DNA from: Thermacetogenium phaeum DSM 12270
Lineage (GTDB): Bacteria > Bacillota > DSM-12270 > Thermacetogeniales > Thermacetogeniaceae
Direction: 5' to 3'
Assembly: GCF_000305935.1 (NCBI RefSeq)
Contig: NC_018870.1
Span: forward strand, 1,730,001-1,794,000
DNA length: 64,000 nucleotides
A program made the position numbers and the translations under genes. Under the pieces are notes generated by a model, which was not told the origin of the DNA, ran no database searches, and saw only the letters and a list, made by a program, of their open reading frames with translations. This document shows, piece after piece, positions 1 through 64,000 of the stretch (position 1 is its first letter; every line of letters begins with the position of its first letter).

Positions 1-352
1 GCCCAATAATCGTTCCGATGGGAACCACTACCACCAAAACCCCAATCCCCATAGTCAATGCCCCACGAAAGGCATAGATAATTCTGCTGAGTATGTCTCG
101 ACCGAAGACATCGGTGCCAAGCAAATGATCCCATGAGGGAGCAAGATTCGCTTCCGCGTAATTGACAAATGCCCCTGCATGATGGGGGTAAGGTGCCACA
201 AAATGCGCAAAAACTGCGCTTAAAATGATAAGTACCACAATCACAAGACCTACTACCGACATCTTATTGCGGGAAAATTTATACCAGGCCTTTTTGAAAT
301 TCTCCAGATACCTGTTTACCGCACTATTATCTGAGGCCTTTTGAGCAATCAT
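1..352 (-). CDS. Peptide ABC transporter permease, DppC/OppC type (3' part beyond window edge)
   Basis: This is the N-terminal 117 residues of a binding-protein-dependent transporter permease; the rest lies left of base 1. The protein begins with a short basic segment rich in Lys/Arg/Asn, then a first membrane segment rich in Val/Ile/Leu. A periplasmic-side stretch carrying the DppC-type words PSWDHLLGTDVFGRDILSR follows, then a second hydrophobic segment. The GTDxxGRD motif is characteristic of DppC/OppC permeases. I chose the ATG at 352; an earlier ATG at 360 runs into a stop in another frame. It follows the DppB gene by 9 bases and is surely in the same transcript. Substrate cannot be told from the sequence. 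Confidence 0.93.
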   Translation of the reverse strand, partial: MIAQKASDNSAVNRYLENFKKAWYKFSRNKMSVVGLVIVVLIILSAVFAHFVAPYPHHAGAFVNYAEANLAPSWDHLLGTDVFGRDILSRIIYAFRGALTMGIGVLVVVVPIGTIIG

Positions 353-361
353 TACCCATAA

Positions 362-1375
362 TTACCTCCCTGCCAGACCGATTCTTGGGTCGAGATAAGC
401 AACGATGAAATCGATGATGATATTGATCGTAACGAAAATAATACCGAGGATCATAATGACACCGGCGATGGCATTCAGGTCTTTGTTCAACATGGCAGTT
501 ATGCCGTAGCGAGAAAAGCCCGGATAGTTGAAAATCAGCTCTACCAGGAATGCATTCCCAAACAGCGCAGCAATATCCAGCGAGGCCACCGATACAGTTG
601 GAATTAAAGACGGTTTTAGTAAATACTTCACAAAGACAAGGCCCTCCGGAATGCCGTAGGCTTTCTCAGCCGCAATGTAGTCTTTCCCCATGTTATCCAG
701 CATGCTGGAGCGGGTTATGCGCGCGGCCTGTGCCATACCGCCCATCGCCAGAGCAATGGCCGGTAACACCAGATGCTTAAAGGCGTCGACGAACGTGCTC
801 ATATCCCCGGCCAGCAAACTATCGACTGTATACATTCCCGTAACCGTCGGCGGTGCCGTTACACCCGGGCTTAGCCGTTCCATGGTCGGAAATATCGGCA
901 GGGCGTAGCCGAAGATCAATACAAAAATAATCGCCCAGACAAAAGCCGGAGATACGATGCCTAAATACGAAATAATGCGTATCAACCCGTCCAACCACGT
1001 ATTGGTAAATTTAGCCGATATGATTCCGAGAAAGACTCCTCCAACAAGCAGGACTATTGCCGACAGAATAACAATTTCCAGAGTCGCTGGTAGAAATTCT
1101 TTGATGTCAGTAGTCACCGGACGCCGTGTGACCAGGGACTTGCCCAAGTCTCCATGGACAAACCCGTTGAGCCAGAGAGCATACTGGACATATAACGGTT
1201 TATCAAGGTGCATCTCCTGCCGCAGATTCTCAACAGCCCACTCCGGAGCCCGGGGGCCCAATGCCAGTCGCGCCGGATCGCCCGGAACAACCCTGCTGAT
1301 AAAAAAGATTAATATCGATAATCCGAATAAAACAAAGATCGATAATCCGATACGCTTGAGCAGATTGATCCCCAT
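362..1375 (-). CDS. Peptide ABC transporter permease, DppB/OppB type
   Basis: A 337-residue inner-membrane permease of a dipeptide/oligopeptide/nickel-type ABC importer. The N-terminus carries the family pattern of one membrane segment (about residues 9-28) followed by VPGDPA. The cytoplasmic EAA-type loop (AYGIPEGLVFVKYLLKPSLIP, about residues 237-258) that contacts the ATPase is present, and about six hydrophobic segments are visible. Length is normal for the family. It lies between the substrate-binding lipoprotein gene upstream and the DppC-type gene downstream. No ATPase subunit is seen; these would be expected beyond base 1. Confidence 0.95.
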   Translation of the reverse strand: MGINLLKRIGLSIFVLFGLSILIFFISRVVPGDPARLALGPRAPEWAVENLRQEMHLDKPLYVQYALWLNGFVHGDLGKSLVTRRPVTTDIKEFLPATLEIVILSAIVLLVGGVFLGIISAKFTNTWLDGLIRIISYLGIVSPAFVWAIIFVLIFGYALPIFPTMERLSPGVTAPPTVTGMYTVDSLLAGDMSTFVDAFKHLVLPAIALAMGGMAQAARITRSSMLDNMGKDYIAAEKAYGIPEGLVFVKYLLKPSLIPTVSVASLDIAALFGNAFLVELIFNYPGFSRYGITAMLNKDLNAIAGVIMILGIIFVTINIIIDFIVAYLDPRIGLAGR

Positions 1376-1441
1376 TTACCTCACCCTTTTTAAGGAAATA
1401 CCAGCGGCTTGATAGCAGAAACGATTCACTGAATGGATGGA

Positions 1442-1470
1442 GGAGGGGACCATCCCTCGTGGCCCCCTCC
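1442..1470 (-). terminator. Intercistronic hairpin between SBP and DppB genes
   Basis: An 11-bp stem (GGAGGGGGCCA / TGGTCCCCTCC on the minus strand, one G-U pair) with a 7-nt loop lies just after the stop codon of the substrate-binding protein gene. No U-tract follows. It is more likely an mRNA-stabilising or partial-termination hairpin that lowers permease expression relative to the binding protein, as is common in ABC operons. Confidence 0.55.
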
Positions 1471-1484
1471 TTAAAAACAGGATT

Positions 1485-3161
1485 TTACAGTAGAGCTAAC
1501 CGTTTCTCGGGGTAAACCTTCATATCGTGGACGTACTGATCGTAGCCCATTGGCAGACAACCTGTTTCCTTCTTCAATGCCCTCTCTGCGGTCGGCCAAT
1601 AGATGTAAGCGCTCTGGTAGGCCCGTTTCTCGGCCTGGTCAAAGAGCCAGATGGTCGGGCAGAGGTCGAATATGGCCTTCTGCGCCTTCGCATATTTTTC
1701 AAAGCGCTCATTAATGTCTACTGTCGCCAAAGCATCTTCGATTAATCTATCGATATTTTCATCTTGCAGCCATTCCATCTGCTCCCAGGTACCGCAGGAA
1801 CTGGAATGATATCTGGACATCAGCATGGATCCTGCTTCATTATAGTGCGGTGCGACAAAAACCAGAGAGGCATTGGGCGTCGTTTCCATCTTTTGAGCAT
1901 CTGCCATCATCGAACCGAACGGCTTCTTGGTTATTTCGATCTTGATCCCCAATTCGGCAGCATTCGCCTGAATTAACAAGGCTAATTTCTCTTCTTCGGG
2001 AGCTTCAGCGCACCAGCTAAGAGATACCGGATATTGGTCGAGCTTTCCGTAATACTTCGATTTTTTCAACTCTTCTTTTGCTTTCTCGAGATCCCTCTTA
2101 AAAGAAGGAATGGTCGGGTCATGCCCGGGTAATACGGCCGGCACCGGACCCTTGCTGAGTGATGAACCGGGATAGATGCTGGTTATAATGGCGTCGTAGT
2201 CAATGCAATAAGCCAGCGCCCTTCTAAAGTGGACGTCGTCGGTCGGTGCCTTCTTGGTATTCAACATCATGTTGAGGTTATGTCCGTTGAGGAAGGTCGC
2301 CACATCCACTCCCTCAATCTTATCCATCATGTTGTAGTTTTCTAATGGCTGCAGTTCGTCGGTGATTTCCAGCTCCCGGCGACCTACTGCCGTTCTTACA
2401 GTAATCGGTTCCACCGACCCTGAGAGCTTAAAGTACTTGGGAGCATCGGCATCCCATCCACCCCAGTAATCGTCGAACTTCTCCCAGAGCACGTACTCTT
2501 CCATTTTCACTTCTTTAACCTTATAGGGGCCGCTCCCGGCATCATTGGTTAAAAGCCAGTTCTTACCGTAATCGCCCATCTCTCCGTACTGACCGTTCTT
2601 TTGTATATGGGCAAGCACCTCATCCTTGTTAAGGATATAGAGGCGCACCAGGGACTGCAGGAAGGGGCCGAACGGCTGGCTTAACTTGAATTCCACCGTA
2701 TACTTATCCACGGCCTTGACTTCCGCTACATTCCTCGTAAACAGGTAGGCAAACCCTTCCCCGATATCCAGAAGGCGCTTCATGCTAAACTCCACGTCTT
2801 CTGCAGTTAGTTCATCACCGTTGTGGAACTTAACGCCCTCCCTCAAATAAAACCTATAGGTTAAACCGTTATCGAGGATGTCCCACTTGGTGGCCAAATG
2901 CGGCACAACCGTGCCATCCGGTTTGGGAAACACCAGGGTATCGTAGGTATTGACCAGAGCAATCGAATCGCTGAACTTGCTTCCTACTCCGGGATCGATG
3001 AATACCGGCCAATCCTCCGTTATCCTGATAATGCTGTCCTCAGGTTTGACCTCTTTCGCTTGATTTTGGTTACTGCCACCGCAACCCACCAGCGTTGCCA
3101 GCAGACCGACAACCAGCAACAAAGCAACGGCTTTTTTTAATTTTTTTAATCTGGGCATCAT
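1485..3161 (-). CDS. ABC transporter substrate-binding lipoprotein, SBP_bac_5 (DppA/OppA-like)
   Basis: A 558-residue extracellular solute-binding protein of the peptide/nickel family. The N-terminus is a lipoprotein signal: basic MMPRLKKLKK, a hydrophobic core, then the lipobox LVGC with the lipidated Cys at residue 27. The family signature region (RFYLREGVKFHNGDELTAEDVEFSMKR broken up, about residues 102-128) is clear. It should be anchored to the outer face of the membrane and deliver ligand to the two permeases downstream. It follows the DUF917 gene by 25 bp on the same strand. Ligand is unknown; the DUF917/PucR context makes a purine-, hydantoin- or modified-amino-acid-type compound as plausible as peptides. 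Confidence 0.94.
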   Translation of the reverse strand: MMPRLKKLKKAVALLLVVGLLATLVGCGGSNQNQAKEVKPEDSIIRITEDWPVFIDPGVGSKFSDSIALVNTYDTLVFPKPDGTVVPHLATKWDILDNGLTYRFYLREGVKFHNGDELTAEDVEFSMKRLLDIGEGFAYLFTRNVAEVKAVDKYTVEFKLSQPFGPFLQSLVRLYILNKDEVLAHIQKNGQYGEMGDYGKNWLLTNDAGSGPYKVKEVKMEEYVLWEKFDDYWGGWDADAPKYFKLSGSVEPITVRTAVGRRELEITDELQPLENYNMMDKIEGVDVATFLNGHNLNMMLNTKKAPTDDVHFRRALAYCIDYDAIITSIYPGSSLSKGPVPAVLPGHDPTIPSFKRDLEKAKEELKKSKYYGKLDQYPVSLSWCAEAPEEEKLALLIQANAAELGIKIEITKKPFGSMMADAQKMETTPNASLVFVAPHYNEAGSMLMSRYHSSSCGTWEQMEWLQDENIDRLIEDALATVDINERFEKYAKAQKAIFDLCPTIWLFDQAEKRAYQSAYIYWPTAERALKKETGCLPMGYDQYVHDMKVYPEKRLALL

Positions 3162-3186
3162 AAACCCCCCTTATCGTTAATGCCCT

Positions 3187-4317
3187 CTACTTCATGCGGT
3201 TCTCGATAGGAACATAGTCGCAATCGAAACCGAATGCTCTTGGGCCGAGGATGTTGATCCCTTTCTCGGACCGGAAGACCGGGCGGGCCTGCAAACCGAT
3301 GACCGCCACATGATCCCCTATCGAAAGCGACGGATTGGCTATCGGTTCGCCGTTATCGGCATTTACTACGATGATGATATCAGGGCTGGTCACAATGACT
3401 TCATCATTTTTCCAGCAGATATGGTTTTCATTCTTAAACCAGATCTTTACCACGTCGCCGGCATACTCGCCCTCACCGGTAATCGTATGCGTTCCCCAGT
3501 AATAACCGACTCTGTCCTCCCATTCCTTGCCTGTTACTTTTCCTCTTACCAGAATCCATCCCTTAAGATCGTCGACGACTACCCTAACCGGATCCTCACC
3601 TTGCTCGCGAGCTTCCCGGATCAGCTTGCCGACGTTATAACATTCTGTCAACGTACCGGGGATAACGACCTTTTTCATCTCGCAGGCAGGCATCAGGAAT
3701 CCGGCGTCACCGGTCAGGCCGTAGGCAGCAGTACTGATCAGCTTTCCAATTCGTTCGGCCATGGCATAGTTGATTACATCCTTAATAATCGACACATTTC
3801 CCCAGGCGTCCACACTGGAAATCGGCCAAAGGGTCTTATCGAATAAATACGGCGTTGTCTGCGGAATCTCTGGAATAGCACGACCGGTGTAATCCCCATC
3901 AACAGTTGGAATGCCGTTAACCACCCCTGCAGCCAGCGCGCTGGGGGTATTCGCTCCTCCCAACTCGATAGGCACAACTGCATCGATTTTCTTCCCGGTG
4001 TAGAGAGAGAGCTCCATGATTGCCTTGGCAAGCGTGTTCTTGTGATCGTACAGAGGTGTTGTCAATCCAAAGCTCTTCATTTCCTCTAATACTTCCGGTG
4101 TATGAGGGGCAATTGAGCCCATCAAAAAAGGACAAACAGTTAAGGCATCATCAGGCAACTCATTGACATCAATCCATCCGACCTCTTTGCCTTGCTCCAT
4201 CTCGCTGAGCAGAGATTCTAATCCTCTTTCAGGAAGCCCACCCCCACCGGTGCCATAAAAAGTACAGCCTCTTACAAAATCCTCAGCATCTTGTTTGGTT
4301 TTTAAAATGCGCCGCAT
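3187..4317 (-). CDS. DUF917 family protein
   Basis: A 376-residue protein of the DUF917 family, whose few characterised relatives act on hydantoin-like or S-methyl-thiohydantoin compounds. The family's glycine-rich N-terminal word GTGGGG is at residues 22-27. PVELGGAN-like and GDYTGRAIPE segments follow, with a small C-terminal beta domain (SIGDHVAVIGLQARPVFRSEKG). A good ribosome site (GGAAGGAGG) precedes the ATG. It is the first gene of a minus-strand unit with the ABC importer, directly downstream of a PucR-type regulator. I infer an imported compound is processed by this enzyme. The precise reaction is not determinable here. Confidence 0.85.
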   Translation of the reverse strand: MRRILKTKQDAEDFVRGCTFYGTGGGGLPERGLESLLSEMEQGKEVGWIDVNELPDDALTVCPFLMGSIAPHTPEVLEEMKSFGLTTPLYDHKNTLAKAIMELSLYTGKKIDAVVPIELGGANTPSALAAGVVNGIPTVDGDYTGRAIPEIPQTTPYLFDKTLWPISSVDAWGNVSIIKDVINYAMAERIGKLISTAAYGLTGDAGFLMPACEMKKVVIPGTLTECYNVGKLIREAREQGEDPVRVVVDDLKGWILVRGKVTGKEWEDRVGYYWGTHTITGEGEYAGDVVKIWFKNENHICWKNDEVIVTSPDIIIVVNADNGEPIANPSLSIGDHVAVIGLQARPVFRSEKGINILGPRAFGFDCDYVPIENRMK

Positions 4318-4466
4318 TAACCAGATCCTCCTTCCCTAAAAGATAGAATCATTTCGACACCGACTAATGTCGATTATTGCTAAAAAAATTCTGAATTCTG
4401 CTTTTTTTATCCTATGTGCTTCTTTCTATTAAAAAGCAGGGGTGCCTGTGCAAATGCACAATAATA

Positions 4467-4486
4467 AAGTGCCCTTTCGGGCACTT
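4467..4486 (-). terminator. Rho-independent terminator after the PucR gene
   Basis: A perfect 8-bp stem AAGTGCCC / GGGCACTT with a four-base GAAA loop (minus-strand reading), followed on the minus strand by TTATTATTG. It lies 18 bp past the pucR-like stop codon, so it should separate that transcript from the DUF917 transporter unit. Confidence 0.75.
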
Positions 4487-4503
4487 GCTCTTTGGCAGAT
4501 GAT

Positions 4504-6183
4504 TTATGTCCAGTTTTTTCTGAGCTGAGCGAACAGCATCACCAGCTGGTAATTGAGTTTAAGCGGATGGGAAAAGGGATCTTCCCCCAGCAGCTGTCGG
4601 ATCTTTTTCTTTCTGTTAAGCAAAGTATTGCGGTGAACGTAAAGTTTATCGGCGATATTAACAACGTTATCTTCGAAAAGAAGCAGTTTAAAGGTCTCCA
4701 ACAGGTCAGCCTCTTTTTCACGATCATACTTCTCAATGACGCTCAGCACACTATCTATATATTCATTGATACCATTATCTGTTAGCAGTTCGGGTAGGTA
4801 ATAATAAATGCCGAGGTCGGTGACGTGAACACACCTCGTCTGGTTAAACACAACTCTGGCGATATTGATTGTTTTCAATGCCTCAACATAACTTTTGTGG
4901 ATATCCGTTATCAGCGGATACTGATTTCCGAACGCAATAACGAAATCAACAATTCCATCCTTGCGCAATATTTCTTCTATTCGCCTGCCGATCTTTTTGA
5001 CACTTTTAACATAGTCGCTCTGCTCTTTATCAACTGAAAAGATAGCAATTACGTGATTCCCTCTGGGAACAACAATACAGTCACTTTTCTCATCGACCAT
5101 AACAGCTTTTACGATATTGATGCTCTTATCCCGAAAGGAGTTGACCGCATTATCCCATGCCCCTTTATCCCTGTTATCTTTTATACATAAAGACTCATAG
5201 CTTTCAAATTCGATAATCATTACAACCGGAGGTGCCGGAACTTTGATATTTAGATTCTCTGCACGTGATAAAACCAAATCTTCCCTCTTGGGGGTGCTGC
5301 CGTACAACAGCTCATCAATAAATTCCCTCCTGGCTTTTTCCTTCTCTTCTTCTTTTGCCATTTCCTGCATCAGTACAAGCTTCAGCGCCTGACATGCTTC
5401 ATTCACTGCCACATTCTCCATGGTAGACAGAGCATGATCTAAAAAAAGCACCAATTTACCCAGATATTTTCCGGCCGACGTCAGTTTTCGAATATCCACG
5501 CTGTAACGAGCTGTTCCAGGGAGGGTTTTCATTGCCTCATCTGCAGCAAACAACAGTTTGCATAACTCCTGATCCCCCAGTACTTTTTTGAGCAGCACAT
5601 CCCCTTGACTGTTATAGCAGCCACTTGCCAAAACAGCATTGTTGCCGTCAATTACCAGTAAGGGACACTTGAGTATCTTCGCTATGCTGCCGGCCAGTAC
5701 CTGGATGTTGTTTCCTTGCAAGATAATCTGATTCATCTTCCTCTGCACATTAAATGCGTATTCAATTTCTCTTTTTTGCTTATCGATGATTGCCTCAAGC
5801 ACCGGGGTAATGATATCAATATAAGCCAGTTCGGCAGGCACCAGTATTAAGGGAAGCTTATAGTAGTTCGCCGCATCAATCAATTCCTGAGAGACTTCTT
5901 TAAGAAAGATCCCTGTATGGCACAAAACCAGTGCCGAACAGTTACACTGGGCAATCCTTTCAATTACCCGAACCTGGGCTTTAACGTCATCCTTAATAGA
6001 ATAAAAAGCGGTGATCTGCAGCTCATTGCCTCGGTACCAACGCGTCGCGTCGGGAACTTCAATCACACTAACGCTGGTGATAATGTTATCCAAACCACCG
6101 AAGCCGGCAATTACTCTTCCAACTTTAATACCGTTCAAGACGATGAGATCAAGAGCTTCTTTAACAGTTATTCCCTCTGCCAA
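4504..6183 (-). CDS. PucR-family transcriptional regulator
   Basis: A 559-residue cytoplasmic regulator. Residues about 8-125 form the PucR N-terminal ligand-sensing domain (TVKEAL, GLDNIITSVSVIEVPDATRWYRGNEL). A central GGDEF-like/CdaR region lies at about 290-430, and the C-terminus (about 490-545) is the PucR helix-turn-helix, with the family words NIADKLYVHRNTLLNRKKKI. PucR proteins control purine or other nitrogen-compound catabolism and usually regulate adjacent genes. Here the neighbouring DUF917-ABC unit is the likely target. The gene starts 48 bp after sdaAA, so it could also be co-transcribed with the serine dehydratase genes. Confidence 0.9.
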   Translation of the reverse strand: MAEGITVKEALDLIVLNGIKVGRVIAGFGGLDNIITSVSVIEVPDATRWYRGNELQITAFYSIKDDVKAQVRVIERIAQCNCSALVLCHTGIFLKEVSQELIDAANYYKLPLILVPAELAYIDIITPVLEAIIDKQKREIEYAFNVQRKMNQIILQGNNIQVLAGSIAKILKCPLLVIDGNNAVLASGCYNSQGDVLLKKVLGDQELCKLLFAADEAMKTLPGTARYSVDIRKLTSAGKYLGKLVLFLDHALSTMENVAVNEACQALKLVLMQEMAKEEEKEKARREFIDELLYGSTPKREDLVLSRAENLNIKVPAPPVVMIIEFESYESLCIKDNRDKGAWDNAVNSFRDKSINIVKAVMVDEKSDCIVVPRGNHVIAIFSVDKEQSDYVKSVKKIGRRIEEILRKDGIVDFVIAFGNQYPLITDIHKSYVEALKTINIARVVFNQTRCVHVTDLGIYYYLPELLTDNGINEYIDSVLSVIEKYDREKEADLLETFKLLLFEDNVVNIADKLYVHRNTLLNRKKKIRQLLGEDPFSHPLKLNYQLVMLFAQLRKNWT

Positions 6184-6231
6184 ACCACCCCCACGCTCCC
6201 TCCTATACCTGCTGGTACCCCACAGGCGCCT

Positions 6232-7158
6232 TTAGACCTTCAAGAGACCAGGATGATTATTTCCTCGATCACCTGCCCCGATCCTCTTTTCGATCTCCCT
6301 GGCGGTAGGTGTAGCAGCAAGGCCCGCCAGGGATGTCTCTTTGAGAGAATCCGGCAGGGCATCCCCTACCTCCTTCATGGCCTGGATTACCTCATCAAGA
6401 GGGATTTTACTCTCGATCCCCGCCAGGGCCATGTCGGCCGCCAGCAGGGCGACTGCCGCCCCAATGGCATTTCTTTTCACACAAGGAACCTCCACCAAAC
6501 CGGCAACCGGATCGCAAACCAGTCCCAGGAAGTTCTTGAGAGCCAGTGCGCCGGCATTGACCGCCTGACGGGGCGTACCTCCGGCCATTTCCGCCGCCGC
6601 CACTGCAGCCATGCAGGAGGCCGAACCGCACTCGGCCTGACAACCGCCCTTTGCACCGGCAGTACTCGCCTGCTCATCGATGACCATACCCACCCCCGCA
6701 GCGGTGAAGAGGGCTCCGATCACCGCCTCTTCCGAAGCCCCAGTTCTCTCCGCCACCGTGGCCAGGACCGCAGGCAGAATACCGCAGGATCCCGCCGTCG
6801 GTGCGGCGACGATTCTCCCCTGCGAAGCATTAACTACCGCCACTCCCATAGCCCTGGCTGCGGCCAAAACCGAACCGGATCCCGATAAGGGTTTGGCTTT
6901 CTCCAGGTAACGGGTCAAGAGGAAGCCTTCTTCTCCCACAAGTCCGCTCAACGACCTGTTACCGGGTTGGAGGCCGGCATCAAGAGATTCCTTCATAACC
7001 GCCCAGTACTTCTCCATCGTTCGCCAGATATCCTTCCGGTCTCTCCCCTGCAACCGCTCCTCCTTCTCCAAAATCACCTGCCAGAGGGAGCAGCCTCTTG
7101 TTTCTGCTACTGCAACCAGTTCGCTGATGGTGTTTTTCCGTCTCATCACGAGCAACAC
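6232..7158 (-). CDS. sdaAA: L-serine ammonia-lyase, iron-sulfur-dependent, alpha subunit
   Basis: A 308-residue catalytic subunit that deaminates L-serine to pyruvate and ammonia using a [4Fe-4S] cluster. The conserved segments AAPTAGSCGILPAVL, KGGCQAECGSASC and LVCDPVAGLVEVPCVKRN are present and supply the cluster cysteines. Length is normal for the two-subunit Gram-positive enzyme. It follows sdaAB by 6 bp. Placed downstream of the glycine cleavage genes, it could drain serine made from glycine (by serine hydroxymethyltransferase, not in the window) into pyruvate. Confidence 0.96.
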   Translation of the reverse strand: MLLVMRRKNTISELVAVAETRGCSLWQVILEKEERLQGRDRKDIWRTMEKYWAVMKESLDAGLQPGNRSLSGLVGEEGFLLTRYLEKAKPLSGSGSVLAAARAMGVAVVNASQGRIVAAPTAGSCGILPAVLATVAERTGASEEAVIGALFTAAGVGMVIDEQASTAGAKGGCQAECGSASCMAAVAAAEMAGGTPRQAVNAGALALKNFLGLVCDPVAGLVEVPCVKRNAIGAAVALLAADMALAGIESKIPLDEVIQAMKEVGDALPDSLKETSLAGLAATPTAREIEKRIGAGDRGNNHPGLLKV

Positions 7159-7164
7159 TCCCGG

Positions 7165-7824
7165 TTAGATTCTAATAACAGCTGTTACGTTTGGTAAACG
7201 GGCAATAGCTACCAGTATCTCATCAGAAACCTGGTTATCCGTCTCCAGAACCATTATTTTATCCTCTGTCAGGTTACCCCTGGTCACCCTCATCTCTGCA
7301 ATGTTGATCCCGTTGTCCCCTAATATCCCGGCGACACGGCCGACCACGCCGGGCCTGTCAAGATGTTCCACAATCAGAGTTGGCTCGTGAGCTGTCAGGG
7401 ATAGATCATATTGATTGATTCTGGTTATCAAAATGTTACCCCCGCCAACCGAACTCCCCCGCAGAAAGATCCGTTTGCCCGACACCCCGGTTAATTCGAT
7501 ATCGGCCGTGTTAGGATGAAATTCCTCACCTCGGGCCAGGCCGATTTGCACCTCCAGTCCCAGTGCAGCGGCTCTGTTCAGGGAATCTTTAATCCCGGGA
7601 TCATCACCGGACATGCCGAGCAGGCCGGCAACCAGGGCGCGATCGGTTCCGTGACCCTTATAAGTTTTTGCAAAGGAGCCGTAGAGGGTGATTTCCGCCC
7701 GCCGGATTTCCTCTCCCAAAACCGCTCTGGCAACGTTTCCGATCCTCACCGCACCTGCGGTATGGGAGCTGGAGGGCCCAACCATCACAGGGCCGATGAT
7801 TTCAAAAACACTTCTCACCGACAA
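7165..7824 (-). CDS. sdaAB: L-serine ammonia-lyase, iron-sulfur-dependent, beta subunit
   Basis: A 219-residue partner subunit of the iron-sulfur serine dehydratase. The N-terminal domain shows the family words SVFEIIGPVMVGPSSSHTAGAVRIG (read in two pieces). The C-terminal 70 residues are an ACT domain (PTLIVEHLDRPGVVGRVAGIL, then NIAEMRVTRG), a likely amino-acid sensing or structural module. It sits between the YwlG-type gene (21 bp upstream) and sdaAA. Confidence 0.95.
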   Translation of the reverse strand: MSVRSVFEIIGPVMVGPSSSHTAGAVRIGNVARAVLGEEIRRAEITLYGSFAKTYKGHGTDRALVAGLLGMSGDDPGIKDSLNRAAALGLEVQIGLARGEEFHPNTADIELTGVSGKRIFLRGSSVGGGNILITRINQYDLSLTAHEPTLIVEHLDRPGVVGRVAGILGDNGINIAEMRVTRGNLTEDKIMVLETDNQVSDEILVAIARLPNVTAVIRI

Positions 7825-7845
7825 TTTCTGTATCCTCCCCTTAGC

Positions 7846-8436
7846 CTATTCGCACTCTTCCTTAGAGTACCGGGCTCGGGCACCGCCGATCAGCTTAGGC
7901 CTCGTGCGGATCATGCTCAGATGGGCGAAACCGATGCTTTTCACCCTGCTCCTGACCACAACCCCGACGCTTTTGATATGCATCCCGATAAAAACATCGC
8001 CGATATCCATTCCGGCATCAGCCTTGATGCTTTCTACAACCACGGGATTCTCCAACCTCTGCATCGCCGCTGCCGCAAGACCGCCGCCGCCCTTAGTATA
8101 AGGATAAACGGATACGATTTCCAGACCGTATCTAGCGGCACATTCTTCCTCCACTACGAGGGCCCGGTTTAAGTGTTCGCAGCACTGAACGGCCAAAAAG
8201 ATCCGCCGCTCTTTCACCTGTGGCAAAATACCGTCGAGGATGGCATGGGCTACCTCCAGACTGGTTGCCGAACCGATGGGCCTGCCGAGAACCTCACTGG
8301 TGCTCCCACCCACGACCAGGATCTGACCGGGTTTCAGGTTGGCACACTGCAATAAATCACACAAAGCCGCCTCCACCTGTTTGGTGACCTCCTGCAGGTT
8401 GAGATTACCGCTCCTTACTGTGCCACTTTCACCCAT
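7846..8436 (-). CDS. TIGR01440/DUF436 (YwlG-like) protein
   Basis: A 196-residue protein of the YwlG family (DUF436), conserved in Firmicutes. Diagnostic words are LVVGGSTSEVLGRPIGSATS and FLAVQCCEHLNRALVVEEE, with a GMDIGDVFIGMHIK stretch near the C-terminus. The biochemical role is unsettled. In many genomes the gene lies beside glyA, which handles serine and glycine; here it heads the sda pair by 21 bp, which agrees with a link to serine/glycine metabolism, though this is inference. Confidence 0.88.
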   Translation of the reverse strand: MGESGTVRSGNLNLQEVTKQVEAALCDLLQCANLKPGQILVVGGSTSEVLGRPIGSATSLEVAHAILDGILPQVKERRIFLAVQCCEHLNRALVVEEECAARYGLEIVSVYPYTKGGGGLAAAAMQRLENPVVVESIKADAGMDIGDVFIGMHIKSVGVVVRSRVKSIGFAHLSMIRTRPKLIGGARARYSKEECE

Positions 8437-8652
8437 CTTTTCTCCCCCTCCATTTTATGGAGCCAAACAGAAGTATCGGTGCGAACGAGGCAATCGACCC
8501 CGTTTCCCGGTAAAACGTACGGCCACTCCTATCTGCTTCTATCTTAACCTGCTTATCCGTTCGCAGTAACAGGAATTCTGAAACCCTAACCTCTGTCTCC
8601 ATCTCAACTGCTCAAGAGAGGAACGTTCGATAGATAATGGTGCCTGCATCAG

Positions 8653-9657
8653 CTAACCCTCATTTTCGTCCAATAAACACCTCAGCAGGGATTCAACACC
8701 CAATCCGTTGACATAAGAAGCAAGATCTATTTTCCCCAGAGCCTGCCTTAACTCCCTCTCCCGGTAGGGGAGACCTGTTAGGTATTCCTCCAGGCCGGAG
8801 ATGTCCTCTCTGCCGAAAAAATCACCGTAGATCTTGCAGCCGGCAATCATGCCGTCTTTGACGTCCAGCAGCACCTCCAGTTTGCCCCAGTCGAAGCGAG
8901 CCGATTTCCGCAAACCGTATCCCGGTGAGGCTCCATAGTTCCACTCCCAGGTGCCGTACTTCGTTCTCACCAGTTCCTCAACCCGGGCGAGTTCGCCCTC
9001 GGAGAGGCGGTACTCCACACTTTGCCCACCCTCCGCCTGAAAAAGGGCTTTCACCAGGGCATTTCGGAAGTCTTCTACGTTCAGGGGCTGCGGCAGGTGC
9101 TCTTTGATGTTGGTCACTCTGCTCCTCACCGAGGCAACCCCTTTGGCCACCAGTTTTTCCCGGCCGACGTGGAGGGCGCGCACCAGGTTGTGCATGTCGG
9201 TATCGAAAAGAAGGGTGCCGTGGTGCAGGACGGAGCTGCCGTAGCGGTACTGGGCATTCCCGGAGACCTTTTTCCCCGCCACCAGGATGTCGTTCCTGCC
9301 CGAGAATTCCGCCGGTACGCCAAGGTTCCTCAAGGCAGCGACTACCGGTCTGGCAAAGCTCTCAAAGTCGTATTGGCCGGCCTTTTGCCTCCTGGCGATG
9401 AAGGTGAAGTTCAGATTGCCCAGATCGTGGTAGACCGCCCCGCCCCCTGTCAGCCTCCTGACCACTGCAATTTCATTTTCTTTCACGAACTGGTGGTTGA
9501 TTTCCTCCCAGGTGTTCTGGTTCCTGCCCACAATTACGGCTGGCCTGTTCTGCCAGAGCATGAAGAGGTCCTCTCCGGGGTCAAACTCTTTCATCAGATA
9601 TTCTTCCAAAGCTAGGTTGAAATAGGGGTTGACGGATTCGTTGATGATGCGAATCAC
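8653..9657 (-). CDS. lplA: Lipoate-protein ligase A
   Basis: A 334-residue ligase that activates free lipoate with ATP and attaches it to the lysine of lipoyl domains; here the obvious acceptor is GcvH. The N-terminal LplA signature NPYFNLALEEYL and the active-site words RRLTGGGAVYHD and VSGNAQ are present, and the accessory C-terminal domain is complete. It follows lpdA by 23 bp, so it is probably carried on the glycine cleavage transcript. Confidence 0.95.
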   Translation of the reverse strand: MIRIINESVNPYFNLALEEYLMKEFDPGEDLFMLWQNRPAVIVGRNQNTWEEINHQFVKENEIAVVRRLTGGGAVYHDLGNLNFTFIARRQKAGQYDFESFARPVVAALRNLGVPAEFSGRNDILVAGKKVSGNAQYRYGSSVLHHGTLLFDTDMHNLVRALHVGREKLVAKGVASVRSRVTNIKEHLPQPLNVEDFRNALVKALFQAEGGQSVEYRLSEGELARVEELVRTKYGTWEWNYGASPGYGLRKSARFDWGKLEVLLDVKDGMIAGCKIYGDFFGREDISGLEEYLTGLPYRERELRQALGKIDLASYVNGLGVESLLRCLLDENEG

Positions 9658-9680
9658 GGATACCCTCCTCCTTTAGGAGT

Positions 9681-11063
9681 TCAGCGGCCTTTCTTCGGCA
9701 GGGAGTGAAGGGATCTGCCCTGGACGTCCAGTACCGCTTCCAGGAAGGCTTCACCGAGGGTGGGATGGGGATGGATGGTGCCGCTCACATCCGCCGCCTT
9801 GAGTTTGTTTCTGACCACAACTCCCGCCTCCTGGATGAGGTCGCTGGCATGGGGGCCGATGATGTGCACGCCGATGATTATTTCGTCGGCGTCGGCGATC
9901 ACTTTGACCAGACCGTCGGTTTCGCCCATGGCCAGGGCTTTGCCGTTGGCGGCAAAGGGGAACTTTCCTACTTTGATGTCGATGCCTCGGGATTCGGCTT
10001 CTTCCTGGCTTAAGCCTACCGAGGCGATCTCCGGGAAGGAGAAAACGCAAGAGGGAACTGCGTCGTAGTCAACTCTGTGGTCGAGGCCGGCCATTCTTTC
10101 CACGGCGGCGATCCCCTCTTCGGAGGCCACGTGGGCCAGCATCGGCCCTTTGATGACGTCTCCGATGGCATAGATCCCGGGTACGGAGGTTTCGTAGTTC
10201 TCATTGATTTCGATGAAGCCTTGGTCACAGGTGACGCCCAGTTGCTCCAGCCCCAGGCCGCGGGTGTAGGGCTTGCGGCCTGTTGCCAGCAGGACGATGT
10301 CGGCAGCGCATTTGATGGTTCCCTTTTGGCCTCGGGCCACTACTCGGAGGCCGGCACCCCGGCGCTCGATTCTTTCGACTCCGGTTTGGGTGTGCACTGC
10401 GATCTTTTGTTTTTTCAGGTAGACGCCCATTCTCCTGGTGATCTCCCGATCCAGGGCACCCAGGATGTCGGGCAGGTATTCGATGACGGTGACCTGGCTG
10501 CCGAAGGCGTTGAAGATGCAGGCGAATTCGATGCCGATGACTCCACCGCCGATGACGACCAGGCGCTCGGGCACGGTATCCAGTTCCAGCAGTTGGTCGC
10601 TGGTGACGACACCCGGCAGGTCGACTCCGGGGATGGGGGGCACCGCCGGCTCGGAGCCGGTGGCGATGAGGATGTTCCTGGCGGTGATTTCTTCTCCCCC
10701 GACCCGGACACGGCCGGGTGCGGCAATGCCGGCTTCCCCTGGGATTACCTCTACGCCGTATCCCTTGAGGAGGTCTTTAATTCCGGAGGTCAGCCTGGCC
10801 ACTATCCGGTCCTTTCTTTCTCTGGCGCCTTTCATGTCGAAGCCGATGTTTTCCGCCCGCACGTTGTATTCGGAGAGCCTGGTCAGGGTCTTCAGTACGG
10901 CGGCGTTCTGGAAGTAGGCTTTGGTGGGAATGCACCCCCGGTTGAGGCAGGTGCCGCCCAGGGCGTCCTTTTCTATCAGGGCAACGTCCATTCCCAGCTG
11001 GCATGCCCGGATTGCCGCTACGTAACCGCCCGGGCCCGCTCCGATTATTATCAGGTCCTTCAT
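9681..11063 (-). CDS. lpdA: Dihydrolipoyl dehydrogenase (glycine cleavage L protein)
   Basis: A 460-residue FAD-dependent pyridine nucleotide-disulfide oxidoreductase that reoxidises dihydrolipoyl-GcvH with NAD+. Visible are the FAD-binding GAGPGGYVAAIRA, the redox disulfide GGTCLNRGCIPTKA (about residues 37-50), the NAD-binding GGGVIGIEFA and the C-terminal catalytic HPHPTLGEA (His-Glu dyad). It is separated from gcvPB by 106 bp holding a large GC-rich inverted repeat. Its position in the gcv operon supports an assignment to glycine cleavage rather than to a 2-oxoacid dehydrogenase. Confidence 0.96.
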   Translation of the reverse strand: MKDLIIIGAGPGGYVAAIRACQLGMDVALIEKDALGGTCLNRGCIPTKAYFQNAAVLKTLTRLSEYNVRAENIGFDMKGARERKDRIVARLTSGIKDLLKGYGVEVIPGEAGIAAPGRVRVGGEEITARNILIATGSEPAVPPIPGVDLPGVVTSDQLLELDTVPERLVVIGGGVIGIEFACIFNAFGSQVTVIEYLPDILGALDREITRRMGVYLKKQKIAVHTQTGVERIERRGAGLRVVARGQKGTIKCAADIVLLATGRKPYTRGLGLEQLGVTCDQGFIEINENYETSVPGIYAIGDVIKGPMLAHVASEEGIAAVERMAGLDHRVDYDAVPSCVFSFPEIASVGLSQEEAESRGIDIKVGKFPFAANGKALAMGETDGLVKVIADADEIIIGVHIIGPHASDLIQEAGVVVRNKLKAADVSGTIHPHPTLGEAFLEAVLDVQGRSLHSLPKKGR

Positions 11064-11104
11064 CGTTAGTTCCTCCTTCTTCTCTCCGGGTGCTTTTTAA
11101 ACAG

Positions 11105-11160
11105 GCCGCCGGCGGCAGCCGGCTGTTTTAGAGGGGGGGCAGCGGCCGGCTGCCGGCGGC
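11105..11160 (-). repeat. GC-rich inverted repeat between gcvPB and lpdA
   Basis: Arms at about 11105-11125 and 11140-11160 are near-complementary (GCCGCCGGC...AGCCGGC against GCCGGCT...GCCGGCGGC, with a three-base bulge) around a G-rich loop. No U-tract follows on either strand. It is a probable mRNA-stabilising or attenuating element within the operon. Confidence 0.55.
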
Positions 11161-11169
11161 ATGGGTTAT

Positions 11170-12621
11170 TTATTGTTGAGGTTTCCACTTGAGAATGGGT
11201 TGTCTTGCTGCTTTTGTTTCGTCCGGTCTGCGAATAACCGCATTGTGCGGCGCTTCTTGCAGCCGCTCCGGGTTTTCCCGGGCTTCCCGGTCGATTTCCA
11301 GCATGGCTTCGATGAAGGCATCCAGCCGCTCTTTGGTTTCGGTTTCGGTCGGTTCGATCATCAGGGCTTCTTCGACGATCAGGGGGAAGTAGATCGTCGG
11401 CGGATGGAAGCCGCGGTCGATCAGGCCTTTGGCTACGTCGAGAGCGGCGACGCCGTTCTCCTTTTTCTGCTTCCTGGCGGAGGCTACGAATTCGTGTTTG
11501 CAGAGGCGGTTGTAGGGTATGTCGTAGCTGCCCGCCAGTTTGGTGCGGAGGTAGTTGGCGTTGAGTACGGCGTTCCGGCTGACTTCCTTCATCCCAGCGC
11601 TGCCGAGGGCCTTGATGTAGGTGTAGGCTTTAACCATTACTCCGAAGTTGCCGTAGAATGTCTGGATCTTGCCGATGGTGTCCGGCCTGTCGTAGTTGAG
11701 CCGGTATTTCCCCTCCCGTTTTTCGATTACAGGCACCGGCAGGAATTTTGCCAGGAAGTCTTTGACGCCGATCGGTCCGGAGCCGGGGCCACCTCCGCCG
11801 TGGGGGGTGCCGAAGGTTTTGTGCAGGTTGAGGTGGCAGATGTCGAATCCCATGTCCCCCGGACGGGCAATGCCGATGATGGCGTTGGCGTTGGCTCCGT
11901 CGTAGTAGAGGAGTCCGCCGGCTTCATGGACGACCGCGGCGATCTCCCGGATGTTTTCTTCGAAAAGGCCGAGGGTGTTGGGATTGGTCAGCATCAGGCC
12001 GGCGATTTCGTCGCTCATCAGGGCGCGCAGGTCGTCGACGTCAACCAGGCCGCGCTCATCCGATTTGACTTCGATTACTTTGTAGCCCAGCATGTTGGCG
12101 GTGGCCGGGTTGGTGCCGTGGGCGGAGTCGGGTACGATCATTTTGGTGCGTTTGGTGTCCCCGCGGCTGTTGTGGTAGGCTTTGATGATCATCGCTCCGG
12201 TCATTTCCCCGTGCGCTCCGGCCGCCGGCTGGAGGGTGAAGGCGTCCATGCCGGTGATTTCGCAGAGCATCTGTTCCAGTTCGTACATCAGTTCCAGGGC
12301 TCCCTGGACGGTCTCCTCCGGCTGGTAGGGGTGGAGGCCGGCGAAGCCGGGAAGGCGCGCCGCCCATTCGTTGATCTTGGGGTTGTATTTCATGGTGCAG
12401 GAGCCGAGGGGGTAGAAGCCGCTGTCGACTCCGTAGCTTCTCCGGGAAAGTTCGGTGAAGTGGCGCACGGCCTCCACTTCGCTGACTTCCGGAAGCAGCG
12501 GGTCTTCTTCCCGCAGGTGTTCTTCAGGGATTTCTTCCGCCAGTTTTTCTTCTGGCAGGTCGCTTGCGGGCAGTGTGAACGCCCGGGCTCCTTTGACGCT
12601 CTTTTCAAAGATGAGTTTCAT
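11170..12621 (-). CDS. gcvPB: Glycine dehydrogenase (decarboxylating) subunit 2
   Basis: A 483-residue C-terminal half of the split P protein, a PLP enzyme that decarboxylates glycine and passes aminomethyl to lipoyl-GcvH. The PLP lysine lies in [20 protein letters not shown], with [12 protein letters not shown] and [11 protein letters not shown] segments upstream. Its ATG overlaps the stop of gcvPA by 4 bp (12618-12621), so the two subunits are translationally coupled, as usual in Firmicutes. Confidence 0.97.
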
Positions 12622-13937
12622 CGGCCATCCCTCCCGAGTACTGATACGAGCCTGTCGATTTCGGCGCAGGTGCGCTTTTCGGTGAAGGCAAGCAGGAGCG
12701 CTCCGTCGAGTTCGTAGCCGCCGATGATCCCTTCTTGGAGAAGGGCAGCGTTGGCCGCCCGGGGATCGGGAACGGCTACTGCGAATTCTTTGAAGAAGGG
12801 TTTCCGGTATTTCAGTTGGAGGCCGGCCTGTTCCAGTCGTCGTTTGGCGTAGCAGGCCAGTTGGTGACAGCGCCTGGCGATCTCTTTGAGGCCTTCTTTG
12901 CCCACTACGGTGAGGTAGATGGTTGCGGCCAGGGCGCAGAGGGCCTCGTTGGAGCAGATGTTGGAGCCGGCCTTTTCTCTGCGGATGTGCTGTTCCCGGG
13001 CCTGGAGGGTGAGGACGAAGGCGCGGTTGCCTTCCCGGTCAACGGTTTCTCCTACCAGTCTCCCGGGAACCCGGCGCATCAGTTTCTCGGTTGCCGCAAA
13101 GAAGCCCAGGTAGGGGCCGCCGAAGCTTAAGGGGTTGCCCAGGGGCTGCCCTTCGCCGACGGCGATGTCGGCACCCCAGGAGCCGGGCGGTTTCAGCAGG
13201 CCGAGGGATATGGGGTCAACGACCATGATCAGGAGGCCCCTGGCACGGTGGACGGCTTTTTCGATCTCTTGTAGTCCTGTTTCCAGGTTGCCGTAGAAGT
13301 TGGGGTGCTGGATCGCTACTGCGGCGGTGTTTTTGTCGATGAGGGCGGCAATGGCGTCAGGGTCGGCACCGCCGTCTTTTCCGGGTACGGTGATGATCTC
13401 CATTTTGTCGCCCATGGCGTAGGTTTTAACTACGTCCAGGTAGCGCGGGTTAATTGTGTCCGGTATGAGGATTTTTTTGCGGCGCGTGGCGTCGCAGGCC
13501 AGGGCGCAGGCCTCGGCCAGGGCGCTCCCTCCGTCGTACATGGAGGCGTTGGCCAGGTCCATGCCGGTGAGGTTGCAGATCATGGTCTGGTATTCGAAGA
13601 TGGACTGCAGTACTCCCTGACTCAGTTCCGGCTGGTAGGGTGTGTAGGCGGTGTAGAATTCGGAGCGCAGGAGCATTTGTTCGACTACCGCCGGGATGTA
13701 GTGGTCGTAGGCCCCGGCTCCAAGAAAGCAGGGGCGGTCGGCGGCGCTCAGGTTTTTGGCAGCCAGGGCCGCCAGTTCCCTGCGCAGTTCCATCTCCGAC
13801 AGCGGCCCGGGCAGGTTGAGTTCTCTGTCGAGTTTTAGGTCGTCCGGGATGTCCGCAAACAGGTCGTCGATGTCTTTTACCCCTATGGCGTCCAGCATCT
13901 GCCGGACTACCCAGGGGGGGTTGGGTACGTAGTTCAT
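12618..13937 (-). CDS. gcvPA: Glycine dehydrogenase (decarboxylating) subunit 1
   Basis: A 439-residue N-terminal half of the P protein. Characteristic words are [32 protein letters not shown] and [15 protein letters not shown]. It forms the heterotetrameric decarboxylase with GcvPB. It is preceded by gcvH with 24 bp between them and has a normal family length. Confidence 0.97.
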
Positions 13938-13961
13938 CTGAGCTCCTCCTCCGCTTTGCCT

Positions 13962-14348
13962 TTATTCTTCTGCCTTTTCGCAAAATTCGGCGTACTGTTC
14001 GGCGTTCATGAGGTTGTTGAGTTCATCCGGGTTGCTCATTTTTAAGACGGCGATGTGTTGACCGTAGGGGTCTTTGTTGAGTGTTTCCGGTTCGTCTTCT
14101 AAGGCTTCGTTGACACCGGTGATGGTGCCGGAGACAGGGGTGTGCATGTCGGCTACCGCTTTCACGGATTCGATGACGCCGATGGTGTCCCCCGCCGCAA
14201 ATTCGCTGTCGATTTCGGGCAGTTCTACGAATACGATGTCACCAAGGTGGTGCTGGGCATAGTCGGTGATGCCGATGTAGGCGAGGTCACCTTCTACCCG
14301 CACCCATTCGTGGTCTTCGCTGTAATAGTAGTTTTCTTTGATTTCCAT
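13962..14348 (-). CDS. gcvH: Glycine cleavage system H protein
   Basis: A 128-residue lipoyl carrier that shuttles the aminomethyl group between P, T and L proteins. The lipoylation site is the Lys in GVIESVKAVADMHTP (about residue 64), and the N-terminal YYYSEDHEWVRVEGD is typical. LplA, encoded downstream, is the likely modifier. A gap of 37 bp separates it from gcvT. Confidence 0.97.
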   Translation of the reverse strand: MEIKENYYYSEDHEWVRVEGDLAYIGITDYAQHHLGDIVFVELPEIDSEFAAGDTIGVIESVKAVADMHTPVSGTITGVNEALEDEPETLNKDPYGQHIAVLKMSNPDELNNLMNAEQYAEFCEKAEE

Positions 14349-14385
14349 TGGCGATCGCTCCTTTTGTTTTTGTTTTTTCGGTTGT

Positions 14386-15483
14386 TTATTTTGTTCTTTT
14401 GTAAAAGAGGCCTTCGCCGGTGCGCGCTTTTACGGGTTTGTTGCGGATGATGATGTCGATCTCTTCGCCGGGTACGGCGTATTCTTTCTCTACCAGGGCA
14501 AGGCCGAGGTTTTTACCTAAGGTCGGGGCGTAGCCGCCGCTGGTCACCCATCCGATTTTTTGGCCGTTCTTTTGGATTTCGTAACCGGCACGGGGAATGC
14601 CCCGCCCCGTCATTTCCAGTTCGACCAGCAGCCGGTCAGGGCCCTTTTCCTTTTGTTTGGCCAGTGCCTCTTTTCCGATAAAGGATGGTTTGTCGAGTTT
14701 GACAAAGCGGTCCAGGCGAGCCTCCAGGGGGGTGATCTCCCGGCTCAGTTCGTGGCCGTATAGGGGCATTTTGGCTTCAAAGCGTAAGGTGTCGCGCGCC
14801 CCCAATCCTATGGGGAGTACTTCCCCTTTGCCGGCTTCCAGTATTGCTTCCCACAGTTCGCAGGCTTTGTCAGGGGAGGTGTAGAGTTCGAATCCGTCTT
14901 CTCCGGTGTAGCCGGTGCGCGAGACGATACACTCTATCCCCGCTACTTTGACCGCAGGCCGGAACCAGTAGTAGTTGATTTCTTTGAGGTCGGTGTCGCA
15001 GATGCTCTGTAAGACTTCTTCCGCCAGCGGACCCTGCAGGGCAAGTTCTGCATAAGTTTCGGAGACGTTCTCCAGGGTGACCCCGGGGAGCTTGTGTTCC
15101 TGCATCCAGGCAAAGTCTTTGTCGGTGTTGGCGGCGTTGATGACCAGGAAGTAGTGGTTGCGGTCGTATTTGTAGATCAGGAGGTCGTCTACGCAGCCGC
15201 CGTCCGGATAGCACATCGGTGAGTAGCAGACCTGGTTTTCTTTGAGTGCGCTGATGTCGTTGGTTATCAGTTCCTGCACAAATTCTTCGGCCTTTTCACC
15301 CCGGATGTCGACCTCTCCCATGTGGGAAACGTCGAACAGTCCGGCCTTTTGACGCACCTGGTGATGTTCGGCTATGATGCCCGTAGCCTTGTACTCCACC
15401 GGGAGCTCCCAGCCTCCAAAATCGATCATGTTGCCGCCGTGTTTTTGGTGCATCGGGTACAGCGGTGTTCTCTTTAAGGACAT
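14386..15483 (-). CDS. gcvT: Glycine cleavage system aminomethyltransferase (T protein)
   Basis: A 365-residue tetrahydrofolate-dependent enzyme that releases ammonia and forms 5,10-methylene-THF. Recognisable segments are FGGWELPVEY, LFDVSHMGEVDIRG, SRTGYTGEDGFELY and the C-terminal GWVTSGGYAPTLGKNLGLALV. It is the first gene of the gcv operon, directly downstream of the glycine riboswitch leader. Confidence 0.97.
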   Translation of the reverse strand: MSLKRTPLYPMHQKHGGNMIDFGGWELPVEYKATGIIAEHHQVRQKAGLFDVSHMGEVDIRGEKAEEFVQELITNDISALKENQVCYSPMCYPDGGCVDDLLIYKYDRNHYFLVINAANTDKDFAWMQEHKLPGVTLENVSETYAELALQGPLAEEVLQSICDTDLKEINYYWFRPAVKVAGIECIVSRTGYTGEDGFELYTSPDKACELWEAILEAGKGEVLPIGLGARDTLRFEAKMPLYGHELSREITPLEARLDRFVKLDKPSFIGKEALAKQKEKGPDRLLVELEMTGRGIPRAGYEIQKNGQKIGWVTSGGYAPTLGKNLGLALVEKEYAVPGEEIDIIIRNKPVKARTGEGLFYKRTK

Positions 15484-15600
15484 TTCTTACCCTCCATTCC
15501 TGTATTGCCGTCAGTTTCTTTATGGTACGTTACCAGTTACCCGAATGCTCTCCACCGCTCACCCCCTTCTTATTTTGCGCCTCTTTTACAAGCTTGAAAC

Positions 15601-15640
15601 TAAAAACAGAGCAGAGGGATCCTCCCATGCTGCTCTGTTT
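15601..15640 (-). terminator. Terminator hairpin B in the gcvT leader
   Basis: A perfect 11-bp stem formed by 15604-15614 and 15630-15640 (AAACAGAGCAG / CTGCTCTGTTT), with an inner GGGA/TCCC extension. On the minus strand it is followed by a run of T at 15606-15602. It lies between the riboswitch and gcvT. Its 5' arm can also pair over 9 nt with the 3' arm of hairpin A, so it is probably the regulated terminator. Confidence 0.75.
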
Positions 15641-15681
15641 AACCTAAAAAGCTGAATCCGTTTTCAGTGGCATCAACAAGT

Positions 15682-15722
15682 AAACAGAGGGCAAGGAGGT
15701 ATACCTCCCCTGCCCTCTGTTT
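15682..15722 (-). promoter_or_regulatory. Leader hairpin A (expression platform, overlaps aptamer 2 P1)
   Basis: Arms 15682-15693 and 15711-15722 pair perfectly over 12 bp and continue into the palindrome GGAGGTATACCTCC. Its 5' arm (minus-strand reading) includes the CAGAGG that closes the P1 helix of aptamer 2. Glycine binding should therefore disfavour this hairpin. Only a poor U-tract follows, so I read it as the anti-antiterminator rather than the main terminator. Confidence 0.65.
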
Positions 15723-15888
15723 TGTACCTGAGAGTTTCGCCCTTTGTCGGGCTTGCCCCTTCGGCGTTCCTAGAACTTTCCAGAGGTTGTCAGAATACGG
15801 TCTTTGCACCTGAAAGATTCGCTAATACCCGGGGAAGATATTAGCTTGCATCTTCGGTACGGGGCATAGCCCCGTTTCTCCCGTATTC
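15714..15888 (-). ncRNA. Tandem glycine riboswitch
   Basis: Two glycine aptamers in series on the minus strand upstream of gcvT. Aptamer 1 is closed by GAATACGG/CCGTATTC (15881-15888 with 15793-15800). Aptamer 2 is closed by CCTCTG/CAGAGG (15781-15786 with 15714-15719). Both contain the conserved core words GGAGAAAC or GGAAAGTT, then CCGAAG, GCAAG or GGCAAG, and GAATCTTTCAGG or GAAACTCTCAGG. By family knowledge this is an ON switch: glycine binding allows expression of the cleavage operon. Confidence 0.95.
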
Positions 15889-15928
15889 TTCATCCACCAA
15901 TATTTATTTTTTGCAATAACCTAATTTA

Positions 15929-15957
15929 ATATTATTATACAGTTCTGGTAATGTCAA
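15929..15957 (-). promoter_or_regulatory. Promoter of the gcv operon (sigma-A type)
   Basis: On the minus strand a consensus -35 TTGACA (15957-15952) is followed after exactly 17 bp by -10 TAATAT (15934-15929). Transcription would start near 15922, about 34 nt before the first aptamer. A mobile element (with its target duplication starting at 15961) sits immediately upstream. Confidence 0.8.
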
Positions 15958-16181
15958 GAGTCATTTTGCAGTGCTGACGCACGAAATATTTTACAAAGTT
16001 CTTTGAGTCCTTTTTCGACCCCCGGCGGTATCGTCCTTAGGCAAAGGTATGTTTTTTACTGTAAATTTGGCAGTAGCCTGAGTATTTACAGGATTACCCG
16101 GACAGGATTGATCCAAGCAGGATTAGGCGAGGTGACCCTCGCCCGAAGTGATTTCTTAGTTTGGTTAGATAACTTGCGTGA

Positions 16182-17576
16182 TTAAATCACCAGACGAAGT
16201 TGAGCCGGTTTATCGCGGAGCCTCTTCAACCTGGAGAGGTCAAGCCAGTTGCCCGTGAATGTCTGCCATAAAAACCGCAGAGTGCCGCGCATGCCCAACG
16301 TTTGCACCGTTTCCCATAAGGCCACGGTGTGCAGGGTAAGAATGTTGATCAGGTGGGCCAGACGCATCAGGGCGTGCCACCCTTTCAAAGCGTTCCAGTC
16401 GTATGAAAAGGGATGTTCATAGTTGTATCCGCGGCGTTTTTCAATCAGGAAGTTCTCTTTAATACCCCACCGGTGACGGGCCGCCCGGTTGCAGCGGTCG
16501 ATTACGTTTTTTTTGGTAATTGGGGTGCCCGACACCCACGCCCAGGTAGTCTGACAGGTTAGTCCGTTTTCTTCCCAGGTTTCTTTGCAAACCACCACGT
16601 GGATCACCAGGCGATGATGCTGGTTTTGGGCATCCCGCCAAACGTAGACAATGTCGTTAGCCCACCAGAAGTTCTGAGTCCGGTTGCCCCACTGATGGGT
16701 CCGGGTTTGCTCCGGTTCCAGTTGATGGATTCCTAAAGCGTCCTCCCAGACCGATTTAAGACAGTTTGAAGGCAGGACGATCATGAAGTCCCAGTTGTTC
16801 TTCCGGCAAATCTGCATCACCGGGCCACCTGCGTAAAGACCGTCGGCCACGATCAGAAGAGGGAGTTTGCCCATCAGTTCTTTGAGACGCGGAGCCAGAC
16901 GATAAAAAGCCTTTAATTCGCAGTCTTGTTTATCCTGATCCCGATTTTCGCAGAATTCGGCCAGCAGGGGAATAACGATCCCTTGCGGACCCACCAGAGC
17001 AGCCTCCAGGAGGTAGACATAGTTTTCGCCCTTGCGGCGGAGCGCCTCCGGGGCGAAGGGAACGGTCCGGGTGAACTTCTGGGTGCCGTCGATGGCGACC
17101 ACATAGCGCTTCTCGACCAAAAGCGCCTGTAACTTCTTGTTGCGTAAGAGCTTGCGGACGGTGGTCCCCAAAATGTTTTCGATTTGCTCGGCCGGGATCC
17201 TTTCCAGGAGCCGGGCCAGGGTGTCCAGGTGGGGAATGCTGTCTACATCGGGAAAGACAGACCGCAGCGCATCTAAGATAGCTGGACAGCTGAGCTCCCG
17301 GTTGGCCTCGCGCCGGGAATTATACTGAAAGATAAACAAACATAAGCCAAAAACCATGAGAACGGTAAGTTTGTGCCTGATGCTCCCGGGCCGGCGGGGA
17401 TCCTTTAAGCGGCCGAACTTTTCTAAAAGGCCGGGTAAAATCGCCCGCCAGGCATTGAGCTGGGCCTCCACGGCCGACTGCCGGGCCTCTTGCTCTTCCT
17501 CCACCGTTTTCCAGGGGCTTTTGCGGTTGGGTAAGGTGGCCGAATTGATTGCCTCCGGATTACGCATCAAACTCAT
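16182..17576 (-). CDS. DDE transposase of the DUF4338-containing element
   Basis: A 464-residue transposase of the DDE/RNase H fold. Near residues 50-60 it has LKDPRRPGSIRHKL, recalling the transposase-associated N-terminal domain of ISAs1-like enzymes. Candidate catalytic residues are Asp in VAIDGTQ, Asp in LLIVADGLYAGG and Glu in RWGIKENF followed by EKRRGYNYEH. The ORF is intact and lies between the terminal repeats of the element. Its start overlaps the end of the DUF4338 gene by 17 bp, implying coupled translation. Family name is uncertain. Confidence 0.85.
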   Translation of the reverse strand: MSLMRNPEAINSATLPNRKSPWKTVEEEQEARQSAVEAQLNAWRAILPGLLEKFGRLKDPRRPGSIRHKLTVLMVFGLCLFIFQYNSRREANRELSCPAILDALRSVFPDVDSIPHLDTLARLLERIPAEQIENILGTTVRKLLRNKKLQALLVEKRYVVAIDGTQKFTRTVPFAPEALRRKGENYVYLLEAALVGPQGIVIPLLAEFCENRDQDKQDCELKAFYRLAPRLKELMGKLPLLIVADGLYAGGPVMQICRKNNWDFMIVLPSNCLKSVWEDALGIHQLEPEQTRTHQWGNRTQNFWWANDIVYVWRDAQNQHHRLVIHVVVCKETWEENGLTCQTTWAWVSGTPITKKNVIDRCNRAARHRWGIKENFLIEKRRGYNYEHPFSYDWNALKGWHALMRLAHLINILTLHTVALWETVQTLGMRGTLRFLWQTFTGNWLDLSRLKRLRDKPAQLRLVI

Positions 17577-18471
17577 CGCACTTGCCCGCCACCGGCGCTG
17601 GTGCGCAAAGCTCCTCCCGCCATTCCCGGACCAAGGGGTAAACGAACATCAGCCTGACTACCGGACTGCCTTTTTGCCTCCGGGGTTCTCTGCCCAGGCC
17701 GGCTGTTTCGCCGATGCACTGCCAGTTGGCCGCCCGGTAGCAGGTCCCCTGGTGCGGTGGGGTGACAAAGGTCTCTAAAAGCACCGGGGCATACCCGTAC
17801 CGTTTTTGCCAGTCCGCCCGGATGCGCCGGGCGACCAGCGCCAGGGCATGGCTGGCCAGGTGGGGTATTTGCACCCCCGGCAGAATTAAAAAACGGCTGT
17901 TGTTGATGATGCGGTAACGGAATCGCTTGCACTCCACCGCCGTCCACCCAATCCAGGATTCCCGGACGGCCACCTTCCTGGCCGCTGCGGCAAATAAGAG
18001 GGCGCCCAGGATCTCGACCCTCCCTTCAGCCCGGCTGTGGATCCAATACCGCTGGTGGGCGCCAAAGGGCTGGCGGTAACCGAGCGGGTGATAAGCCGCC
18101 ATCGTTGCGTTCCAAAGGGGTTGTTCTTTTAGCGGGACCGGATCAACTGTCACCGGAAGATACTGTTTCAACGGACCTTCCCTGGAGATGCAGGGTAAAG
18201 GTGCAACCTTCTTTACATTTCTTTTGGGCGGATTTTTCTTGGGGGGCAGTTCAATTAAACCGGAAGCCTCGAGCTGTTCCAGGAACAGGCGGCAGGCCTC
18301 TATTTTCAGTTTGCCGTTCGGTGCTTTCCAGGGCAGGTTTTCGCAAATTGTGGCGAACAGTTCCCGGCGACTGAGGCGCTTGAACTGCCGGACAGTTTCT
18401 TTGATCAGCGCCAAATCATCCGCTGTAAAAAGACGATCCCCAATCCAAAAGGGTGGGTTCCATGAGCGCAA
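17560..18471 (-). CDS. DUF4338 (DruA-like) protein carried by a transposable element
   Basis: A 303-residue protein. The N-terminal ~60 residues are helical (IKETVRQFKRLSRRELFATI, NLPWKAPNGKLK). Residues about 125-290 form a DUF4338 domain, with typical words ESWIGWTAVE, NNSRFLILPGVQIPHLASHAL and HQGTCYRAANWQCIGETAG. The same domain defines DruA of Druantia anti-phage systems. Here no druB-E, helicase or other defence gene is nearby; instead it overlaps a transposase gene inside precise inverted repeats. I infer a role in transposition. The likely start is TTG at 18471 after a GAGG-type site. Confidence 0.82.
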   Translation of the reverse strand: MRSWNPPFWIGDRLFTADDLALIKETVRQFKRLSRRELFATICENLPWKAPNGKLKIEACRLFLEQLEASGLIELPPKKNPPKRNVKKVAPLPCISREGPLKQYLPVTVDPVPLKEQPLWNATMAAYHPLGYRQPFGAHQRYWIHSRAEGRVEILGALLFAAAARKVAVRESWIGWTAVECKRFRYRIINNSRFLILPGVQIPHLASHALALVARRIRADWQKRYGYAPVLLETFVTPPHQGTCYRAANWQCIGETAGLGREPRRQKGSPVVRLMFVYPLVREWREELCAPAPVAGKCDEFDA

Positions 18472-18884
18472 AGGTATCGCCGTCCTCTCTTATTTTATCC
18501 CACCCTATTATTACATATCGCCCTGTGCACTGTCCACCCCCATTTGCAACGAAATTTTCTCTCCCCTCCCCCCTATCGTTGGATTGGTGTGGGATCTTTT
18601 TTTCATGCGTCAGCACTGTCATTTTGGGCTCTTTTGATGCAGAACAACCAGAGTTTCGTTCACAGCACTTTAGTCGGTTAAAATGGTATTGCAAAAGGTG
18701 GGTATCACCAAGGTATTATAGTTGTGGTGTAAAACCAATACCTGAAAGGAGAGATACCTACCCAATGACATTATACACTCAACTTAAGTATTCTGGTCAC
18801 CAGGCTAGCTCTTTGTACACTAAAGGCAGCAGCTTCGTTCTGCAAATAAGACATCCTTTTTTCCGCAGAGGCATGCAGAGGATG
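18472..18884. other. Right end of mobile element plus ORF remnant
   Basis: Bases 18472-18618 are the promoter-side end of the element. Beyond the target duplication, 18764-18885 (plus) holds a ribosome site (GAAAGGAG) and the start of an ORF (MTLYTQLKYSGHQASSLYTK) that loses meaning after about 40 residues. It may be the 5' stub of a transposase. No other gene is visible here. Confidence 0.35.
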
Positions 18885-19910
18885 TCAAGTTCGGACCATC
18901 TTCTCCCAAAGGTAGCTGAGAACGACCCTTAAGAGCCCGGCTGCAGGAACGGCAAAGATCAGTCCGAGGGGCCCCGCCAGGTAGCCTCCAACCAATAAAA
19001 CAAACACCACCATCAAGGGATGCAGCCCCACCCGGTCTCCGAGCAAGCGGGGAGCCAGAACGCTCCCTTCCAGCTGCTGAACGGCAAGAAAAATGCCCAG
19101 CATCAGAACCGCCTTCCATTGGCTGATGGAGAGTGCCAGACCAACAACCGGAACGGCAGCCAGCACAGGGCCAAAAACGGGAACAAGGTCGGCAACTGCG
19201 GTAAACAAACCGATGAGAACGGCAAAGGGCATGCCGATCAGGGCAGCTCCAACTCCCGTCAACAAACCGACGATTGCTGAGATCAGAAGGTGCCCCCGCA
19301 GGAACTGACTGAAGATCAGATCGCCTTCCCGGATCAGGGAAAGCAGGTCACTGCGGCAGCCGGGGGGAAGGGCAGCCAGAAATCTCTTCTTAATGTGATC
19401 GAAATCCCTGATCAGATAATAAGCCAGGAAGGGGGCCAGAATCAGGCTGGGCAAGAAGGAAATGATTCCCAGGACTGCCCGCGCAAAACCCCGCAGGCTT
19501 TCTAACACCCCGCTCCGGATCTGGCCGGTCATCTCTCTTAAAACCTGCCGGCCCTCCGGAGGCAGGTAAACGCGCTCGGAGAGCCTGTAGAGATGAGCCT
19601 GCGCTTCTTCCCACGCCCTTGTATATTCGGGAAGAATCCTGCTGAAGGACCTGGTCTCTTGAAGAAGCGCCGGGATAAAAACGGTGAAGAAGATGGCCAC
19701 AAGAACCACTCCTGCGGCATAGACGGTAAAGATTGCCGTCCTCCGTTTGATCCCCCTCATCTCCAGGCTTCTCACCAGGGGGTAGATGACATAGGCGATC
19801 AAGGCGGCGATAACAAAAGGAATTAATAAAGATCGTATATAATAAAAAAATGCTACACCGCCCAGCCCTATCAATAAGAGGGCGGTTATCCGCAGGAAAC
19901 GCCGCTGCAT
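18885..19910 (-). CDS. AI-2E family transporter-like membrane protein
   Basis: A 341-residue polytopic membrane protein of the AI-2E/PerM (UPF0118) family. It has a hydrophobic N-terminal pair (about residues 8-45), a long amphipathic central region, and C-terminal hydrophobic segments with the family words DLVPVFGPVLAAVP and QQLEGSVLAPRLLGDRVGLHPL. Members export small molecules or take part in ion homeostasis; the substrate here is unknown. In many Clostridia this gene follows mnmA and a PRC-barrel gene, as it does here. Confidence 0.93.
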   Translation of the reverse strand: MQRRFLRITALLLIGLGGVAFFYYIRSLLIPFVIAALIAYVIYPLVRSLEMRGIKRRTAIFTVYAAGVVLVAIFFTVFIPALLQETRSFSRILPEYTRAWEEAQAHLYRLSERVYLPPEGRQVLREMTGQIRSGVLESLRGFARAVLGIISFLPSLILAPFLAYYLIRDFDHIKKRFLAALPPGCRSDLLSLIREGDLIFSQFLRGHLLISAIVGLLTGVGAALIGMPFAVLIGLFTAVADLVPVFGPVLAAVPVVGLALSISQWKAVLMLGIFLAVQQLEGSVLAPRLLGDRVGLHPLMVVFVLLVGGYLAGPLGLIFAVPAAGLLRVVLSYLWEKMVRT

Positions 19911-19942
19911 AAACCGTTCTCTCCAGCTTTAAAATCCATTTA

Positions 19943-20137
19943 CTAGCGGCGCATCATCTCCAGCATTCCCCGGGATACCCCATGCAAGACCCTTCTCGCC
20001 CTTTCTCCCACCTGGGGAAAAATCAGCGTTTTTCTGGGCGCACCATTACGAGAGGAAAAGAAGATCCCCAGGATGGCACCCACAATCCCTCCGGTAAGCA
20101 GTCCGCTAAAATAATTCCTTTTCGTCAACATCCTCAC
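19943..20137 (-). CDS. Small membrane-anchored protein, YtxH-like
   Basis: A 64-residue protein with one glycine-rich membrane segment (GLLTGGIVGAILGIFFSS, about residues 12-29) followed by a basic tail. This is the layout of small YtxH-type or gas-vesicle-like proteins. It lies between the AI-2E-type gene and a zinc-ribbon-like gene, overlapping the latter's stop by a few bases. Function unknown. Confidence 0.7.
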   Translation of the reverse strand: MRMLTKRNYFSGLLTGGIVGAILGIFFSSRNGAPRKTLIFPQVGERARRVLHGVSRGMLEMMRR

Positions 20138-20328
20138 CTCCCTGCCTTATCAAGGTCTTCTGCATAATCATTGAGCGCCAGGAGACTGCCGTCTTCACTG
20201 ATTTCGTAGACCTCGCCCTGCCCGCGAGTATTGAACTCCACAAAACACGACCAGCAGAAGTACTGATCGGCTCCAACCTTACCTGTTTGTTTGCTCCGAC
20301 AAATCGGACACTGCACGATCTTCTTCAC
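20134..20328 (-). CDS. Small zinc-ribbon-like protein
   Basis: A 64-residue protein with two CxxC pairs (CPICRSKQTG near residue 7 and FCWSCFVEF near residue 29), the pattern of a zinc ribbon, and an acidic C-terminal half. Its start lies 50 bp inside the end of the upstream PRC-barrel gene in another frame. Overlap and conserved neighbourhood suggest co-translation. No specific function is recognised. Confidence 0.65.
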   Translation of the reverse strand: MKKIVQCPICRSKQTGKVGADQYFCWSCFVEFNTRGQGEVYEISEDGSLLALNDYAEDLDKAGR

Positions 20329-20815
20329 TCCCGTCCAAACCCGTATAACTGGCTATAACGGCCTCTTTTCCCCACGTCACAACCATTTCCGGAGGCATTA
20401 TCATCCTCCCGGAAAGGAGGTCTCCGACCAGCCCAGTCGAAACCTCATATCCCAAAAGCCTCCCCGGACCATCGAAGAACACATCTTCCAGCGTGCCCAG
20501 ATTCCGCCCCCCCTCAGTTACCACTACCCCCCCGGCTATTTCATTAACCCTCTTTCCTTCCGGTTGGCATTCCCCCTTTTCAAGAATCTCCTCCCCGTCT
20601 ACGGTAACGGCATCATCCCCAATGCCCTTAACTTCCTCCAACGGGATGTACCGGGTTCGATTCAAAACCCCCTTAGCGTTAACAACCAGATGAGTGATCT
20701 TAAGCTCCTCGTGGCTCCAGATCAGGTCTTCCACAACTCCCAACTCTTTACCCGTAGCAAGGCTGATTACCGGCAGACCTATAACATCCCGGCCCTTGCG
20801 CAATTCATACCCCAT
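20279..20815 (-). CDS. PRC-barrel domain protein
   Basis: A 178-residue cytoplasmic protein with two PRC-barrel repeats. The first (about residues 8-75) begins GRDVIGLPVISLATGKELGVVEDLIW; the second (about 90-150) contains VTEGGRNLGTLEDVFFDGPGRLLGYEVS (read in pieces). PRC-barrels occur in RimM and in photosynthetic H subunits; stand-alone versions in Firmicutes are uncharacterised. It sits 142 bp after mnmA, beyond a terminator. Confidence 0.88.
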   Translation of the reverse strand: MGYELRKGRDVIGLPVISLATGKELGVVEDLIWSHEELKITHLVVNAKGVLNRTRYIPLEEVKGIGDDAVTVDGEEILEKGECQPEGKRVNEIAGGVVVTEGGRNLGTLEDVFFDGPGRLLGYEVSTGLVGDLLSGRMIMPPEMVVTWGKEAVIASYTGLDGSEEDRAVSDLSEQTNR

Positions 20816-20870
20816 CTCCCTGAGAAATAATCCTGTGTAATCTTTATTATTACCCTCTTATGAGAAATAA

Positions 20871-20900
20871 TTCACCCGCCGGGCGCATCCAGCGGGTGAA
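20871..20900 (-). terminator. Terminator after mnmA
   Basis: A perfect 9-bp stem TTCACCCGC / GCGGGTGAA with a 12-nt loop, followed on the minus strand by TTATTTCTC. It lies just past mnmA and before the PRC-barrel gene. Confidence 0.7.
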
Positions 20901-20957
20901 TCGATAGCGATAACGCCGCCCGTACCGGCAGAAAATTACCGGCACGCAGCAGAATAA

Positions 20958-22040
20958 TTACAATTTCCTGGAAATTATTCCCCCTCCCAGCACCAGGTCG
21001 TCCTTGTAGAAAACCGCCGACTGGCCCGGCGTAACAGCCCTTTGAGGAACGCTAAAGCGTACAGTCACCTCATTAGGGGCTCTTCCCGGTAGAATAACGG
21101 CAGGTGCAGGTGCCGAAGTATAACGGATCTTTACTTCGGCGGTTCGTTCCTCCTGCAGGGTGTCAAAAGGAATAAAGTTCACCTTTTCGGCAACCAGTCC
21201 ATTTGCTTCCAGATGACTCTTTTCCCCTACTACGAGTGCATTGCGAGAGGGATCGATCTCCACCACATAGGCAGGGTACCCCAGGGCCAAACCAAGACCG
21301 TGTCTCTGGCCGATTGTATAAAAAGCAAGCCCCTGGTGCTTGCCGACCAGGTTTCCGTGCACGTCATAAATCGGGCCCGGCACCGCCGCCTGCGGCAGGC
21401 GCTGCTCCAAAAAGCTCCTGTAATCATTATCCGGGATAAAACATATCTCCTGGCTCTCTTGCTTTTCCGCAACCGGTAGTCCGGCCCGGGAGGCCAGCTG
21501 GCGCACCTCACTCTTCAGATAATCTCCCAGGGGAAACTTAAGATACGGCAGCTGATCCTGTCGCAGCATGTATAACACATAGCTCTGGTCCTTTTTTTCA
21601 TCGCGCCCCTTTTTTAAAAGCCAGCGTCCCAACCGCTCATCATACATCGTCCGGACGTAATGCCCCGTGGCCAGGAAATCCGCTCCTAGAGCGCGCACGC
21701 GATTCAAAAGAACGTGAAACTTGATCTCTCTGTTGCAGGCAATACACGGGTTGGGGGTTCGACCGCCCAGATATTCCCGACAGAAGTAATCGATCACCCC
21801 TTGCTCAAAGACATCCTGAAAGTTCCATACATAGTGAGGAATTCCGATAACTTCGCAAACCCTGCGGGCGTCCTCGACTGCGGCGAGCGAACAGCACCCG
21901 CCGTAATCCGGATCGGTTACACCGGAGGGCCAGACCTGCATGGTGATGCCGATCACGCGGTATCCCTGCTCTTTCAGCAGATAGGCGGTAACCGAGCTGT
22001 CCACCCCGCCGCTCATGGCTACGAAAACTGTCTCCTGCAC
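20958..22040 (-). CDS. mnmA: tRNA 2-thiouridine(34) synthase
   Basis: A 360-residue enzyme that thiolates U34 of Lys, Glu and Gln tRNAs. Present are the PP-loop SGGVDSS near the N-terminus, the first catalytic Cys in GGRTPNPCIACNREIKF and the second in KQESQEICFIPDNDYR. Sulfur would come from the cysteine desulfurase encoded 15 bp upstream. mnmG, acting on the same wobble uridine, is also in the window. Confidence 0.97.
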   Translation of the reverse strand: MQETVFVAMSGGVDSSVTAYLLKEQGYRVIGITMQVWPSGVTDPDYGGCCSLAAVEDARRVCEVIGIPHYVWNFQDVFEQGVIDYFCREYLGGRTPNPCIACNREIKFHVLLNRVRALGADFLATGHYVRTMYDERLGRWLLKKGRDEKKDQSYVLYMLRQDQLPYLKFPLGDYLKSEVRQLASRAGLPVAEKQESQEICFIPDNDYRSFLEQRLPQAAVPGPIYDVHGNLVGKHQGLAFYTIGQRHGLGLALGYPAYVVEIDPSRNALVVGEKSHLEANGLVAEKVNFIPFDTLQEERTAEVKIRYTSAPAPAVILPGRAPNEVTVRFSVPQRAVTPGQSAVFYKDDLVLGGGIISRKL

Positions 22041-22055
22041 AGATAAACCCCCGTC

Positions 22056-23240
22056 TCAAACCTTTTCATCAAAGGCACGCTGCCTTTCAACGAGTTCTAC
22101 CAGGGCATCCAGGACATAATCGATATCCTCTTCTTTATTCGACCTGCCGACGGTCATTCTGATCGTCCCCGCGCCGAGTTCTGGCGTCAGGCCGATCTCT
22201 TTGAGTACATGGGATAACTGCGAAGCGCCGGAACTGCAGGCGGAACCGGTCGAAACGGCGATTCCCTGCTGGTCGAGGCCCACCAGCAGGCACTCCCCTT
22301 TCGTCCCGCAAAAGCTGAAGTTTACATTATGCGGCAAGCGCTGCTCTGGGTGCCCGTTTAACTTGGCATCCGGAATCCGCTCTTTGATGCCCCGTATCAA
22401 ACGGTCGCACAGCATCCTATAGCGGGCACTCTCGCCGGGAAGATCCCTTGCCGCAACCTCGGCCGCCTTTCCCAGGCCGACAATTCCGGGCAGATTCTCC
22501 GTCCCCGGCCTGTACTCCCTTTCCTGACCGCCCCCGTGCAGGAGCGGCTGAATCCTGGTTCCCTTTCTAATATATAAGGCCCCTACACCCTTGGGCCCGT
22601 AAATTTTGTGCGCCGAAAGTGAAAGCAGATCGACATTTAGAGCATCAACATGCACAGGTATGTAACCTACCGTTTGGACGGCATCGGTGTGAAAAGTTAT
22701 TTCGTGCTCCCGGGCTATTCTTCCGATCTCGGGAATGGGCTCGATTGTACCGATTTCGTTATTGGCATGCATGATCGTGATCAGGACGGTATCCCGGCGA
22801 ATAGCCTTTCGAACATCCAAAGGATCGACAAAACCATCCTTGTCCACAGGAAGGTAGGTAACATCAAATCCGTTTCGGGCCAGCATCACACAGGTGTCGA
22901 GCACGGCGTGGTGTTCGATGGCGGAGGTAATGATATGCCTGCCTTTCGATCTGCCGGCAAACGCCGCCCCGATAACCGCCAGGTTGTCAGACTCCGTTCC
23001 CCCGCTGGTGAAGATGATCTCTTCCGGCCGGGCTCCGATCAAAGCAGCAACCCTTGTCCTTGCCAGCTCCAACTGCTGCTTCGCTGCTCTCCCGTAGAAG
23101 TGAAGGCTGGAGGGGTTGCCGAAGGTGTTTTCCAGGATATGGCACATCTCTTTCTGTACTTCAGGATGAAGCGGCGTCGTGGCTGCGTGATCCAGGTAAA
23201 CTTCTCGTCTCACTGCCATCACCAAACTACCTCCAGTCAT
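22056..23240 (-). CDS. iscS: Cysteine desulfurase, IscS/NifS type
   Basis: A 394-residue PLP enzyme that removes sulfur from cysteine as an enzyme persulfide. Visible are the N-terminal YLDHAATTPLHPEV, the PLP-lysine region SLSAHKIYGPKGVGALY and the catalytic cysteine loop STGSACSSGASQLSHV. The start may be the internal ATG eight codons on (MAVRREVYLDH). No iscU lies beside it; with mnmA next, tRNA thiolation is a likely main role. Confidence 0.96.
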   Translation of the reverse strand: MTGGSLVMAVRREVYLDHAATTPLHPEVQKEMCHILENTFGNPSSLHFYGRAAKQQLELARTRVAALIGARPEEIIFTSGGTESDNLAVIGAAFAGRSKGRHIITSAIEHHAVLDTCVMLARNGFDVTYLPVDKDGFVDPLDVRKAIRRDTVLITIMHANNEIGTIEPIPEIGRIAREHEITFHTDAVQTVGYIPVHVDALNVDLLSLSAHKIYGPKGVGALYIRKGTRIQPLLHGGGQEREYRPGTENLPGIVGLGKAAEVAARDLPGESARYRMLCDRLIRGIKERIPDAKLNGHPEQRLPHNVNFSFCGTKGECLLVGLDQQGIAVSTGSACSSGASQLSHVLKEIGLTPELGAGTIRMTVGRSNKEEDIDYVLDALVELVERQRAFDEKV

Positions 23241-23271
23241 GAAGAATCATTAAAATATATTCTTCACTATA

Positions 23272-24615
23272 TTATGATTCTTCATTACGAGAGGCTTTCA
23301 AAGAGGATAACCAGGCTCTGATCTGTTTTTCCCGACCATTTTCCGAGGGCCTGTAATAAACGCGCCCCTGCAGAGGGTCAGGGAGATACTGCTGGTCGAC
23401 ATAGTGGCGGGGATAGTTGTGAGGATAGAGGTACCCCTTCCCGTGGCCCAGCTTTTTAGCCCCGCTGTAATGAGAATCCCGCAGGTGTGGGGGGACATCT
23501 CCGGTATCCCGATCTTCTATATCCTGCATAGCCTCCTCGAGCGCCCTGTAGACGCTGTTGCTCTTGGGAGCACAGGCTATGTAGAGCACCGCTTCCGCCA
23601 ACAGCAGCCTACCCTCCGGCATCCCAACCTGTTCCAACCCGCGTGCCGCCGCTTCGGCCACAACCAGAGCAAGGGGATCGGCAAGGCCGACATCCTCCGC
23701 AGCGCAGATAACGATCCTCCTGGCGATGAAGCGGGGATCCTCCCCCGCTTTCAGCATCCGGGCCAGCCAGTGCAGAGCAGCGTCCGGGTCAGAGCCCCGC
23801 ATGGACTTGATAAAAGCAGAAGTAACGTCGTAATGCATATCCCCCTCCCGGTCGTAGCGGACGGGTGGCTGCTGGACAGCAGCCGCAGCTTCTTCAACAC
23901 CGATCCTGTAAACACCGTCCGCTCCGGGTTTGCTCAAATGCACCGCAGTCTCCAGGGCGTTGAGGAGAACCCGGGCATCCCCTCCGGCGACACGCAGCCA
24001 GTGCTCCTCGGCCTCCGGGGCAACCTCAATCTTCAGCTTACCGAGGCCGCGCTCCCCGTCGGAAAGGGCGCGCCTTAATATCTTCTGCAGATCCTCATCC
24101 TTTAAAGGATAAAAGGGGAGAACACGCACCCGGGAAAGAAGAGGGGAATTAACGGTGAAATAGGGATTTTCCGTGGTGGCTCCGATTAAGATAACAACCC
24201 CCTGCTCAACGGCCGGGAGAAGCACATCCTGTTGAGCCTTGTTGAAGCGGTGGATTTCATCGATAAAAAGGATCGTCCTCTGATTGTGGTACTTCAGACG
24301 GTCACGGGCCTCCTGAAGCACTTTGCGCAGCTCGCCGACACCGGTGCTGGTGGCGTCGATCTGAATAAAAAACCCCTGCGTAGCCCTGGCAATGATCCCG
24401 GCCAGGGTGGTCTTTCCGGTTCCCGGCGGGCCGTAAAAGATCGCCGAAAAGGGTTTGTCCGTCTGCAATGCATTATAAAGGAGTCGGCCGGGAGCCACCA
24501 GATGCTCCTGGCCGGCGAACTCCTCAAGGCTCTGCGGCCGCAGCCTGAAAGCGAGAGGCCCCTCCCTTTCCAGCGCTTTCCTCTGGGCACAGTCGAACAG
24601 ATCCACATGAGACAC
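23272..24615 (-). CDS. rarA: Replication-associated recombination protein A (AAA+ ATPase)
   Basis: A 447-residue RarA/MgsA/WRNIP1 family ATPase acting at stalled replication forks. It has RPQSLEEFAGQEHLV, the Walker A GPPGTGKTT, the Walker B ILFIDEIHRFNKAQQD, sensor word GATTENPYF, and the tetramerisation C-terminus with YDVTSAFIKSMRGSDPDAAL and GHGKGYLYPHNYP. It lies 31 bp upstream of iscS. Confidence 0.96.
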   Translation of the reverse strand: MSHVDLFDCAQRKALEREGPLAFRLRPQSLEEFAGQEHLVAPGRLLYNALQTDKPFSAIFYGPPGTGKTTLAGIIARATQGFFIQIDATSTGVGELRKVLQEARDRLKYHNQRTILFIDEIHRFNKAQQDVLLPAVEQGVVILIGATTENPYFTVNSPLLSRVRVLPFYPLKDEDLQKILRRALSDGERGLGKLKIEVAPEAEEHWLRVAGGDARVLLNALETAVHLSKPGADGVYRIGVEEAAAAVQQPPVRYDREGDMHYDVTSAFIKSMRGSDPDAALHWLARMLKAGEDPRFIARRIVICAAEDVGLADPLALVVAEAAARGLEQVGMPEGRLLLAEAVLYIACAPKSNSVYRALEEAMQDIEDRDTGDVPPHLRDSHYSGAKKLGHGKGYLYPHNYPRHYVDQQYLPDPLQGRVYYRPSENGREKQIRAWLSSLKASRNEES

Positions 24616-24673
24616 CCTCTTTTATTCAGCCCAGAAAAAGGAATACCCGCACGGCATTCGAGCAGAACGAGCC

Positions 24674-25003
24674 TTATTCAAGGTGCTGGTCAATAAACCG
24701 CGCCAGCTCCTCCTTGGGGCGAAATCCGCTAATCCTTGCAACTTCCCTGCCGTTGCGGAACATAATGAGGGTAGGAATGCTCAGAACACGGAATTCTTCT
24801 GCCGTCCGGCGATTTTCATCGACATTCAGCTTACCTACCAACACCCTGCCGGAATAATCAGCAGCCAGCTCCTCCAGCACAGGTGCCAACATCTGGCAGG
24901 GGCCGCACCAGCTTGCCCAAAAATCCACTATAACAGGCAGCTCTGCCTTCTGCAATTCTGCTGCAAAATTATCATCAGCCAAAGTTCTGATGTCTCCGCT
25001 CAC
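24674..25003 (-). CDS. trxA: Thioredoxin
   Basis: A 109-residue thioredoxin with the active site WASWCGPCQ (about residues 29-37) and the cis-Pro region SIPTLIMFRNG. It is a general disulfide reductant in the cytoplasm. It lies 58 bp upstream of rarA, so the two may share a transcript. Confidence 0.96.
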   Translation of the reverse strand: MSGDIRTLADDNFAAELQKAELPVIVDFWASWCGPCQMLAPVLEELAADYSGRVLVGKLNVDENRRTAEEFRVLSIPTLIMFRNGREVARISGFRPKEELARFIDQHLE

Positions 25004-25097
25004 AATACCGCTCTCCTTTTATGCCAGGTTTTCCTAAAGGATATAATTAAAACAGAACTGCTGTCAAGTGGACAAAACTTCCGCAAGAACCCAATAG

Positions 25098-25247
25098 CTA
25101 TTTTTCCGACTGTTCGCTCTCCGGAGAGGAATCGGGAGGGGTGATCTCCGGACGTTCACTTCCCGGGTGAAAAGGAGCCGGCTCCGGTTGCGGGATCTCC
25201 AAAGGGCTCATATCCGGGTGGGGAATACGGAAACTTCTCACTACCAT
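25098..25247 (-). CDS. Short proline-rich hypothetical protein
   Basis: A 49-residue ORF starting MVVRSFRIPHPDM with a Pro/Glu/Ser-rich tail. An AGGTGAT sequence precedes it, favouring ATG 25247 or GTG 25241; a longer reading from TTG 25331 would overlap the upstream stop but translates into an unconvincing N-terminus. I recognise no family. Whether it is really expressed is uncertain. Confidence 0.4.
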   Translation of the reverse strand: MVVRSFRIPHPDMSPLEIPQPEPAPFHPGSERPEITPPDSSPESEQSEK

Positions 25248-25327
25248 CACCTCATCTCTAATATGCCCCCGGATGAGTCCGGTTATGTGCCGGCTGGGAA
25301 AATAAAAACCGAAACAGCCACAACCCG

Positions 25328-25552
25328 TCAATCCTGTCCCATAACGGAATCAAGGCCATACTTTTCGAAGTGCTCCCTAAGATACTCAACGGTATTTTCG
25401 GTTACGCCGAACCGACGGGCCATCTCTTCATCGGTCAAGCCCTCTTCCAGAGCAGCAATAAAGGAATCAAAGTCGATACCTACATCCTCAACAAGCGCTT
25501 TCAGACTCGGCTGTAGCCCCCAGGGAGGTCCTAATCCGAATGCTGCCGCCAT
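25328..25552 (-). CDS. Small helix-turn-helix protein
   Basis: A 74-residue protein whose middle (about residues 38-62) reads as a helix-turn-helix: LTDEEMARRFGVTENTVEYL. A ribosome site (GGGAGG) precedes the ATG. It could be a small DNA-binding regulator. It is divergent from the MoxR-like gene at 25765 with 212 bp between. Confidence 0.65.
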   Translation of the reverse strand: MAAAFGLGPPWGLQPSLKALVEDVGIDFDSFIAALEEGLTDEEMARRFGVTENTVEYLREHFEKYGLDSVMGQD

Positions 25553-25764
25553 ATTTTTTTTGCCTCCCTTTCTTTTGATATTGCTTTACCTGCAGTTCAC
25601 TATATAATATTGGGGAATGGCATTGATCTTATACAATAAACACAAAAGCACTCCTGACGTCTCCTCAACACCTGAAGCCTGACAGAAGGAACACCATCCC
25701 CAGATGTCGAATCTCCAAATGTTTGTTCTTGAACTGAACTTGGGAAAGGAGAAACAAAAGCGAA

Positions 25765-26988
25765 ATGAAAAACTACCTCCAGTTGACCCGTCACACAGGG
25801 AACAATGCTCTCTTCCTGGCCGTAGAAATGTCCCTTGTCTCCACCCTGCAGGGAAGACCCCTGCACATTCACGCAGAAGGGCTGCGCGGCACGGGAAAGA
25901 CCACTATCATGCGCTCGGTTACACAGATCCTCCCGAAGATCACCCGCATCAAGGGGTGTCTCTACAACTGCGAGCCAGAGCGACCCCACTGCCCGCAGCA
26001 CAAAAACATGACGCCGGAAGAGATCGCCGCCCTGGGCACAGAACAGATTCCCGTTCCCTTTTTGGAAATCTCCCATTCCGCCAAGATCGGTACGGTCGCC
26101 GGGACTATCGACCTGGCCAAGCTCACCAATCCCTCCCGACCGGAGGCGGCCCTCCTGCCCGGCATCATCCCTCAGGCGCACAGGGGGATAGTCTTCGTCG
26201 ACGAAATAAACCGCCTGGCAGACACCTCGCCGGAAATAACGGACGTTCTCCTCGATGCCATGGGCACCAAGCCAGGGCGCGTCCAGATAGAGGAAACGGG
26301 CCTTCCCGTCGTCGAGGTTCCCGTTGCGGTTTCGGTTTGGGCGGCATCAAACCCCGATGAAGAGCCGGGGCCTTTGGCGGAGATCCGCCGGCAGCTGTCC
26401 GACCGCTTCGATCTGGTCATCCCCATGGGCAGGCCAACCACCCCTGAGGAAGTGGTGGATATTCTGACGACGGAGGAAGCCAAGAACGACAGAGAGCTTT
26501 CCGAACAGGAGCGCAGCCAGCTGGAACAGCTGCGAAAAAACCTGGAGAACATAGCCCTGCACAGCGATTTGACGATGCCCGATTACCTTACGACGTTTCT
26601 GGCCAACCTCTACATCAACTTCAACATCGAAAGCCTCCGGGCGCTGGAAGCGATCCGGCAGGCCGCTCTGTTGCACTGCGCTTTGAGGAAGCGCAGCCAG
26701 GTCATGATCAGCGACATCATGGCGGTACTTCCCCTTGCCCTTTACCACCGGGTCAGCCCGGCCACACTTACGGAAATCATGAATACCGTCAACAACCGCA
26801 TGGTCGGCAATGAGAAGGAGAAGGAGAACGGCAAAAGAAGCGCACAGGGACGCCAGCTGCCCCCTATTTTTCACAACAAAAAGGGAGATAAGCGGCAGAT
26901 GAGCGAAGATTCTCCTCCGGAGAAAGCGCGCCTTTTGCGCGACCTGCCGGAGAACGGAATCATAAGAAAGGAATCGGAACGCTTCTAA
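25765..26988 (+). CDS. MoxR/ChlI-type AAA+ ATPase
   Basis: A 407-residue ATPase resembling the magnesium-chelatase I subunit and MoxR proteins. It has Walker A GLRGTGKTT (about residues 38-46), an insert with four Cys/His (CLYNCEPERPHCPQH) that may bind metal, Walker B GIVFVDEINRL, and the sensor region WAASNPDEEPGPLAEIRRQLSDRFDL. It is followed after 24 bp by a VWA-domain gene, a standard MoxR-VWA pairing thought to act as a chaperone-like metal-insertion or complex-assembly machine. The client is unknown; no tetrapyrrole genes are near. Confidence 0.9.
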   Translation: MKNYLQLTRHTGNNALFLAVEMSLVSTLQGRPLHIHAEGLRGTGKTTIMRSVTQILPKITRIKGCLYNCEPERPHCPQHKNMTPEEIAALGTEQIPVPFLEISHSAKIGTVAGTIDLAKLTNPSRPEAALLPGIIPQAHRGIVFVDEINRLADTSPEITDVLLDAMGTKPGRVQIEETGLPVVEVPVAVSVWAASNPDEEPGPLAEIRRQLSDRFDLVIPMGRPTTPEEVVDILTTEEAKNDRELSEQERSQLEQLRKNLENIALHSDLTMPDYLTTFLANLYINFNIESLRALEAIRQAALLHCALRKRSQVMISDIMAVLPLALYHRVSPATLTEIMNTVNNRMVGNEKEKENGKRSAQGRQLPPIFHNKKGDKRQMSEDSPPEKARLLRDLPENGIIRKESERF

Positions 26989-27012
26989 TAACGAAAATTT
27001 AGAAGTGATCAC

Positions 27013-28752
27013 ATGTCTCCACAAAGGTCTTTGCTGGAAAAACTGACAAGAGAGCAACTGTTTGACCTGGGCAGTCAAATTGCGGCCACTCTGGCGCAAA
27101 AACAGGGGTGCCGGATCGGTGAATCGGCCGTCGCCAGCCACTTTGTGCACAATGTCAACCCGCTCCGTCCCGGTGAAATACGCATTTGCATCAACCGGGA
27201 CGCCGGCCAGTCGCTGGCGCAGCTGGAAACACCGGGGCAGGTGATCCACCTCGATGTTTTTCACGAACCCGCCCCTGTTAAAATTAAACCGCTGATCGCC
27301 GCCCTGGCCCCAACGATGCGGTCCTATCTGCTCTTGCTCCAGGTAAGACCCGGAAATATCGAGCCGCACCTGCGCCTGCTGTATGAGTCGTTGTTCATAC
27401 AAACCGGCACCGGGAAGGGAAACCTGCTGGACCTCCTGAAAAGCGGGGAAGAGCATTCTCAAAAGCAGGAAAGCGATTCTAATGGACAAAAAAGGAACCA
27501 TGTTCACATTTTGCTGACCGGCCTGCCGCCAAAGGACTGCGCCCTGATCCCCTGTCTGGTGGATGCTGTGGAAACGGAGATCGCCCGGCAGGGCATTGAA
27601 ATAAGAAGGGTCGAAGGTATAGTCCACGTGGAGAAAATGGGGCAGCAGCCACTCCCGGGGAGCTTCCTGGGGCTGCATCCGGAAGAGCACAGGCTCTGGA
27701 ACCTGGCCATGGCCCTCTCCGACATTCTCAACGGCCCCGACGATGTTATCGATTTCCTGCAGGTCTTCTCGGGCCCTTTCAAGCGCAAGAAGTCCCTCTC
27801 CTTAATTCGCAACAGGAATGGGAACTTGCGCACACTGATCCTCAGCATGGCCGAAGCGGGACTAATCAAAAGGGGCTGGTTCGCCGATACCCTGACCAGA
27901 GAGGGAAGGGAACTCCTGGACTTTGTCATCCGGCACCAACATGAGCTGGAGTCTCAGCTGCGCAGAATGCTCAGAACTGTCCCGGTTCCCCAAGGGCGGT
28001 ACCGTTCTGTAAGAAACACCCACCTGAAGAGCAAGCAGAAGCATTACAGCTACATCAGCAAGACAACCTCACTGATGAAAGATACCTGGCTGGGGAGTAT
28101 TGCCGTTCCGGAGACAATGATACAGGCAGCGAAGAATAAAATACTTAAACAGCGCCCCCATCTCCGCATTACCAGAGAGGACATCAAGGTACACGAGCGA
28201 GAGATCACTCAACCCGTTGATATTTGCCTGCTCATTGACGGAAGCGCCAGTATGGCCGGCCCTAAAATGAAGGCGGTAAGGCGGCTGGCGGAGCACCTGC
28301 TCCTGGCAACGAGGGACAAGATCGCCATCGTCCTTTTCCAGGGGCGGCAGGCGAGGGTGGCGGTACCCTTTACCAGGAACTATACGCGCCTCAAAGCCGG
28401 TCTGAAGTCGATGCAGCCGCAGGGACTGACCCCGCTCGCCGACGGCTTGACGACGGCCTTGAGTATTATCAAAAATCGCCACGTGCGCAATCCGCTGCTG
28501 GTTTTGATAACGGACGGCATCCCCACCTGCGGCAAGTGGTCGAACAACGCCCGGGATGACGCCCTCAAGGCCGCCGAGATGCTCAAAGGAACAAGAGCCA
28601 AGCTGATCTGCATCGGAGTTGCTTCCAACCAGGAATTTCTTGAAGAACTGGCGCAGCGCTCTGAAGGGAATGTTTACATCCTGGACAGCCTGGAGGAGCA
28701 TGCCACTCTGATCGAGATCGTCCACAGAGAAAGGAAGCCCTACTCCCGTTAG
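27013..28752 (+). CDS. VWA-domain protein, ChlD-like partner of the MoxR ATPase
   Basis: A 579-residue protein. The C-terminal ~190 residues are a von Willebrand A domain with the MIDAS motif DGSASMAG (about residue 410), a conserved Thr in GLTPLADGL and an Asp in VLITDGIPT. The N-terminal two-thirds is specific to this group. It is translated right after the MoxR-type ATPase. Its TAG stop at 28750-28752 overlaps the complementary stop of mnmG (28749-28751), so the two genes converge with no intergenic space. Confidence 0.9.
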
Positions 28753-30641
28753 CTTCCCAGCTGGGCGCGGCGGTGTTGCTCAAGGTAAATCAACAATACC
28801 GATACATCCGCTGGCGTGACTCCGGGTACGCGCGCCGCCTGGCCGAGGGTCCGCGGCCTCACCTGCTTCAACCGTTCCCGGCCTTCCCTGGAAAGACCAC
28901 GCATGGCGTCGTAATCGAAATCGACAGGGAGATGTCTGCTCTCCAGCCTTTCCATCCGGGCAACATGAGCCTCCTGCTTCGACAGGTACCCGGCAAATTT
29001 CGTCTCGACCTCAATCTCCCCGGCTACATCAGGCGGCACATCGTCATCCCTCCCCGTCAAAATCATGAGATCGGCAATGGTTATCTCAGGCCGCCTTAAA
29101 AGCTCCTCCAGGGTAACCCCTCCCTTTAAAGGGGCGCTCCCCTTGCCGGCAAGAAACTCCTGCACCCTGGCCGTCGGGGTGACTCTCGTTTCCTTCAGCC
29201 AGGATCGCTCCTTCTCCAGCATCTCAACCTTTTGGGAAAACAACCGGTAGCGCTCATCGGAGACCAGACCGACGCGTCGGCCGATTTCCGTCAGACGCAG
29301 GTCGGCATTATCGTGCCGCAAGAGCAGCCGGTACTCCGCCCGGGAAGTCAAAATGCGGTAGGGTTCCCGGATCCCCTTGGTGATCAGATCGTCTACCAGC
29401 ACACCGATGTAAGCCTGGGAGCGCTTCAAAATCAGAGGCTCCTCTTCCCGGATGTAGAGAACGGCATTGATGCCGGCGAGAATACCCTGAGCAGCAGCCT
29501 CCTCGTAACCGGAGGTCCCGTTGATCTGCCCCGCCGTAAAGAAGCCCTGAACATCCCTGGTCTGGAGGGTGGGCTCGAGCTGCACCGGGGTCACGGCATC
29601 ATATTCGATGGCATATCCGGTGCGCACCATCCGGGCATTTTCCAGGCCGGGGAGGGAATGCAGGACGGCTAGCTGCACATCCTCAGGGAGGCTGGTGTTC
29701 ATTCCCTGGACGTAATACTCGTCCGTCGTCCACCCCTCCGGCTCCAGGAATATCTGGTGGCTGCGCCGGTCAGGAAAACGCACCACCTTATCTTCAAAGG
29801 AAGGGCAGTAGCGCGGCCCAATCCCTTCAATAATCCCGGAATACAGGGGAGACCTGTGCAGGTTTTCCCGGACTATTTCATGGGTTTTTTCATTGCTGTG
29901 GGTAAGCCAGCAGGACAACTGCCGCCGTTTCACCCTTTTGGATAAGTAGGAGAAATAGAGCGGCTCTTCATCACCGGGTTGTTCGATTAATTTTGAGAAA
30001 TCGATACTCTTGCGGTCGACCCTGGGGGGCGTCCCCGTTTTAAAGCGGATCAGCTCAAAGCCCAGATCGGATAAGGATTCGGCCAGCTTTCCCGGTGCCA
30101 GCTGCCCGTTGGGACCCCCCGGATAAGCAACATCTCCGATGATAATCCTCCCCCGCAGATAGGTTCCGGTCGTCAGGATAACCGCCCGCGCCGTAAACCT
30201 GGCACCGGTCTGGGTGACGACACCCGATACCCGGCCGCCCCGGGCAACTATCCTTTCCACGATCCCCTGCTTCAGATCGAGGTTCGGCTCCTTCTGGAGG
30301 GTTTTCAGCATCTCCAGCTGGTACATCTTTTTGTCTACCTGGGCGCGCAAGGCCCGCACCGCCGGCCCCTTGCCGGTATTGAGCATACGCATCTGGATAA
30401 ATGTCTTATCCGTGTTCAGGCCGATTTCCCCACCCAGAGCATCGATCTCCCGCACTAAATGGGCCTTCCCCGGCCCGCCCACCGCAGGGTTGCAGGGCAT
30501 CAGGGCAACATAATCGAGATTTAAGGTCAGCAAAAGGGTGCGGCAGCCCATCCTGGAGGCTGCCAGGGCAGCTTCACAGCCGGCATGGCCGGCACCGATC
30601 ACTATCACCTCATAATCCCCGGCCCGGTATTCTTCAGCCAT
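28749..30641 (-). CDS. mnmG: tRNA uridine-5-carboxymethylaminomethyl modification enzyme MnmG
   Basis: A 630-residue FAD protein that, with MnmE, modifies C5 of the wobble uridine of several tRNAs. It has the FAD site [33 protein letters not shown]-type and [17 protein letters not shown] segments, and the C-terminal helical domain ending [11 protein letters not shown]. Its usual neighbour mnmE is not in this window. Full length. Confidence 0.97.
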
Positions 30642-30988
30642 CTAATATCCCCCACCAAAAATCACATACTAAAAGAAAGCCTTTCCGGGCATATTTTATC
30701 ACACCGAGAGATAACAAAACATAAACTCCGGTACCGCTTCCCATAAACAAGTGGCAGGCCGTTCCCTATCCTGTGACCGCATCAACACCAAGGCACAGGT
30801 AACATTTGCTGAGATAAACAGCGATTCTCTTAAAAACAACTCGAGGAGAGGAATACCGGTCAGAAATTTTCATAAAAATGTATATCATGGTTCTCTGTCC
30901 GAATTGTTTGGTAAAATGTTAATAAGATTCTTCGAAGTCGTTAAGTGAGCATCACCGGAGCAATAATATCCCTTTGAGGAGGTAGAAC
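30642..30988. other. Intergenic region between mnmG and the rhomboid gene
   Basis: This holds the divergent start regions of mnmG (minus) and the rhomboid gene (plus). The plus side has a strong ribosome site GAGGAGG at 30976-30982. I see no convincing gene, RNA or paired promoter elements. Confidence 0.5.
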
Positions 30989-31663
30989 ATGATCCCTCTG
31001 CGAGACAGTACCCGTTCCCGCAGCTTCCCTTATGTGAACGTCGTCCTGATAGTTCTGAACATTCTGGTTTTTTTGAAAGAGCTGGGACTTCCTATGCAGC
31101 ACCTGAACTATTTTTTTTACACCTACGGGGTCGTCCCGGCCCGGGCCGTCGAGCAGGCAGCCACAGGTGCCCCTCTTGCTATAGCAGCCGTTCCCTTTAT
31201 AACGGCCATGTTCATCCACGGCGGCTGGATGCACCTTCTGGGGAACATGCTTTATCTCTGGATCTTCGGCGATAATGTCGAGGACCGCATGGGGCACATC
31301 CCCTATCTTTTCTTCTACCTAAGCGCAGGGGTCATCGGAAGCATCGCCCACATTATTGCCAATCCCGGTTCCCAGGTGCCGATCATCGGTGCCAGCGGAG
31401 CCATTGCCGGTGTCCTGGGAGCCTACTTCCTGTCCTTCCCCCGCTCTCGGATCCTAACCCTCGTCCCGCTGTTCTTTTTCATCACGGTTATCCAGGTACC
31501 GGCCCTGGTTTTTCTTCCCGTATGGTTCATCATTCAGCTTCTCAACGGGCTCAGCACAGCCGGAATGGCAGCCAACACAACGGCCTGGTGGGCTCATGTG
31601 GGGGGCTTTCTCGGCGGGGCAGTTCTACTCCCCTTCTTCTCTCGGCCGCGCCGGTACGTTTAA
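30989..31663 (+). CDS. Rhomboid-family intramembrane serine protease
   Basis: A 224-residue protein with about six membrane segments. The catalytic Ser lies in GASGAIAGVLGAYF (about residue 136) and the His in WWAHVGGFLGG near the C-terminus. The family motif HGGWMHLLGNMLYLWIFGDNVED is complete. It cleaves membrane-protein substrates within or near the bilayer. Substrate unknown. It stands alone between mnmG and the agr-type operon. Confidence 0.94.
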   Translation: MIPLRDSTRSRSFPYVNVVLIVLNILVFLKELGLPMQHLNYFFYTYGVVPARAVEQAATGAPLAIAAVPFITAMFIHGGWMHLLGNMLYLWIFGDNVEDRMGHIPYLFFYLSAGVIGSIAHIIANPGSQVPIIGASGAIAGVLGAYFLSFPRSRILTLVPLFFFITVIQVPALVFLPVWFIIQLLNGLSTAGMAANTTAWWAHVGGFLGGAVLLPFFSRPRRYV

Positions 31664-31821
31664 AGATCCCAATAATAAAAACTCCACAATCTGTTAATCA
31701 TTTCCCGTCTCATGCGGCCTAATCTCTCATATCCATCATTTCCCTTGTCCAAATGTAAAAATTTATATAAGTTGTAAATATTGTTTCTTCACTACAGGAA
31801 AATGCCAGACAATGCCGAAAT

Positions 31822-31832
31822 TAACCATTAGT
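31822..31832 (+). promoter_or_regulatory. Possible agr operator half-site upstream of the agr operon
   Basis: The word TAACCATTAGT occurs here, 65 bp before the first agr-operon gene, and again at 34646-34656 in front of agrD. Sharing of an 11-mer by the two promoter regions suggests one regulator, plausibly the LytTR protein of the operon. Only the left half of the agrD-side motif is conserved here. Confidence 0.4.
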
Positions 31833-31897
31833 CACAATTTAGTCCCAATTCGGCTCCACTAGATAGAAGGCTTACCGGTAGGGAAGAGGCGTTGCTG

Positions 31898-32404
31898 ATG
31901 GACAGGATGCCTTTATATCTGATAATTTTTCAGTCTATTCCGGAAACCGCCATCCTTATTTCTTTAGGTTTGACCTTGCTCGGATTCAAGCCAAAGCTGA
32001 AAAGCGTCCTGGTCATTGCTTCCCTTGAATCGCTGGTATCCTTCCTGGTCCGCGGCCTGCCACTGCCCCCCGGAATCAATGTTTTCCTCCAGCTGCCTGT
32101 GCTGATCGTCTTAACGGCCTGCTGCTGCAGCCTGAATCTGCTGGATGCGGCACTGGCCTCTCTTTTGAGTCTGGTCGTGTTGGCGCTGACGGAAACGGTG
32201 TTTAATTTGCTGATCTCCGCCGTTAGCGGGATCGCCGTCCGACAGGCCCTTGAGGATCCCCTGCTGCGGCTGTTGTTCCCGCTTCCCGAGTTCGCTTTTT
32301 TGACAGTTGTGATTTTTATTTTAAGGCATTATAACCTGGCGCTTTTCGATATTCGGGAGCTGAAGAATCTGGAGCGGTTGAAGGGTGATGAAAAACAGGA
32401 ATAA
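31898..32404 (+). CDS. Multi-pass membrane protein, first gene of the agr-type operon
   Basis: A 168-residue protein made almost entirely of about five hydrophobic segments, with a short cytoplasmic charged tail (LKNLERLKGDEKQE). No family motif is recognised. Its ATG (or a TTG 6 bp earlier) opens the operon, and its end overlaps the start of the histidine kinase gene by about 17 bp. Because the kinase itself has only two membrane segments, this protein may supply the multi-TM peptide-sensing part that AgrC carries at its own N-terminus. That is inference. Confidence 0.7.
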   Translation: MDRMPLYLIIFQSIPETAILISLGLTLLGFKPKLKSVLVIASLESLVSFLVRGLPLPPGINVFLQLPVLIVLTACCCSLNLLDAALASLLSLVVLALTETVFNLLISAVSGIAVRQALEDPLLRLLFPLPEFAFLTVVIFILRHYNLALFDIRELKNLERLKGDEKQE

Positions 32405-33242
32405 CTTATTTACCATCTTTGTAATTTTGCTTTCAGCCGTAGTCCTGGTAACTCTGGGTTTTTACTTCCAACGCCTGGTGGAAAGCGGTCGTGTGGTTTC
32501 TCCGGAACTGGCGGTGGTCGTCATCAATGTTGTTATTTTTAGCATGGTTCCGGTTTTGCTTGTTATGTTAAGGAAGCTGTTTTTGCTGGAAAGACAGGAG
32601 AAAATCGTAAAGGTTCAGGAGCTTTATATCGGGCATTTGCAGGAACTCGTCCGGGTGACAAGGGCCCAGAGGCATGATTTCGTCAATCACCTGCAGGTCG
32701 TTTACGCTTTGTTGAAGACCGGCAAAATCGAGAAAGCGCAGAGTTATATCGAGAACCTTTATCATGATGTGCGGATATCCGGGGAGATCCTGCGGGTGAA
32801 TATCCCGGAACTGGCGGCTCTGTTGCTGGTAAAAATGGGCGTCGCCTCATTAAAGAACATCTCCTTCACGATCGAAGTTGATGCAAACCTGAACATGCTC
32901 CGGGTTAAAGCCACCGATTTGAACACGGTAGTCGGAAATCTGGTGGATAATGCCTTCGAGGCCGTCGAGTCTTTAAATGCGGATAAAAGGACGGTTGCTC
33001 TGAGAATATTCGAGACCGGCAAATTTTTTGTCTTTCAGACCGCCAATCCGGGTTTTATTGAAAAGGAACTCAGGGACAAGATATTCGAGCCGGGCTTTTC
33101 CACCAGGTCCGGCGATAGAGGATTCGGCCTTACTTCTGTCAGATCAGTGGTCGAGAAAAACAGAGGGAAAATCCTGGTGAGCAGCTTCAAGGACCGGGGG
33201 ACGAAGTTCACAGTGCTTTTCCCTAAACAACAGAGGAGGTGA
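32388..33242 (+). CDS. Sensor histidine kinase, Spo0B/AgrC-like
   Basis: A 284-residue kinase: two N-terminal membrane segments (about residues 8-28 and 42-62), a coiled linker, the H-box QRHDFVNHLQVVYALLKTGK with the phospho-His near residue 108, then an HATPase domain with LVDNAFEAVE (N box) and GDRGFGLTSVRSVVEKNRG (G box). The RHDFxNHL type of H-box is shared by AgrC and Spo0B-like kinases. It is expected to phosphorylate the LytTR regulator encoded two genes downstream in response to the AgrD-derived peptide. Confidence 0.9.
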   Translation: MKNRNNLFTIFVILLSAVVLVTLGFYFQRLVESGRVVSPELAVVVINVVIFSMVPVLLVMLRKLFLLERQEKIVKVQELYIGHLQELVRVTRAQRHDFVNHLQVVYALLKTGKIEKAQSYIENLYHDVRISGEILRVNIPELAALLLVKMGVASLKNISFTIEVDANLNMLRVKATDLNTVVGNLVDNAFEAVESLNADKRTVALRIFETGKFFVFQTANPGFIEKELRDKIFEPGFSTRSGDRGFGLTSVRSVVEKNRGKILVSSFKDRGTKFTVLFPKQQRR

Positions 33243-33246
33243 TAGC

Positions 33247-33915
33247 ATGCCGACCATCCACAGACTGGCGGAAAGGGCTGCAGGATACATCGCCCGCGAG
33301 TTGGGCCTCGAGAGGCAAAAAGAGAAAATGTTGACCTTCGGCCTGGAGCTGCTGCTGGGTTCGGCGCTGGAGTTTGCCCTGATCATGGCGTTGGCCTCCC
33401 TCTTCGGGATATTCCGGGAGACCCTGATCCTGGTTTTAACCGCAGGGATCCTGCGCCTGGTATCCGGGGGTGAGCACTGCCAAGCCTATTACCGCTGCCT
33501 GATCGGAGGGACGGTCTTCTTTTTACTGATGGGCTGGCTGGTAAAATGGCTGAATTACGTTATCGCCTGGCGAGGGTTTATTTTGTTAACGATAATTACT
33601 TTTATAGCGGTTCCCGGGGTCATCTGGAAGTACGCCCCCGGGGAAACGGAAAACAAGCCGCTGACAGAAAAGGAAAAAGTCAGAGGCAAGAAGCTGTCTT
33701 TCATGGTTACAGAGATTTTCGCGGGCGTGGTGATTCTGCTGGCAATTCTCAAAGACGAGCAGAAGTATGGGCTGCCAGTGCTTGCCGGTATGCTCTGCCA
33801 GGCCTTTACCCTCACCCCCTGGGGATACCGGTTCATCAGGTGGGTTGACGGCATGTTGAGTTTTAGGGATCAAGGTGGTGACAGTGGTGGGCTTGAAGGT
33901 CCTGATAGCCGATGA
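33247..33915 (+). CDS. agrB: AgrB-type accessory gene regulator protease
   Basis: A 222-residue polytopic membrane peptidase that cleaves and cyclises AgrD precursors. The catalytic His and Cys are both visible in RLVSGGEHCQAYYRC (about residues 73-87: GGEHC and the family Cys). Four to six hydrophobic segments follow. It lies 4 bp after the kinase gene and its 3' end overlaps the regulator gene by about 40 bp. Substrates are the AgrD-type peptides encoded downstream. Confidence 0.93.
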   Translation: MPTIHRLAERAAGYIARELGLERQKEKMLTFGLELLLGSALEFALIMALASLFGIFRETLILVLTAGILRLVSGGEHCQAYYRCLIGGTVFFLLMGWLVKWLNYVIAWRGFILLTIITFIAVPGVIWKYAPGETENKPLTEKEKVRGKKLSFMVTEIFAGVVILLAILKDEQKYGLPVLAGMLCQAFTLTPWGYRFIRWVDGMLSFRDQGGDSGGLEGPDSR

Positions 33916-34597
33916 CGACCCGGCAACCGCAGCGTACTTAAAGAAGGTCATCGAAGAGGTGCCCGGGGTCGAAGTGGTTTCCATCGCCGGGGACGGTAAG
34001 GAGACCATCAGGCAGGTGGAGATCTACCGGCCTGATGTGGTGTTTCTGGATATTGATATGCCGGGAATGAATGGAGTGGAAGCAGCCAGGGAGCTGGCGG
34101 AAATGCGGCCGGGGCTGTACTTTGTTTTCGCCACTGCCTATCCCGACTACACACTGGAGGCATTTGAACTCTATTCGTTTGATTACATATTAAAGCCCTT
34201 TGATGAAAAAAGGATCAGGAAGACGATCCGGCGCTTGAGAGATAAAGTTCGTAAAAACCAAACCCAGCATAAAGAAGTTATCTTAATCAAATCGGATAAG
34301 CACAAACTGGTGATTCACCCGGAAGAAATTCTTTTTATTGAAAGCCGCCGGCACAAAATTCTCATTAAAACAGAGAGAGGAGAACACCTTGTACCTGGCA
34401 GATTGGGCGAACTGGAACGGCAGCTCGATCCCCTGCTTTTCTTCCGGTGCCACAAGGGATATCTCGTTAATTTAGAAAAGATCAGGGAAATTATTCCTTC
34501 AGGTCAAACATATGTGATTATTCTGCACTCAGGTGACAGGGTTTTATTAAGCCGGGAGCGAGAGAAGGATTTGCTCAAGAGACTTGGAATGGAGTAG
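33875..34597 (+). CDS. LytTR-family response regulator
   Basis: A 240-residue regulator. The receiver domain (about residues 7-125) has the acidic pair DDDP, the phospho-acceptor Asp in VVFLDIDMPGMNG and the conserved Lys in FDYILKPF. The C-terminal LytTR DNA-binding domain (about 135-238) contains ILFIESRRHKILIKT, FFRCHKGYLVN and SGDRVLLSRE. GTG starts at 33875 or 33884 are possible inside the end of agrB. It should bind direct repeats of the ACNGTT type upstream of agr-controlled genes. Confidence 0.92.
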   Translation: MVTVVGLKVLIADDDPATAAYLKKVIEEVPGVEVVSIAGDGKETIRQVEIYRPDVVFLDIDMPGMNGVEAARELAEMRPGLYFVFATAYPDYTLEAFELYSFDYILKPFDEKRIRKTIRRLRDKVRKNQTQHKEVILIKSDKHKLVIHPEEILFIESRRHKILIKTERGEHLVPGRLGELERQLDPLLFFRCHKGYLVNLEKIREIIPSGQTYVIILHSGDRVLLSREREKDLLKRLGME

Positions 34598-34645
34598 TGC
34601 CAGTACTAAAACAAAAAAACCCGCGACAAGTTATTTTGCAGATCA

Positions 34646-34668
34646 TAACCATTAGTTCAACGGTTATT
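34646..34668 (+). promoter_or_regulatory. LytTR-like repeat upstream of agrD copy 1
   Basis: TAACCATTAGT is followed by ACGGTTATT. The two half-sites (ACCATT and ACGGTT) start 12 bp apart. The same spacing occurs at 40030/40042 and 51975/51987 in other cassette copies. The words resemble ACNGTT half-sites of LytTR regulators, but the 12-bp offset is not the usual 21. Confidence 0.5.
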
Positions 34669-34672
34669 TTTG

Positions 34673-34802
34673 TTTAAAATCCGTTCATGCAACAAAATCA
34701 TCCGGTTGTGTAGCGATATGCTCCGTTTGGGAAAACCAGGCAGGAAAACAGTTAGCAAAGTCTAAAGTGTTTTGCAATACCAATTTTCCGGGAGGTGAGA
34801 AC
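34673..34802 (+). repeat. agrD leader repeat, copy 1 (L1)
   Basis: About 130 bases between the operator and the agrD start. It aligns along its length with 40058-40187 and 44405-44542: shared words are CCGTTC-TGCA, CCGTTTGGGAA-A-CAGGCAGGAA, GTCTAAAG and a purine-rich ribosome site. It is probably the untranslated leader of agrD mRNA. It ends with GGGAGGTGAGAAC. Confidence 0.65.
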
Positions 34803-34931
34803 ATGTTCAAAACAGTCAAGACAAATCTCCTGCGGTTCGCATCAGCCTTGTTCCTGCTCGTAGCCGCAACGGGAGCAAGCACCACTTGCTGGTTTCACTG
34901 GTATCAGCCGAAAGTGCCGGAAAAGGGATAA
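34803..34931 (+). CDS. agrD: AgrD-type cyclic lactone autoinducer precursor, copy 1 (intact)
   Basis: A 42-residue peptide: an amphipathic basic N-terminus (MFKTVKTNLLRFASALFLL), a small-residue stretch VAATGAS, then STTCWFHWYQPKVPEKG. The Cys followed by four aromatic/His residues fits a thiolactone ring, and the Pro/Glu/Lys-containing tail matches the AgrD cleavage tail. It has a strong ribosome site (GGGAGGTGA). It lies about 200 bp after the agrB-LytTR operon, so it is the natural partner of that AgrB. Confidence 0.9.
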   Translation: MFKTVKTNLLRFASALFLLVAATGASTTCWFHWYQPKVPEKG

Positions 34932-34968
34932 CCGATATTCTATTTAGGGGTTATTCAATGAACAGCCC

Positions 34969-35060
34969 CCGGTGAACCGGCAGATCGTTGACCATCATTC
35001 AGAAGGGGCGAATACATTCCCTTTGCAGAGCAAAGGCGCAGGCATATTTATCTTAGCCTG
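34969..35060 (+). repeat. Conserved 3' spacer of agrD cassette, copy 1
   Basis: It aligns with 49042-49134 after agrD copy 2: both begin CCGGTGAACC and share CTTTGCAG--CAAGG and TTAGCCT. It may hold an RNA element or terminator that belongs to the cassette. Confidence 0.55.
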
Positions 35061-35160
35061 TTACTCCACCTTTGTAAAGAAAGGTCAAAAAGAGGAAAGG
35101 TAATTCTTCTCTAAAGAGTGGCTTCTGTAGCTGGCAAATAGCCCGGGTATTGGGGGTATT

Positions 35161-35568
35161 ATGATGAAAAAACTATTGACCTTTGTAATAGCTGTAACCG
35201 TCATTTTCTCGCTCTATGTTATCTGGCTCAAAAGGAAAACCACTTGCTCATCCTGTGGCTTTGCCACCCTCGGTTTACCGGTTAACGAGCTTACATTGGC
35301 AATTCTCGCATTAGGTGGGTCATTGGTTATCGCCATCAGTTACTACCTTTCTCAAAAAGTGCGGGGATTTCAATACGTGAGCCTGGGCATTTCAGGCATT
35401 TCAGCCGCCGTTGCGTCTTTTCTGATGGCAGTCCAAATAAAGCGCATCATCTGTTGGCCGTGTCTCACCACAGATATTTTGTTTTATTTAATTTTTGTTT
35501 TAGTGTGCTTGGATACTTTTTACCATCTTAAAGGAAAAATAAAATTTGGAGGGATTGAAAATGATTAA
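35161..35568 (+). CDS. Small membrane protein with two CxxC motifs, VKOR/DsbB-like
   Basis: A 135-residue protein with about four membrane segments. One pair of cysteines lies after the first segment (TTCSSCGF, about residue 30) and a second in ICWPC near residue 100. Four segments with two redox-type Cys pairs is the layout of VKOR or DsbB-type quinone-linked thiol oxidases; the second pair CWPC also fits. Its stop overlaps the start of the next gene by 8 bp. The cargo downstream is a cysteine-containing secreted protein, so a role in its disulfide formation is likely (inference). Confidence 0.6.
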   Translation: MMKKLLTFVIAVTVIFSLYVIWLKRKTTCSSCGFATLGLPVNELTLAILALGGSLVIAISYYLSQKVRGFQYVSLGISGISAAVASFLMAVQIKRIICWPCLTTDILFYLIFVLVCLDTFYHLKGKIKFGGIEND

Positions 35569-35959
35569 GATCCTCAGGAAGTCCTGGCAACGGGTTGTCG
35601 CAGTCACACTGGCTGTGGTTGTGCTGGCAATACCAGCAATTGCCGGTGTTGCTGTTGCCATTACAACTGAGAAAGATATTGTAGCAGAAGTTTCTTTTCG
35701 TCAGGGGGTAGCAATTGATAAAGTTTTGTCAGAAGCTAGAGCTTCTGGCTTACAAGTAGTTGGTCTTTACAGCACCTATGTTATTGGCAGTCAACCTCCG
35801 TTCACCGATTTTCAAAAAGTGCAAAGCAGCGATAATACAAGTACCATAACAAAAAAATTTCTAGATAATCGTAAGACCTTAATAAATTTTCACTTGAAGT
35901 CCTGTGAGCGCGTATGCTTAACGAAAAATTATGTACTACGGAAGGAGCTGCATTGTTAG
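35561..35959 (+). pseudogene. Secreted cargo protein, N-terminal part (probable frameshift)
   Basis: The ORF encodes a signal-type N-terminus (MIKILRKSWQRVVAVTLAVV to about residue 35) followed by a domain (VAEVSFRQGVAIDKVLSEAR, GLQVVGLYSTYV). The reading frame becomes unlikely near its end. The next ORF, starting at 35914 in another frame, seems to continue the same protein. I infer one frameshift at about 35880-35915; a sequencing error or true decay are both possible. The first ATG overlaps the stop of the VKOR-like gene. Confidence 0.55.
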
Positions 35960-36696
35960 AGCAAGTGAAACGAGACCTTGCTCTAGCTGTTCAAGACCAA
36001 ACAGAGGGTTCATCGGAGAAAGGTATCATGACAATAACTGGCGTTATGGTGAGAGGACCTCAACATTCAGTTTCAATGTTAACACAGAGGTTACCCGTTG
36101 AAAACATTAGATTGATACCGTTAAATGAGAAGGATGACCCGTCTTTAAAACAATCTTCAACGTCTTATGCCGTAACAGCTACGGCTGAGACCTGGGTGCC
36201 TGAGGAAGGAACCTGCTTGACTGGACAATACTCTGATACAAGAAGAACGGTTTGCCAATGGTTAAGATGGGATGACAAATCTGGCTTTACTTCAAATTCT
36301 ACGTATGAACACGATTTTTTCACGTATTACTATGATGGAAAAGCATATCTTGACCCAACTGATTCATGGCCGGGTCAGTTTCCCTGGGTGGATTATTGGT
36401 CCTCAAACCTCCCAGATCCTTACCTTGATACAAGATTAGGCGATCCAGATGGAGAGAAAGCTTATACTATAGGTTCTGCTTCCGCAGTTAATATCTCAAC
36501 AAATAGCTGGTATTGTAGCTCAATTATCACTTCTAATGGAAATTCGTCATCTGATACCGGAAAACTTGTCGCACAGCTAGGGCACCGTTATCCTTCGTCA
36601 TGTAAAAGTGTCTGGTGCAGTTTCGGTGATGATTGGGAATTCATTGTTCCTGCATGGCAAATTTCTTTACCTGGAGAAAAAAACTGGAGGTATTAG
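35914..36696 (+). pseudogene. Secreted cargo protein, C-terminal part (probable frameshift)
   Basis: A 260-residue ORF without its own signal peptide or ribosome site, best read as the continuation of the ORF at 35561. The first ~90 residues are helical (ALLEQVKRDLALAVQDQ) and end in TITGVMVRG. The rest is rich in Tyr, Trp, Ser and Asp with at least five Cys (GTCLTGQY, TVCQWL, WYCSS, SCKSVWCSF). I recognise no family; it looks like an exported beta-rich protein. Confidence 0.55.
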
Positions 36697-36703
36697 GTTT
36701 GAA

Positions 36704-37105
36704 ATGTTGAAAATGAACAGATTGATAATAGTTTTGCTTTTCGTGCTGATAATCGGGGCTGGAGGCTTTGCCGCCCCGTTTTTGTTCATCCAAGAAAAAC
36801 TCCCAGGGCTATCATCCGAGGAGAAAGTTGTTACAGAATATGCCGTGTTACAAGTTCGCCAGTTAATTGGGGGTTCGCTTGAGCCTTTGGTGGCTTTTCG
36901 GTTTAAAGTAACAAACATAACGAGAAAACCAGGAGAGTCGTTAATATATTTGCCGCCAGATGAGACACCTGGTAGTGTCAGATTTTATAAATTAAAATGT
37001 GCATATGAAGTTACGGTTGATGCCTATACCTTTTTTGGGATCAGATACAGTCAGTTTATTGTTGATACCGGGAAAAGTTCAATTTCCAGGACAGACAAAT
37101 TGTGA
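36704..37105 (+). CDS. Hypothetical membrane-anchored protein
   Basis: A 133-residue protein with a single N-terminal membrane segment (MNRLIIVLLFVLIIGAGGF region, residues about 4-24) and an extracytoplasmic beta-rich tail. A GGAGG site lies upstream; ATG 36713 is an alternative. It follows the cargo gene by 7 bp and is likely in the same unit. No family recognised. Confidence 0.6.
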   Translation: MLKMNRLIIVLLFVLIIGAGGFAAPFLFIQEKLPGLSSEEKVVTEYAVLQVRQLIGGSLEPLVAFRFKVTNITRKPGESLIYLPPDETPGSVRFYKLKCAYEVTVDAYTFFGIRYSQFIVDTGKSSISRTDKL

Positions 37106-37150
37106 GGGCTCTTAAGTTGATATATTTCATGTTTTGTGCAAGGGGTAGGC

Positions 37151-38684
37151 GGTAGCGTAAAATTAATTGTGTAAAAAGGATCACCAATAAAAATGGCGTA
37201 CCCTCTAATATAGACAAACATCTCCTAAAAATAACTAAAGGAGGGTACACCTTGAAGATTAGTCTACCAGAAGAAATGCAATCTGTCCAGATCAATGAAA
37301 AATGGGGGCAAGAAATTTTTATCGACATCCGGGGTTTTATCAAGCACGCCGTAGAACAGGCGGTAAAACAAGAGCTGACCAATTTCCTAGGTTATGAGCA
37401 ATACCAAAGAGGTGAGGAAAGACGGGACAATTACCGCAACGGATATTACGAAAGGGATCTTTTGACCCGCTTTGGCCTAATTGAAGACATCCAGGTGGCC
37501 AGGGACAGAAACGGGGAATTTGAATCAAGGGTTCTTTCCCGCTATAAACGCCGGGAAGAAAAAATCGATAGACAGATTCATTGACCTCTTCATCGGCGGG
37601 ATCAGCACCCGCAAGATGAAAAAGGTCACCAAAGAACTATTCGGCAAGGGTTATTCTCCCGGTACCATCTCCCGGATCAACAAACAACTCACCCAGGAGA
37701 TGCGTGCCTGGCTGGAGCAGCCTATTGTTAGACGGTTTAAACCTGCCGGTAAAACGCTTCGCTGTGAGTAAAGAGTCTCTTCTCGTGGCCATCGGCATCA
37801 CCGCCGACGGCTACCGGAAGATCCTGGGGGTGCAACTGGGAGATAGAGAAAGTGCTTCCTCCTGGAGGGAGTTTTTCAAGGATCTAAAAAGGCGGGGTTT
37901 AAAAGGGGAAAGCCTCGTCTTAGGGATCATGGACGGTCTGCCAGGTCTCGAGCAAGCCTTTGCTGAGGCCTTCCCGAGGGCCCGGGTGCAAAGGTGTGTC
38001 GTGCACAAATTAAGAAACGTAGCTGTAAAACTACCCCGCAAAATCCAAAAAGACTGCCTGGCCCATGCAAAGCGCATCTTTTACGCCGGTTCCTTAGAGG
38101 AAGCTGAAGAGCGCTTCCGCACCTGGAAGGAAACATGGGAAAAGGTGGCCCCTTCGGCCGTTAGTTGCCTGGAAAAGGATTTGGCGGCGGTTTTAAGCTT
38201 TTACACCCAGCCCAAGCCCTTATGGAAACTGTTACGCTCCACCAATACAATTGAACGGACTTTCAAGGAATTCCGGCGGCGTACCCGCCAAATGGACAGC
38301 CTGCCCAGCGAGGATTGCTGCTTACGTTGTATCTACGCCATATCTTGTGAGCTCAACCAGACCTGGGCAAAGAAAAGGATTGACGGATTTGTCAAGGCGA
38401 GCAAGGCTGTTGCTTAAATTACAAACATCGGATATTTGAGGTGGAGCCAGCTGCTTTCCCGTCCCTTATTCCCGGGCCGGTGGTCTCCAGGGTAGCGGTT
38501 TAGGGCGCAAGAGATGCCTTTGTTACGGATATTGGTTATTCCTTTTAATTAAGTAAAAGGGTGGTGGTTAGCAGATTTTGGCTTTAGCGGTAATTCAATG
38601 AAATCTTAAGCCACTTTTTCCAAATTATAAATATTAGAGGGACGTCATTTCATAAAATTTTTACACAAAAGTATTGACACTACC
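37151..38684 (+). mobile_element. IS256-family element, decayed
   Basis: Imperfect terminal repeats (GGTAG.GT at 37151 and the complement ending at 38684, both continuing to TTGTGTAAAAA, about 19 of 27 positions matching) bracket a broken IS256-type transposase. No target duplication is visible. The element separates the first cargo unit from the following genes. Confidence 0.75.
37252..38417 (+). pseudogene. IS256-family (mutator-type) transposase, frameshifted
   Basis: Three overlapping frames (37252-37584, 37481-37771, 37704-38417) together give a mutator-type transposase. Typical words are NFLGYEQYQRGEERRDNYRNG, STRKMKKVTKELFG, LDGLNLPVKR (first catalytic Asp), LGIMDGLPGLEQAF (second) and STNTIERTFKEFRRRTRQM (Glu). 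At least two frameshifts, near 37565 and 37740-37765, inactivate it. Confidence 0.88.
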
Positions 38685-39390
38685 CGAATGTAGCCGAGCA
38701 GAGAATTCTAGAACTAAACCCAAGAGTGGCAAGGGAGGGGTTATAATCCGACACAAGACCATAATTTATTGTGCGCTAGTTTCTATGGTGCTAATAGGTG
38801 CATGTTTTTCATGTTTTGGTTCATTATACAACACGAAGTACAATCGTTTAAATGAGCTGTGGAGAAGCACCCTACGCAATGATTTGGACAAAGATGTCGT
38901 GAGGTTATACCTGGGACTGAACGATATTTGTGAGGAATTGAAACAAACAGGTTGGCAAGAGATTAGTCTGACAAGGCTGTATACAGTAGACGCTAAACTT
39001 GAACAATTTTTAATCTTTGCCAGGCTGGATACAATTTCAGAACTTGAGCACAATACTTCTCCCCAGGACCGCGTGCAAATCGTTACCAGAGAATTTTGGA
39101 ATGCCGGTTTCTCGGAATTGCCTGCTATTTATCAGGCAATGAAGTGTTTTCGCAACTCTTATGTAAAACCCTTAATCGTGTTGATAAAAGAAGATAAACA
39201 GTTAACAGAAGAGCAGCTAGCATCCTGGATGTGGGCCAAGGAACAGGTCTGCAAAATAGCCGAAGAGACGGCTAAAATAAAGCGAGGAAGCAGTGAAGAT
39301 TATCTCAAATCCGACCAGTCTCAGCTTAGTGCAGTTCGGAATGCAGTGAAAATGTCCCTTGCTTTGATTAGCCGGAAACCAGGAATTTAA
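38674..39390 (+). CDS. Hypothetical membrane-anchored protein, start codon unclear
   Basis: The ORF codes for about 215-238 residues with one membrane segment (TIIYCALVSMVLIGACFSCFG) and a helical extracellular region. The good ribosome site (GGGAGGGG at about 38733) is followed by ATA-ATC, not ATG. The only usable in-frame start is TTG 38674, inside the inverted repeat of the IS256 element. The native start may have been lost. No family recognised. Confidence 0.5.
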   Translation: MTLPECSRAENSRTKPKSGKGGVIIRHKTIIYCALVSMVLIGACFSCFGSLYNTKYNRLNELWRSTLRNDLDKDVVRLYLGLNDICEELKQTGWQEISLTRLYTVDAKLEQFLIFARLDTISELEHNTSPQDRVQIVTREFWNAGFSELPAIYQAMKCFRNSYVKPLIVLIKEDKQLTEEQLASWMWAKEQVCKIAEETAKIKRGSSEDYLKSDQSQLSAVRNAVKMSLALISRKPGI

Positions 39391-39707
39391 TAAATTGCAT
39401 ACTCCCTACCCAAAATACGCTCTCGAGAGCGGCATTCCCTTTCCTTGAGGCCGTGTAGGTGGCGCATCTTTTGTTTGCCGGATTGTCAGCCAGGTTGACT
39501 TTTGGGGCGACCCTCAAGCTATCGATACTTGTTGAGGTCACATGCAGGGGTAGAACCTACATGTGACCGACTCGTTTTACGGCCTTCCTGGGGGATTCCT
39601 GACGGCCTTAGCATCACCATCCTTGTTAATAGGGACTGTAACACTCCCGGTGCCCTTTGGGGCGGTTTCGTTGCCGGTGGCCGCGCCGCGCTCATGGTGG
39701 TCATATT
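39391..39707. other. Degenerate stretch, possible TnpB-type element tail
   Basis: It holds an imperfect hairpin at 39536-39569 (GGTCACATG...CATGTGACC). On the minus strand there is an ORF tail (GNETAPKGTGSVTVPINKDG, ending at 39577) resembling low-complexity C-terminal tails of IS605-type TnpB proteins. This is a weak assignment. No intact gene. Confidence 0.3.
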
Positions 39708-39955
39708 TCACGCTTCCAGGGTCTCCTCCAGGTAGCGCTTCCTGGGGGGAGCAAAATCGTAATCCATCGATAGGATTCGCTCCTGAAAGGTAACCTGGGG
39801 GTCTTCGTCCTTTTCGACAATACGTATCCCATAACGGAGCACGCTGTACTAATAAGAGGAAAGAGGTGCCTCGTTTAAAATAAAACACGGAGATCCACGG
39901 GATAATGCACCAGTTTGTCCAGGGCGTTTTCCAGAGTAAGCTCATAATAAATGGC
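39708..39955 (-). pseudogene. MNT-type nucleotidyltransferase remnant
   Basis: Two minus-strand pieces in different frames read as the later part of a small MNT (antitoxin-type) nucleotidyltransferase: YELTLENALDKLVHYPVDLR (39890-39953), then IRIVEKDEDPQVTFQERILS continuing to KRYLEETLEA, ending at 39708. The catalytic N-terminal half and any HEPN partner are missing. Assignment rests on pattern memory of the family. Confidence 0.5.
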
Positions 39956-40020
39956 CTTCCTGCAGGCAGTGGGGAGAGACAGATGGCAGCCTCATCTCCC
40001 AGTTTTCCCGTTGAGGATTC

Positions 40021-40050
40021 CTAACGGTGACCGTTGTTACAACGGTTATT
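40021..40050 (+). promoter_or_regulatory. LytTR-like repeats of cassette copy 2
   Basis: ACCGTT at 40030 and ACGGTT at 40042, again 12 bp apart, followed by a T-run. It is preceded by GTTGAGGATTCCTAACGGT, which is also found at 51954-51973, so the two stretches are copies of one another. Confidence 0.5.
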
Positions 40051-40057
40051 TTTTTAT

Positions 40058-40242
40058 AGACACGGGCAAAGCCCGTTCGTGCACTATTATAACCCGTTTG
40101 TGCCGCCTTTTGACCAGTTTGGGAAGATCAGGCAGGAATAAGTCTTTCCGCGTCTAAAGGGAACTTCAGCACCGATTTCCGGCAGGTGCTGGATAATAGG
40201 ACAAAGCTTGGAGAAAGGAGTTTCGTGGCAGGAAGGTAGACT
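40058..40242 (+). repeat. agrD cassette copy 2: leader joined to 3' spacer, agrD deleted
   Basis: 40058-40187 is over 90 percent identical to 44405-44535 (leader). From about 40181 the sequence instead follows 49180-49240, a region that lies downstream of agrD copy 2 (shared GGATAATAG-, -CAAAGC, AGGTAGACTT). The agrD coding part between them is missing. This looks like a recombination or deletion scar. Confidence 0.65.
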
Positions 40243-40345
40243 TACTCTTTAATAACTGTGCTAACTATGTCTCCCAAGCCCACGCCGGGATGCGCCAAAA
40301 CTTTCAAGTTAGCCGGTCTTGTACCAGGGGGAGGTGAAGTTTGCC

Positions 40346-41197
40346 TTGCCTTTTTCGCCCAAACCGGGAGCGAGGGCAGGAGATTGCCACCTCGATCTCT
40401 GCCCGCCGGCTGAGTTGGCGCAGTCTTACGCCCGCTGTTACTCCCTGAAGGTGCCGCCCGACCTTATAAAGCCCCGGCGGATCCTGTCAGAAACCGAGCT
40501 TGGGCCGTGCCTGAAAGCCGGCGCCTCGTTTATCGCCGTTGCCGAAGGGGTGATCACCCCCGTATGCCGTGCCGGTCTGCAGCGAGAATATATCTATATC
40601 CTCTGCGATCCGGAACTCGTAGCCCTCAAAATCTTCGCCGCTCCGGAGGTTTTGGCTGCGGCTGAAGAGGTCGGGGTTAGGCCCGGCACCGTCTTCACCG
40701 AGGAAAGCTGCGGGACGAACGCCCTGGCCCTGGCGCGGGAGCACCAGCGCCTTGTTGCCATACGCGGCGAGCAGCACTACTGCCAGCTCTTCAAGGACTG
40801 GTGGTGCGTCGCCAGCCCGGTGAAGGACCCAAACGGCAAAATCTCAGGCTACCTCGACATATCAATGCACGCCGAGAAGGAACTGGGCCTGGCCGCGGCG
40901 CTTTTGCAAACGCTGGTGGCCTTGATAGAGCGGGAGCTTTTGCTAGTGGAGCTGACGCAGCGCCAGCAAACTGATTCCATCGCGTTAGCACCACTCCGTA
41001 TCCCGCCGGAGGCGGCCGCAAAGCTCACACCACGGGAACGGGAGGTTTTAAAGCTGATACTTGAGTGGCTGGACGACGTAGAGATTGCCAAAAGGCTTTA
41101 CTTGAGCATCGGGACGGCCAGGACCCACCGTCGAAACATCTACCAAAAGCTCGGCGTGAGCAACCTACGCGAATTGCTCGCCAAACTCAGCCGCTGA
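40346..41197 (+). CDS. GAF-like sensor / LuxR-type HTH regulator
   Basis: A 283-residue one-component regulator. Residues about 10-200 resemble the GAF-type sensing region of AcoR-like activators (GTVFTEESCGTNALALAREH, then DWWCVASPVKDPNGKISGYLDIS). The C-terminal 65 residues are a LuxR/GerE helix-turn-helix (LTPREREVLKLILEWLDDVE, then IGTARTHRRNIYQKLGVSN). TTG at 40346 has an ideally spaced GGGGGAGGTGA; TTG 40319 is an alternative. It is the only extra regulator inside the cargo region and might control the unit starting at 41387. Confidence 0.8.
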   Translation: MPFSPKPGARAGDCHLDLCPPAELAQSYARCYSLKVPPDLIKPRRILSETELGPCLKAGASFIAVAEGVITPVCRAGLQREYIYILCDPELVALKIFAAPEVLAAAEEVGVRPGTVFTEESCGTNALALAREHQRLVAIRGEQHYCQLFKDWWCVASPVKDPNGKISGYLDISMHAEKELGLAAALLQTLVALIERELLLVELTQRQQTDSIALAPLRIPPEAAAKLTPREREVLKLILEWLDDVEIAKRLYLSIGTARTHRRNIYQKLGVSNLRELLAKLSR

Positions 41198-41262
41198 TCA
41201 AAGGCGAATAAAAAATACCATTTTTGTGGTATTTACGCCGGAGCGCGGCCAGGTTATGCTGT

Positions 41263-41328
41263 GGTAAAAGGTGGCAGCAGGAAGTTTTGAGTCAGTGGAG
41301 GTGATGGATGATAAGGCTGAGCTTTGAG
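41263..41328 (+). repeat. agrD cassette 3' spacer fragment
   Basis: It aligns with 49145-49210 (shared GAAGTTTTG/GGAGTTTTG, GTCAG-GGAGGTG-TGGAT-ATA). The fragment lies just before the secreted protein gene at 41387, as its counterpart lies before the gene at 49273. Confidence 0.5.
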
Positions 41329-41386
41329 GTGGTTCTCTTCACGGCGGAAGGTTAATGGAAAAATTTTTTAAGGAGGTATCCATGCT

Positions 41387-42997
41387 ATGGCGAGACTTGG
41401 TGCCCGGTGGCGGGCGGTCTTGGTGGCGGTGCTGGCTGTAGCGCTGCTGGCGGTGCCTGCTACAGTGGGTTATGCAAATGTATCGCAGGCGGAAAAGTCA
41501 TTTTTCAAAACTCTCGTCCGAATTCCTGTTTCCGAGGAGGGAATCGGTTATACGGATGCTCTGGGAAGAGGATATCCTGAAGGCCCCAACGCCTTTGAAG
41601 TACAGGGAAGCAATATATATGTTCTCGACAACGCGCACCATCGGGTACTTAAATACAACAAAGATACTGGGCAGTTCGTGGAGAAAATATCTTTTCCCGA
41701 GGAGTTTTGGGCATATAGCCTCGCGGTCGATGCAGCTGGGAAAATATACTTATTAGATGTAAGTGCAGAAGCGGTAATTGTGCTGGTCGACGGAAAGGTT
41801 ATTGTAAATCGATTGGGAAATGTTGAAATTGAACCCGTGGCTGGTTTCGGGGTTACCGAGCAAGGAGAGGTATATGTGGTTCGTTCTGGCCCGGACGCAA
41901 TGGAAACGCTGGTACTAAGGCCTGATCCTTCTGGTGACTTAACAGTCATTACCAGTAACAGAGGAACGATGGCACCAGATGGTACATTGTGGCAAGTCGA
42001 GCGTTTATGTGGGTCTGCAAAGGAAACTGGAGTTTCTGTTTCTATGCTCAACCTCAATAAAATGTTTAAGTTTCCCGACTGGCTCGCCGATTCAATGAGC
42101 GCGTTTAATTGTTTAGGAAAAGCAGGAACCACATGGTTTTTCAGAATTACGACGGACGAGACTGATCTTATCGTTGGGCTAAATGACCAAACGGGAAATG
42201 TAGAGCAACTTGTGACCTTTTCGCCAGTAAGATACGCCTACCCTAACAAAGATGTGACCATCGACGCAGACGGCAACGTCTATCTCTTAGATCCCTCTGC
42301 AGATGGGATTTCCGTAGTCATGGTTGCTTCCTGGTCTTCCCTGAAGGAAATTCCACGCCTGTTGCAAGAAAAGCAGGTAACTCCTGCTATTCGTGAGGAA
42401 GAAACAAAAGGTGTTACTCCAACGAGCATAAGCAGGTCCCAAATAATGTCGACGGCAAGTGCTTATCATGCTAAGCAGTGGTACTGCAACCGGTACAACT
42501 ACGAAGGGACCTACGCGGAGAAACCTTGGCAAAGACCAAGATATATCAACCAGGGATATAACAGATACTACCAGTTTGTTCCCTACTGTTGGGGAGGGTT
42601 TAGCTCCTTAAGTGGCTTCGACAGTGAGCTCAGCAGTAACTGGGCAGCAGGGAATATCGATACAACGGGCAATTATAAGCAAAAGACGGCAGGAGTTGAT
42701 TGCTCTGGATATGTGAGCAGGTGCTGGGGACTTTCTTCAAAACGGAACACTTACGGATTGATGAGTTCAGATATTTCCGTTCGGCTAAACAATTTTGCGG
42801 AACTCAAGCAGGGTGACATTCTTTGCAACGCAGATCATGTAATGATCTTCCATTACCGGGATGCCAACGGGAACTATGTGTTGTACGAGAGCACTAAACT
42901 CAACGCCTACGACCGAGTAGCGCACACTGCACGTTCTAAATCTTCGGTTGAGAGTTCTTACGGTCCATACCGTTACAAATATTTGCTTGATCCCTAG
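41387..42997 (+). CDS. Secreted protein: beta-propeller plus NlpC/P60-like domain
   Basis: A 536-residue exported protein. Residues 1-30 are a signal peptide (basic start, hydrophobic AVLAVALLAVPATVGYA). Residues about 50-310 show NHL/SMP-30-like propeller repeats (NIYVLDNAHHRVLKYN, KIYLLDVSAEAVIV, NVYLLDPSADGISVV). The C-terminal ~130 residues look like an NlpC/P60-type cysteine hydrolase: GVDCSGYVSRCWG supplies the Cys and ADHVMIFHY the His. It may cleave cell-wall peptide or a similar amide. AAGGAGG precedes the ATG. Confidence 0.8.
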   Translation: MARLGARWRAVLVAVLAVALLAVPATVGYANVSQAEKSFFKTLVRIPVSEEGIGYTDALGRGYPEGPNAFEVQGSNIYVLDNAHHRVLKYNKDTGQFVEKISFPEEFWAYSLAVDAAGKIYLLDVSAEAVIVLVDGKVIVNRLGNVEIEPVAGFGVTEQGEVYVVRSGPDAMETLVLRPDPSGDLTVITSNRGTMAPDGTLWQVERLCGSAKETGVSVSMLNLNKMFKFPDWLADSMSAFNCLGKAGTTWFFRITTDETDLIVGLNDQTGNVEQLVTFSPVRYAYPNKDVTIDADGNVYLLDPSADGISVVMVASWSSLKEIPRLLQEKQVTPAIREEETKGVTPTSISRSQIMSTASAYHAKQWYCNRYNYEGTYAEKPWQRPRYINQGYNRYYQFVPYCWGGFSSLSGFDSELSSNWAAGNIDTTGNYKQKTAGVDCSGYVSRCWGLSSKRNTYGLMSSDISVRLNNFAELKQGDILCNADHVMIFHYRDANGNYVLYESTKLNAYDRVAHTARSKSSVESSYGPYRYKYLLDP

Positions 42998-43097
42998 ATT
43001 ACGTGTAAGATTGCTTGCGTCGTCTGTGAGGGGGGAAGGAGGAACAGGGGCTCCTCTTCCTCGTATTTTATGCCCTGGGAAAGGAAGGGATAATGAA

Positions 43098-44339
43098 ATG
43101 GCAAGAAGAATAATATCCATCTTATTCTTGGCCCTTGCTCCCTCTTTTGTCATAGTGATGCTCGGGGATCTCACCGGCTGCAACGGCACTTTAGGTGCTT
43201 TGAAAGAAGCAAACGATTACTCGCCGTTGCTTGGCTACGTATCGGTTACTCAGGAGCAAGACAAGGAAGTCTGGACCGGGCGGCTGCGCGACAGCCGGGG
43301 CAGAGAAGTAATGCTATTTAAGTTCACACCCTCCGGAGGAGAGGCAAAGCAAGAGTACCTCCTTTTCCCGCGGCGGTTTTTCGCCTGGGCGGGAAAACAT
43401 GTGGCCTATTGCGGGGCTGAACAGCAGGAAGTCATCCTTGTCGATTACCAGACGCAGAAAGAGGTTTTCCGCAGGCGGCTTCCAGAGCGCGTTACTTACC
43501 TCAGTGCTCACCCTGAGGAGGAGGAATTTCTCGTTGCCACCAAAAAGGCGCTTTACCTGGTGCAGCCGGCGGAGGAAAGCAGCGCGCCTCGTTCCTCTGA
43601 AAAAGCACCTGCATTTATTTTGCGCCGTCTCAAAGACGGGGTGTTTCACTGGCCCGCCCTCTCCCCGGATGGACGGCAGGTAGCTTCCGGGAAAAAGGAT
43701 GAGAAAGGCGAAGGGACAGCACTCGTCGTGCTTGACCTCTCGAGTGGGCGCGAAAAGGAAATGCTCCCGCCTTTCACCAATCCGGCTGCGCCAGACGTGG
43801 CTTACCGGATCATCACCTCCGTCGCCTGGACTCCCGACGGCAAAAAGATCGTGGTGGGGACGACCAGCCCGGCCGACCCCCGTGTGGAATGGCTTGTCAC
43901 CCTCGACCCTGAAACCGGCCAGAAGCGGGATCTTATGAGCACTACCCAACTGTACACTTCCCCCGGATGCTTTACGCCGGACGGGAAGCACTTTCTCTTT
44001 TCTCAGGGCAAGCCGGATTATCGTGAGTTCCTGGGGGAAGGAAGTCAGTACAAGGGTCCGGATGTGCCCGACCCATTCCGGGCTAAGCTAGTCCTTCTGG
44101 AACTGAAAACCGGGCGGCTCACACATCTCCGGCACATTCCACCCGACTTAAACTCCTACTGGCCGCTGTGCGACCGGGAGGGGAAAATCTATTTCCTCGA
44201 TAAAGACCCTAATCTCGTGTTTTCTTCACCACACCAGTCTGCTGCAAGTGTAAGCATTTATCAAGTGCCGCTACAAGGGGGACAACCGGAACGCCTGCTT
44301 GGGGTTAAAGGCCTGGTGAGTTATGCGGTGATTCGTTGA
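43098..44339 (+). CDS. Lipoprotein with TolB-type beta-propeller
   Basis: A 413-residue protein from the ATG at 43098 (ribosome site GGAAGGGA); a longer reading from 42948 only adds sequence overlapping the previous gene. The signal ends in LTGC, a lipobox. The body has WD40-like PD40 repeats (WPALSPDGRQVASGKKDEKG, VAWTPDGKKIVVGT, GCFTPDGKHFLFSQG, WPLCDREGKIYFLDKD). It is probably anchored outside the membrane. Function unknown; it is likely co-transcribed with the propeller/NlpC protein. Confidence 0.78.
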   Translation: MARRIISILFLALAPSFVIVMLGDLTGCNGTLGALKEANDYSPLLGYVSVTQEQDKEVWTGRLRDSRGREVMLFKFTPSGGEAKQEYLLFPRRFFAWAGKHVAYCGAEQQEVILVDYQTQKEVFRRRLPERVTYLSAHPEEEEFLVATKKALYLVQPAEESSAPRSSEKAPAFILRRLKDGVFHWPALSPDGRQVASGKKDEKGEGTALVVLDLSSGREKEMLPPFTNPAAPDVAYRIITSVAWTPDGKKIVVGTTSPADPRVEWLVTLDPETGQKRDLMSTTQLYTSPGCFTPDGKHFLFSQGKPDYREFLGEGSQYKGPDVPDPFRAKLVLLELKTGRLTHLRHIPPDLNSYWPLCDREGKIYFLDKDPNLVFSSPHQSAASVSIYQVPLQGGQPERLLGVKGLVSYAVIR

Positions 44340-44404
44340 ATGGTACCGCACTTGGCCTCCTCCACCCGCTGCCGTTCCTTGGGGTGCGGCCTGCGCTGTT
44401 TCCG

Positions 44405-44600
44405 TAGACACAGGCAAAGCCCGTTCGTGCACTATTATAACCCGTTTGTGCCGCCTTTTGACCCGTTTGGGAAGATCAGGCAGGAATAAGTCTTTCCGCG
44501 TCTAAAGGGATCTTCAGCGCCGATTTCCAGGGGGTGAGAGGCGTGTTTAAACCGCTTACGAGAAATCTTCCGCGATTCGCTTATGGGGAAGGGTGGCTCT
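44405..44600 (+). repeat. agrD cassette copy 3: full leader plus 3'-truncated agrD
   Basis: 44405-44535 repeats 40058-40187 almost exactly. GGGGGTGAGAGGC then leads into GTG 44543, coding VFKPLTRNLPRFAYG, the N-terminus of an AgrD peptide, after which the sequence diverges. The ring-coding part is gone, so this is a relic. Confidence 0.7.
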
Positions 44601-44850
44601 CCTACTTCAAGCCCAGCCAATTTTACACCGTAATAATGGACACAACTAGAAAGTGTACCGTATGTTTACCAAATGTGTACTAAAATTGTTTTAATTGGCA
44701 TAATTAATCCTTGACAGCTGCCGTTCACAATTCTCACTGGAAACTAAATTACTCACTAAGGGAGGGGAGGGAAATGGAGTAAGAGAACAGCATCTTCCCG
44801 ACAACTGTATGAACCCTTAAGAAAATTGAAATTGAAAGGAGAGTGAAAAA
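44601..44850. other. Upstream region of the secreted protein gene at 44851
   Basis: It contains a TTGACA at about 44713 without a clear -10, and a ribosome site GAAAGGAG. No gene seen. Confidence 0.4.
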
Positions 44851-45582
44851 ATGAAAAAATTCCTTAGAAAAAAGATCAGTCTATGGATGGTTTCCCTCTT
44901 CACGGTGAGCATCCTCGCCACCTTTACCGTGGGTCTGCCGTTGGCGGGTGCCGCCGATACCGACCTGGAAATGCCGGCTAGTGCCAGCACAGAAGTTAAG
45001 GGACCACAGTTGATCAGCAGAGATCAATACGATGCCGTTTACACCGCTCCTGGCGTAATGGTCGACAAGGAATCTTATGAAGCTGAATATGGAAAACTCA
45101 ACCCATTTACAAAATCTAAGACCGCAGGTGATGTGAGTGTCCTTTATACCGCGACACTTTCTGGTTACAACAGTAAAACAATCACCCCGCCTGGGGGATC
45201 ATCTTCCTCTATCGATTCCGAATTCGATGATAACCTTACCTACAACTTGTGTTGCCACGGCTCTGTTGATGGTGACTCTCACACCCACTGGTGGGGCACT
45301 ACCCCATACAACGCTGATCGGGTTAAGCTGAGCGATAAATTGACCTTCAAAGGCGTAAGCGTTTCTATCGGCGCTGGTTCCGGGTGGTCCATCAGTGGCG
45401 GCTCTACATCAAAGACGGCCACTTGGACAGGAACCGTTTATAATAATTGGAGAATCGACCACTATTACTATGGAATTACCTTCGATGGCTATGATCTTTG
45501 GGCTTCCCACGATGCGACGGGAGACTACAAGTTCGGCACATCGTTCTATACCATCAACGCCTACGACAGCACTTGGCTATAA
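44851..45582 (+). CDS. Secreted cargo protein, unknown family
   Basis: A 243-residue exported protein: signal peptide residues 1-34 ending AGA, an acidic pro-like stretch (to about residue 90), then a Gly/Ser/Thr/Tyr/Trp-rich domain with two adjacent Cys (NLCCHGSVDG), SHTHWWGT and GWSISGGSTSKTATWTGTVY. I recognise no family. The composition suggests a stable beta-rich extracellular domain. It is preceded by a truncated agrD cassette and followed by a hairpin, suggesting high expression relative to the next genes. Confidence 0.7.
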   Translation: MKKFLRKKISLWMVSLFTVSILATFTVGLPLAGAADTDLEMPASASTEVKGPQLISRDQYDAVYTAPGVMVDKESYEAEYGKLNPFTKSKTAGDVSVLYTATLSGYNSKTITPPGGSSSSIDSEFDDNLTYNLCCHGSVDGDSHTHWWGTTPYNADRVKLSDKLTFKGVSVSIGAGSGWSISGGSTSKTATWTGTVYNNWRIDHYYYGITFDGYDLWASHDATGDYKFGTSFYTINAYDSTWL

Positions 45583-45600
45583 GCTGATGGTTACTCGTGA

Positions 45601-45629
45601 CCTGATCCCGACCTCTGGTCGGGATCAGG
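45601..45629 (+). terminator. Terminator or attenuator after the 44851 gene
   Basis: A perfect 13-bp stem (CCTGATCCCGACC / GGTCGGGATCAGG) with a 3-nt loop, followed by TCTTTAAG. It lies between the secreted protein gene and two probably co-expressed genes, and may allow partial readthrough. Confidence 0.7.
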
Positions 45630-45681
45630 TCTTTAAGTGTGTATTCGTTAAGGATAATTTAAGATTAGGAGGAATACAGTC

Positions 45682-45984
45682 ATGAATGAACGATGGTTAC
45701 TTTTCTTAGGTGTCCTTGCCCTCTTCTTGATCGCTATCGTTTTGGCATTCCGGCCCATCCCTCAATCTGATACCTCAGCCGCAGTAGAAATTCCTGCTCC
45801 TCCTGTTATCACACCTCTAGGGAATGACCGTTTCATGGTCACCGTTGTTGACCCTTCCGACTCGCAGGGGCGCTACATTGTTATCTCTCTGGCTTCCGGG
45901 AAACCCCAAGTGGTCGCGGAGGGCGATTGGAAGCCTCTTCTATTTGCCGCGCCCCAGGAAGCCAAAAATAAACATATTAAGTAA
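45682..45984 (+). CDS. Small membrane-anchored protein
   Basis: A 100-residue protein with one N-terminal membrane segment (LLFLGVLALFLIAIVLAF) and a short extracytoplasmic domain. A clear ribosome site (AGGAGGAA) precedes the ATG. The next gene starts 5 bp after its stop. No family recognised. Confidence 0.65.
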   Translation: MNERWLLFLGVLALFLIAIVLAFRPIPQSDTSAAVEIPAPPVITPLGNDRFMVTVVDPSDSQGRYIVISLASGKPQVVAEGDWKPLLFAAPQEAKNKHIK

Positions 45985-45989
45985 ACGCC

Positions 45990-47795
45990 ATGTTCAGAAA
46001 ACGATTGGTATACGTATTGCTTTTACTGGTGGTACTTCTTTCCGGTTGTGCGCTATGGCAATCCGACAAAGCAACCGTTACTGGTCCTTTGATAAAAGTG
46101 ATCTCCGCTGATCTGCCGCTGGAGTGGCGCCGGGCTACAGGTAGGTTGGTAGACTCGGCCTGGGTTTGCGGGTCAGGGGAAGCAGGTTACGCAGAACCGC
46201 CCGTGGTTCCAATCGGTCAAGTGACCAAAGAGAAGCTTTACGCCTCAGCTTGGACGGCCGCGTTGTTGCACCAGGCAAACGAAACAGTCAGTCCTGACGT
46301 TCTAGCCCTTCTCGACCCATGGCTCGATCAACTGGTGCAGCAGGAGTTTACCGTATCCGATGGTTATCCAAAGCTCCATAATTTATATTTATACTACCTG
46401 CTTCGGACGAGCCTGGGAAAGACTGTAGATAAGGCGGTTTGCTTGAGAGAGTTGCTAAAACTCCGACATACCAACGGACTCTACAGTTGGGATGAGGGAA
46501 CAGCCCCGGAACTTGATGCCACTCAGGTGGCAGCCAATCTGCTTGTTTTCTTAAACGCGCCAGAAGAGGCACTTTCCCCCACCCGCCGGGCGCTGCAGAC
46601 TCTTCTGAACTCCGAGTGGACGGCTGCACCGGATTCGAAGACAGCTCTTATGAAGCAAGGTGGACCATTGATACTGGCTGCCTATCGACTGCACGTACCT
46701 TTTGATCGTTCTCAAGCACGCGCTTTTGTTGCCGAATGGACAACCAAAACTCTGGAGCAGATCGGAAATGATCCTTTCTCAATCGAAGTTCTTCTCCAGT
46801 TAGCCGAACTTCATCAGGCAGTCGGCTCGCGGTTGACTCTCCCCTTGATGTTAATACAAGAAATCACATCAAAGCGTGGTATTGACGGAGGGTTTTCTAT
46901 TCAGCCTGATCAAGGGTTAGAACCTCAATACACCTTTAAGGTTCAGAAACTCCTCTTGCTGGTCGCCGGAATCCCCCCTGAACCAACCGCTGCCCGCAAA
47001 GCGGCTCAACGGTTTCGCGGCGATAGTTGGTATACAACTGGGCCGTCCCGGCCAGATATCTTAGATACCTATTATGGTCTGGCAGTCAGCCGCCTTCTCA
47101 ACATAAAGGTGCCCAAAGAATCCTTGGTGGCAAAATTTCTGCAGGTGCGGTTAGAGCAGCTGACTGCTTCTCCACCTGACCCAAAATCGGTGCGTAAGTC
47201 TGCTGCAGAAATATACTATATCCTCGCTTCGCGGGAACTTCTGGACCAACCGTTTATGGTATCCGGTCGAGTGAGTTCCTGGATCAAAGAGGCCTTGTAC
47301 TGTGCTGTCGATGAGGGTTCCGTGGCTGACTTTCGCGACCTTGGGCATCTAACGGGTGCTGCCGCATTGTTGCAGATCAAAATAAAAAAGTCATTGCAGA
47401 CGAAAATCACCTCCCTCATGCTCCGACCGGAGCACCTGAACGGCGATGAACTAAACAATGCTTTCTGGATTGCCCAGATAACCAGGGCGCTGGGCCTACC
47501 TCCCGATAAGTTGCGTCAGGCTCCTTCCGTAGCTACTACGTTAAGTGTGAAGGATGAAGGGGGAGGATTTCGCCATGCATCGAGCGCTCCTTTTCCTGAC
47601 CTCTATTCCACTTACAAGACCTTAGAGGTTTTTAGGACCTTCGCTCCCAATCGGGCCAAGGGGGTGTTGCCCCGGGTAAAGGACTACGTTCGCTCCTGTC
47701 TCGATCCGAAAGGTGGAATTGTAGCGGCTCCCGGCCTTTCTCCAACGTTACGCAGCACATTCGAAGGTCTAACCCTGCTATCTCTTGAGCTATAA
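45990..47795 (+). CDS. Lipoprotein with alpha/alpha-toroid (prenyltransferase-type) repeats
   Basis: A 601-residue protein. The N-terminus is a lipoprotein signal with lipobox LSGC (Cys at residue 20). The body is helical with repeated glycine-rich turns (GLYSWDEGT, GIDGGFSIQPD, GGGFRHASS, GGIVAAPG) and tyrosine helices (LHNLYLYYLL, DTYYGLAV, YSTYKTLE). Such repeats are typical of squalene-cyclase/prenyltransferase-like toroids. No catalytic motif is obvious, so binding is more likely than catalysis. It is coupled to the small membrane protein upstream. Confidence 0.7.
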   Translation: MFRKRLVYVLLLLVVLLSGCALWQSDKATVTGPLIKVISADLPLEWRRATGRLVDSAWVCGSGEAGYAEPPVVPIGQVTKEKLYASAWTAALLHQANETVSPDVLALLDPWLDQLVQQEFTVSDGYPKLHNLYLYYLLRTSLGKTVDKAVCLRELLKLRHTNGLYSWDEGTAPELDATQVAANLLVFLNAPEEALSPTRRALQTLLNSEWTAAPDSKTALMKQGGPLILAAYRLHVPFDRSQARAFVAEWTTKTLEQIGNDPFSIEVLLQLAELHQAVGSRLTLPLMLIQEITSKRGIDGGFSIQPDQGLEPQYTFKVQKLLLLVAGIPPEPTAARKAAQRFRGDSWYTTGPSRPDILDTYYGLAVSRLLNIKVPKESLVAKFLQVRLEQLTASPPDPKSVRKSAAEIYYILASRELLDQPFMVSGRVSSWIKEALYCAVDEGSVADFRDLGHLTGAAALLQIKIKKSLQTKITSLMLRPEHLNGDELNNAFWIAQITRALGLPPDKLRQAPSVATTLSVKDEGGGFRHASSAPFPDLYSTYKTLEVFRTFAPNRAKGVLPRVKDYVRSCLDPKGGIVAAPGLSPTLRSTFEGLTLLSLEL

Positions 47796-48043
47796 ACCAT
47801 CGCTTGTTTTAGTCATCAACCTAGGAAAGTGCCGCCGCGGGTGGTGTTATCGTAATTCCAAATTCCCATGTAATGATGATTGTAAAGAATGATACTATTG
47901 AAAGGCTTTTCAGTGCTCACACGATTGACCGGTTGAAATACTCTTATGCAAAAATACGTCCTGCGAATATTATATTCGATATTCCGCGTGTCAGAATATT
48001 CCATTTCCTATTATTTTATCGTAGACAATTAAAAACTCATTTA

Positions 48044-48872
48044 TCACGCCCCTGGATACCAGGGCAGTGGCTTAAGGTAGACATCCACAGGCTCATATCC
48101 GGCCCACCTCACCATGTTTAAAGCCTGCTCATTTTGATTACGGGGGAAATAGCGTTTCCCGTTGACGATAACCACCACGATAAGGCTTAAGATCTCCATA
48201 ATAGTCTTGATTGAAGGCCGGTCGGTCTTCTTCTTGCCCGGCAGCAGCACATATTGCTTGTTCTTTTTCAAACTCTTGCGTACCCGGTACTCCAGGTAGG
48301 AAGCAATTAGAAGCACCAGGATAAAAACATAACCGAGCGCCTGGACGCGGTTGGGTTTTTCCAGGTAGACAGGGCCGAGGTAGACCGGGCTCTTCAAGAA
48401 CCGGAACCTGGTCTCTATCGAATTCTGGTTTTTGTACTCCTGGAGAATCCTGCGGTCATCCCAATTTTGCTTGTCCTTGACATTGGTAATCAGGACAAAG
48501 GTTGACTCTTTTTGGCGTAGATGCTCATAACACTCCTGTTTCATCTCTCCAATTTGCCATTGACACCGGTAAGTAACAAAGACTTCCGGTTGTTCCCCCT
48601 TCCGGGGGCGGCCCTTGCCGGAATAGGAACGCTTTTCTTCAAGTTTTATTTCGCCCTGAGTTGCAAATCCCATTGCTTCGGCCTTTTCCTGCAGACTTTT
48701 GAGGGCTGCTTCAGCATCGGGTATACAGGCAAACCTTTGCCGGGCCAGTTCTTTCGCAAACTTTTTCAGTTCTTCTTTTTGCTTGGCAATGCGCTGCTTC
48801 AGTGTTTTTTCCTTTTTCGCCTCCAGTACCGAGGAGTGCACCACCACAAAATCATATTTCCTGCCGTCAAGT
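48044..48872 (-). pseudogene. IS1634-family transposase, 5'-truncated
   Basis: The minus-strand reading from about 48872 gives the C-terminal ~275 residues of an IS1634-type transposase (KYDFVVVHSSVLEAKKEKTL, NSIETRFRFLKSPVYLGPVY, RVQALGYVFILVLLIASYLE). The N-terminal half is missing. The open frame continues to 48958 only because it runs through the antisense strand of agrD copy 2. The fragment abuts the agrD start and has replaced its leader. Confidence 0.8.
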
Positions 48873-48875
48873 AGC

Positions 48876-49004
48876 ATGTTCAAACCGCTTAAGACAAATC
48901 TTCTGCGATTTGCTTCGGCGCTGCTCCTGCTCGTAGCAGCGACGGGAGCAAGCACCACTTGCTGGTTCCACTGGTATCAGCCGAAAGTGCCGGAAAAAGG
49001 ATGA
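48876..49004 (+). CDS. agrD: AgrD-type precursor, copy 2 (ORF intact, leader lost)
   Basis: A 42-residue peptide, MFKPLKTNLLRFASALLLL continuing to STTCWFHWYQPKVPEKG. It differs from copy 1 at only a few N-terminal positions and has an identical ring and tail. It lacks the usual GGAGGTGAG ribosome site, because sequence of an IS1634 fragment reaches the base before the ATG. It may be silent or driven from outside. Confidence 0.8.
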   Translation: MFKPLKTNLLRFASALLLLVAATGASTTCWFHWYQPKVPEKG

Positions 49005-49041
49005 TCGATAATTTTCTTCAGGGTCATAAAAAGAGCGATCT

Positions 49042-49240
49042 CCGGTGAACCAGTAGGCCATCAACCAACTTTTCATTGGAGGTGAGTGCTCTTCCTTTGC
49101 AGGCAAGGGTGCAGATAGCTTTATTTTAGCCTAACGCTCGACTTAGTAAAGGAAGGCCACCTGGAGTTTTGGTCAGAGGAGGTGGTGGATAATAGAGTAA
49201 AGCCTTACGGAAAAGAGGCCGCAGCAAGAAGGTAGACTTT
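49042..49240 (+). repeat. agrD cassette 3' spacer, copy 2
   Basis: 49042-49134 matches 34969-35060. 49145-49210 matches 41263-41328. 49180-49240 matches 40181-40242. It is thus the reference for the spacer between agrD and a cargo gene. Confidence 0.6.
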
Positions 49241-49272
49241 GGCAACGAATTTCAGTGAGATAAGCTAGTTCG

Positions 49273-50157
49273 ATGCATAAACCCTTTAGGTTGCTAAATA
49301 AATATAGGCGCTTGCAAAACTTAGAGGGAGGTAGAAGCCATAAAAAAAGTATTTCAATTCTTGTGGTTGTTTGTTTACTTTTATCATTAGCTGTCCCGGT
49401 TGCCTATTCTCACAATGTTTCGTCTAGTAGAGATAATCTAAGCCCCTGGGATATTCTACTGCAAAATAATGCTGATAACGTCTTGCCGTTAGACGAAGGC
49501 ATTAAAGAATTTAATAAAAATAAAGCAATTGCTGACCAACAAAAAGCCGAAGCAGAAGATAAGGCTTTACAAGAAATACTCCAAAGGGCAAAAGCTTTCC
49601 CGATTTCTTCTGATGCTCCCGGTACAGTTTCTCCGGCCGCTACCCAGATAAAGTATTGGACGTGGTTTCCTTATAGGAGCCAATCAAAAGGGGGCTCGGG
49701 AGTTGGTTGGAGTAATGCCTATTGGCCCTCAATAGGAACTATCTATAATGGCTCAAGAGCAGAAATATATGGTTCATTTTGGGCAAAGGCATGGGGATAT
49801 GACTATTATATTCCATCTACAACTGGAAACTATTCCATTATAACTGATTTCAACGTTACAGGAAGCATTTGGAGCGGGAGTTCGTTGGCGGTAAGAGTCA
49901 AAGTTGCCGATACTACTAATGGTCAAACCATAACAAGAACCATTTTCAATCCCACTTCCGGATATTTTGATAACCAGCGTGTAACTTCCACAGAACAGTT
50001 TTATCTATATGCGGGGCATAGGTATTCATTTATGTTTGAAACCGAAACTAATGCAGGTGCTGTTGTCTCCGCTACCATGGCTGATTTTTACTCTAAAGAA
50101 TTCGATGGCACCCAGAGAAAAATTGTCTTTAATTCAATGGGCTTATATCGCAACTAA
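49273..50157 (+). CDS. Secreted cargo protein, unknown family
   Basis: A 294-residue ORF. A signal-type segment (KKSISILVVVCLLLSLAVPV) lies at about residues 24-45. A strong ribosome site (GGGAGGTAG) lies right before it but no in-frame start codon follows, so translation must begin at ATG 49273, which has a weak site, or the native start is lost. A charged helical pro-region (NKNKAIADQQKAEAEDKALQ) is followed by a Tyr/Ser/Gly-rich beta domain without Cys. No family recognised. Confidence 0.65.
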   Translation: MHKPFRLLNKYRRLQNLEGGRSHKKSISILVVVCLLLSLAVPVAYSHNVSSSRDNLSPWDILLQNNADNVLPLDEGIKEFNKNKAIADQQKAEAEDKALQEILQRAKAFPISSDAPGTVSPAATQIKYWTWFPYRSQSKGGSGVGWSNAYWPSIGTIYNGSRAEIYGSFWAKAWGYDYYIPSTTGNYSIITDFNVTGSIWSGSSLAVRVKVADTTNGQTITRTIFNPTSGYFDNQRVTSTEQFYLYAGHRYSFMFETETNAGAVVSATMADFYSKEFDGTQRKIVFNSMGLYRN

Positions 50158-50166
50158 GGTGAGAAG

Positions 50167-50432
50167 ATGGATTATCAGATTCTTTTAAGCCTATTGTTAT
50201 TAGCTGGTTTGTCTACTATTTCCGTCAAGCTTTTACTTCACAAAAAAATAAAGCCAGAATCGTTGACCTGTTGGTGGTAGGCATCATCCTCTTTATGAGT
50301 CCAAAAATCCATGTTTATATTAAAACCGACCCCCTAATGATTGCCGGAATATTGGTATTTGCTTACGCATGGGGAATCTTAATTATTGAAAAATTCTGGG
50401 AAGGCTATAAAGAAAATGAGAAAAATCGGTAA
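50167..50432 (+). CDS. Small membrane protein with possible -1 frameshift
   Basis: Frame 1 starts at ATG 50167 (MDYQILLSLLLLAGLS) and stops at 50278-50280. A run of seven A at 50242-50248 (A-AAA-AAA in frame) permits a -1 slip, after which the reading continues KARIVDLLVVGIILFMSPKI and on to a stop at 50430-50432. The joined product would be about 86 residues with three hydrophobic segments. Programmed frameshifting or a simple indel mutation are both possible. Confidence 0.5.
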
Positions 50433-50538
50433 GGAGGGGGTTGCTGGCCCCTCCTCTTCTATCCCCGTATGTAACGTTCAGTACACGGTGATTTACTCTG
50501 CCCGACAAATTGGTGTCTAATTTCTAGGGTATATTCAA

Positions 50539-50622
50539 CTGCTCCTGCTCGTAGCGGCAACTGGAGTAAGCACTACTTGCTGGTTCCACTGGTATCAGCC
50601 GAAACTGCCGGAAAAGGGATAA
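50539..50622 (+). pseudogene. AgrD-type precursor, copy 4 (5'-truncated)
   Basis: The reading LLLLVAATGVSTTCWFHWYQ continues to PKLPEKG and a stop, an AgrD C-terminal half with two substitutions relative to copy 1 (Ala to Val, Val to Leu). The N-terminal part, start codon and leader are missing; a stop codon lies a few codons upstream. Confidence 0.75.
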
Positions 50623-50694
50623 CGGATATTCTTGAAGGATAAAGGAAGCTTGGCAGGCAAGCTAAAACGAAAAAAGAAAAGGTGGGGGATTAAA

Positions 50695-51201
50695 ATGGAA
50701 AAAAGTTTAAAAGTAGTTTTCTTATGTTTTTCGACCGTGTTCATATTTTTAGCAGCTTCTTTTTGCGTAAATATAAGCGCGCAGGCAGCCGAGGAAATAA
50801 GTGGCTACAATCGTTTTAGTCATAATGCTTATTCTTTTGATTGGGGATGGAAGACATTTAACTATCATGTTAGTTACTATGCTTTAGCAATTACCGGAGG
50901 TAATAATGCCTATAAAGCGGTAGCTAATCAAGACGTACATGCCTACAAAATTCCGGCAGATGGGATTTGGCCTCCTTCAGTAGGAAATGGCATGGTTAAT
51001 CTTTACTATGTTTATCTCCTTGATACAAACAATACTGTAAAGGCCAGTCAGAGTGGACAAATCTGGAGCAACGGCTTGCACTGGCCTAGAATGCTTCCTC
51101 CGGGAACCCTTTCGCTTTTGGAAAAACATTGTTACGATTTATTAAAAGGGATTCCAGCTGGTACCACAAGGATCTGCTCAAAAGAGCTGTCCAGAGCCTG
51201 A
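50695..51201 (+). CDS. Secreted cargo protein, unknown family
   Basis: A 168-residue protein from ATG 50695 (GGTGGGGG site); the longer frame from 50632 has no good start signal. The signal peptide is about residues 1-33 (VVFLCFSTVFIFLAASFCVN, ending AQA). The mature part is Tyr/Asn/Trp-rich (GYNRFSHNAYSFDWGWKTFN). The last ~25 residues overlap the next ORF and may be a fusion tail created by recombination. No family recognised. Confidence 0.62.
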   Translation: MEKSLKVVFLCFSTVFIFLAASFCVNISAQAAEEISGYNRFSHNAYSFDWGWKTFNYHVSYYALAITGGNNAYKAVANQDVHAYKIPADGIWPPSVGNGMVNLYYVYLLDTNNTVKASQSGQIWSNGLHWPRMLPPGTLSLLEKHCYDLLKGIPAGTTRICSKELSRA

Positions 51202-51764
51202 AGAATATAGAACAGCCAACTGACCAGGTCGCTGCTTGGATTGAGGCAGTGCCTCTTACAGTTGGCGAACTGGAGTTCAGAAAAGGCTTAGCTGCATCTT
51301 CCGGCCCTGTACTTGAAAAACGCGCCGTTAACGTTCTGTTTGAAGAAAAAGTTCTCCTGAACGAAGCCCTAAAGAGAAAAATGCTTCACACTCCAGAAGA
51401 AGTCGACGCATACCTGGCCTGGGAAAAGAAAGAATACCAGACAAACCCGGAGTACCGCGCGGGAGTGGATCTGATGATCAAGGAATGGAGGCTTTCCGAA
51501 ACCGAGTACTGGGAGGAATACGAGTGGTACAACGCCTTCCGGATCACCATGTGCGACAAACTGTACAAAGCTGTGATCAAAGAAGCAGAAGAGGCCGGGC
51601 AACTCCTGAAACCGGACAAAAGCGGAGTGATAACCCCTGAAATCCGGGAAGCAAGGGAATCCTACTGGAACCGCTACACCCTGGAACTCAAGAGAAAAGC
51701 AAACGTCTTGGTCGATCAGGATGTTGTGAAAGAACTGAAATTTGACTGGAATTTTCAGAGATGA
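51129..51764 (+). pseudogene. SurA/foldase-like protein, probably 5'-truncated
   Basis: A 211-residue ORF of helical, charged sequence. From about residue 35 it recalls the N-terminal domain of SurA-type chaperones (VPLTVGELEFRKGLA, VLFEEKVLLNEALKRKMLHT, ESYWNRYTLELKRKANVLV). No signal peptide or lipobox is present, and its first 70 bp overlap the preceding cargo gene in another frame. It was probably joined here after losing its exported N-terminus. Confidence 0.5.
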
Positions 51765-51833
51765 ATTGTCGCTCTAACGCCTTGGCGGCCTTCTTTAGAA
51801 CGCGAAAGGTTCTTTCCAAGTTAAGTCCGTTCC

Positions 51834-51920
51834 TACGACATCATCCTGGAGTCCGGAGACAGGGTTTTCTTGAGCAGGGAAAAGGAAAAGGAATTGCGGG
51901 AAAGATTCGCAATAAAATAG
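51834..51920 (+). pseudogene. LytTR response regulator remnant (C-terminal end)
   Basis: The reading YDIILESGDRVFLSREKEKE ends in LRERFAIK and a stop. It aligns with the C-terminus of the intact regulator (VIILHSGDRVLLSREREKDL). It lies directly upstream of cassette operator repeats, the same order as LytTR gene then agrD operator at 34597-34668. Relic of a second copy of the agr locus. Confidence 0.75.
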
Positions 51921-51953
51921 GGACACATCTCATTTCCCAGGCTTAGGCTTCCG

Positions 51954-52068
51954 GTTGAGGATTCCTAAACGGTAACCGTTACAGTAACCGTTGTTACAGT
52001 TGTTACAATGATTATTTTTATGTAGACAAAGCCCGTTCGTGCACCATATAACCCGTTTGTGCCGCCTC
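51954..52068 (+). repeat. agrD cassette copy 5: operator repeats and truncated leader
   Basis: It contains ACCGTT at 51975, ACCGTT at 51987 and ACAGTT at 51996. The first and third are 21 bp apart, the normal LytTR repeat spacing. The leader part (AAGCCCGTTCGTGCAC...AACCCGTTTGTGCCGCC) matches 40070-40107 and is cut off by the right end of an IS605-type fragment. Confidence 0.6.
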
Positions 52069-52741
52069 AATGAATTGAGGGGCATCCTCAAGCGCGGGAT
52101 GGCAGCTTTCGCCGCAGGTTAGCCAGCATTCTCCGGATGATCCGGATCATCACCTTGGCCTTAAGGGGTGTCACACTCCCCTTTCTCGCAGGGTCATGCC
52201 CCGAGAGCATCGAGCGCTCTAGCGGCTATGTTTATAGCTCCAACTCTGTCCGCATCAGACTGGTAGCCGCATTTCGTGCATTTGAACCAGCCCTGCTTCT
52301 TCCGATTGTAGCGGGAAACATTCCCGCACTTGGGGCATGTCTTAGAAGTCTCCTTGGGATCGACGTAGATTACGGGCACGCCTTGAAGCGCAGCTTTATA
52401 CTCGATGAACGAGGCCAGCTCCCGGAGGTTCCAGCCCGACATCATCCGGTTGAACTTCTTGGATCCTTTGGTCCGTTCCCGGATGCCCAGCAGGTTTTCC
52501 AATGCAATCGCCTTGCTTTCAGCTTTCGCGATCTCGACAATACGCCTGGAAATACAGTGGTTGATATACCGCACCCATCTTCGTTCACGACCTGCTTCTT
52601 TCTTGACACGGGACAGTCTCCCTACCCGCTGGAGCGCTTTCCGCCGTTCTGCCCAACGCTCTTTTCGCCACCTTATCTGGCGGCCATCAAAGAAGATGTT
52701 GTTGGACAGCACGGCCATCCCTTGATTGAAATCAGGGGCAT
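52069..52741 (-). mobile_element. IS605/IS200-type fragment with TnpB end
   Basis: The 3' end of a TnpB-type element: the end is a short palindrome (CCTCAA/TTGAGG near 52076-52091) joined to agrD leader sequence, and the tnpB gene is incomplete at its 5' side. No tnpA is present. Confidence 0.6.
52194..52718 (-). pseudogene. TnpB (IS605 OrfB-type) nuclease, N-terminally truncated
   Basis: A 174-residue C-terminal part of an RNA-guided TnpB-type nuclease. RuvC-II is seen as AIALENLLGIRE (Glu). The zinc ribbon is KTCPKCGNVSRYNRKKQGWFKCTKCGY, given here as two CxxC pairs. The last catalytic Asp is in YQSDADRVGAINIA. The first RuvC Asp and the whole wedge/REC part are missing, so it should be inactive. 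Confidence 0.85.
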
Positions 52742-52807
52742 TCTGGCAGGAAATTTGTAAAATTGGCTATAGGAAAAGGCTTCCAACCCCGGAAGCCTTG
52801 ATTTTTC

Positions 52808-52883
52808 TGGTAGCCCTAACGGGACTCGAACCCGTGTCTCCACCTTGAGAGGGTGGTGTCCTAGACCGCTAGACGATAGGGCC
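52808..52883 (-). tRNA. tRNA-Glu (CTC)
   Basis: A 76-nt cloverleaf: acceptor GGCCCTA/TAGGGCT with one G-U pair, anticodon stem CCACC/GGTGG with loop CTCTCAA (anticodon CTC), T-arm GGTTCGAGTCC and encoded CCA. It lies downstream of tRNA-Gln on the same strand. Confidence 0.94.
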
Positions 52884-52891
52884 CTGTTTTC

Positions 52892-52965
52892 TGGCTGCGG
52901 GACCAGGATTCGAACCTGGGCTAGATGATCCAGAGTCACCTGTGCTACCGCTACACCATCCCGCA
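52892..52965 (-). tRNA. tRNA-Gln (CTG)
   Basis: A 74-nt cloverleaf: acceptor TGCGGGA/TCCCGCA, anticodon stem GGTGA/TCATC with loop CTCTGGA (anticodon CTG), T-arm GGTTCGAATCC, discriminator G and encoded CCA. Gln identity fits the weak first pair U1-A72. Confidence 0.92.
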
Positions 52966-53019
52966 TCCTTTTACGCCTATAAGTATACGCGAATCTTTAC
53001 CTTTCGTCAAGGATTTACT

Positions 53020-54409
53020 GGCTCTATGTCAATAGTTGTGGGATCAAATTTTGGGGGCAACATCCCAAGAACATTTTCTTAATGAAATGGGTACGATTTC
53101 CAACCCGAAGCTTAAGCGTTTTAGCATTTTAATTAGGGTGTTTTTACCTTCTATATAACCATTAGTGTAACGCCGGCCTTGCTGGGTATAACTTACGAGG
53201 TTTAATATTTCTGACTTCCAGGACTTGATAGTACGAGCCCATACCCGTCCTTCTGCATTTTCAGCGCATTCTGCATTTATGAGCCAACGGCTTAAAGCAG
53301 CTTCTGCCTCCTCTACCCGGTCCATCTTTAGGATCTGTCTCAAATCTTCCTTTAGCTGGTACAATTCATAGAGGGACGGGTATTTATTCTTAATTTCCTC
53401 TAGCTTTTCTTGTTGTCTGGGAGTAAGTTTCTCTTTAGCTTTAATCAAAGGTAGACGAGGTATATTCTCCTTGCTTGCTTCTTGCTCTATCTTTCGTGCT
53501 TCATTTAAGCGACGGTTAGCGTCCTGGATTACATGGAAGGGGTCTACTATTATCTTGGCTGAAGGAAAGACTGTTTTGATTAACTTACGCCAAGAATCTT
53601 TCATGTCAATTACTACTGCCTCTACTTTAACCCCAGCTTTCTTGAGCCCCTCTAGGTAACCCTTTATAGTTGCCTTTTTATCATCCTCTAAAACAGTCAA
53701 AGGCCTCTTGTCCGGTTCCAATCTCCCTACCACACATACAAAATCATTCCCGCTAAAGGATAGCTCATCTAAGGTTAACACTATAGGCTCTTGAGTATCA
53801 TTCCAAGGAAGACTAGGCTGGATATACTTGTCCACTAATCTTATAACCCTACTAGGATTAAGGTTTAATAGTTGGGCCGCATAGGTAAAGCTCATCCTCT
53901 GGGCATAATAAACTACTGTCTGCACCCCTAATCTTGTAAATCTGGCCCAGGGGCTGGTACCCGGAGGACGAAGGGTATAAGTCTTATGACAACGGCAACA
54001 CTTATACCGTACAGGGACCCAGGATAGAATAATCCACCTCCCGTATAAAAAAGCGTGACGAATTTTTCTTTCTTTGGGCTTCCGGTTTTCCTTTAAAAAG
54101 CCATGCCTATGTAATTTGCCTTCGTTGCATACAGGACATACCTCTGGAGGGTCTATGGTTACCTTTAACACAATATCCCCTGGGTCGTGGGGTTCTTCTA
54201 AAACGGGCTGTAATATTTTCTCAAAATTCTCTTGTCCTTCGAGGATGAACGTGTTAATCTTATGCATAGGGGCACTCCTTTCTTGAAGGGTTTTGTTTGC
54301 TAGCATTCAATTTGGATGTGCCCCCGTTCTTTTCCTCCTACAACCAAAACGTGCCTTCCTCCTTGCTTAATTCCATCTACCCCTATCCCACACTTTTTAT
54401 TATAGAGCC
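53020..54409 (-). mobile_element. ISL3-family insertion sequence
   Basis: Terminal repeats start GGCTCTAT at both ends and share GTGGGAT further in. Direct repeats GGATTTACT (53011-53019 and 54410-54418) flank the 1390-bp element; the usual ISL3 duplication is 8 bp. With an intact transposase, this looks like a complete, recent insertion. Confidence 0.88.
53044..54306 (-). CDS. ISL3-family transposase
   Basis: A 420-residue transposase (the first ATG may be residue 14, MHKINTFILEG). The N-terminal zinc-finger has CPVCNEGKLHRHG and CCRCHKTY. The DDE domain has Asp in LTLDELSFSGND, Asp in VVIDMKDSW and IIVDPFHVIQDANRR, and Glu in YTNGYIEGKNTLIKMLKR. The ORF is intact and nearly fills the element. 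It continues toward base 53044, close to the left terminal repeat. Confidence 0.94.
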   Translation of the reverse strand: MLANKTLQERSAPMHKINTFILEGQENFEKILQPVLEEPHDPGDIVLKVTIDPPEVCPVCNEGKLHRHGFLKENRKPKERKIRHAFLYGRWIILSWVPVRYKCCRCHKTYTLRPPGTSPWARFTRLGVQTVVYYAQRMSFTYAAQLLNLNPSRVIRLVDKYIQPSLPWNDTQEPIVLTLDELSFSGNDFVCVVGRLEPDKRPLTVLEDDKKATIKGYLEGLKKAGVKVEAVVIDMKDSWRKLIKTVFPSAKIIVDPFHVIQDANRRLNEARKIEQEASKENIPRLPLIKAKEKLTPRQQEKLEEIKNKYPSLYELYQLKEDLRQILKMDRVEEAEAALSRWLINAECAENAEGRVWARTIKSWKSEILNLVSYTQQGRRYTNGYIEGKNTLIKMLKRLSFGLEIVPISLRKCSWDVAPKI

Positions 54410-54473
54410 GGATTTACTCTTGAACGTCCATGTCAAGATCCAGTAGGTATTTTTAAATAAAATTTTTCCCCTT

Positions 54474-56157
54474 AAGAGACCTCGACGTTCAAAACCTTAA
54501 GCTTCAAAGCAATGGCTTTGACCTTGAATTTAACTGAAGATTGTTGAGATAAACTTGACAACCAGGTAGCTAGGAGGAACAGACAACAATAACACGTTAC
54601 CCCGTCGCAAAACATTTAACACATGCAGAGGCCAAGCTATCAGTGCTACTCGGAAAACCGGTTAGCAAATAAGAGCAGCAAATTCCGGCCGGGTCAGTTC
54701 CCGTAAAACATGTTTTATCCAGGGACGATCCGCAAAAGGCCCTTTTAATGCCGGTATTGTCGCCTGCAGCCATTCCCCTATTTCTCCGGCTTTTTGTTTT
54801 TCTACCGACTTTTCTACCGGTTTTATCTGCGCTATCTCCTTCAGCTTTCCATGTTCCACTGGCCAGCGCGAAGCATAATTGCTAAGCTCTCCGTTTGCTT
54901 TGGCAGCCAGAAGCCGGGCCATCCGGTCTCCTCCGGTTGTGGTCCACTTGGCCCCCAGGCGTTTCATCCGCCGTGCTACGTTGTGCTGAATCTGCCCTTC
55001 GATGGTTCCTAAACGTTTTGCTCCTGCCGAGTTAATAATCCCCGTCCAGTTCTCTTCAAGATAATGCAATAGCTTGATGAGCCTCTTTTTCCGGTTGCCT
55101 CTGGTTTTTTTGATTGCTTCTGTGAGTATTGCTTGGGTTTCCTGCCAGTTGCTATGAGAGATGGCTGCGCCTACTTTCTGAAAGGTTTCTTCGTCATACC
55201 AGAGGGCTTCGGTTAAATGCCTGTTTAGATGGTATGGGTCTAAGCAGTATACAGCACCGGGGAAGTATTCCAGCCCCTCTTTGATCCATTTTGCTCCATC
55301 GCCACCTATGTAGATCTCTTTGATCTGTTCTAAATCCCATTTCCCCCCAGCCCGAGCATAGCTCTCTTCCCAGGCCACTTGTCCTTCACTTAGGGTGCTT
55401 ACAACAAGCTTGTTTTGCAGGGCAAAGCGGTTCCGGCTAACTTGTTTCTTCCCTTCGTAGGTTACTATGTGTTTGATTTCTCCTCGCTTCTCTTTTTCCC
55501 GTTGCAGATTGACTATCACTCCGTCACCTTCAATATGCAACTCCCCAACCACTTCTTTCCCACCTGGTGCTCCTCCGTCTTCAAATACCGCCGCTCTCTT
55601 CTCTTCCCCTTCTCGCTGCAGTATTTCGCCTGCTTCTTGGGTGATATGCCAGATGGTCATGGTGCTTAATTTAGGTACAAGATAACTCAATATCTCCGCT
55701 GCCCGGCCAAAGGAAAGTTCGGTGCTTAGTTTGATTGCCAACTCTTTGAGGTAAGGAGTAACCCTGGCCCGCTCCGGCCAGCCCAGCAGTTCGTCTAAAA
55801 AGAATTTGGTTTCCCCGGTTTCTTTGTTCCTGTACAGGCGCCTTTTTAAGGGAAATTCCCCAAAGGTGCTGATGGCTGTTTTTGTCCGAAAACCGACAAC
55901 CTCCCAGATGCTCCGGTCTCGTTCATTCATCAGACGGGTATCGATCTTTTCTAATGCCCAGGTGAAAATCTGGTTACACACGTCCTGGCAGAGTTCGTGA
56001 ACCCCTTTCTCAAGCTCAGAGAAGTCTTCGCACTCTCCAATTAATTTGACTAAACCTTTGACAAAAAGAAGGACTGCCCCCACTATGTGGCGAATATCTA
56101 ACATGAGACCTCACACTCCTTTTTGGGGTGATAGATTTTGGGTGCCGAGGTCTCTTT
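54474..56157 (-). mobile_element. ISLre2-type (UPF0236) insertion sequence
   Basis: Terminal repeats AAGAGACCTCGRC at 54474-54487 and their complement at 56145-56157 bracket an intact transposase ORF. I cannot define a clear target duplication. The element lies between the ISL3 element and gltX. Confidence 0.75.
54662..56104 (-). CDS. ISLre2-family transposase (UPF0236)
   Basis: A 480-residue transposase of the UPF0236/ISLre2 group, full length. Family words include RTKTAISTFGEFPLKRRLY, ELHIEGDGVIVNLQ, EIYIGGDGAKWIKEGLEYFP, CLDPYHLNRHL and the C-terminal AKWTTTGGDRMARLLAAKAN. The GDG and GGDGA aspartates are likely catalytic. The ORF has no visible damage. Confidence 0.93.
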   Translation of the reverse strand: MLDIRHIVGAVLLFVKGLVKLIGECEDFSELEKGVHELCQDVCNQIFTWALEKIDTRLMNERDRSIWEVVGFRTKTAISTFGEFPLKRRLYRNKETGETKFFLDELLGWPERARVTPYLKELAIKLSTELSFGRAAEILSYLVPKLSTMTIWHITQEAGEILQREGEEKRAAVFEDGGAPGGKEVVGELHIEGDGVIVNLQREKEKRGEIKHIVTYEGKKQVSRNRFALQNKLVVSTLSEGQVAWEESYARAGGKWDLEQIKEIYIGGDGAKWIKEGLEYFPGAVYCLDPYHLNRHLTEALWYDEETFQKVGAAISHSNWQETQAILTEAIKKTRGNRKKRLIKLLHYLEENWTGIINSAGAKRLGTIEGQIQHNVARRMKRLGAKWTTTGGDRMARLLAAKANGELSNYASRWPVEHGKLKEIAQIKPVEKSVEKQKAGEIGEWLQATIPALKGPFADRPWIKHVLRELTRPEFAALIC

Positions 56158-56188
56158 TCTTTTTAAGAAGCCGATCCCCTTCTTTTAC

Positions 56189-57688
56189 CTACTGAAATTT
56201 TACATGGCCCTCTTGAACAACCAAGCCTTTGATGAAGTTAATTGCCCGTTCGAGCCTGTTCAATGTCTTCTCCTTCCCCAGAATCACCATGATATCAAAG
56301 AGCCCTGGGCCCATCGTCCGGCCGGTAAGGGCGAGCCTGGTTGGATGGATGATCTCCCCGGCTTTGATGCCCAGTTCCGCGCTCAGATCCCGGTAAGCTT
56401 TTTCTGTGCTTTCGAGATCGAAAGGCTCAGTTTCGGCAAGCCTCCTGCGGGCCATCTCCAGACGCTCCGCTACACCTGCCTTCTGGAAATGCTTCCGAAC
56501 ACCCTTTTCGTCATAAGAAAAGTCGTCGCTGAAGAAGTACTCAGAGGCCTCGGCGATCTCGGCAAGAGTTTTAACACGGGTGCGGACGGCACCCACCACC
56601 TTCCGGATGTACTCCATCTCCTCAGGGGTTGGCTCTGCCGGGATCAGGTTCTTACGCTGCAAAAAAGGAACGGCCAGATCGACGATAAGGTCGAGGTCCT
56701 CCTGGTTCAAGTAATGGCCGTTGATCCAGGTCAGCTTTTTAAGATCGTAGATCGCCGCCGTCTTCCCCACCCTCTCCAGGGTGAACTGGCGCACCAGTTC
56801 CGTAATGGAAAGGATCTCCTCTTCCCCCTCCGGTGACCAGCCCAGGAGGGCCAGATAGTTGATCAAAGCTGCCGGCAGATAACCCATGTCCCGGAATTCC
56901 TCCACCGAGGTGGCCCCGTGGCGTTTGCTCAGCTTACTGCGGTCCGGCGCCAGGATCATGGGAACATGGGCAAAAACGGGCAACGGCCGGTCAATTGCCT
57001 GATAGATCAGAATTTGCCGCGGGGTGTTGGACAGGTGTTCCTCGGCACGCAGAATGTGGGTGATCTTCATAAAGGCATCATCCACCACGCAGGCAAAGTT
57101 GTAAGTCGGCATGCCGTTCGATTTCACGATAATGAAGTCATCGAGAACGTCGTGTGAAAAAGAAACATCCCCGCGGAAATAGTCGTGGACAACCGTCTCC
57201 CCCACATCAGGCACGCGGAGCCTGACGGCAGGGCGCAGCCCCTTCTCTTCTTTTTTGAGCCTCTCCGCCGTTGTCAGGTGACGGCATCTCCCGTCATAGC
57301 GGGGCGCCTTTCCTTCGGCCAGCGCCTGCTTCCGCCGCTCCGCCAGTTCTTCGGGCGTGCAGTAGCAGTAGTACGCCAAACCTTTAGCCACCAGATCCTG
57401 AGCAACCTCTTCATAGAGTGACAGACGCTGGGATTGAAAGTAGGGCCCGTATTCTCCTCCCACCTCCGGCCCCTCATCCCAGTCAATACCAAGCCAGCGG
57501 AGCGCCGAGAGGATCCCCCGCGTCGACTCCTCCGTGGAACGGACGAGATCGGTATCATCTATACGCAAGATCAAACGTCCCCCGTTGTGGCGGGCAAAAA
57601 GCCAGTTGAATAAGGCCGTCCGGGCACCCCCGATGTGCAGGTCTCCTGTAGGACTGGGCGCAAAGCGCACCCTGATATTCCTGTCCAT
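56189..57688 (-). CDS. gltX: Glutamyl-tRNA synthetase
   Basis: A 499-residue class I synthetase charging tRNA-Glu (and, in bacteria lacking glnS, tRNA-Gln for later amidation). The HIGH-type motif is [20 protein letters not shown], the KMSKS-type motif is KLSKRHG, and the C-terminal anticodon-binding domain is complete. The tRNA-Glu and tRNA-Gln genes lie downstream on the same strand, separated by the two IS elements. Confidence 0.96.
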
Positions 57689-57851
57689 AATCTATCCCTC
57701 CGTTTTTTAAGAATGCCCGCTTTTACCAGTATACCACAGCCGATACTAAAAAAAAGTGCTTCCCTGTCATGGTTTTAAACAGCTGCCTGCTGCACATTGC
57801 ACCAGGATGTGGCACATTATAAAATAAAAGTAAGATGGGAGGTGAACCAGG

Positions 57852-58331
57852 ATGAAAAAACCGAAAACGGGCCCCAGCCCATTTGAACTCCTCAAGTTTC
57901 CCGGCTCCTTCTGGCCATTCGGAAAGAAAAAAAAGGGCAAGCGGGAAACCGAGGACGAAGATGAAGAGCTGTATTCCCTGTATCAAGCAAGAGAAAACTG
58001 GAAGAAAGCGCTCCTAAAGAAAAAAGCCGGACAGTACGACATGGCGACGATTTACTTCCGAAAATCCCTCGAAATGCTCATCAAAGCAAACTGCCCCGGT
58101 TACGTCTCACCTGCCGAACGCAACCTCTTAAATCTTTCCAAGAAAGCATTCCCCGCATTACCAGAGCAAATTCGCAGTGCCATCACCTTCCTTAACCCGC
58201 ATTACACCCTTGTCAAGAGTGTTTATACCCCTGACTTTGCCGATGAAGTCCACGAACAAGCCAGACTGGTGGCCGAATGGATCTTCTCCCAAAGCTCTAA
58301 GCTGAAAAGATTCGAACTCGACCCCCGGTGA
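57852..58331 (+). CDS. HEPN-domain-like protein
   Basis: A 159-residue protein. A basic and acidic low-complexity N-terminus (GKKKKGKRETEDEDEE) is followed by a helical domain of about 110 residues (LYQARENWKKALLKKKAGQYDMATIYFRKSLEMLIKA read in pieces) that resembles HEPN domains. The Rx4-6H ribonuclease motif typical of HEPN toxins is not apparent. A good site (GGGAGGTGA) precedes the ATG. Partner and function unknown. Confidence 0.65.
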   Translation: MKKPKTGPSPFELLKFPGSFWPFGKKKKGKRETEDEDEELYSLYQARENWKKALLKKKAGQYDMATIYFRKSLEMLIKANCPGYVSPAERNLLNLSKKAFPALPEQIRSAITFLNPHYTLVKSVYTPDFADEVHEQARLVAEWIFSQSSKLKRFELDPR

Positions 58332-58567
58332 TATTACAATAAATTACTCATCTTCCAGGTAACAATACGTATGGAAGGCGCTCATTACGGCAATTCTACT
58401 TTCAAAGGCTTTCCACTGTAGGCGGTAATTTCTACCCTTTCAAGGGAAGAACCTCACCGGGTCAAAAAACGGTCCCCCCGTTTGGGCCAGCCAATAACGA
58501 ACAAAGCATAAGCATCAGAGCCTAAAGAACCGATCATTAAAGAATCTGTAAAGGAGATGGACAATCG

Positions 58568-58864
58568 GTGGCATCAAGATGGCATCCTCACGTCTACGAA
58601 AACGACCGGGGGACCTTCGCCGTTTTTCCCGAACTCTGCAAAGGATGCGGGCTGTGTATTGAAAAGTGCCCCACCAACGTCATCGAGTGGTCCCATCACC
58701 TGGCCTTTAACGGGGTGCCGACCGTGGAACCTCGTATGAAGGGCTGCATCGTTTGTGGAACCTGCCAGACGGTCTGCCCTGATGCGGCTATTGCCATCTT
58801 CCGCCATGACGGGAAGAACCCACCGGCCGCCGAACCCCGGGAGGCCAAAGAGACGGCGCCTTGA
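58568..58864 (+). CDS. 2[4Fe-4S] ferredoxin-type protein
   Basis: A 98-residue iron-sulfur protein. Two complete cluster motifs are present: CKGCGLCIEKCP (about residues 24-35) and CIVCGTCQTVCP (about 60-71). The start is GTG 58568 after AAAGGAGATGG. The sequence resembles the small delta-type ferredoxin subunits of 2-oxoacid:ferredoxin oxidoreductases, but no alpha, beta or gamma subunit follows. It converges with the sortase gene 3 bp away. Confidence 0.88.
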   Translation: MASRWHPHVYENDRGTFAVFPELCKGCGLCIEKCPTNVIEWSHHLAFNGVPTVEPRMKGCIVCGTCQTVCPDAAIAIFRHDGKNPPAAEPREAKETAP

Positions 58865-58867
58865 GGC

Positions 58868-59431
58868 TCAGGTTTCGGCAGGTAAAGCCCTGACAACTAT
58901 CCTGCGACCGGAGCTAACAGGAAGATCACAGGTGATGAGGGTCAAGCTGCTGCTCGCGCTGGGTTTAAGAACTGAGAGATCGTCATCCGGCACCGTCTGC
59001 ACGCTTTCCACAATATAGGTGATCTTCTTGCCGCCGGAGGATATGAAGATCTCGTCCCCCTGTTGCAATTCGTCAAGTTCCCTGAACCACGCTCCAAAGA
59101 CATTGCGGTGTGCTGCTATAATGACATTCCCAGGCATTCCCGGGTAAACTCCACGGGCATCCAGTCCGGGGCCTTTACTCAGGGCTTTACTCTCCGTTCC
59201 TTCGACAACAACAGCCTCCAGGGAAATGGCCGGAATCGTTAGAAGAAAGGGAGGTCTGATGCAGGGTGGCGTTTCTGGTGCCAGTGCTGCAGGCCCTGCA
59301 GCCCTCTTATCCCGCTCCAGCTCCTGCCGCATCAGAAACTGGCTATAATAACCGTATCCTTTGCCCAACAGGGGCGTCAGAATGAGTAGCAGACCAACGG
59401 CAATCAACAGCCATCCGATTTTGCGGCGCAC
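58868..59431 (-). CDS. Sortase, class D-like
   Basis: A 187-residue membrane-anchored transpeptidase from GTG 59431 (GGGGGG site); the longer reading from 59560 lacks a signal. The N-terminal membrane segment is KIGWLLIAVGLLLILTPLL. Catalytic His is in VIIAAHRNVFG, Cys in LTLITCDLP and Arg in SGRRIVVRA. It would attach LPxTG-type proteins to the cell wall or polymerise pili; no such substrate is seen in the window. Confidence 0.9.
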   Translation of the reverse strand: MRRKIGWLLIAVGLLLILTPLLGKGYGYYSQFLMRQELERDKRAAGPAALAPETPPCIRPPFLLTIPAISLEAVVVEGTESKALSKGPGLDARGVYPGMPGNVIIAAHRNVFGAWFRELDELQQGDEIFISSGGKKITYIVESVQTVPDDDLSVLKPSASSSLTLITCDLPVSSGRRIVVRALPAET

Positions 59432-59641
59432 TTTTGCTCCCCCCGGATAAGTCGCACTCAATTCTTTATTCAACCGGCAGCTGCCCGATCCCTGCCTTCC
59501 CAAAGCACGCAGAAAAAAGATGCAGCCGGCTGCTGCAGCAACAACTATTCGGGATATCATTCAAGCGGCCGAACCGGCCGTGGAAAGAGGCAGATAAGCG
59601 CAGGGCAGGAATGCGAATCTTAGCGAAGCCTGCGGTCGATG

Positions 59642-59700
59642 TAAAAAGGGCTTTTTCGAGGGCAAACGCCCGTCGCTCGAGAAAAAGCCCGCAGGTTTTT
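59642..59700 (-). terminator. Bidirectional terminator
   Basis: The stem GGGCTTTTTC/GAAAAAGCCC (59648-59657 with 59681-59690) extends through a bulge by GAG/CTC. T-runs lie on both sides (T6 at 59695-59700 for plus, T5 on the minus side). It ends the FmdB-like/CoA-disulfide-reductase transcript. Confidence 0.8.
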
Positions 59701-59745
59701 TATAGAGGTTTTATAGAGGGCAAACTACCCCCGGCATCAGAACCT

Positions 59746-59937
59746 TCAGCCGCCGGTAGGTGTTTTACCCCCGCTTCCGCAGCTTTTAAAAAAGGACTTC
59801 ACGGAAAAAGGCGAAATCAACCGCCTTACGTTCTTTGCGCCGCACTTCGGGCACTGCACGTTGCTCTTTTCCGAAAAACTCGCCAAAACCGAAAACCTCT
59901 CATCGCATACCTTGCAGCGGTACTCATAAATAGGCAT
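59746..59937 (-). CDS. FmdB-family zinc ribbon protein
   Basis: A 63-residue protein with the FmdB signature MPIYEYRCKVCDERFSVLAS and a second CPKCGAKNVRR pair, a zinc ribbon. I chose ATG 59937, nine bases into the open frame, because GAGGGG is correctly spaced. Role unknown; family members may be regulatory or metal-binding. It is 39 bp downstream of the large sulfur oxidoreductase gene. Confidence 0.88.
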   Translation of the reverse strand: MPIYEYRCKVCDERFSVLASFSEKSNVQCPKCGAKNVRRLISPFSVKSFFKSCGSGGKTPTGG

Positions 59938-59976
59938 CAGAATCACCCCTCATTCAAATCGTTGATTAGTTGCCGG

Positions 59977-62463
59977 TTAAATAAAGAGAGTGGTCCCCGA
60001 CTTATCCGCTTCATTGAGAAATGTAGCCACTCCGCCGATTTCCACCCCTTCGATCAGCTCCTCCTTCTTGATTCCCATAATCTCCATAGTCATATTGCAG
60101 GCCACCAGCCTTACGTTCAAACGCCGGGCCTGTTCAATCAACTGTTCCAGGGAGGCGACGTTCTTCTGCTGCATGATCCGGCGGATCAGGCGCGGCCCCA
60201 GCCCCAACATATTCATCTTGGAAAGCGGCAAGCCGGTGCTTCCCTGGGGCATCATCTTGCCTAACAGGCGCTCCATAAAGCCCTTGTTCAAAGCGACCTG
60301 GGGTTTCCTGCGCAGGATGTTCAACCCCCAGAAGGTAAAGAACATGGTGACCTTCTTCCCCATGGAGGCCGAACCGTTGGCGATAATAAAAGAGGCTATT
60401 GCCTTATCGAGGTCACCGCTGAAAACGACAAAGGTGTTCTGATCCCTGTTTTGGGGGACTAATGAAGATGCCACAGCATCCGAAGCGGTGCCGTCTCCCC
60501 GCCCCTTCCTGATCAGGGCCTTGATAACAGCTCCTTCTTCTTCGACTTTCAGCAGCCGGTTTCCGGTGTTGGCACACCAGGACTTGATGTCGTTCAGAAA
60601 TCCCGGATCGGTTGCCGAAACCGCAACCATATCTCCATCTTTGAGGTTCTTCATCGTCTGAAAAACCTGTACGATCGGCCCCGGGCACTGCAAGCCGCGT
60701 GCGTCTATTTCCACCGTCTTCCCGGCCGGTGCAGAACTCACTTCAGTTTTCCTCATCTGTTCCGCATCTTGCTCCCCGCTGGCCATCGGATCCTGCTTCA
60801 TCCACTTCTCCTCCTCCTTCACCGGATGGTAGGTCAGCCATCCACCGCTCAAGTTCCTGACCTTCGGAAAACCGTTCTGTACCAGAATGCGATACGCCAG
60901 GTAACCCCTCAAACCGACCCGACAGTAGATTATGATCTCCTTATCCTTAGGGATCTCCCCCAGGCGCCTTCTGATCTCGTCCACAGGGATGTTCACCGCA
61001 CCCGGTATATGGCCGGCCTCAAACTCGGCCGGTGTGCGCACATCGATAAGCAGGGAGGACGCTCTGTCAAGCCCGTCGATCTGGTGCCAGTGGATCACCC
61101 GCAGATCACCGTTGACGATGTTTCCGGCCACATACCCCGCCATGTTCACAGGGTCCTTGGCGGAAGAAAAGGGAGGAGCATAGGCCAGCTCCAGTTCCTG
61201 GAGGTCAAAGACCGTGTCCCCCCTCCTGATGGCTGCCGCCAGAACATCTATCCGCTTGTCAACCCCTTCGCGCCCGACGATTTGGGCACCCAAAATCTTC
61301 CCGCCGGCCGGATCGAAAAGCAGCTTGATGTGCATGGTAACGGAGCCGGGATAGTAGCCGGCGTGGGAACCGGGATGGGTATAAGATACCTCATAGGGTA
61401 TTCCCAGGTTCTTCAAAATCTTCTCATTGGCACCTGTTGCCGCAGCGACCAGATCAAACACCTTAACAATGGCCGTACCCTGGGTTCCCCCGTAAGCAGC
61501 ATCCCTCCCGGCAATAATATCCGCCACAATGCGCCCCTGTTTGTTGGCGGGGCCTGCCAGCGGAATCACAGTTTGCCGGCCGGTAACAAAATCCTTAAAT
61601 TCGATGGCATCACCAATAGCAAAAATGTGCGGATCGGAGGTCTGCAGGCGCTCATTGACGAGAATACCGCCCTGCTCCCCGACGGCGAGCCCCGCCCGCC
61701 TGGCCAGCTCCACTTCCGGCCTCACGCCGACGGCCATGATCACCAGTTCGACCGGGATCTCCCGGCCGCTTTGGAGGACGACCTTCTCCACCAGCCCTTC
61801 CTTCTGCCCGAAGGAACCGACACCGTCATTGAGAATCAAATTAATCCCCTTATCCCTCAGGTGATGGTGCAGGAAAACGGCCATCTCGTAATCCAGCGGG
61901 GGCAGCACCTGGTTCGCCATCTCTATTAAAAAAGTTTGGATGCCCAGCCGGTGCAGGTTTTCCGCCATCTCCAGCCCGATAAAACCTCCCCCCACCACCG
62001 CAGCCCTGGTTATCTTCCTCTCTTCTATGAACCCTTTGATGGCGTCCACGTCCGGAATACTGCGGACGGCAAAGACATTCTCGGCTTTACTCCCCGGTAG
62101 CGGGGGAAGCACCGGGGAGGCCCCCGGAGAGAGGATTAAATAGTCGTACGATTCGGAATATGTATGCCCGCTTCTTTCCCGCACCACAACCTCTTTCTTG
62201 TCGGTCCTGATCTCGATCGCTTCGCTGTTGACACGAACATCGATATTAAAGCGGTCCCGCATCACCTGCGGGGTCTGCACCAGGAGCTTTTTCCTGTCGC
62301 TGATGACCCTGCCGACATAGTAGGGCAGCCCGCAGTTGGCGTAGGATATATGCTCTCCTCTTTCAAAAATGATTATCTCCGCCTGTTCATCCAGGCGCCG
62401 CAACCTAGCAGCAGCACTGGCACCACCGGCCACACCGCCGACGATCAATACTTTCTTCCCCAT
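59977..62463 (-). CDS. CoA-disulfide-reductase / rhodanese / TusA / DsrE2 fusion protein
   Basis: An 828-residue four-domain protein of cytoplasmic sulfane-sulfur metabolism. Residues 1-445 are an FAD/NAD(P)H oxidoreductase with the single active Cys in SYANCGLPYYVG. About 455-555 is a rhodanese with Cys in IIYCRVGLRGY. About 590-660 is a TusA domain with DARGLQCPGPIV. About 680-828 is a DsrE-type domain (FVVFSGDLDKAIASFIIANG). Together they could relay persulfide sulfur between CoA or protein thiols. The start is ATG 62463 after GGGGTG. An ArsR gene lies 77 bp upstream. Confidence 0.93.
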   Translation of the reverse strand: MGKKVLIVGGVAGGASAAARLRRLDEQAEIIIFERGEHISYANCGLPYYVGRVISDRKKLLVQTPQVMRDRFNIDVRVNSEAIEIRTDKKEVVVRERSGHTYSESYDYLILSPGASPVLPPLPGSKAENVFAVRSIPDVDAIKGFIEERKITRAAVVGGGFIGLEMAENLHRLGIQTFLIEMANQVLPPLDYEMAVFLHHHLRDKGINLILNDGVGSFGQKEGLVEKVVLQSGREIPVELVIMAVGVRPEVELARRAGLAVGEQGGILVNERLQTSDPHIFAIGDAIEFKDFVTGRQTVIPLAGPANKQGRIVADIIAGRDAAYGGTQGTAIVKVFDLVAAATGANEKILKNLGIPYEVSYTHPGSHAGYYPGSVTMHIKLLFDPAGGKILGAQIVGREGVDKRIDVLAAAIRRGDTVFDLQELELAYAPPFSSAKDPVNMAGYVAGNIVNGDLRVIHWHQIDGLDRASSLLIDVRTPAEFEAGHIPGAVNIPVDEIRRRLGEIPKDKEIIIYCRVGLRGYLAYRILVQNGFPKVRNLSGGWLTYHPVKEEEKWMKQDPMASGEQDAEQMRKTEVSSAPAGKTVEIDARGLQCPGPIVQVFQTMKNLKDGDMVAVSATDPGFLNDIKSWCANTGNRLLKVEEEGAVIKALIRKGRGDGTASDAVASSLVPQNRDQNTFVVFSGDLDKAIASFIIANGSASMGKKVTMFFTFWGLNILRRKPQVALNKGFMERLLGKMMPQGSTGLPLSKMNMLGLGPRLIRRIMQQKNVASLEQLIEQARRLNVRLVACNMTMEIMGIKKEELIEGVEIGGVATFLNEADKSGTTLFI

Positions 62464-62540
62464 CACTTAACACCCCTTATCCATATATAATAATAAACTG
62501 ATATAAAAACCACAAAATAGCCCCCCGCATGGAAGGCGAA

Positions 62541-62828
62541 CTAACCGAACAAAGCCCGAACTATCTTTTTGGAATCCTCGCTGACTACGCTGTAATAAAC
62601 CTCCGACCCGCAACGCCTTCCTTCAATGATCCCGACACTGCGCAGCTTAGCCAGATGCTGAGAAATGGTCGACTGGGGCATCTCCAGACAGGATTGTATG
62701 TGAGAAACGTTACAACTTTCCTGCGCCATCAAACCCCTGACTATACAGAGCCGCACAGGATTCGCCAGAGCCTTCAAAACCTCCGCCTTTTCCTTAAACA
62801 ACCGTGGATTTGTAGTATAGGTCTCCAA
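62541..62828 (-). CDS. ArsR/SmtB-family regulator
   Basis: A 95-residue winged-helix repressor with the family core VLKALANPVRLCIVRGLM and MPQSTISQHLAKLRSVGIIE. Cysteines occur at LCIV, ESCNV, QSCLE and RRCGS, so it may sense metals or reactive sulfur. Given that the next gene is a persulfide-handling oxidoreductase, sulfur sensing as in SqrR/BigR is plausible, though the Cys positions are not shown to match. Confidence 0.92.
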   Translation of the reverse strand: METYTTNPRLFKEKAEVLKALANPVRLCIVRGLMAQESCNVSHIQSCLEMPQSTISQHLAKLRSVGIIEGRRCGSEVYYSVVSEDSKKIVRALFG

Positions 62829-63071
62829 TCCCTCTATTGCCGCTCACCTCTAGTCCGGGTCGCTACTTTTTCTTTATTAATATATTACAATATCATGATG
62901 CTATGTCAAGGTAAATTTTGTATTCCAGGATTAAATTTATCTTGAGTTGAGACTTCTTTTACGAAAAAGGGCAGAAACCGTCCCCCTCCTGAAGTTCGAA
63001 TTATAGTGTAAGTCAGCTGGGGATTTCTGCATAAATAAAATAGACAAAATGAAGGGAGGTCGAGAAACATC

Positions 63072-63731
63072 ATGATGAAAAGACGCTACCTAACGCTAAC
63101 CTTAGCGGCAATGCTTTTGCTCGGCATCATAGCGTCCCCCGCCTGGGCTGCCGCGGGGACAAGATTTTCCGACATCAAAAACCACTGGGCAGCTCCCCAA
63201 ATTAATTCGGTCTGCAGTCAGGGAATCATGAACGGCGTGGGAAACAGCCTGTTCGCCCCAGACCGGGCGATAACAAGGGCAGAGCTGGCCGTCTGCCTCA
63301 ATAACGCCTTCAAGCTGGACACCGGAGACAAAGAATTGGGCGAGGCTCCTTCCCTTGAAGACTACTACGACGATGTCCAACCGGGAAAATGGTTCAGCGA
63401 CGCCGTCCTGTTGTGCGCCATCAACGATATCTTTCCAACCACCAACAGAAGCTTTAACCCGAGCGCACCGGTAACCCGCATTGAGGCCGCCCAGGCGATC
63501 GCAAAATGCTTTACCGCAAAAAAGATACCCGTTACATACATTATGATCTGGCCTATTTATAAAGATCTGACCGATGAGGAAACAAGCAAGATAGTTTTCG
63601 CCAGCAATACCGGGATCATGAAGGGATTCAACGGCTATTTCCGCCCCTACGATCCCATGACGAGGGCAGAAGCCGCCTGCGCCCTCGACCGCACGGTGTC
63701 CATCATCAAAGAATGCGAACTGGCAGAGTAA
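63072..63731 (+). CDS. S-layer homology (SLH) domain protein
   Basis: A 219-residue exported protein: signal peptide residues 1-27 (ending AWA) followed by three SLH modules (FSDIKNHWAAPQINSVCSQG and ITRAELAVCL; DVQPGKWFSDAVLLC and VTRIEAAQAI; the third ends MTRAEAACAL). SLH triplets bind secondary cell-wall polymer. It has no other domain, so it may be a cell-surface adaptor. GGGAGG precedes the start. Confidence 0.93.
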   Translation: MMKRRYLTLTLAAMLLLGIIASPAWAAAGTRFSDIKNHWAAPQINSVCSQGIMNGVGNSLFAPDRAITRAELAVCLNNAFKLDTGDKELGEAPSLEDYYDDVQPGKWFSDAVLLCAINDIFPTTNRSFNPSAPVTRIEAAQAIAKCFTAKKIPVTYIMIWPIYKDLTDEETSKIVFASNTGIMKGFNGYFRPYDPMTRAEAACALDRTVSIIKECELAE

Positions 63732-63805
63732 CACCAGGGAAAGAGAGCGCCGGTGGGATCCGTCTCGGCGCCCCCCACGAACGGTTTTAAAGGGCAGCCA
63801 TCGCA

Positions 63806-63829
63806 AAGCGGGCACTTTCGTGCCCGCTT
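63806..63829 (+). terminator. Terminator after the SLH gene
   Basis: A perfect 10-bp stem AAGCGGGCAC/GTGCCCGCTT with a TTTC loop, followed by AAATTTACTTT. It may also serve the minus-strand gene ending at 63883. Confidence 0.75.
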
Positions 63830-63882
63830 AAATTTACTTTAAAGTCAACCGGCCTCTTCTTCAGGGAGCTAAAAACCGCCCC

Positions 63883-64000
63883 TTATTCCGGCAGACTGCG
63901 GTAGTGAAAAACAGCCAGGATGCCGGTAGCGACCCTGATGCAGGGATGCGGCCTGGTGATGACGTTAGAAACCGTATACTGACACCTTCCGTCCAGATCC
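63883..64000 (-). CDS. C-terminal end of an unidentified protein (window edge)
   Basis: The minus strand carries an open frame to the window edge, ending NVITRPHPCIRVATGILAV, then FHYRSLPE and a TAA at 63883. Its coding-like composition suggests the last 38 residues of a real gene. The family is not recognised from this fragment. Confidence 0.5.
   Translation of the reverse strand, partial: DLDGRCQYTVSNVITRPHPCIRVATGILAVFHYRSLPE

Follow-up and report, generated by a model that had tools for sequence, protein, structure and literature searches.

The gcv operon leader of the acetate-oxidizing thermophile Thermacetogenium phaeum carries one tandem glycine aptamer followed by two terminator-like hairpins, referred to here as A and B. 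We tentatively interpret it, with confidence just short of even, as a glycine ON riboswitch in which the one tandem aptamer would run two linked, homologous terminators in series. Without glycine, the A 5' arm, which includes the 3' strand of the aptamer 2 P1 stem, would pair with the A 3' arm, so that A forms and can terminate; polymerases that run past A would then reach B, also formed. With glycine, P1 would capture the base of the A 5' arm, and A would lose its lower stem and cease to be a terminator. The freed A 3' arm would pair with the B 5' arm, over 9 bp and then as a fused hairpin, leaving B blocked and gcvT transcribed. Common descent of the two hairpins from one pair of P1-terminator arms would be why the first could hold back the second. 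Four parts of this mechanism are inferred: that glycine binds, that transcription terminates at both sites, the kinetic order of events, and a role for the coupling in the cell; the pieces, their predicted energies, the kinship of the leaders, and the rarity of the arrangement in our sample are observations. The mechanism is plausible and specific in folding, and the exact pairing occurs in T. phaeum only among the species compared.

The gcv leader and its operon

The window, that is, the whole 64,000-nucleotide stretch analyzed, covers positions 1,730,001 to 1,794,000 of contig NC_018870.1, and all coordinates below refer to it. The T. phaeum genome (accession CP003732; PMC3551663) comprises 2,939,057 bases, with the glycine leader and the gcv genes on the minus strand. 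The features are as follows, in the direction of transcription.

15929-15957, minus strand: promoter-like TTGACA-17-TAATAT upstream of the leader (10 of 12 consensus matches; consensus only)
15788-15893, minus strand: glycine aptamer 1 (RF00504, 64.8 bits, E 3.6e-11; gathering threshold 32)
15707-15793, minus strand: glycine aptamer 2 (RF00504, 50.7 bits, E 2.8e-10, searched alone; gathering threshold 32)
15781-15786, minus strand: aptamer 2 P1 5' strand, CCTCTG (from the sequence)
15714-15719, minus strand: aptamer 2 P1 3' strand, CAGAGG, common to the hairpin A 5' arm (from the sequence)
15682-15722, minus strand: hairpin A, terminator-like (18 pairs, one bulge, -30.8 kcal/mol by folding; d = 12.7)
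15681-15689, minus strand: hairpin A 3' arm, CTCTGTTTA, able to pair with the B 5' arm (9 of 9 pairs)
15642-15680, minus strand: A-B spacer, matching the position of a decayed aptamer 2 3' end in sister leaders
15633-15641, minus strand: hairpin B 5' arm, TAAACAGAG (sequence and fold)
15604-15640, minus strand: hairpin B, predicted intrinsic terminator (-21.1 kcal/mol by folding; d = 12.8)
15602-15606, minus strand: U-run of terminator B, TTTTT (from the sequence)
14386-15483, minus strand: gcvT (PF01571, 1.9e-93; PF08669, 6.9e-22)
13962-14348, minus strand: gcvH (PF01597, 2e-41)
12618-13937, minus strand: gcvPA (PF02347, 1.2e-138)
11170-12621, minus strand: gcvPB (PF21478, 1e-29; PF02347, 1e-18)
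9681-11063, minus strand: lpd, dihydrolipoamide dehydrogenase (PF07992, 1.1e-76; PF02852, 3.1e-37; operon order per PMC12674515)
8653-9657, minus strand: lplA1, lipoate-protein ligase (PF21948, 8.5e-75)

Judged by scores above the RF00504 gathering threshold, both tandem glycine aptamers are real. A whole-genome search of T. phaeum with RF00504 hit one place, aptamer 1 of the gcv leader, and the leader reached 71.7 bits against the glycine-GGAnGA model (RF03166), below the gathering threshold of 110 for membership in that class. Glycine-related genes lie downstream of the leader (gcvT, gcvH, gcvPA, and gcvPB by Pfam), and the full order gcvT, gcvH, gcvPA, gcvPB, lpd, lplA equals the operon published for T. 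phaeum (PMC12674515). Upstream of the gcv promoter, two overlapping open reading frames (16182-18471, minus strand) encode a DDE_Tnp_1-associated transposase (16182-17576; PF13808) and a DruA-domain protein (17560-18471; PF14236), which look like a transposon-borne pair.

Published proteome data bear on the direction of the switch. GcvT is reported to show the top fold change on glycine relative to non-amino-acid substrates, and the authors link the increase of these enzymes during growth on amino acids with the glycine riboswitches known from Streptomyces griseus (PMC12674515). The GcvT rise is indirect evidence that fits an ON switch and is compatible with one terminator or two alike. Neither gcvH1 nor lplA1 was abundant in any condition of that study (PMC12674515), and the operon proteins therefore do not rise evenly.

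Two terminator-like hairpins in series

A first-pass annotation of this DNA had proposed a cascade of hairpins built from CCTCTG, CAGAGG, CTCTGTTTA, TAAACAGAG, and TTTTT, all of which are present on the minus strand. As it had stated, the P1 3' strand CAGAGG also lies in hairpin A, and the A 3' arm matches the B 5' arm exactly over 9 nt (CTCTGTTTA/TAAACAGAG). The 12-bp stem that it gave for hairpin A is the unbroken base of the hairpin, AAACAGAGGGCA/TGCCCTCTGTTT, which forms the lower part of a longer stem of 18 pairs with one bulge. The tail of A, TTTACTTGTT, directly follows its last CTCTG.

We scored both hairpins with a d'Aubenton-Carafa-type terminator score, of which only relative values are used, and the two were nearly equal (d = 12.7 for A and 12.8 for B). 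The tail score nT was 3.14 for A versus 4.20 for B, and single-terminator relatives had tails no better than that of A (3.11 in G001 and 2.73 in G013). Because A scores as well as B and the tails of relatives are no better, the leader probably holds two serial terminators, and hairpin A is unlikely to be a silent relay to a single one. The first-pass annotation had made A solely an anti-antiterminator, with termination at A rather than at B as the outcome that would count against its scheme; by these scores, A looks no less likely than B to terminate transcription. By scores only, the leader thus has the makeup of a Bc1-type dual terminator, with two intrinsic terminators in one platform before a gene. 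It also has the makeup of a terminator-controlled ON switch: CAGAGG (15719-15714) belongs to both P1 and A, and the predicted probability of A drops when P1 is forced. A separate origin of hairpin A from a repeat or mobile hairpin was considered and rejected, as a search of the T. phaeum genome returned only the leader itself and the opposite-strand palindrome.

Folding with and without P1

Without constraints, the region spanning aptamer 2 through hairpin B had a minimum free energy structure containing both A and B (-85.1 kcal/mol). When P1 was forced, the best structure had neither; the A 3' arm paired with the B 5' arm and the upper A 5' arm with the B 3' arm, giving a fused A-B hairpin whose 28 cross pairs extend the 9-bp pairing. 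At 37°C, this fused form (-72.2 kcal/mol) was better by 3.7 kcal/mol than P1 with B (-68.5 kcal/mol), and at 55°C, a temperature included since the organism is thermophilic, it was better by 3.2 kcal/mol (-45.4 versus -42.2 kcal/mol). Forcing P1 lowered the probability of A from 0.89 to 0.01 and that of B from 0.98 to 0.02 at 37°C, with corresponding drops from 0.88 to 0.03 and from 0.96 to 0.06 at 55°C. At each of the 12 transcript lengths sampled with the B 5' arm out, and at both temperatures, the best structure under forced P1 contained the 9-nt pairing. The switching logic of the first-pass annotation, in which P1 displaces A and the freed arm blocks B, is therefore reproduced in folding, and what finds no support is the casting of A as a mere anti-antiterminator; overall, its interpretation is partly supported. 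A glycine-OFF logic was set aside, as P1 removes both hairpins in folding.

Single terminators of leaders from the same family provide a yardstick for this loss. With P1 forced at 37°C, they kept probabilities of 0.54 to 0.66 in five leaders and 0.88 to 0.91 in four leaders; against these values, the T. phaeum leader is unusual in losing A and B almost completely. In two of the relatives (L032 and L036, from G001 and G013), the single terminator overlaps P1 by barely one base, and forcing P1 leaves 0.90 and 0.91, respectively.

The fold with P1 forced, which takes no account of tertiary structure or of binding energy, lies 12.9 kcal/mol above that with A and B together, and therefore the switch would need a kinetic decision. 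Once formed, the fused hairpin was separated from B by 18.4 kcal/mol at 37°C and 16.4 kcal/mol at 55°C along the lowest path found. From an intermediate with P1, upper A, and the 9-nt pairing, the barrier on the lowest path found to B was 6.8 kcal/mol at 37°C and 7.2 kcal/mol at 55°C, and that to the fused form was 12.3 and 6.3 kcal/mol, respectively. Because the barrier to B at 37°C is 6.8 kcal/mol versus 12.3 kcal/mol to the fused form, B may still win and its release may be incomplete, above all at 37°C.

The unconstrained fold also pairs AACCT at the P1 5' strand (15788-15784) with AGGTT just before B (15645-15641), both on the minus strand, and this pairing might help to hold P1 open without glycine. 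In the fold of the G002 leader, the equivalent region pairs with its spacer differently.

How specific is the pairing between A and B?

Since A and B are homologous, other glycine-switch terminators are a fair yardstick for the A-B match. Among ordered pairs of single-terminator hairpins from the same bacterial family, 5 of 56 had a perfect run of at least 9, as did 218 of 4,556 ordered hairpin pairs from the other leaders. The duplex of the A 3' arm with the B 5' arm (-17.8 kcal/mol) was equaled or exceeded in 31 of the 56 family pairs and in 372 of the 4,556 others. The unbroken run is thus above average, and the strength of the duplex is ordinary for the family.

We also let 84 terminator-like hairpins, all taken from glycine leaders, stand in turn in the position of B. 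Without constraints, 80 of the 84 formed more than half of the time; the remaining four are A hairpins and are uninformative on P1. With P1 forced, only 6 of the 80 fell below 0.5: native B (0.01), the B hairpins of sister leaders (0.05, 0.12, and 0.14), L040 of the same family (0.08), and L199 (0.40). Because so few of the swapped hairpins respond, the predicted blocking of B is not a general effect of the leader, and it mostly follows from the kinship of A and B. When A was given the 3' tail of the G014 sister, which has no CTCTGTTTA arm, the coupling was abolished (probability of B with P1, 0.98 versus 0.014).

Sister leaders

A DNA search with the leader gave matches in 11 of the 20 family genomes, T. 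phaeum included. In two of these 11 (G006 and G007), the match was weak and confined to the A palindrome, with no CCGAAG aptamer core within several hundred bases. Both hairpins are kept in three sister leaders from two genomes, namely, G002 and contigs C3 and C17 of G014. Hairpin A of the sisters is without the CTCTGTTTA arm, has TTTTT directly after GCCC, and keeps 10 (G002), 9 (G014 C17), and 9 (G014 C3) of the lower 12 positions paired. The 9-nt cross-pairing holds at 9 of 9 positions in T. phaeum and at 5 of 9 in each of the three sisters, so that it is perfect in one of the four double-terminator leaders. Covariation in support of this pairing was looked for in the three sister leaders and none was found; the pairing is likewise not conserved across them. 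At the foot of B, one of eight pairs is changed on both sides between T. phaeum and the sisters, from G-C to C-G, which is consistent with B being maintained as a hairpin.

With P1 forced at 37°C, the sisters keep B at probabilities of 0.95 (G002), 0.58 (G014 C17), and 0.68 (G014 C3); at 55°C, the values are 0.60, 0.17, and 0.26, respectively. In the same order, B is favored over the fused form by 2.4, 1.1, and 0.7 kcal/mol at 37°C, and the two lie within 0.2 kcal/mol of each other at 55°C. From these probabilities and energies, some coupling seems to be built into all four leaders, and it is predicted to be decisive at both temperatures in T. phaeum only.

In genome G014, gcvT occurs in at least three copies, all with a glycine leader nearby (L037, L038, and L039 on C3, C17, and C21; also L041 on C25), and RF00504 has eight matches versus one in T. 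phaeum. In L044 (G018 C296), part of aptamer 2 is duplicated within the leader, giving two GCCGAAGG cores; by eye, the downstream gene looks like one of the thioredoxin-reductase type rather than gcvT.

Origin of hairpin B

Relics of the 3' end of a lost aptamer were found in the A-B spacer of two of the three sister leaders. In G014 C17, GTGAATCTCTCAGGTTAGCGA matches the 3' end of the G008 aptamer 2 at 20 of 21 positions, and in G002, a match to the aptamer 2 3' end covers 17 of 18 positions; none of 1,000 shuffles was as good in either case. The spacers of T. phaeum and G014 C3 taken alone gave no such relic (692 and 135 of 1,000 shuffles as good, respectively), nor did the T. phaeum spacer match the sister spacers beyond chance (101 to 120 of 1,000 shuffles as good). 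For these two leaders, a lost aptamer is suggested because the hairpins and their flanks align. Because the spacers of two of the three sisters hold the 3' end of a lost aptamer, B is probably the leftover platform of a decayed second glycine riboswitch. The simplest history would be tandem duplication, loss of the aptamers of the second unit, and survival of B. A whole riboswitch-terminator unit stands twice in tandem in G001, with 268 bases identical (L032, C23, about 25204 to 25608 of the contig), as either a recent duplication or an assembly artifact.

Under shared descent of A and B, complementarity between the A 3' arm and the B 5' arm is expected, and what appears special to T. phaeum among the leaders compared is the perfection of the pairing. 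It is possible, at a confidence of about one in three in our estimate, that the terminator of the decayed duplicate was recaptured by the surviving aptamer through strand exchange between homologous hairpins, with the nine pairs perfected in T. phaeum.

Rarity of two nearby terminators

We surveyed 285 loci by pattern search rather than with a covariance model and recovered 188 distinct glycine leaders in 182 loci, with exact copies merged and near copies kept. The loci came mostly from the best-scoring matches listed and are not a random sample; a riboswitch may be absent from some of them, and at least two leaders (L027 and L038) were counted as having one aptamer because the pattern overlooked their aptamer 2. 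RF00504 itself had matches in 70 of the 121 relatives searched and, at the level of the phylum, in 221 of 398 genomes. Before the reading frame, 42 of the 188 leaders had no terminator-like hairpin, 140 had one, and 6 had two. Four of these six are the leaders of the T. phaeum clade; in the other two (L246 and L253), the second hairpin lies about 210 to 240 nt on, and we tentatively take it to be a T-box terminator. Counting two hairpins within 300 nt in any frame gave 5 of 188, the same four clade leaders plus L152, in which the hairpins lie inside a predicted open frame. Two nearby terminators are thus rare, in 4 of the 188 leaders surveyed, all of the T. phaeum clade; an earlier, smaller survey gave 4 of 107.

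Alternative explanations

The evidence can be read more simply, as an ordinary switch with a back-up, in which A is regulated, B is a leaky and unregulated leftover, and their complementarity is a functionless by-product of descent. We consider this unlikely, though it is the most serious of the alternatives. A shares the P1 strand and scores as a terminator, leaders with a single terminator are the rule (140 of 188), sister spacers hold relic aptamer sequence, and the perfect pairing is not conserved while the duplex strength is ordinary for the family. There is also a precedent in the c-di-GMP riboswitch Bc1, where an intact T2 masks T1 and the switch does not respond (PMC11218506). However, a strong constitutive B would hold gcvT low even in the presence of glycine, and GcvT is reported to be high on glycine (PMC12674515); moreover, P1 specifically abolishes B in folding of the T. 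phaeum leader, and the B stem is maintained.

A strict cascade, in which A never terminates and acts as an anti-antiterminator only, leaving B as the sole terminator, seems improbable. It draws on the weaker A tail TTTACTTGTT (nT of 3.14 versus 4.20 for B) and on the TTTTT that directly follows GCCC in sister A hairpins, whereby the T. phaeum lineage may have swapped a U-run for a pairing arm; against it, the overall score of A equals that of B, and the single-terminator relatives G001 and G013 have tails that are no better (3.11 and 2.73). More improbable still is a degenerate leader, in which expression is set elsewhere and neither the coupling nor termination at B is significant in the cell. 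In its favor, the relic in the T. phaeum spacer is no longer recognizable by itself, but both hairpins, both aptamers, and the B U-run are intact, and GcvT responds to growth on glycine (PMC12674515).

If the surviving aptamer did recapture the terminator of a decayed duplicate, duplication would supply ready-made linked terminators and thereby solve the masking that leaves Bc1 unresponsive. The T. phaeum leader points to a way for a single sensor to control both stops, and the sister leaders would serve as natural, more weakly coupled comparisons. Together, they would show a route from riboswitch duplication and decay to a tighter switch.

Comparison with known systems

In the gcvT riboswitch of Bacillus subtilis, P1 and the terminator compete for one strand. 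Like the T. phaeum leader, that switch is a tandem of two glycine aptamers with ON logic and a rho-independent terminator by aptamer 2 (PMC5666159). It has one terminator, whereas T. phaeum has two, with the freed arm of A predicted to be able to block B. We found no description of the T. phaeum double-terminator leader in the titles and abstract openings of a literature in which subscription journals are barely covered.

The Bc1 riboswitch of Bacillus thuringiensis likewise has one aptamer and two intrinsic terminators, 28 bp apart, and the paper on it describes two terminators within one platform as seldom encountered (PMC11218506). When T1 of Bc1 unfolds, T2 remains almost intact and masks T1, leaving the switch unresponsive to its ligand (PMC11218506). 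The ligand differs in T. phaeum, and whereas T2 of Bc1 persists, the second hairpin of T. phaeum is predicted to be lost with the first. Tandem complete riboswitches for one ligand, described as pseudo-cooperative (PMC9481103), represent the probable ancestor, and whole tandem units are present in G001. Those tandems consist of two full switches, whereas the second unit in T. phaeum is without aptamers and has its terminator alone left. Attenuators with antiterminators, which include most transcription-controlling OFF riboswitches, also rely on mutually exclusive helices in sequence (PMC2258182); the exclusion in T. phaeum would drive an ON switch through two terminators. Set among these systems, the linked double terminator predicted for T. 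phaeum is a plausible variation on a well-known kind of switch.
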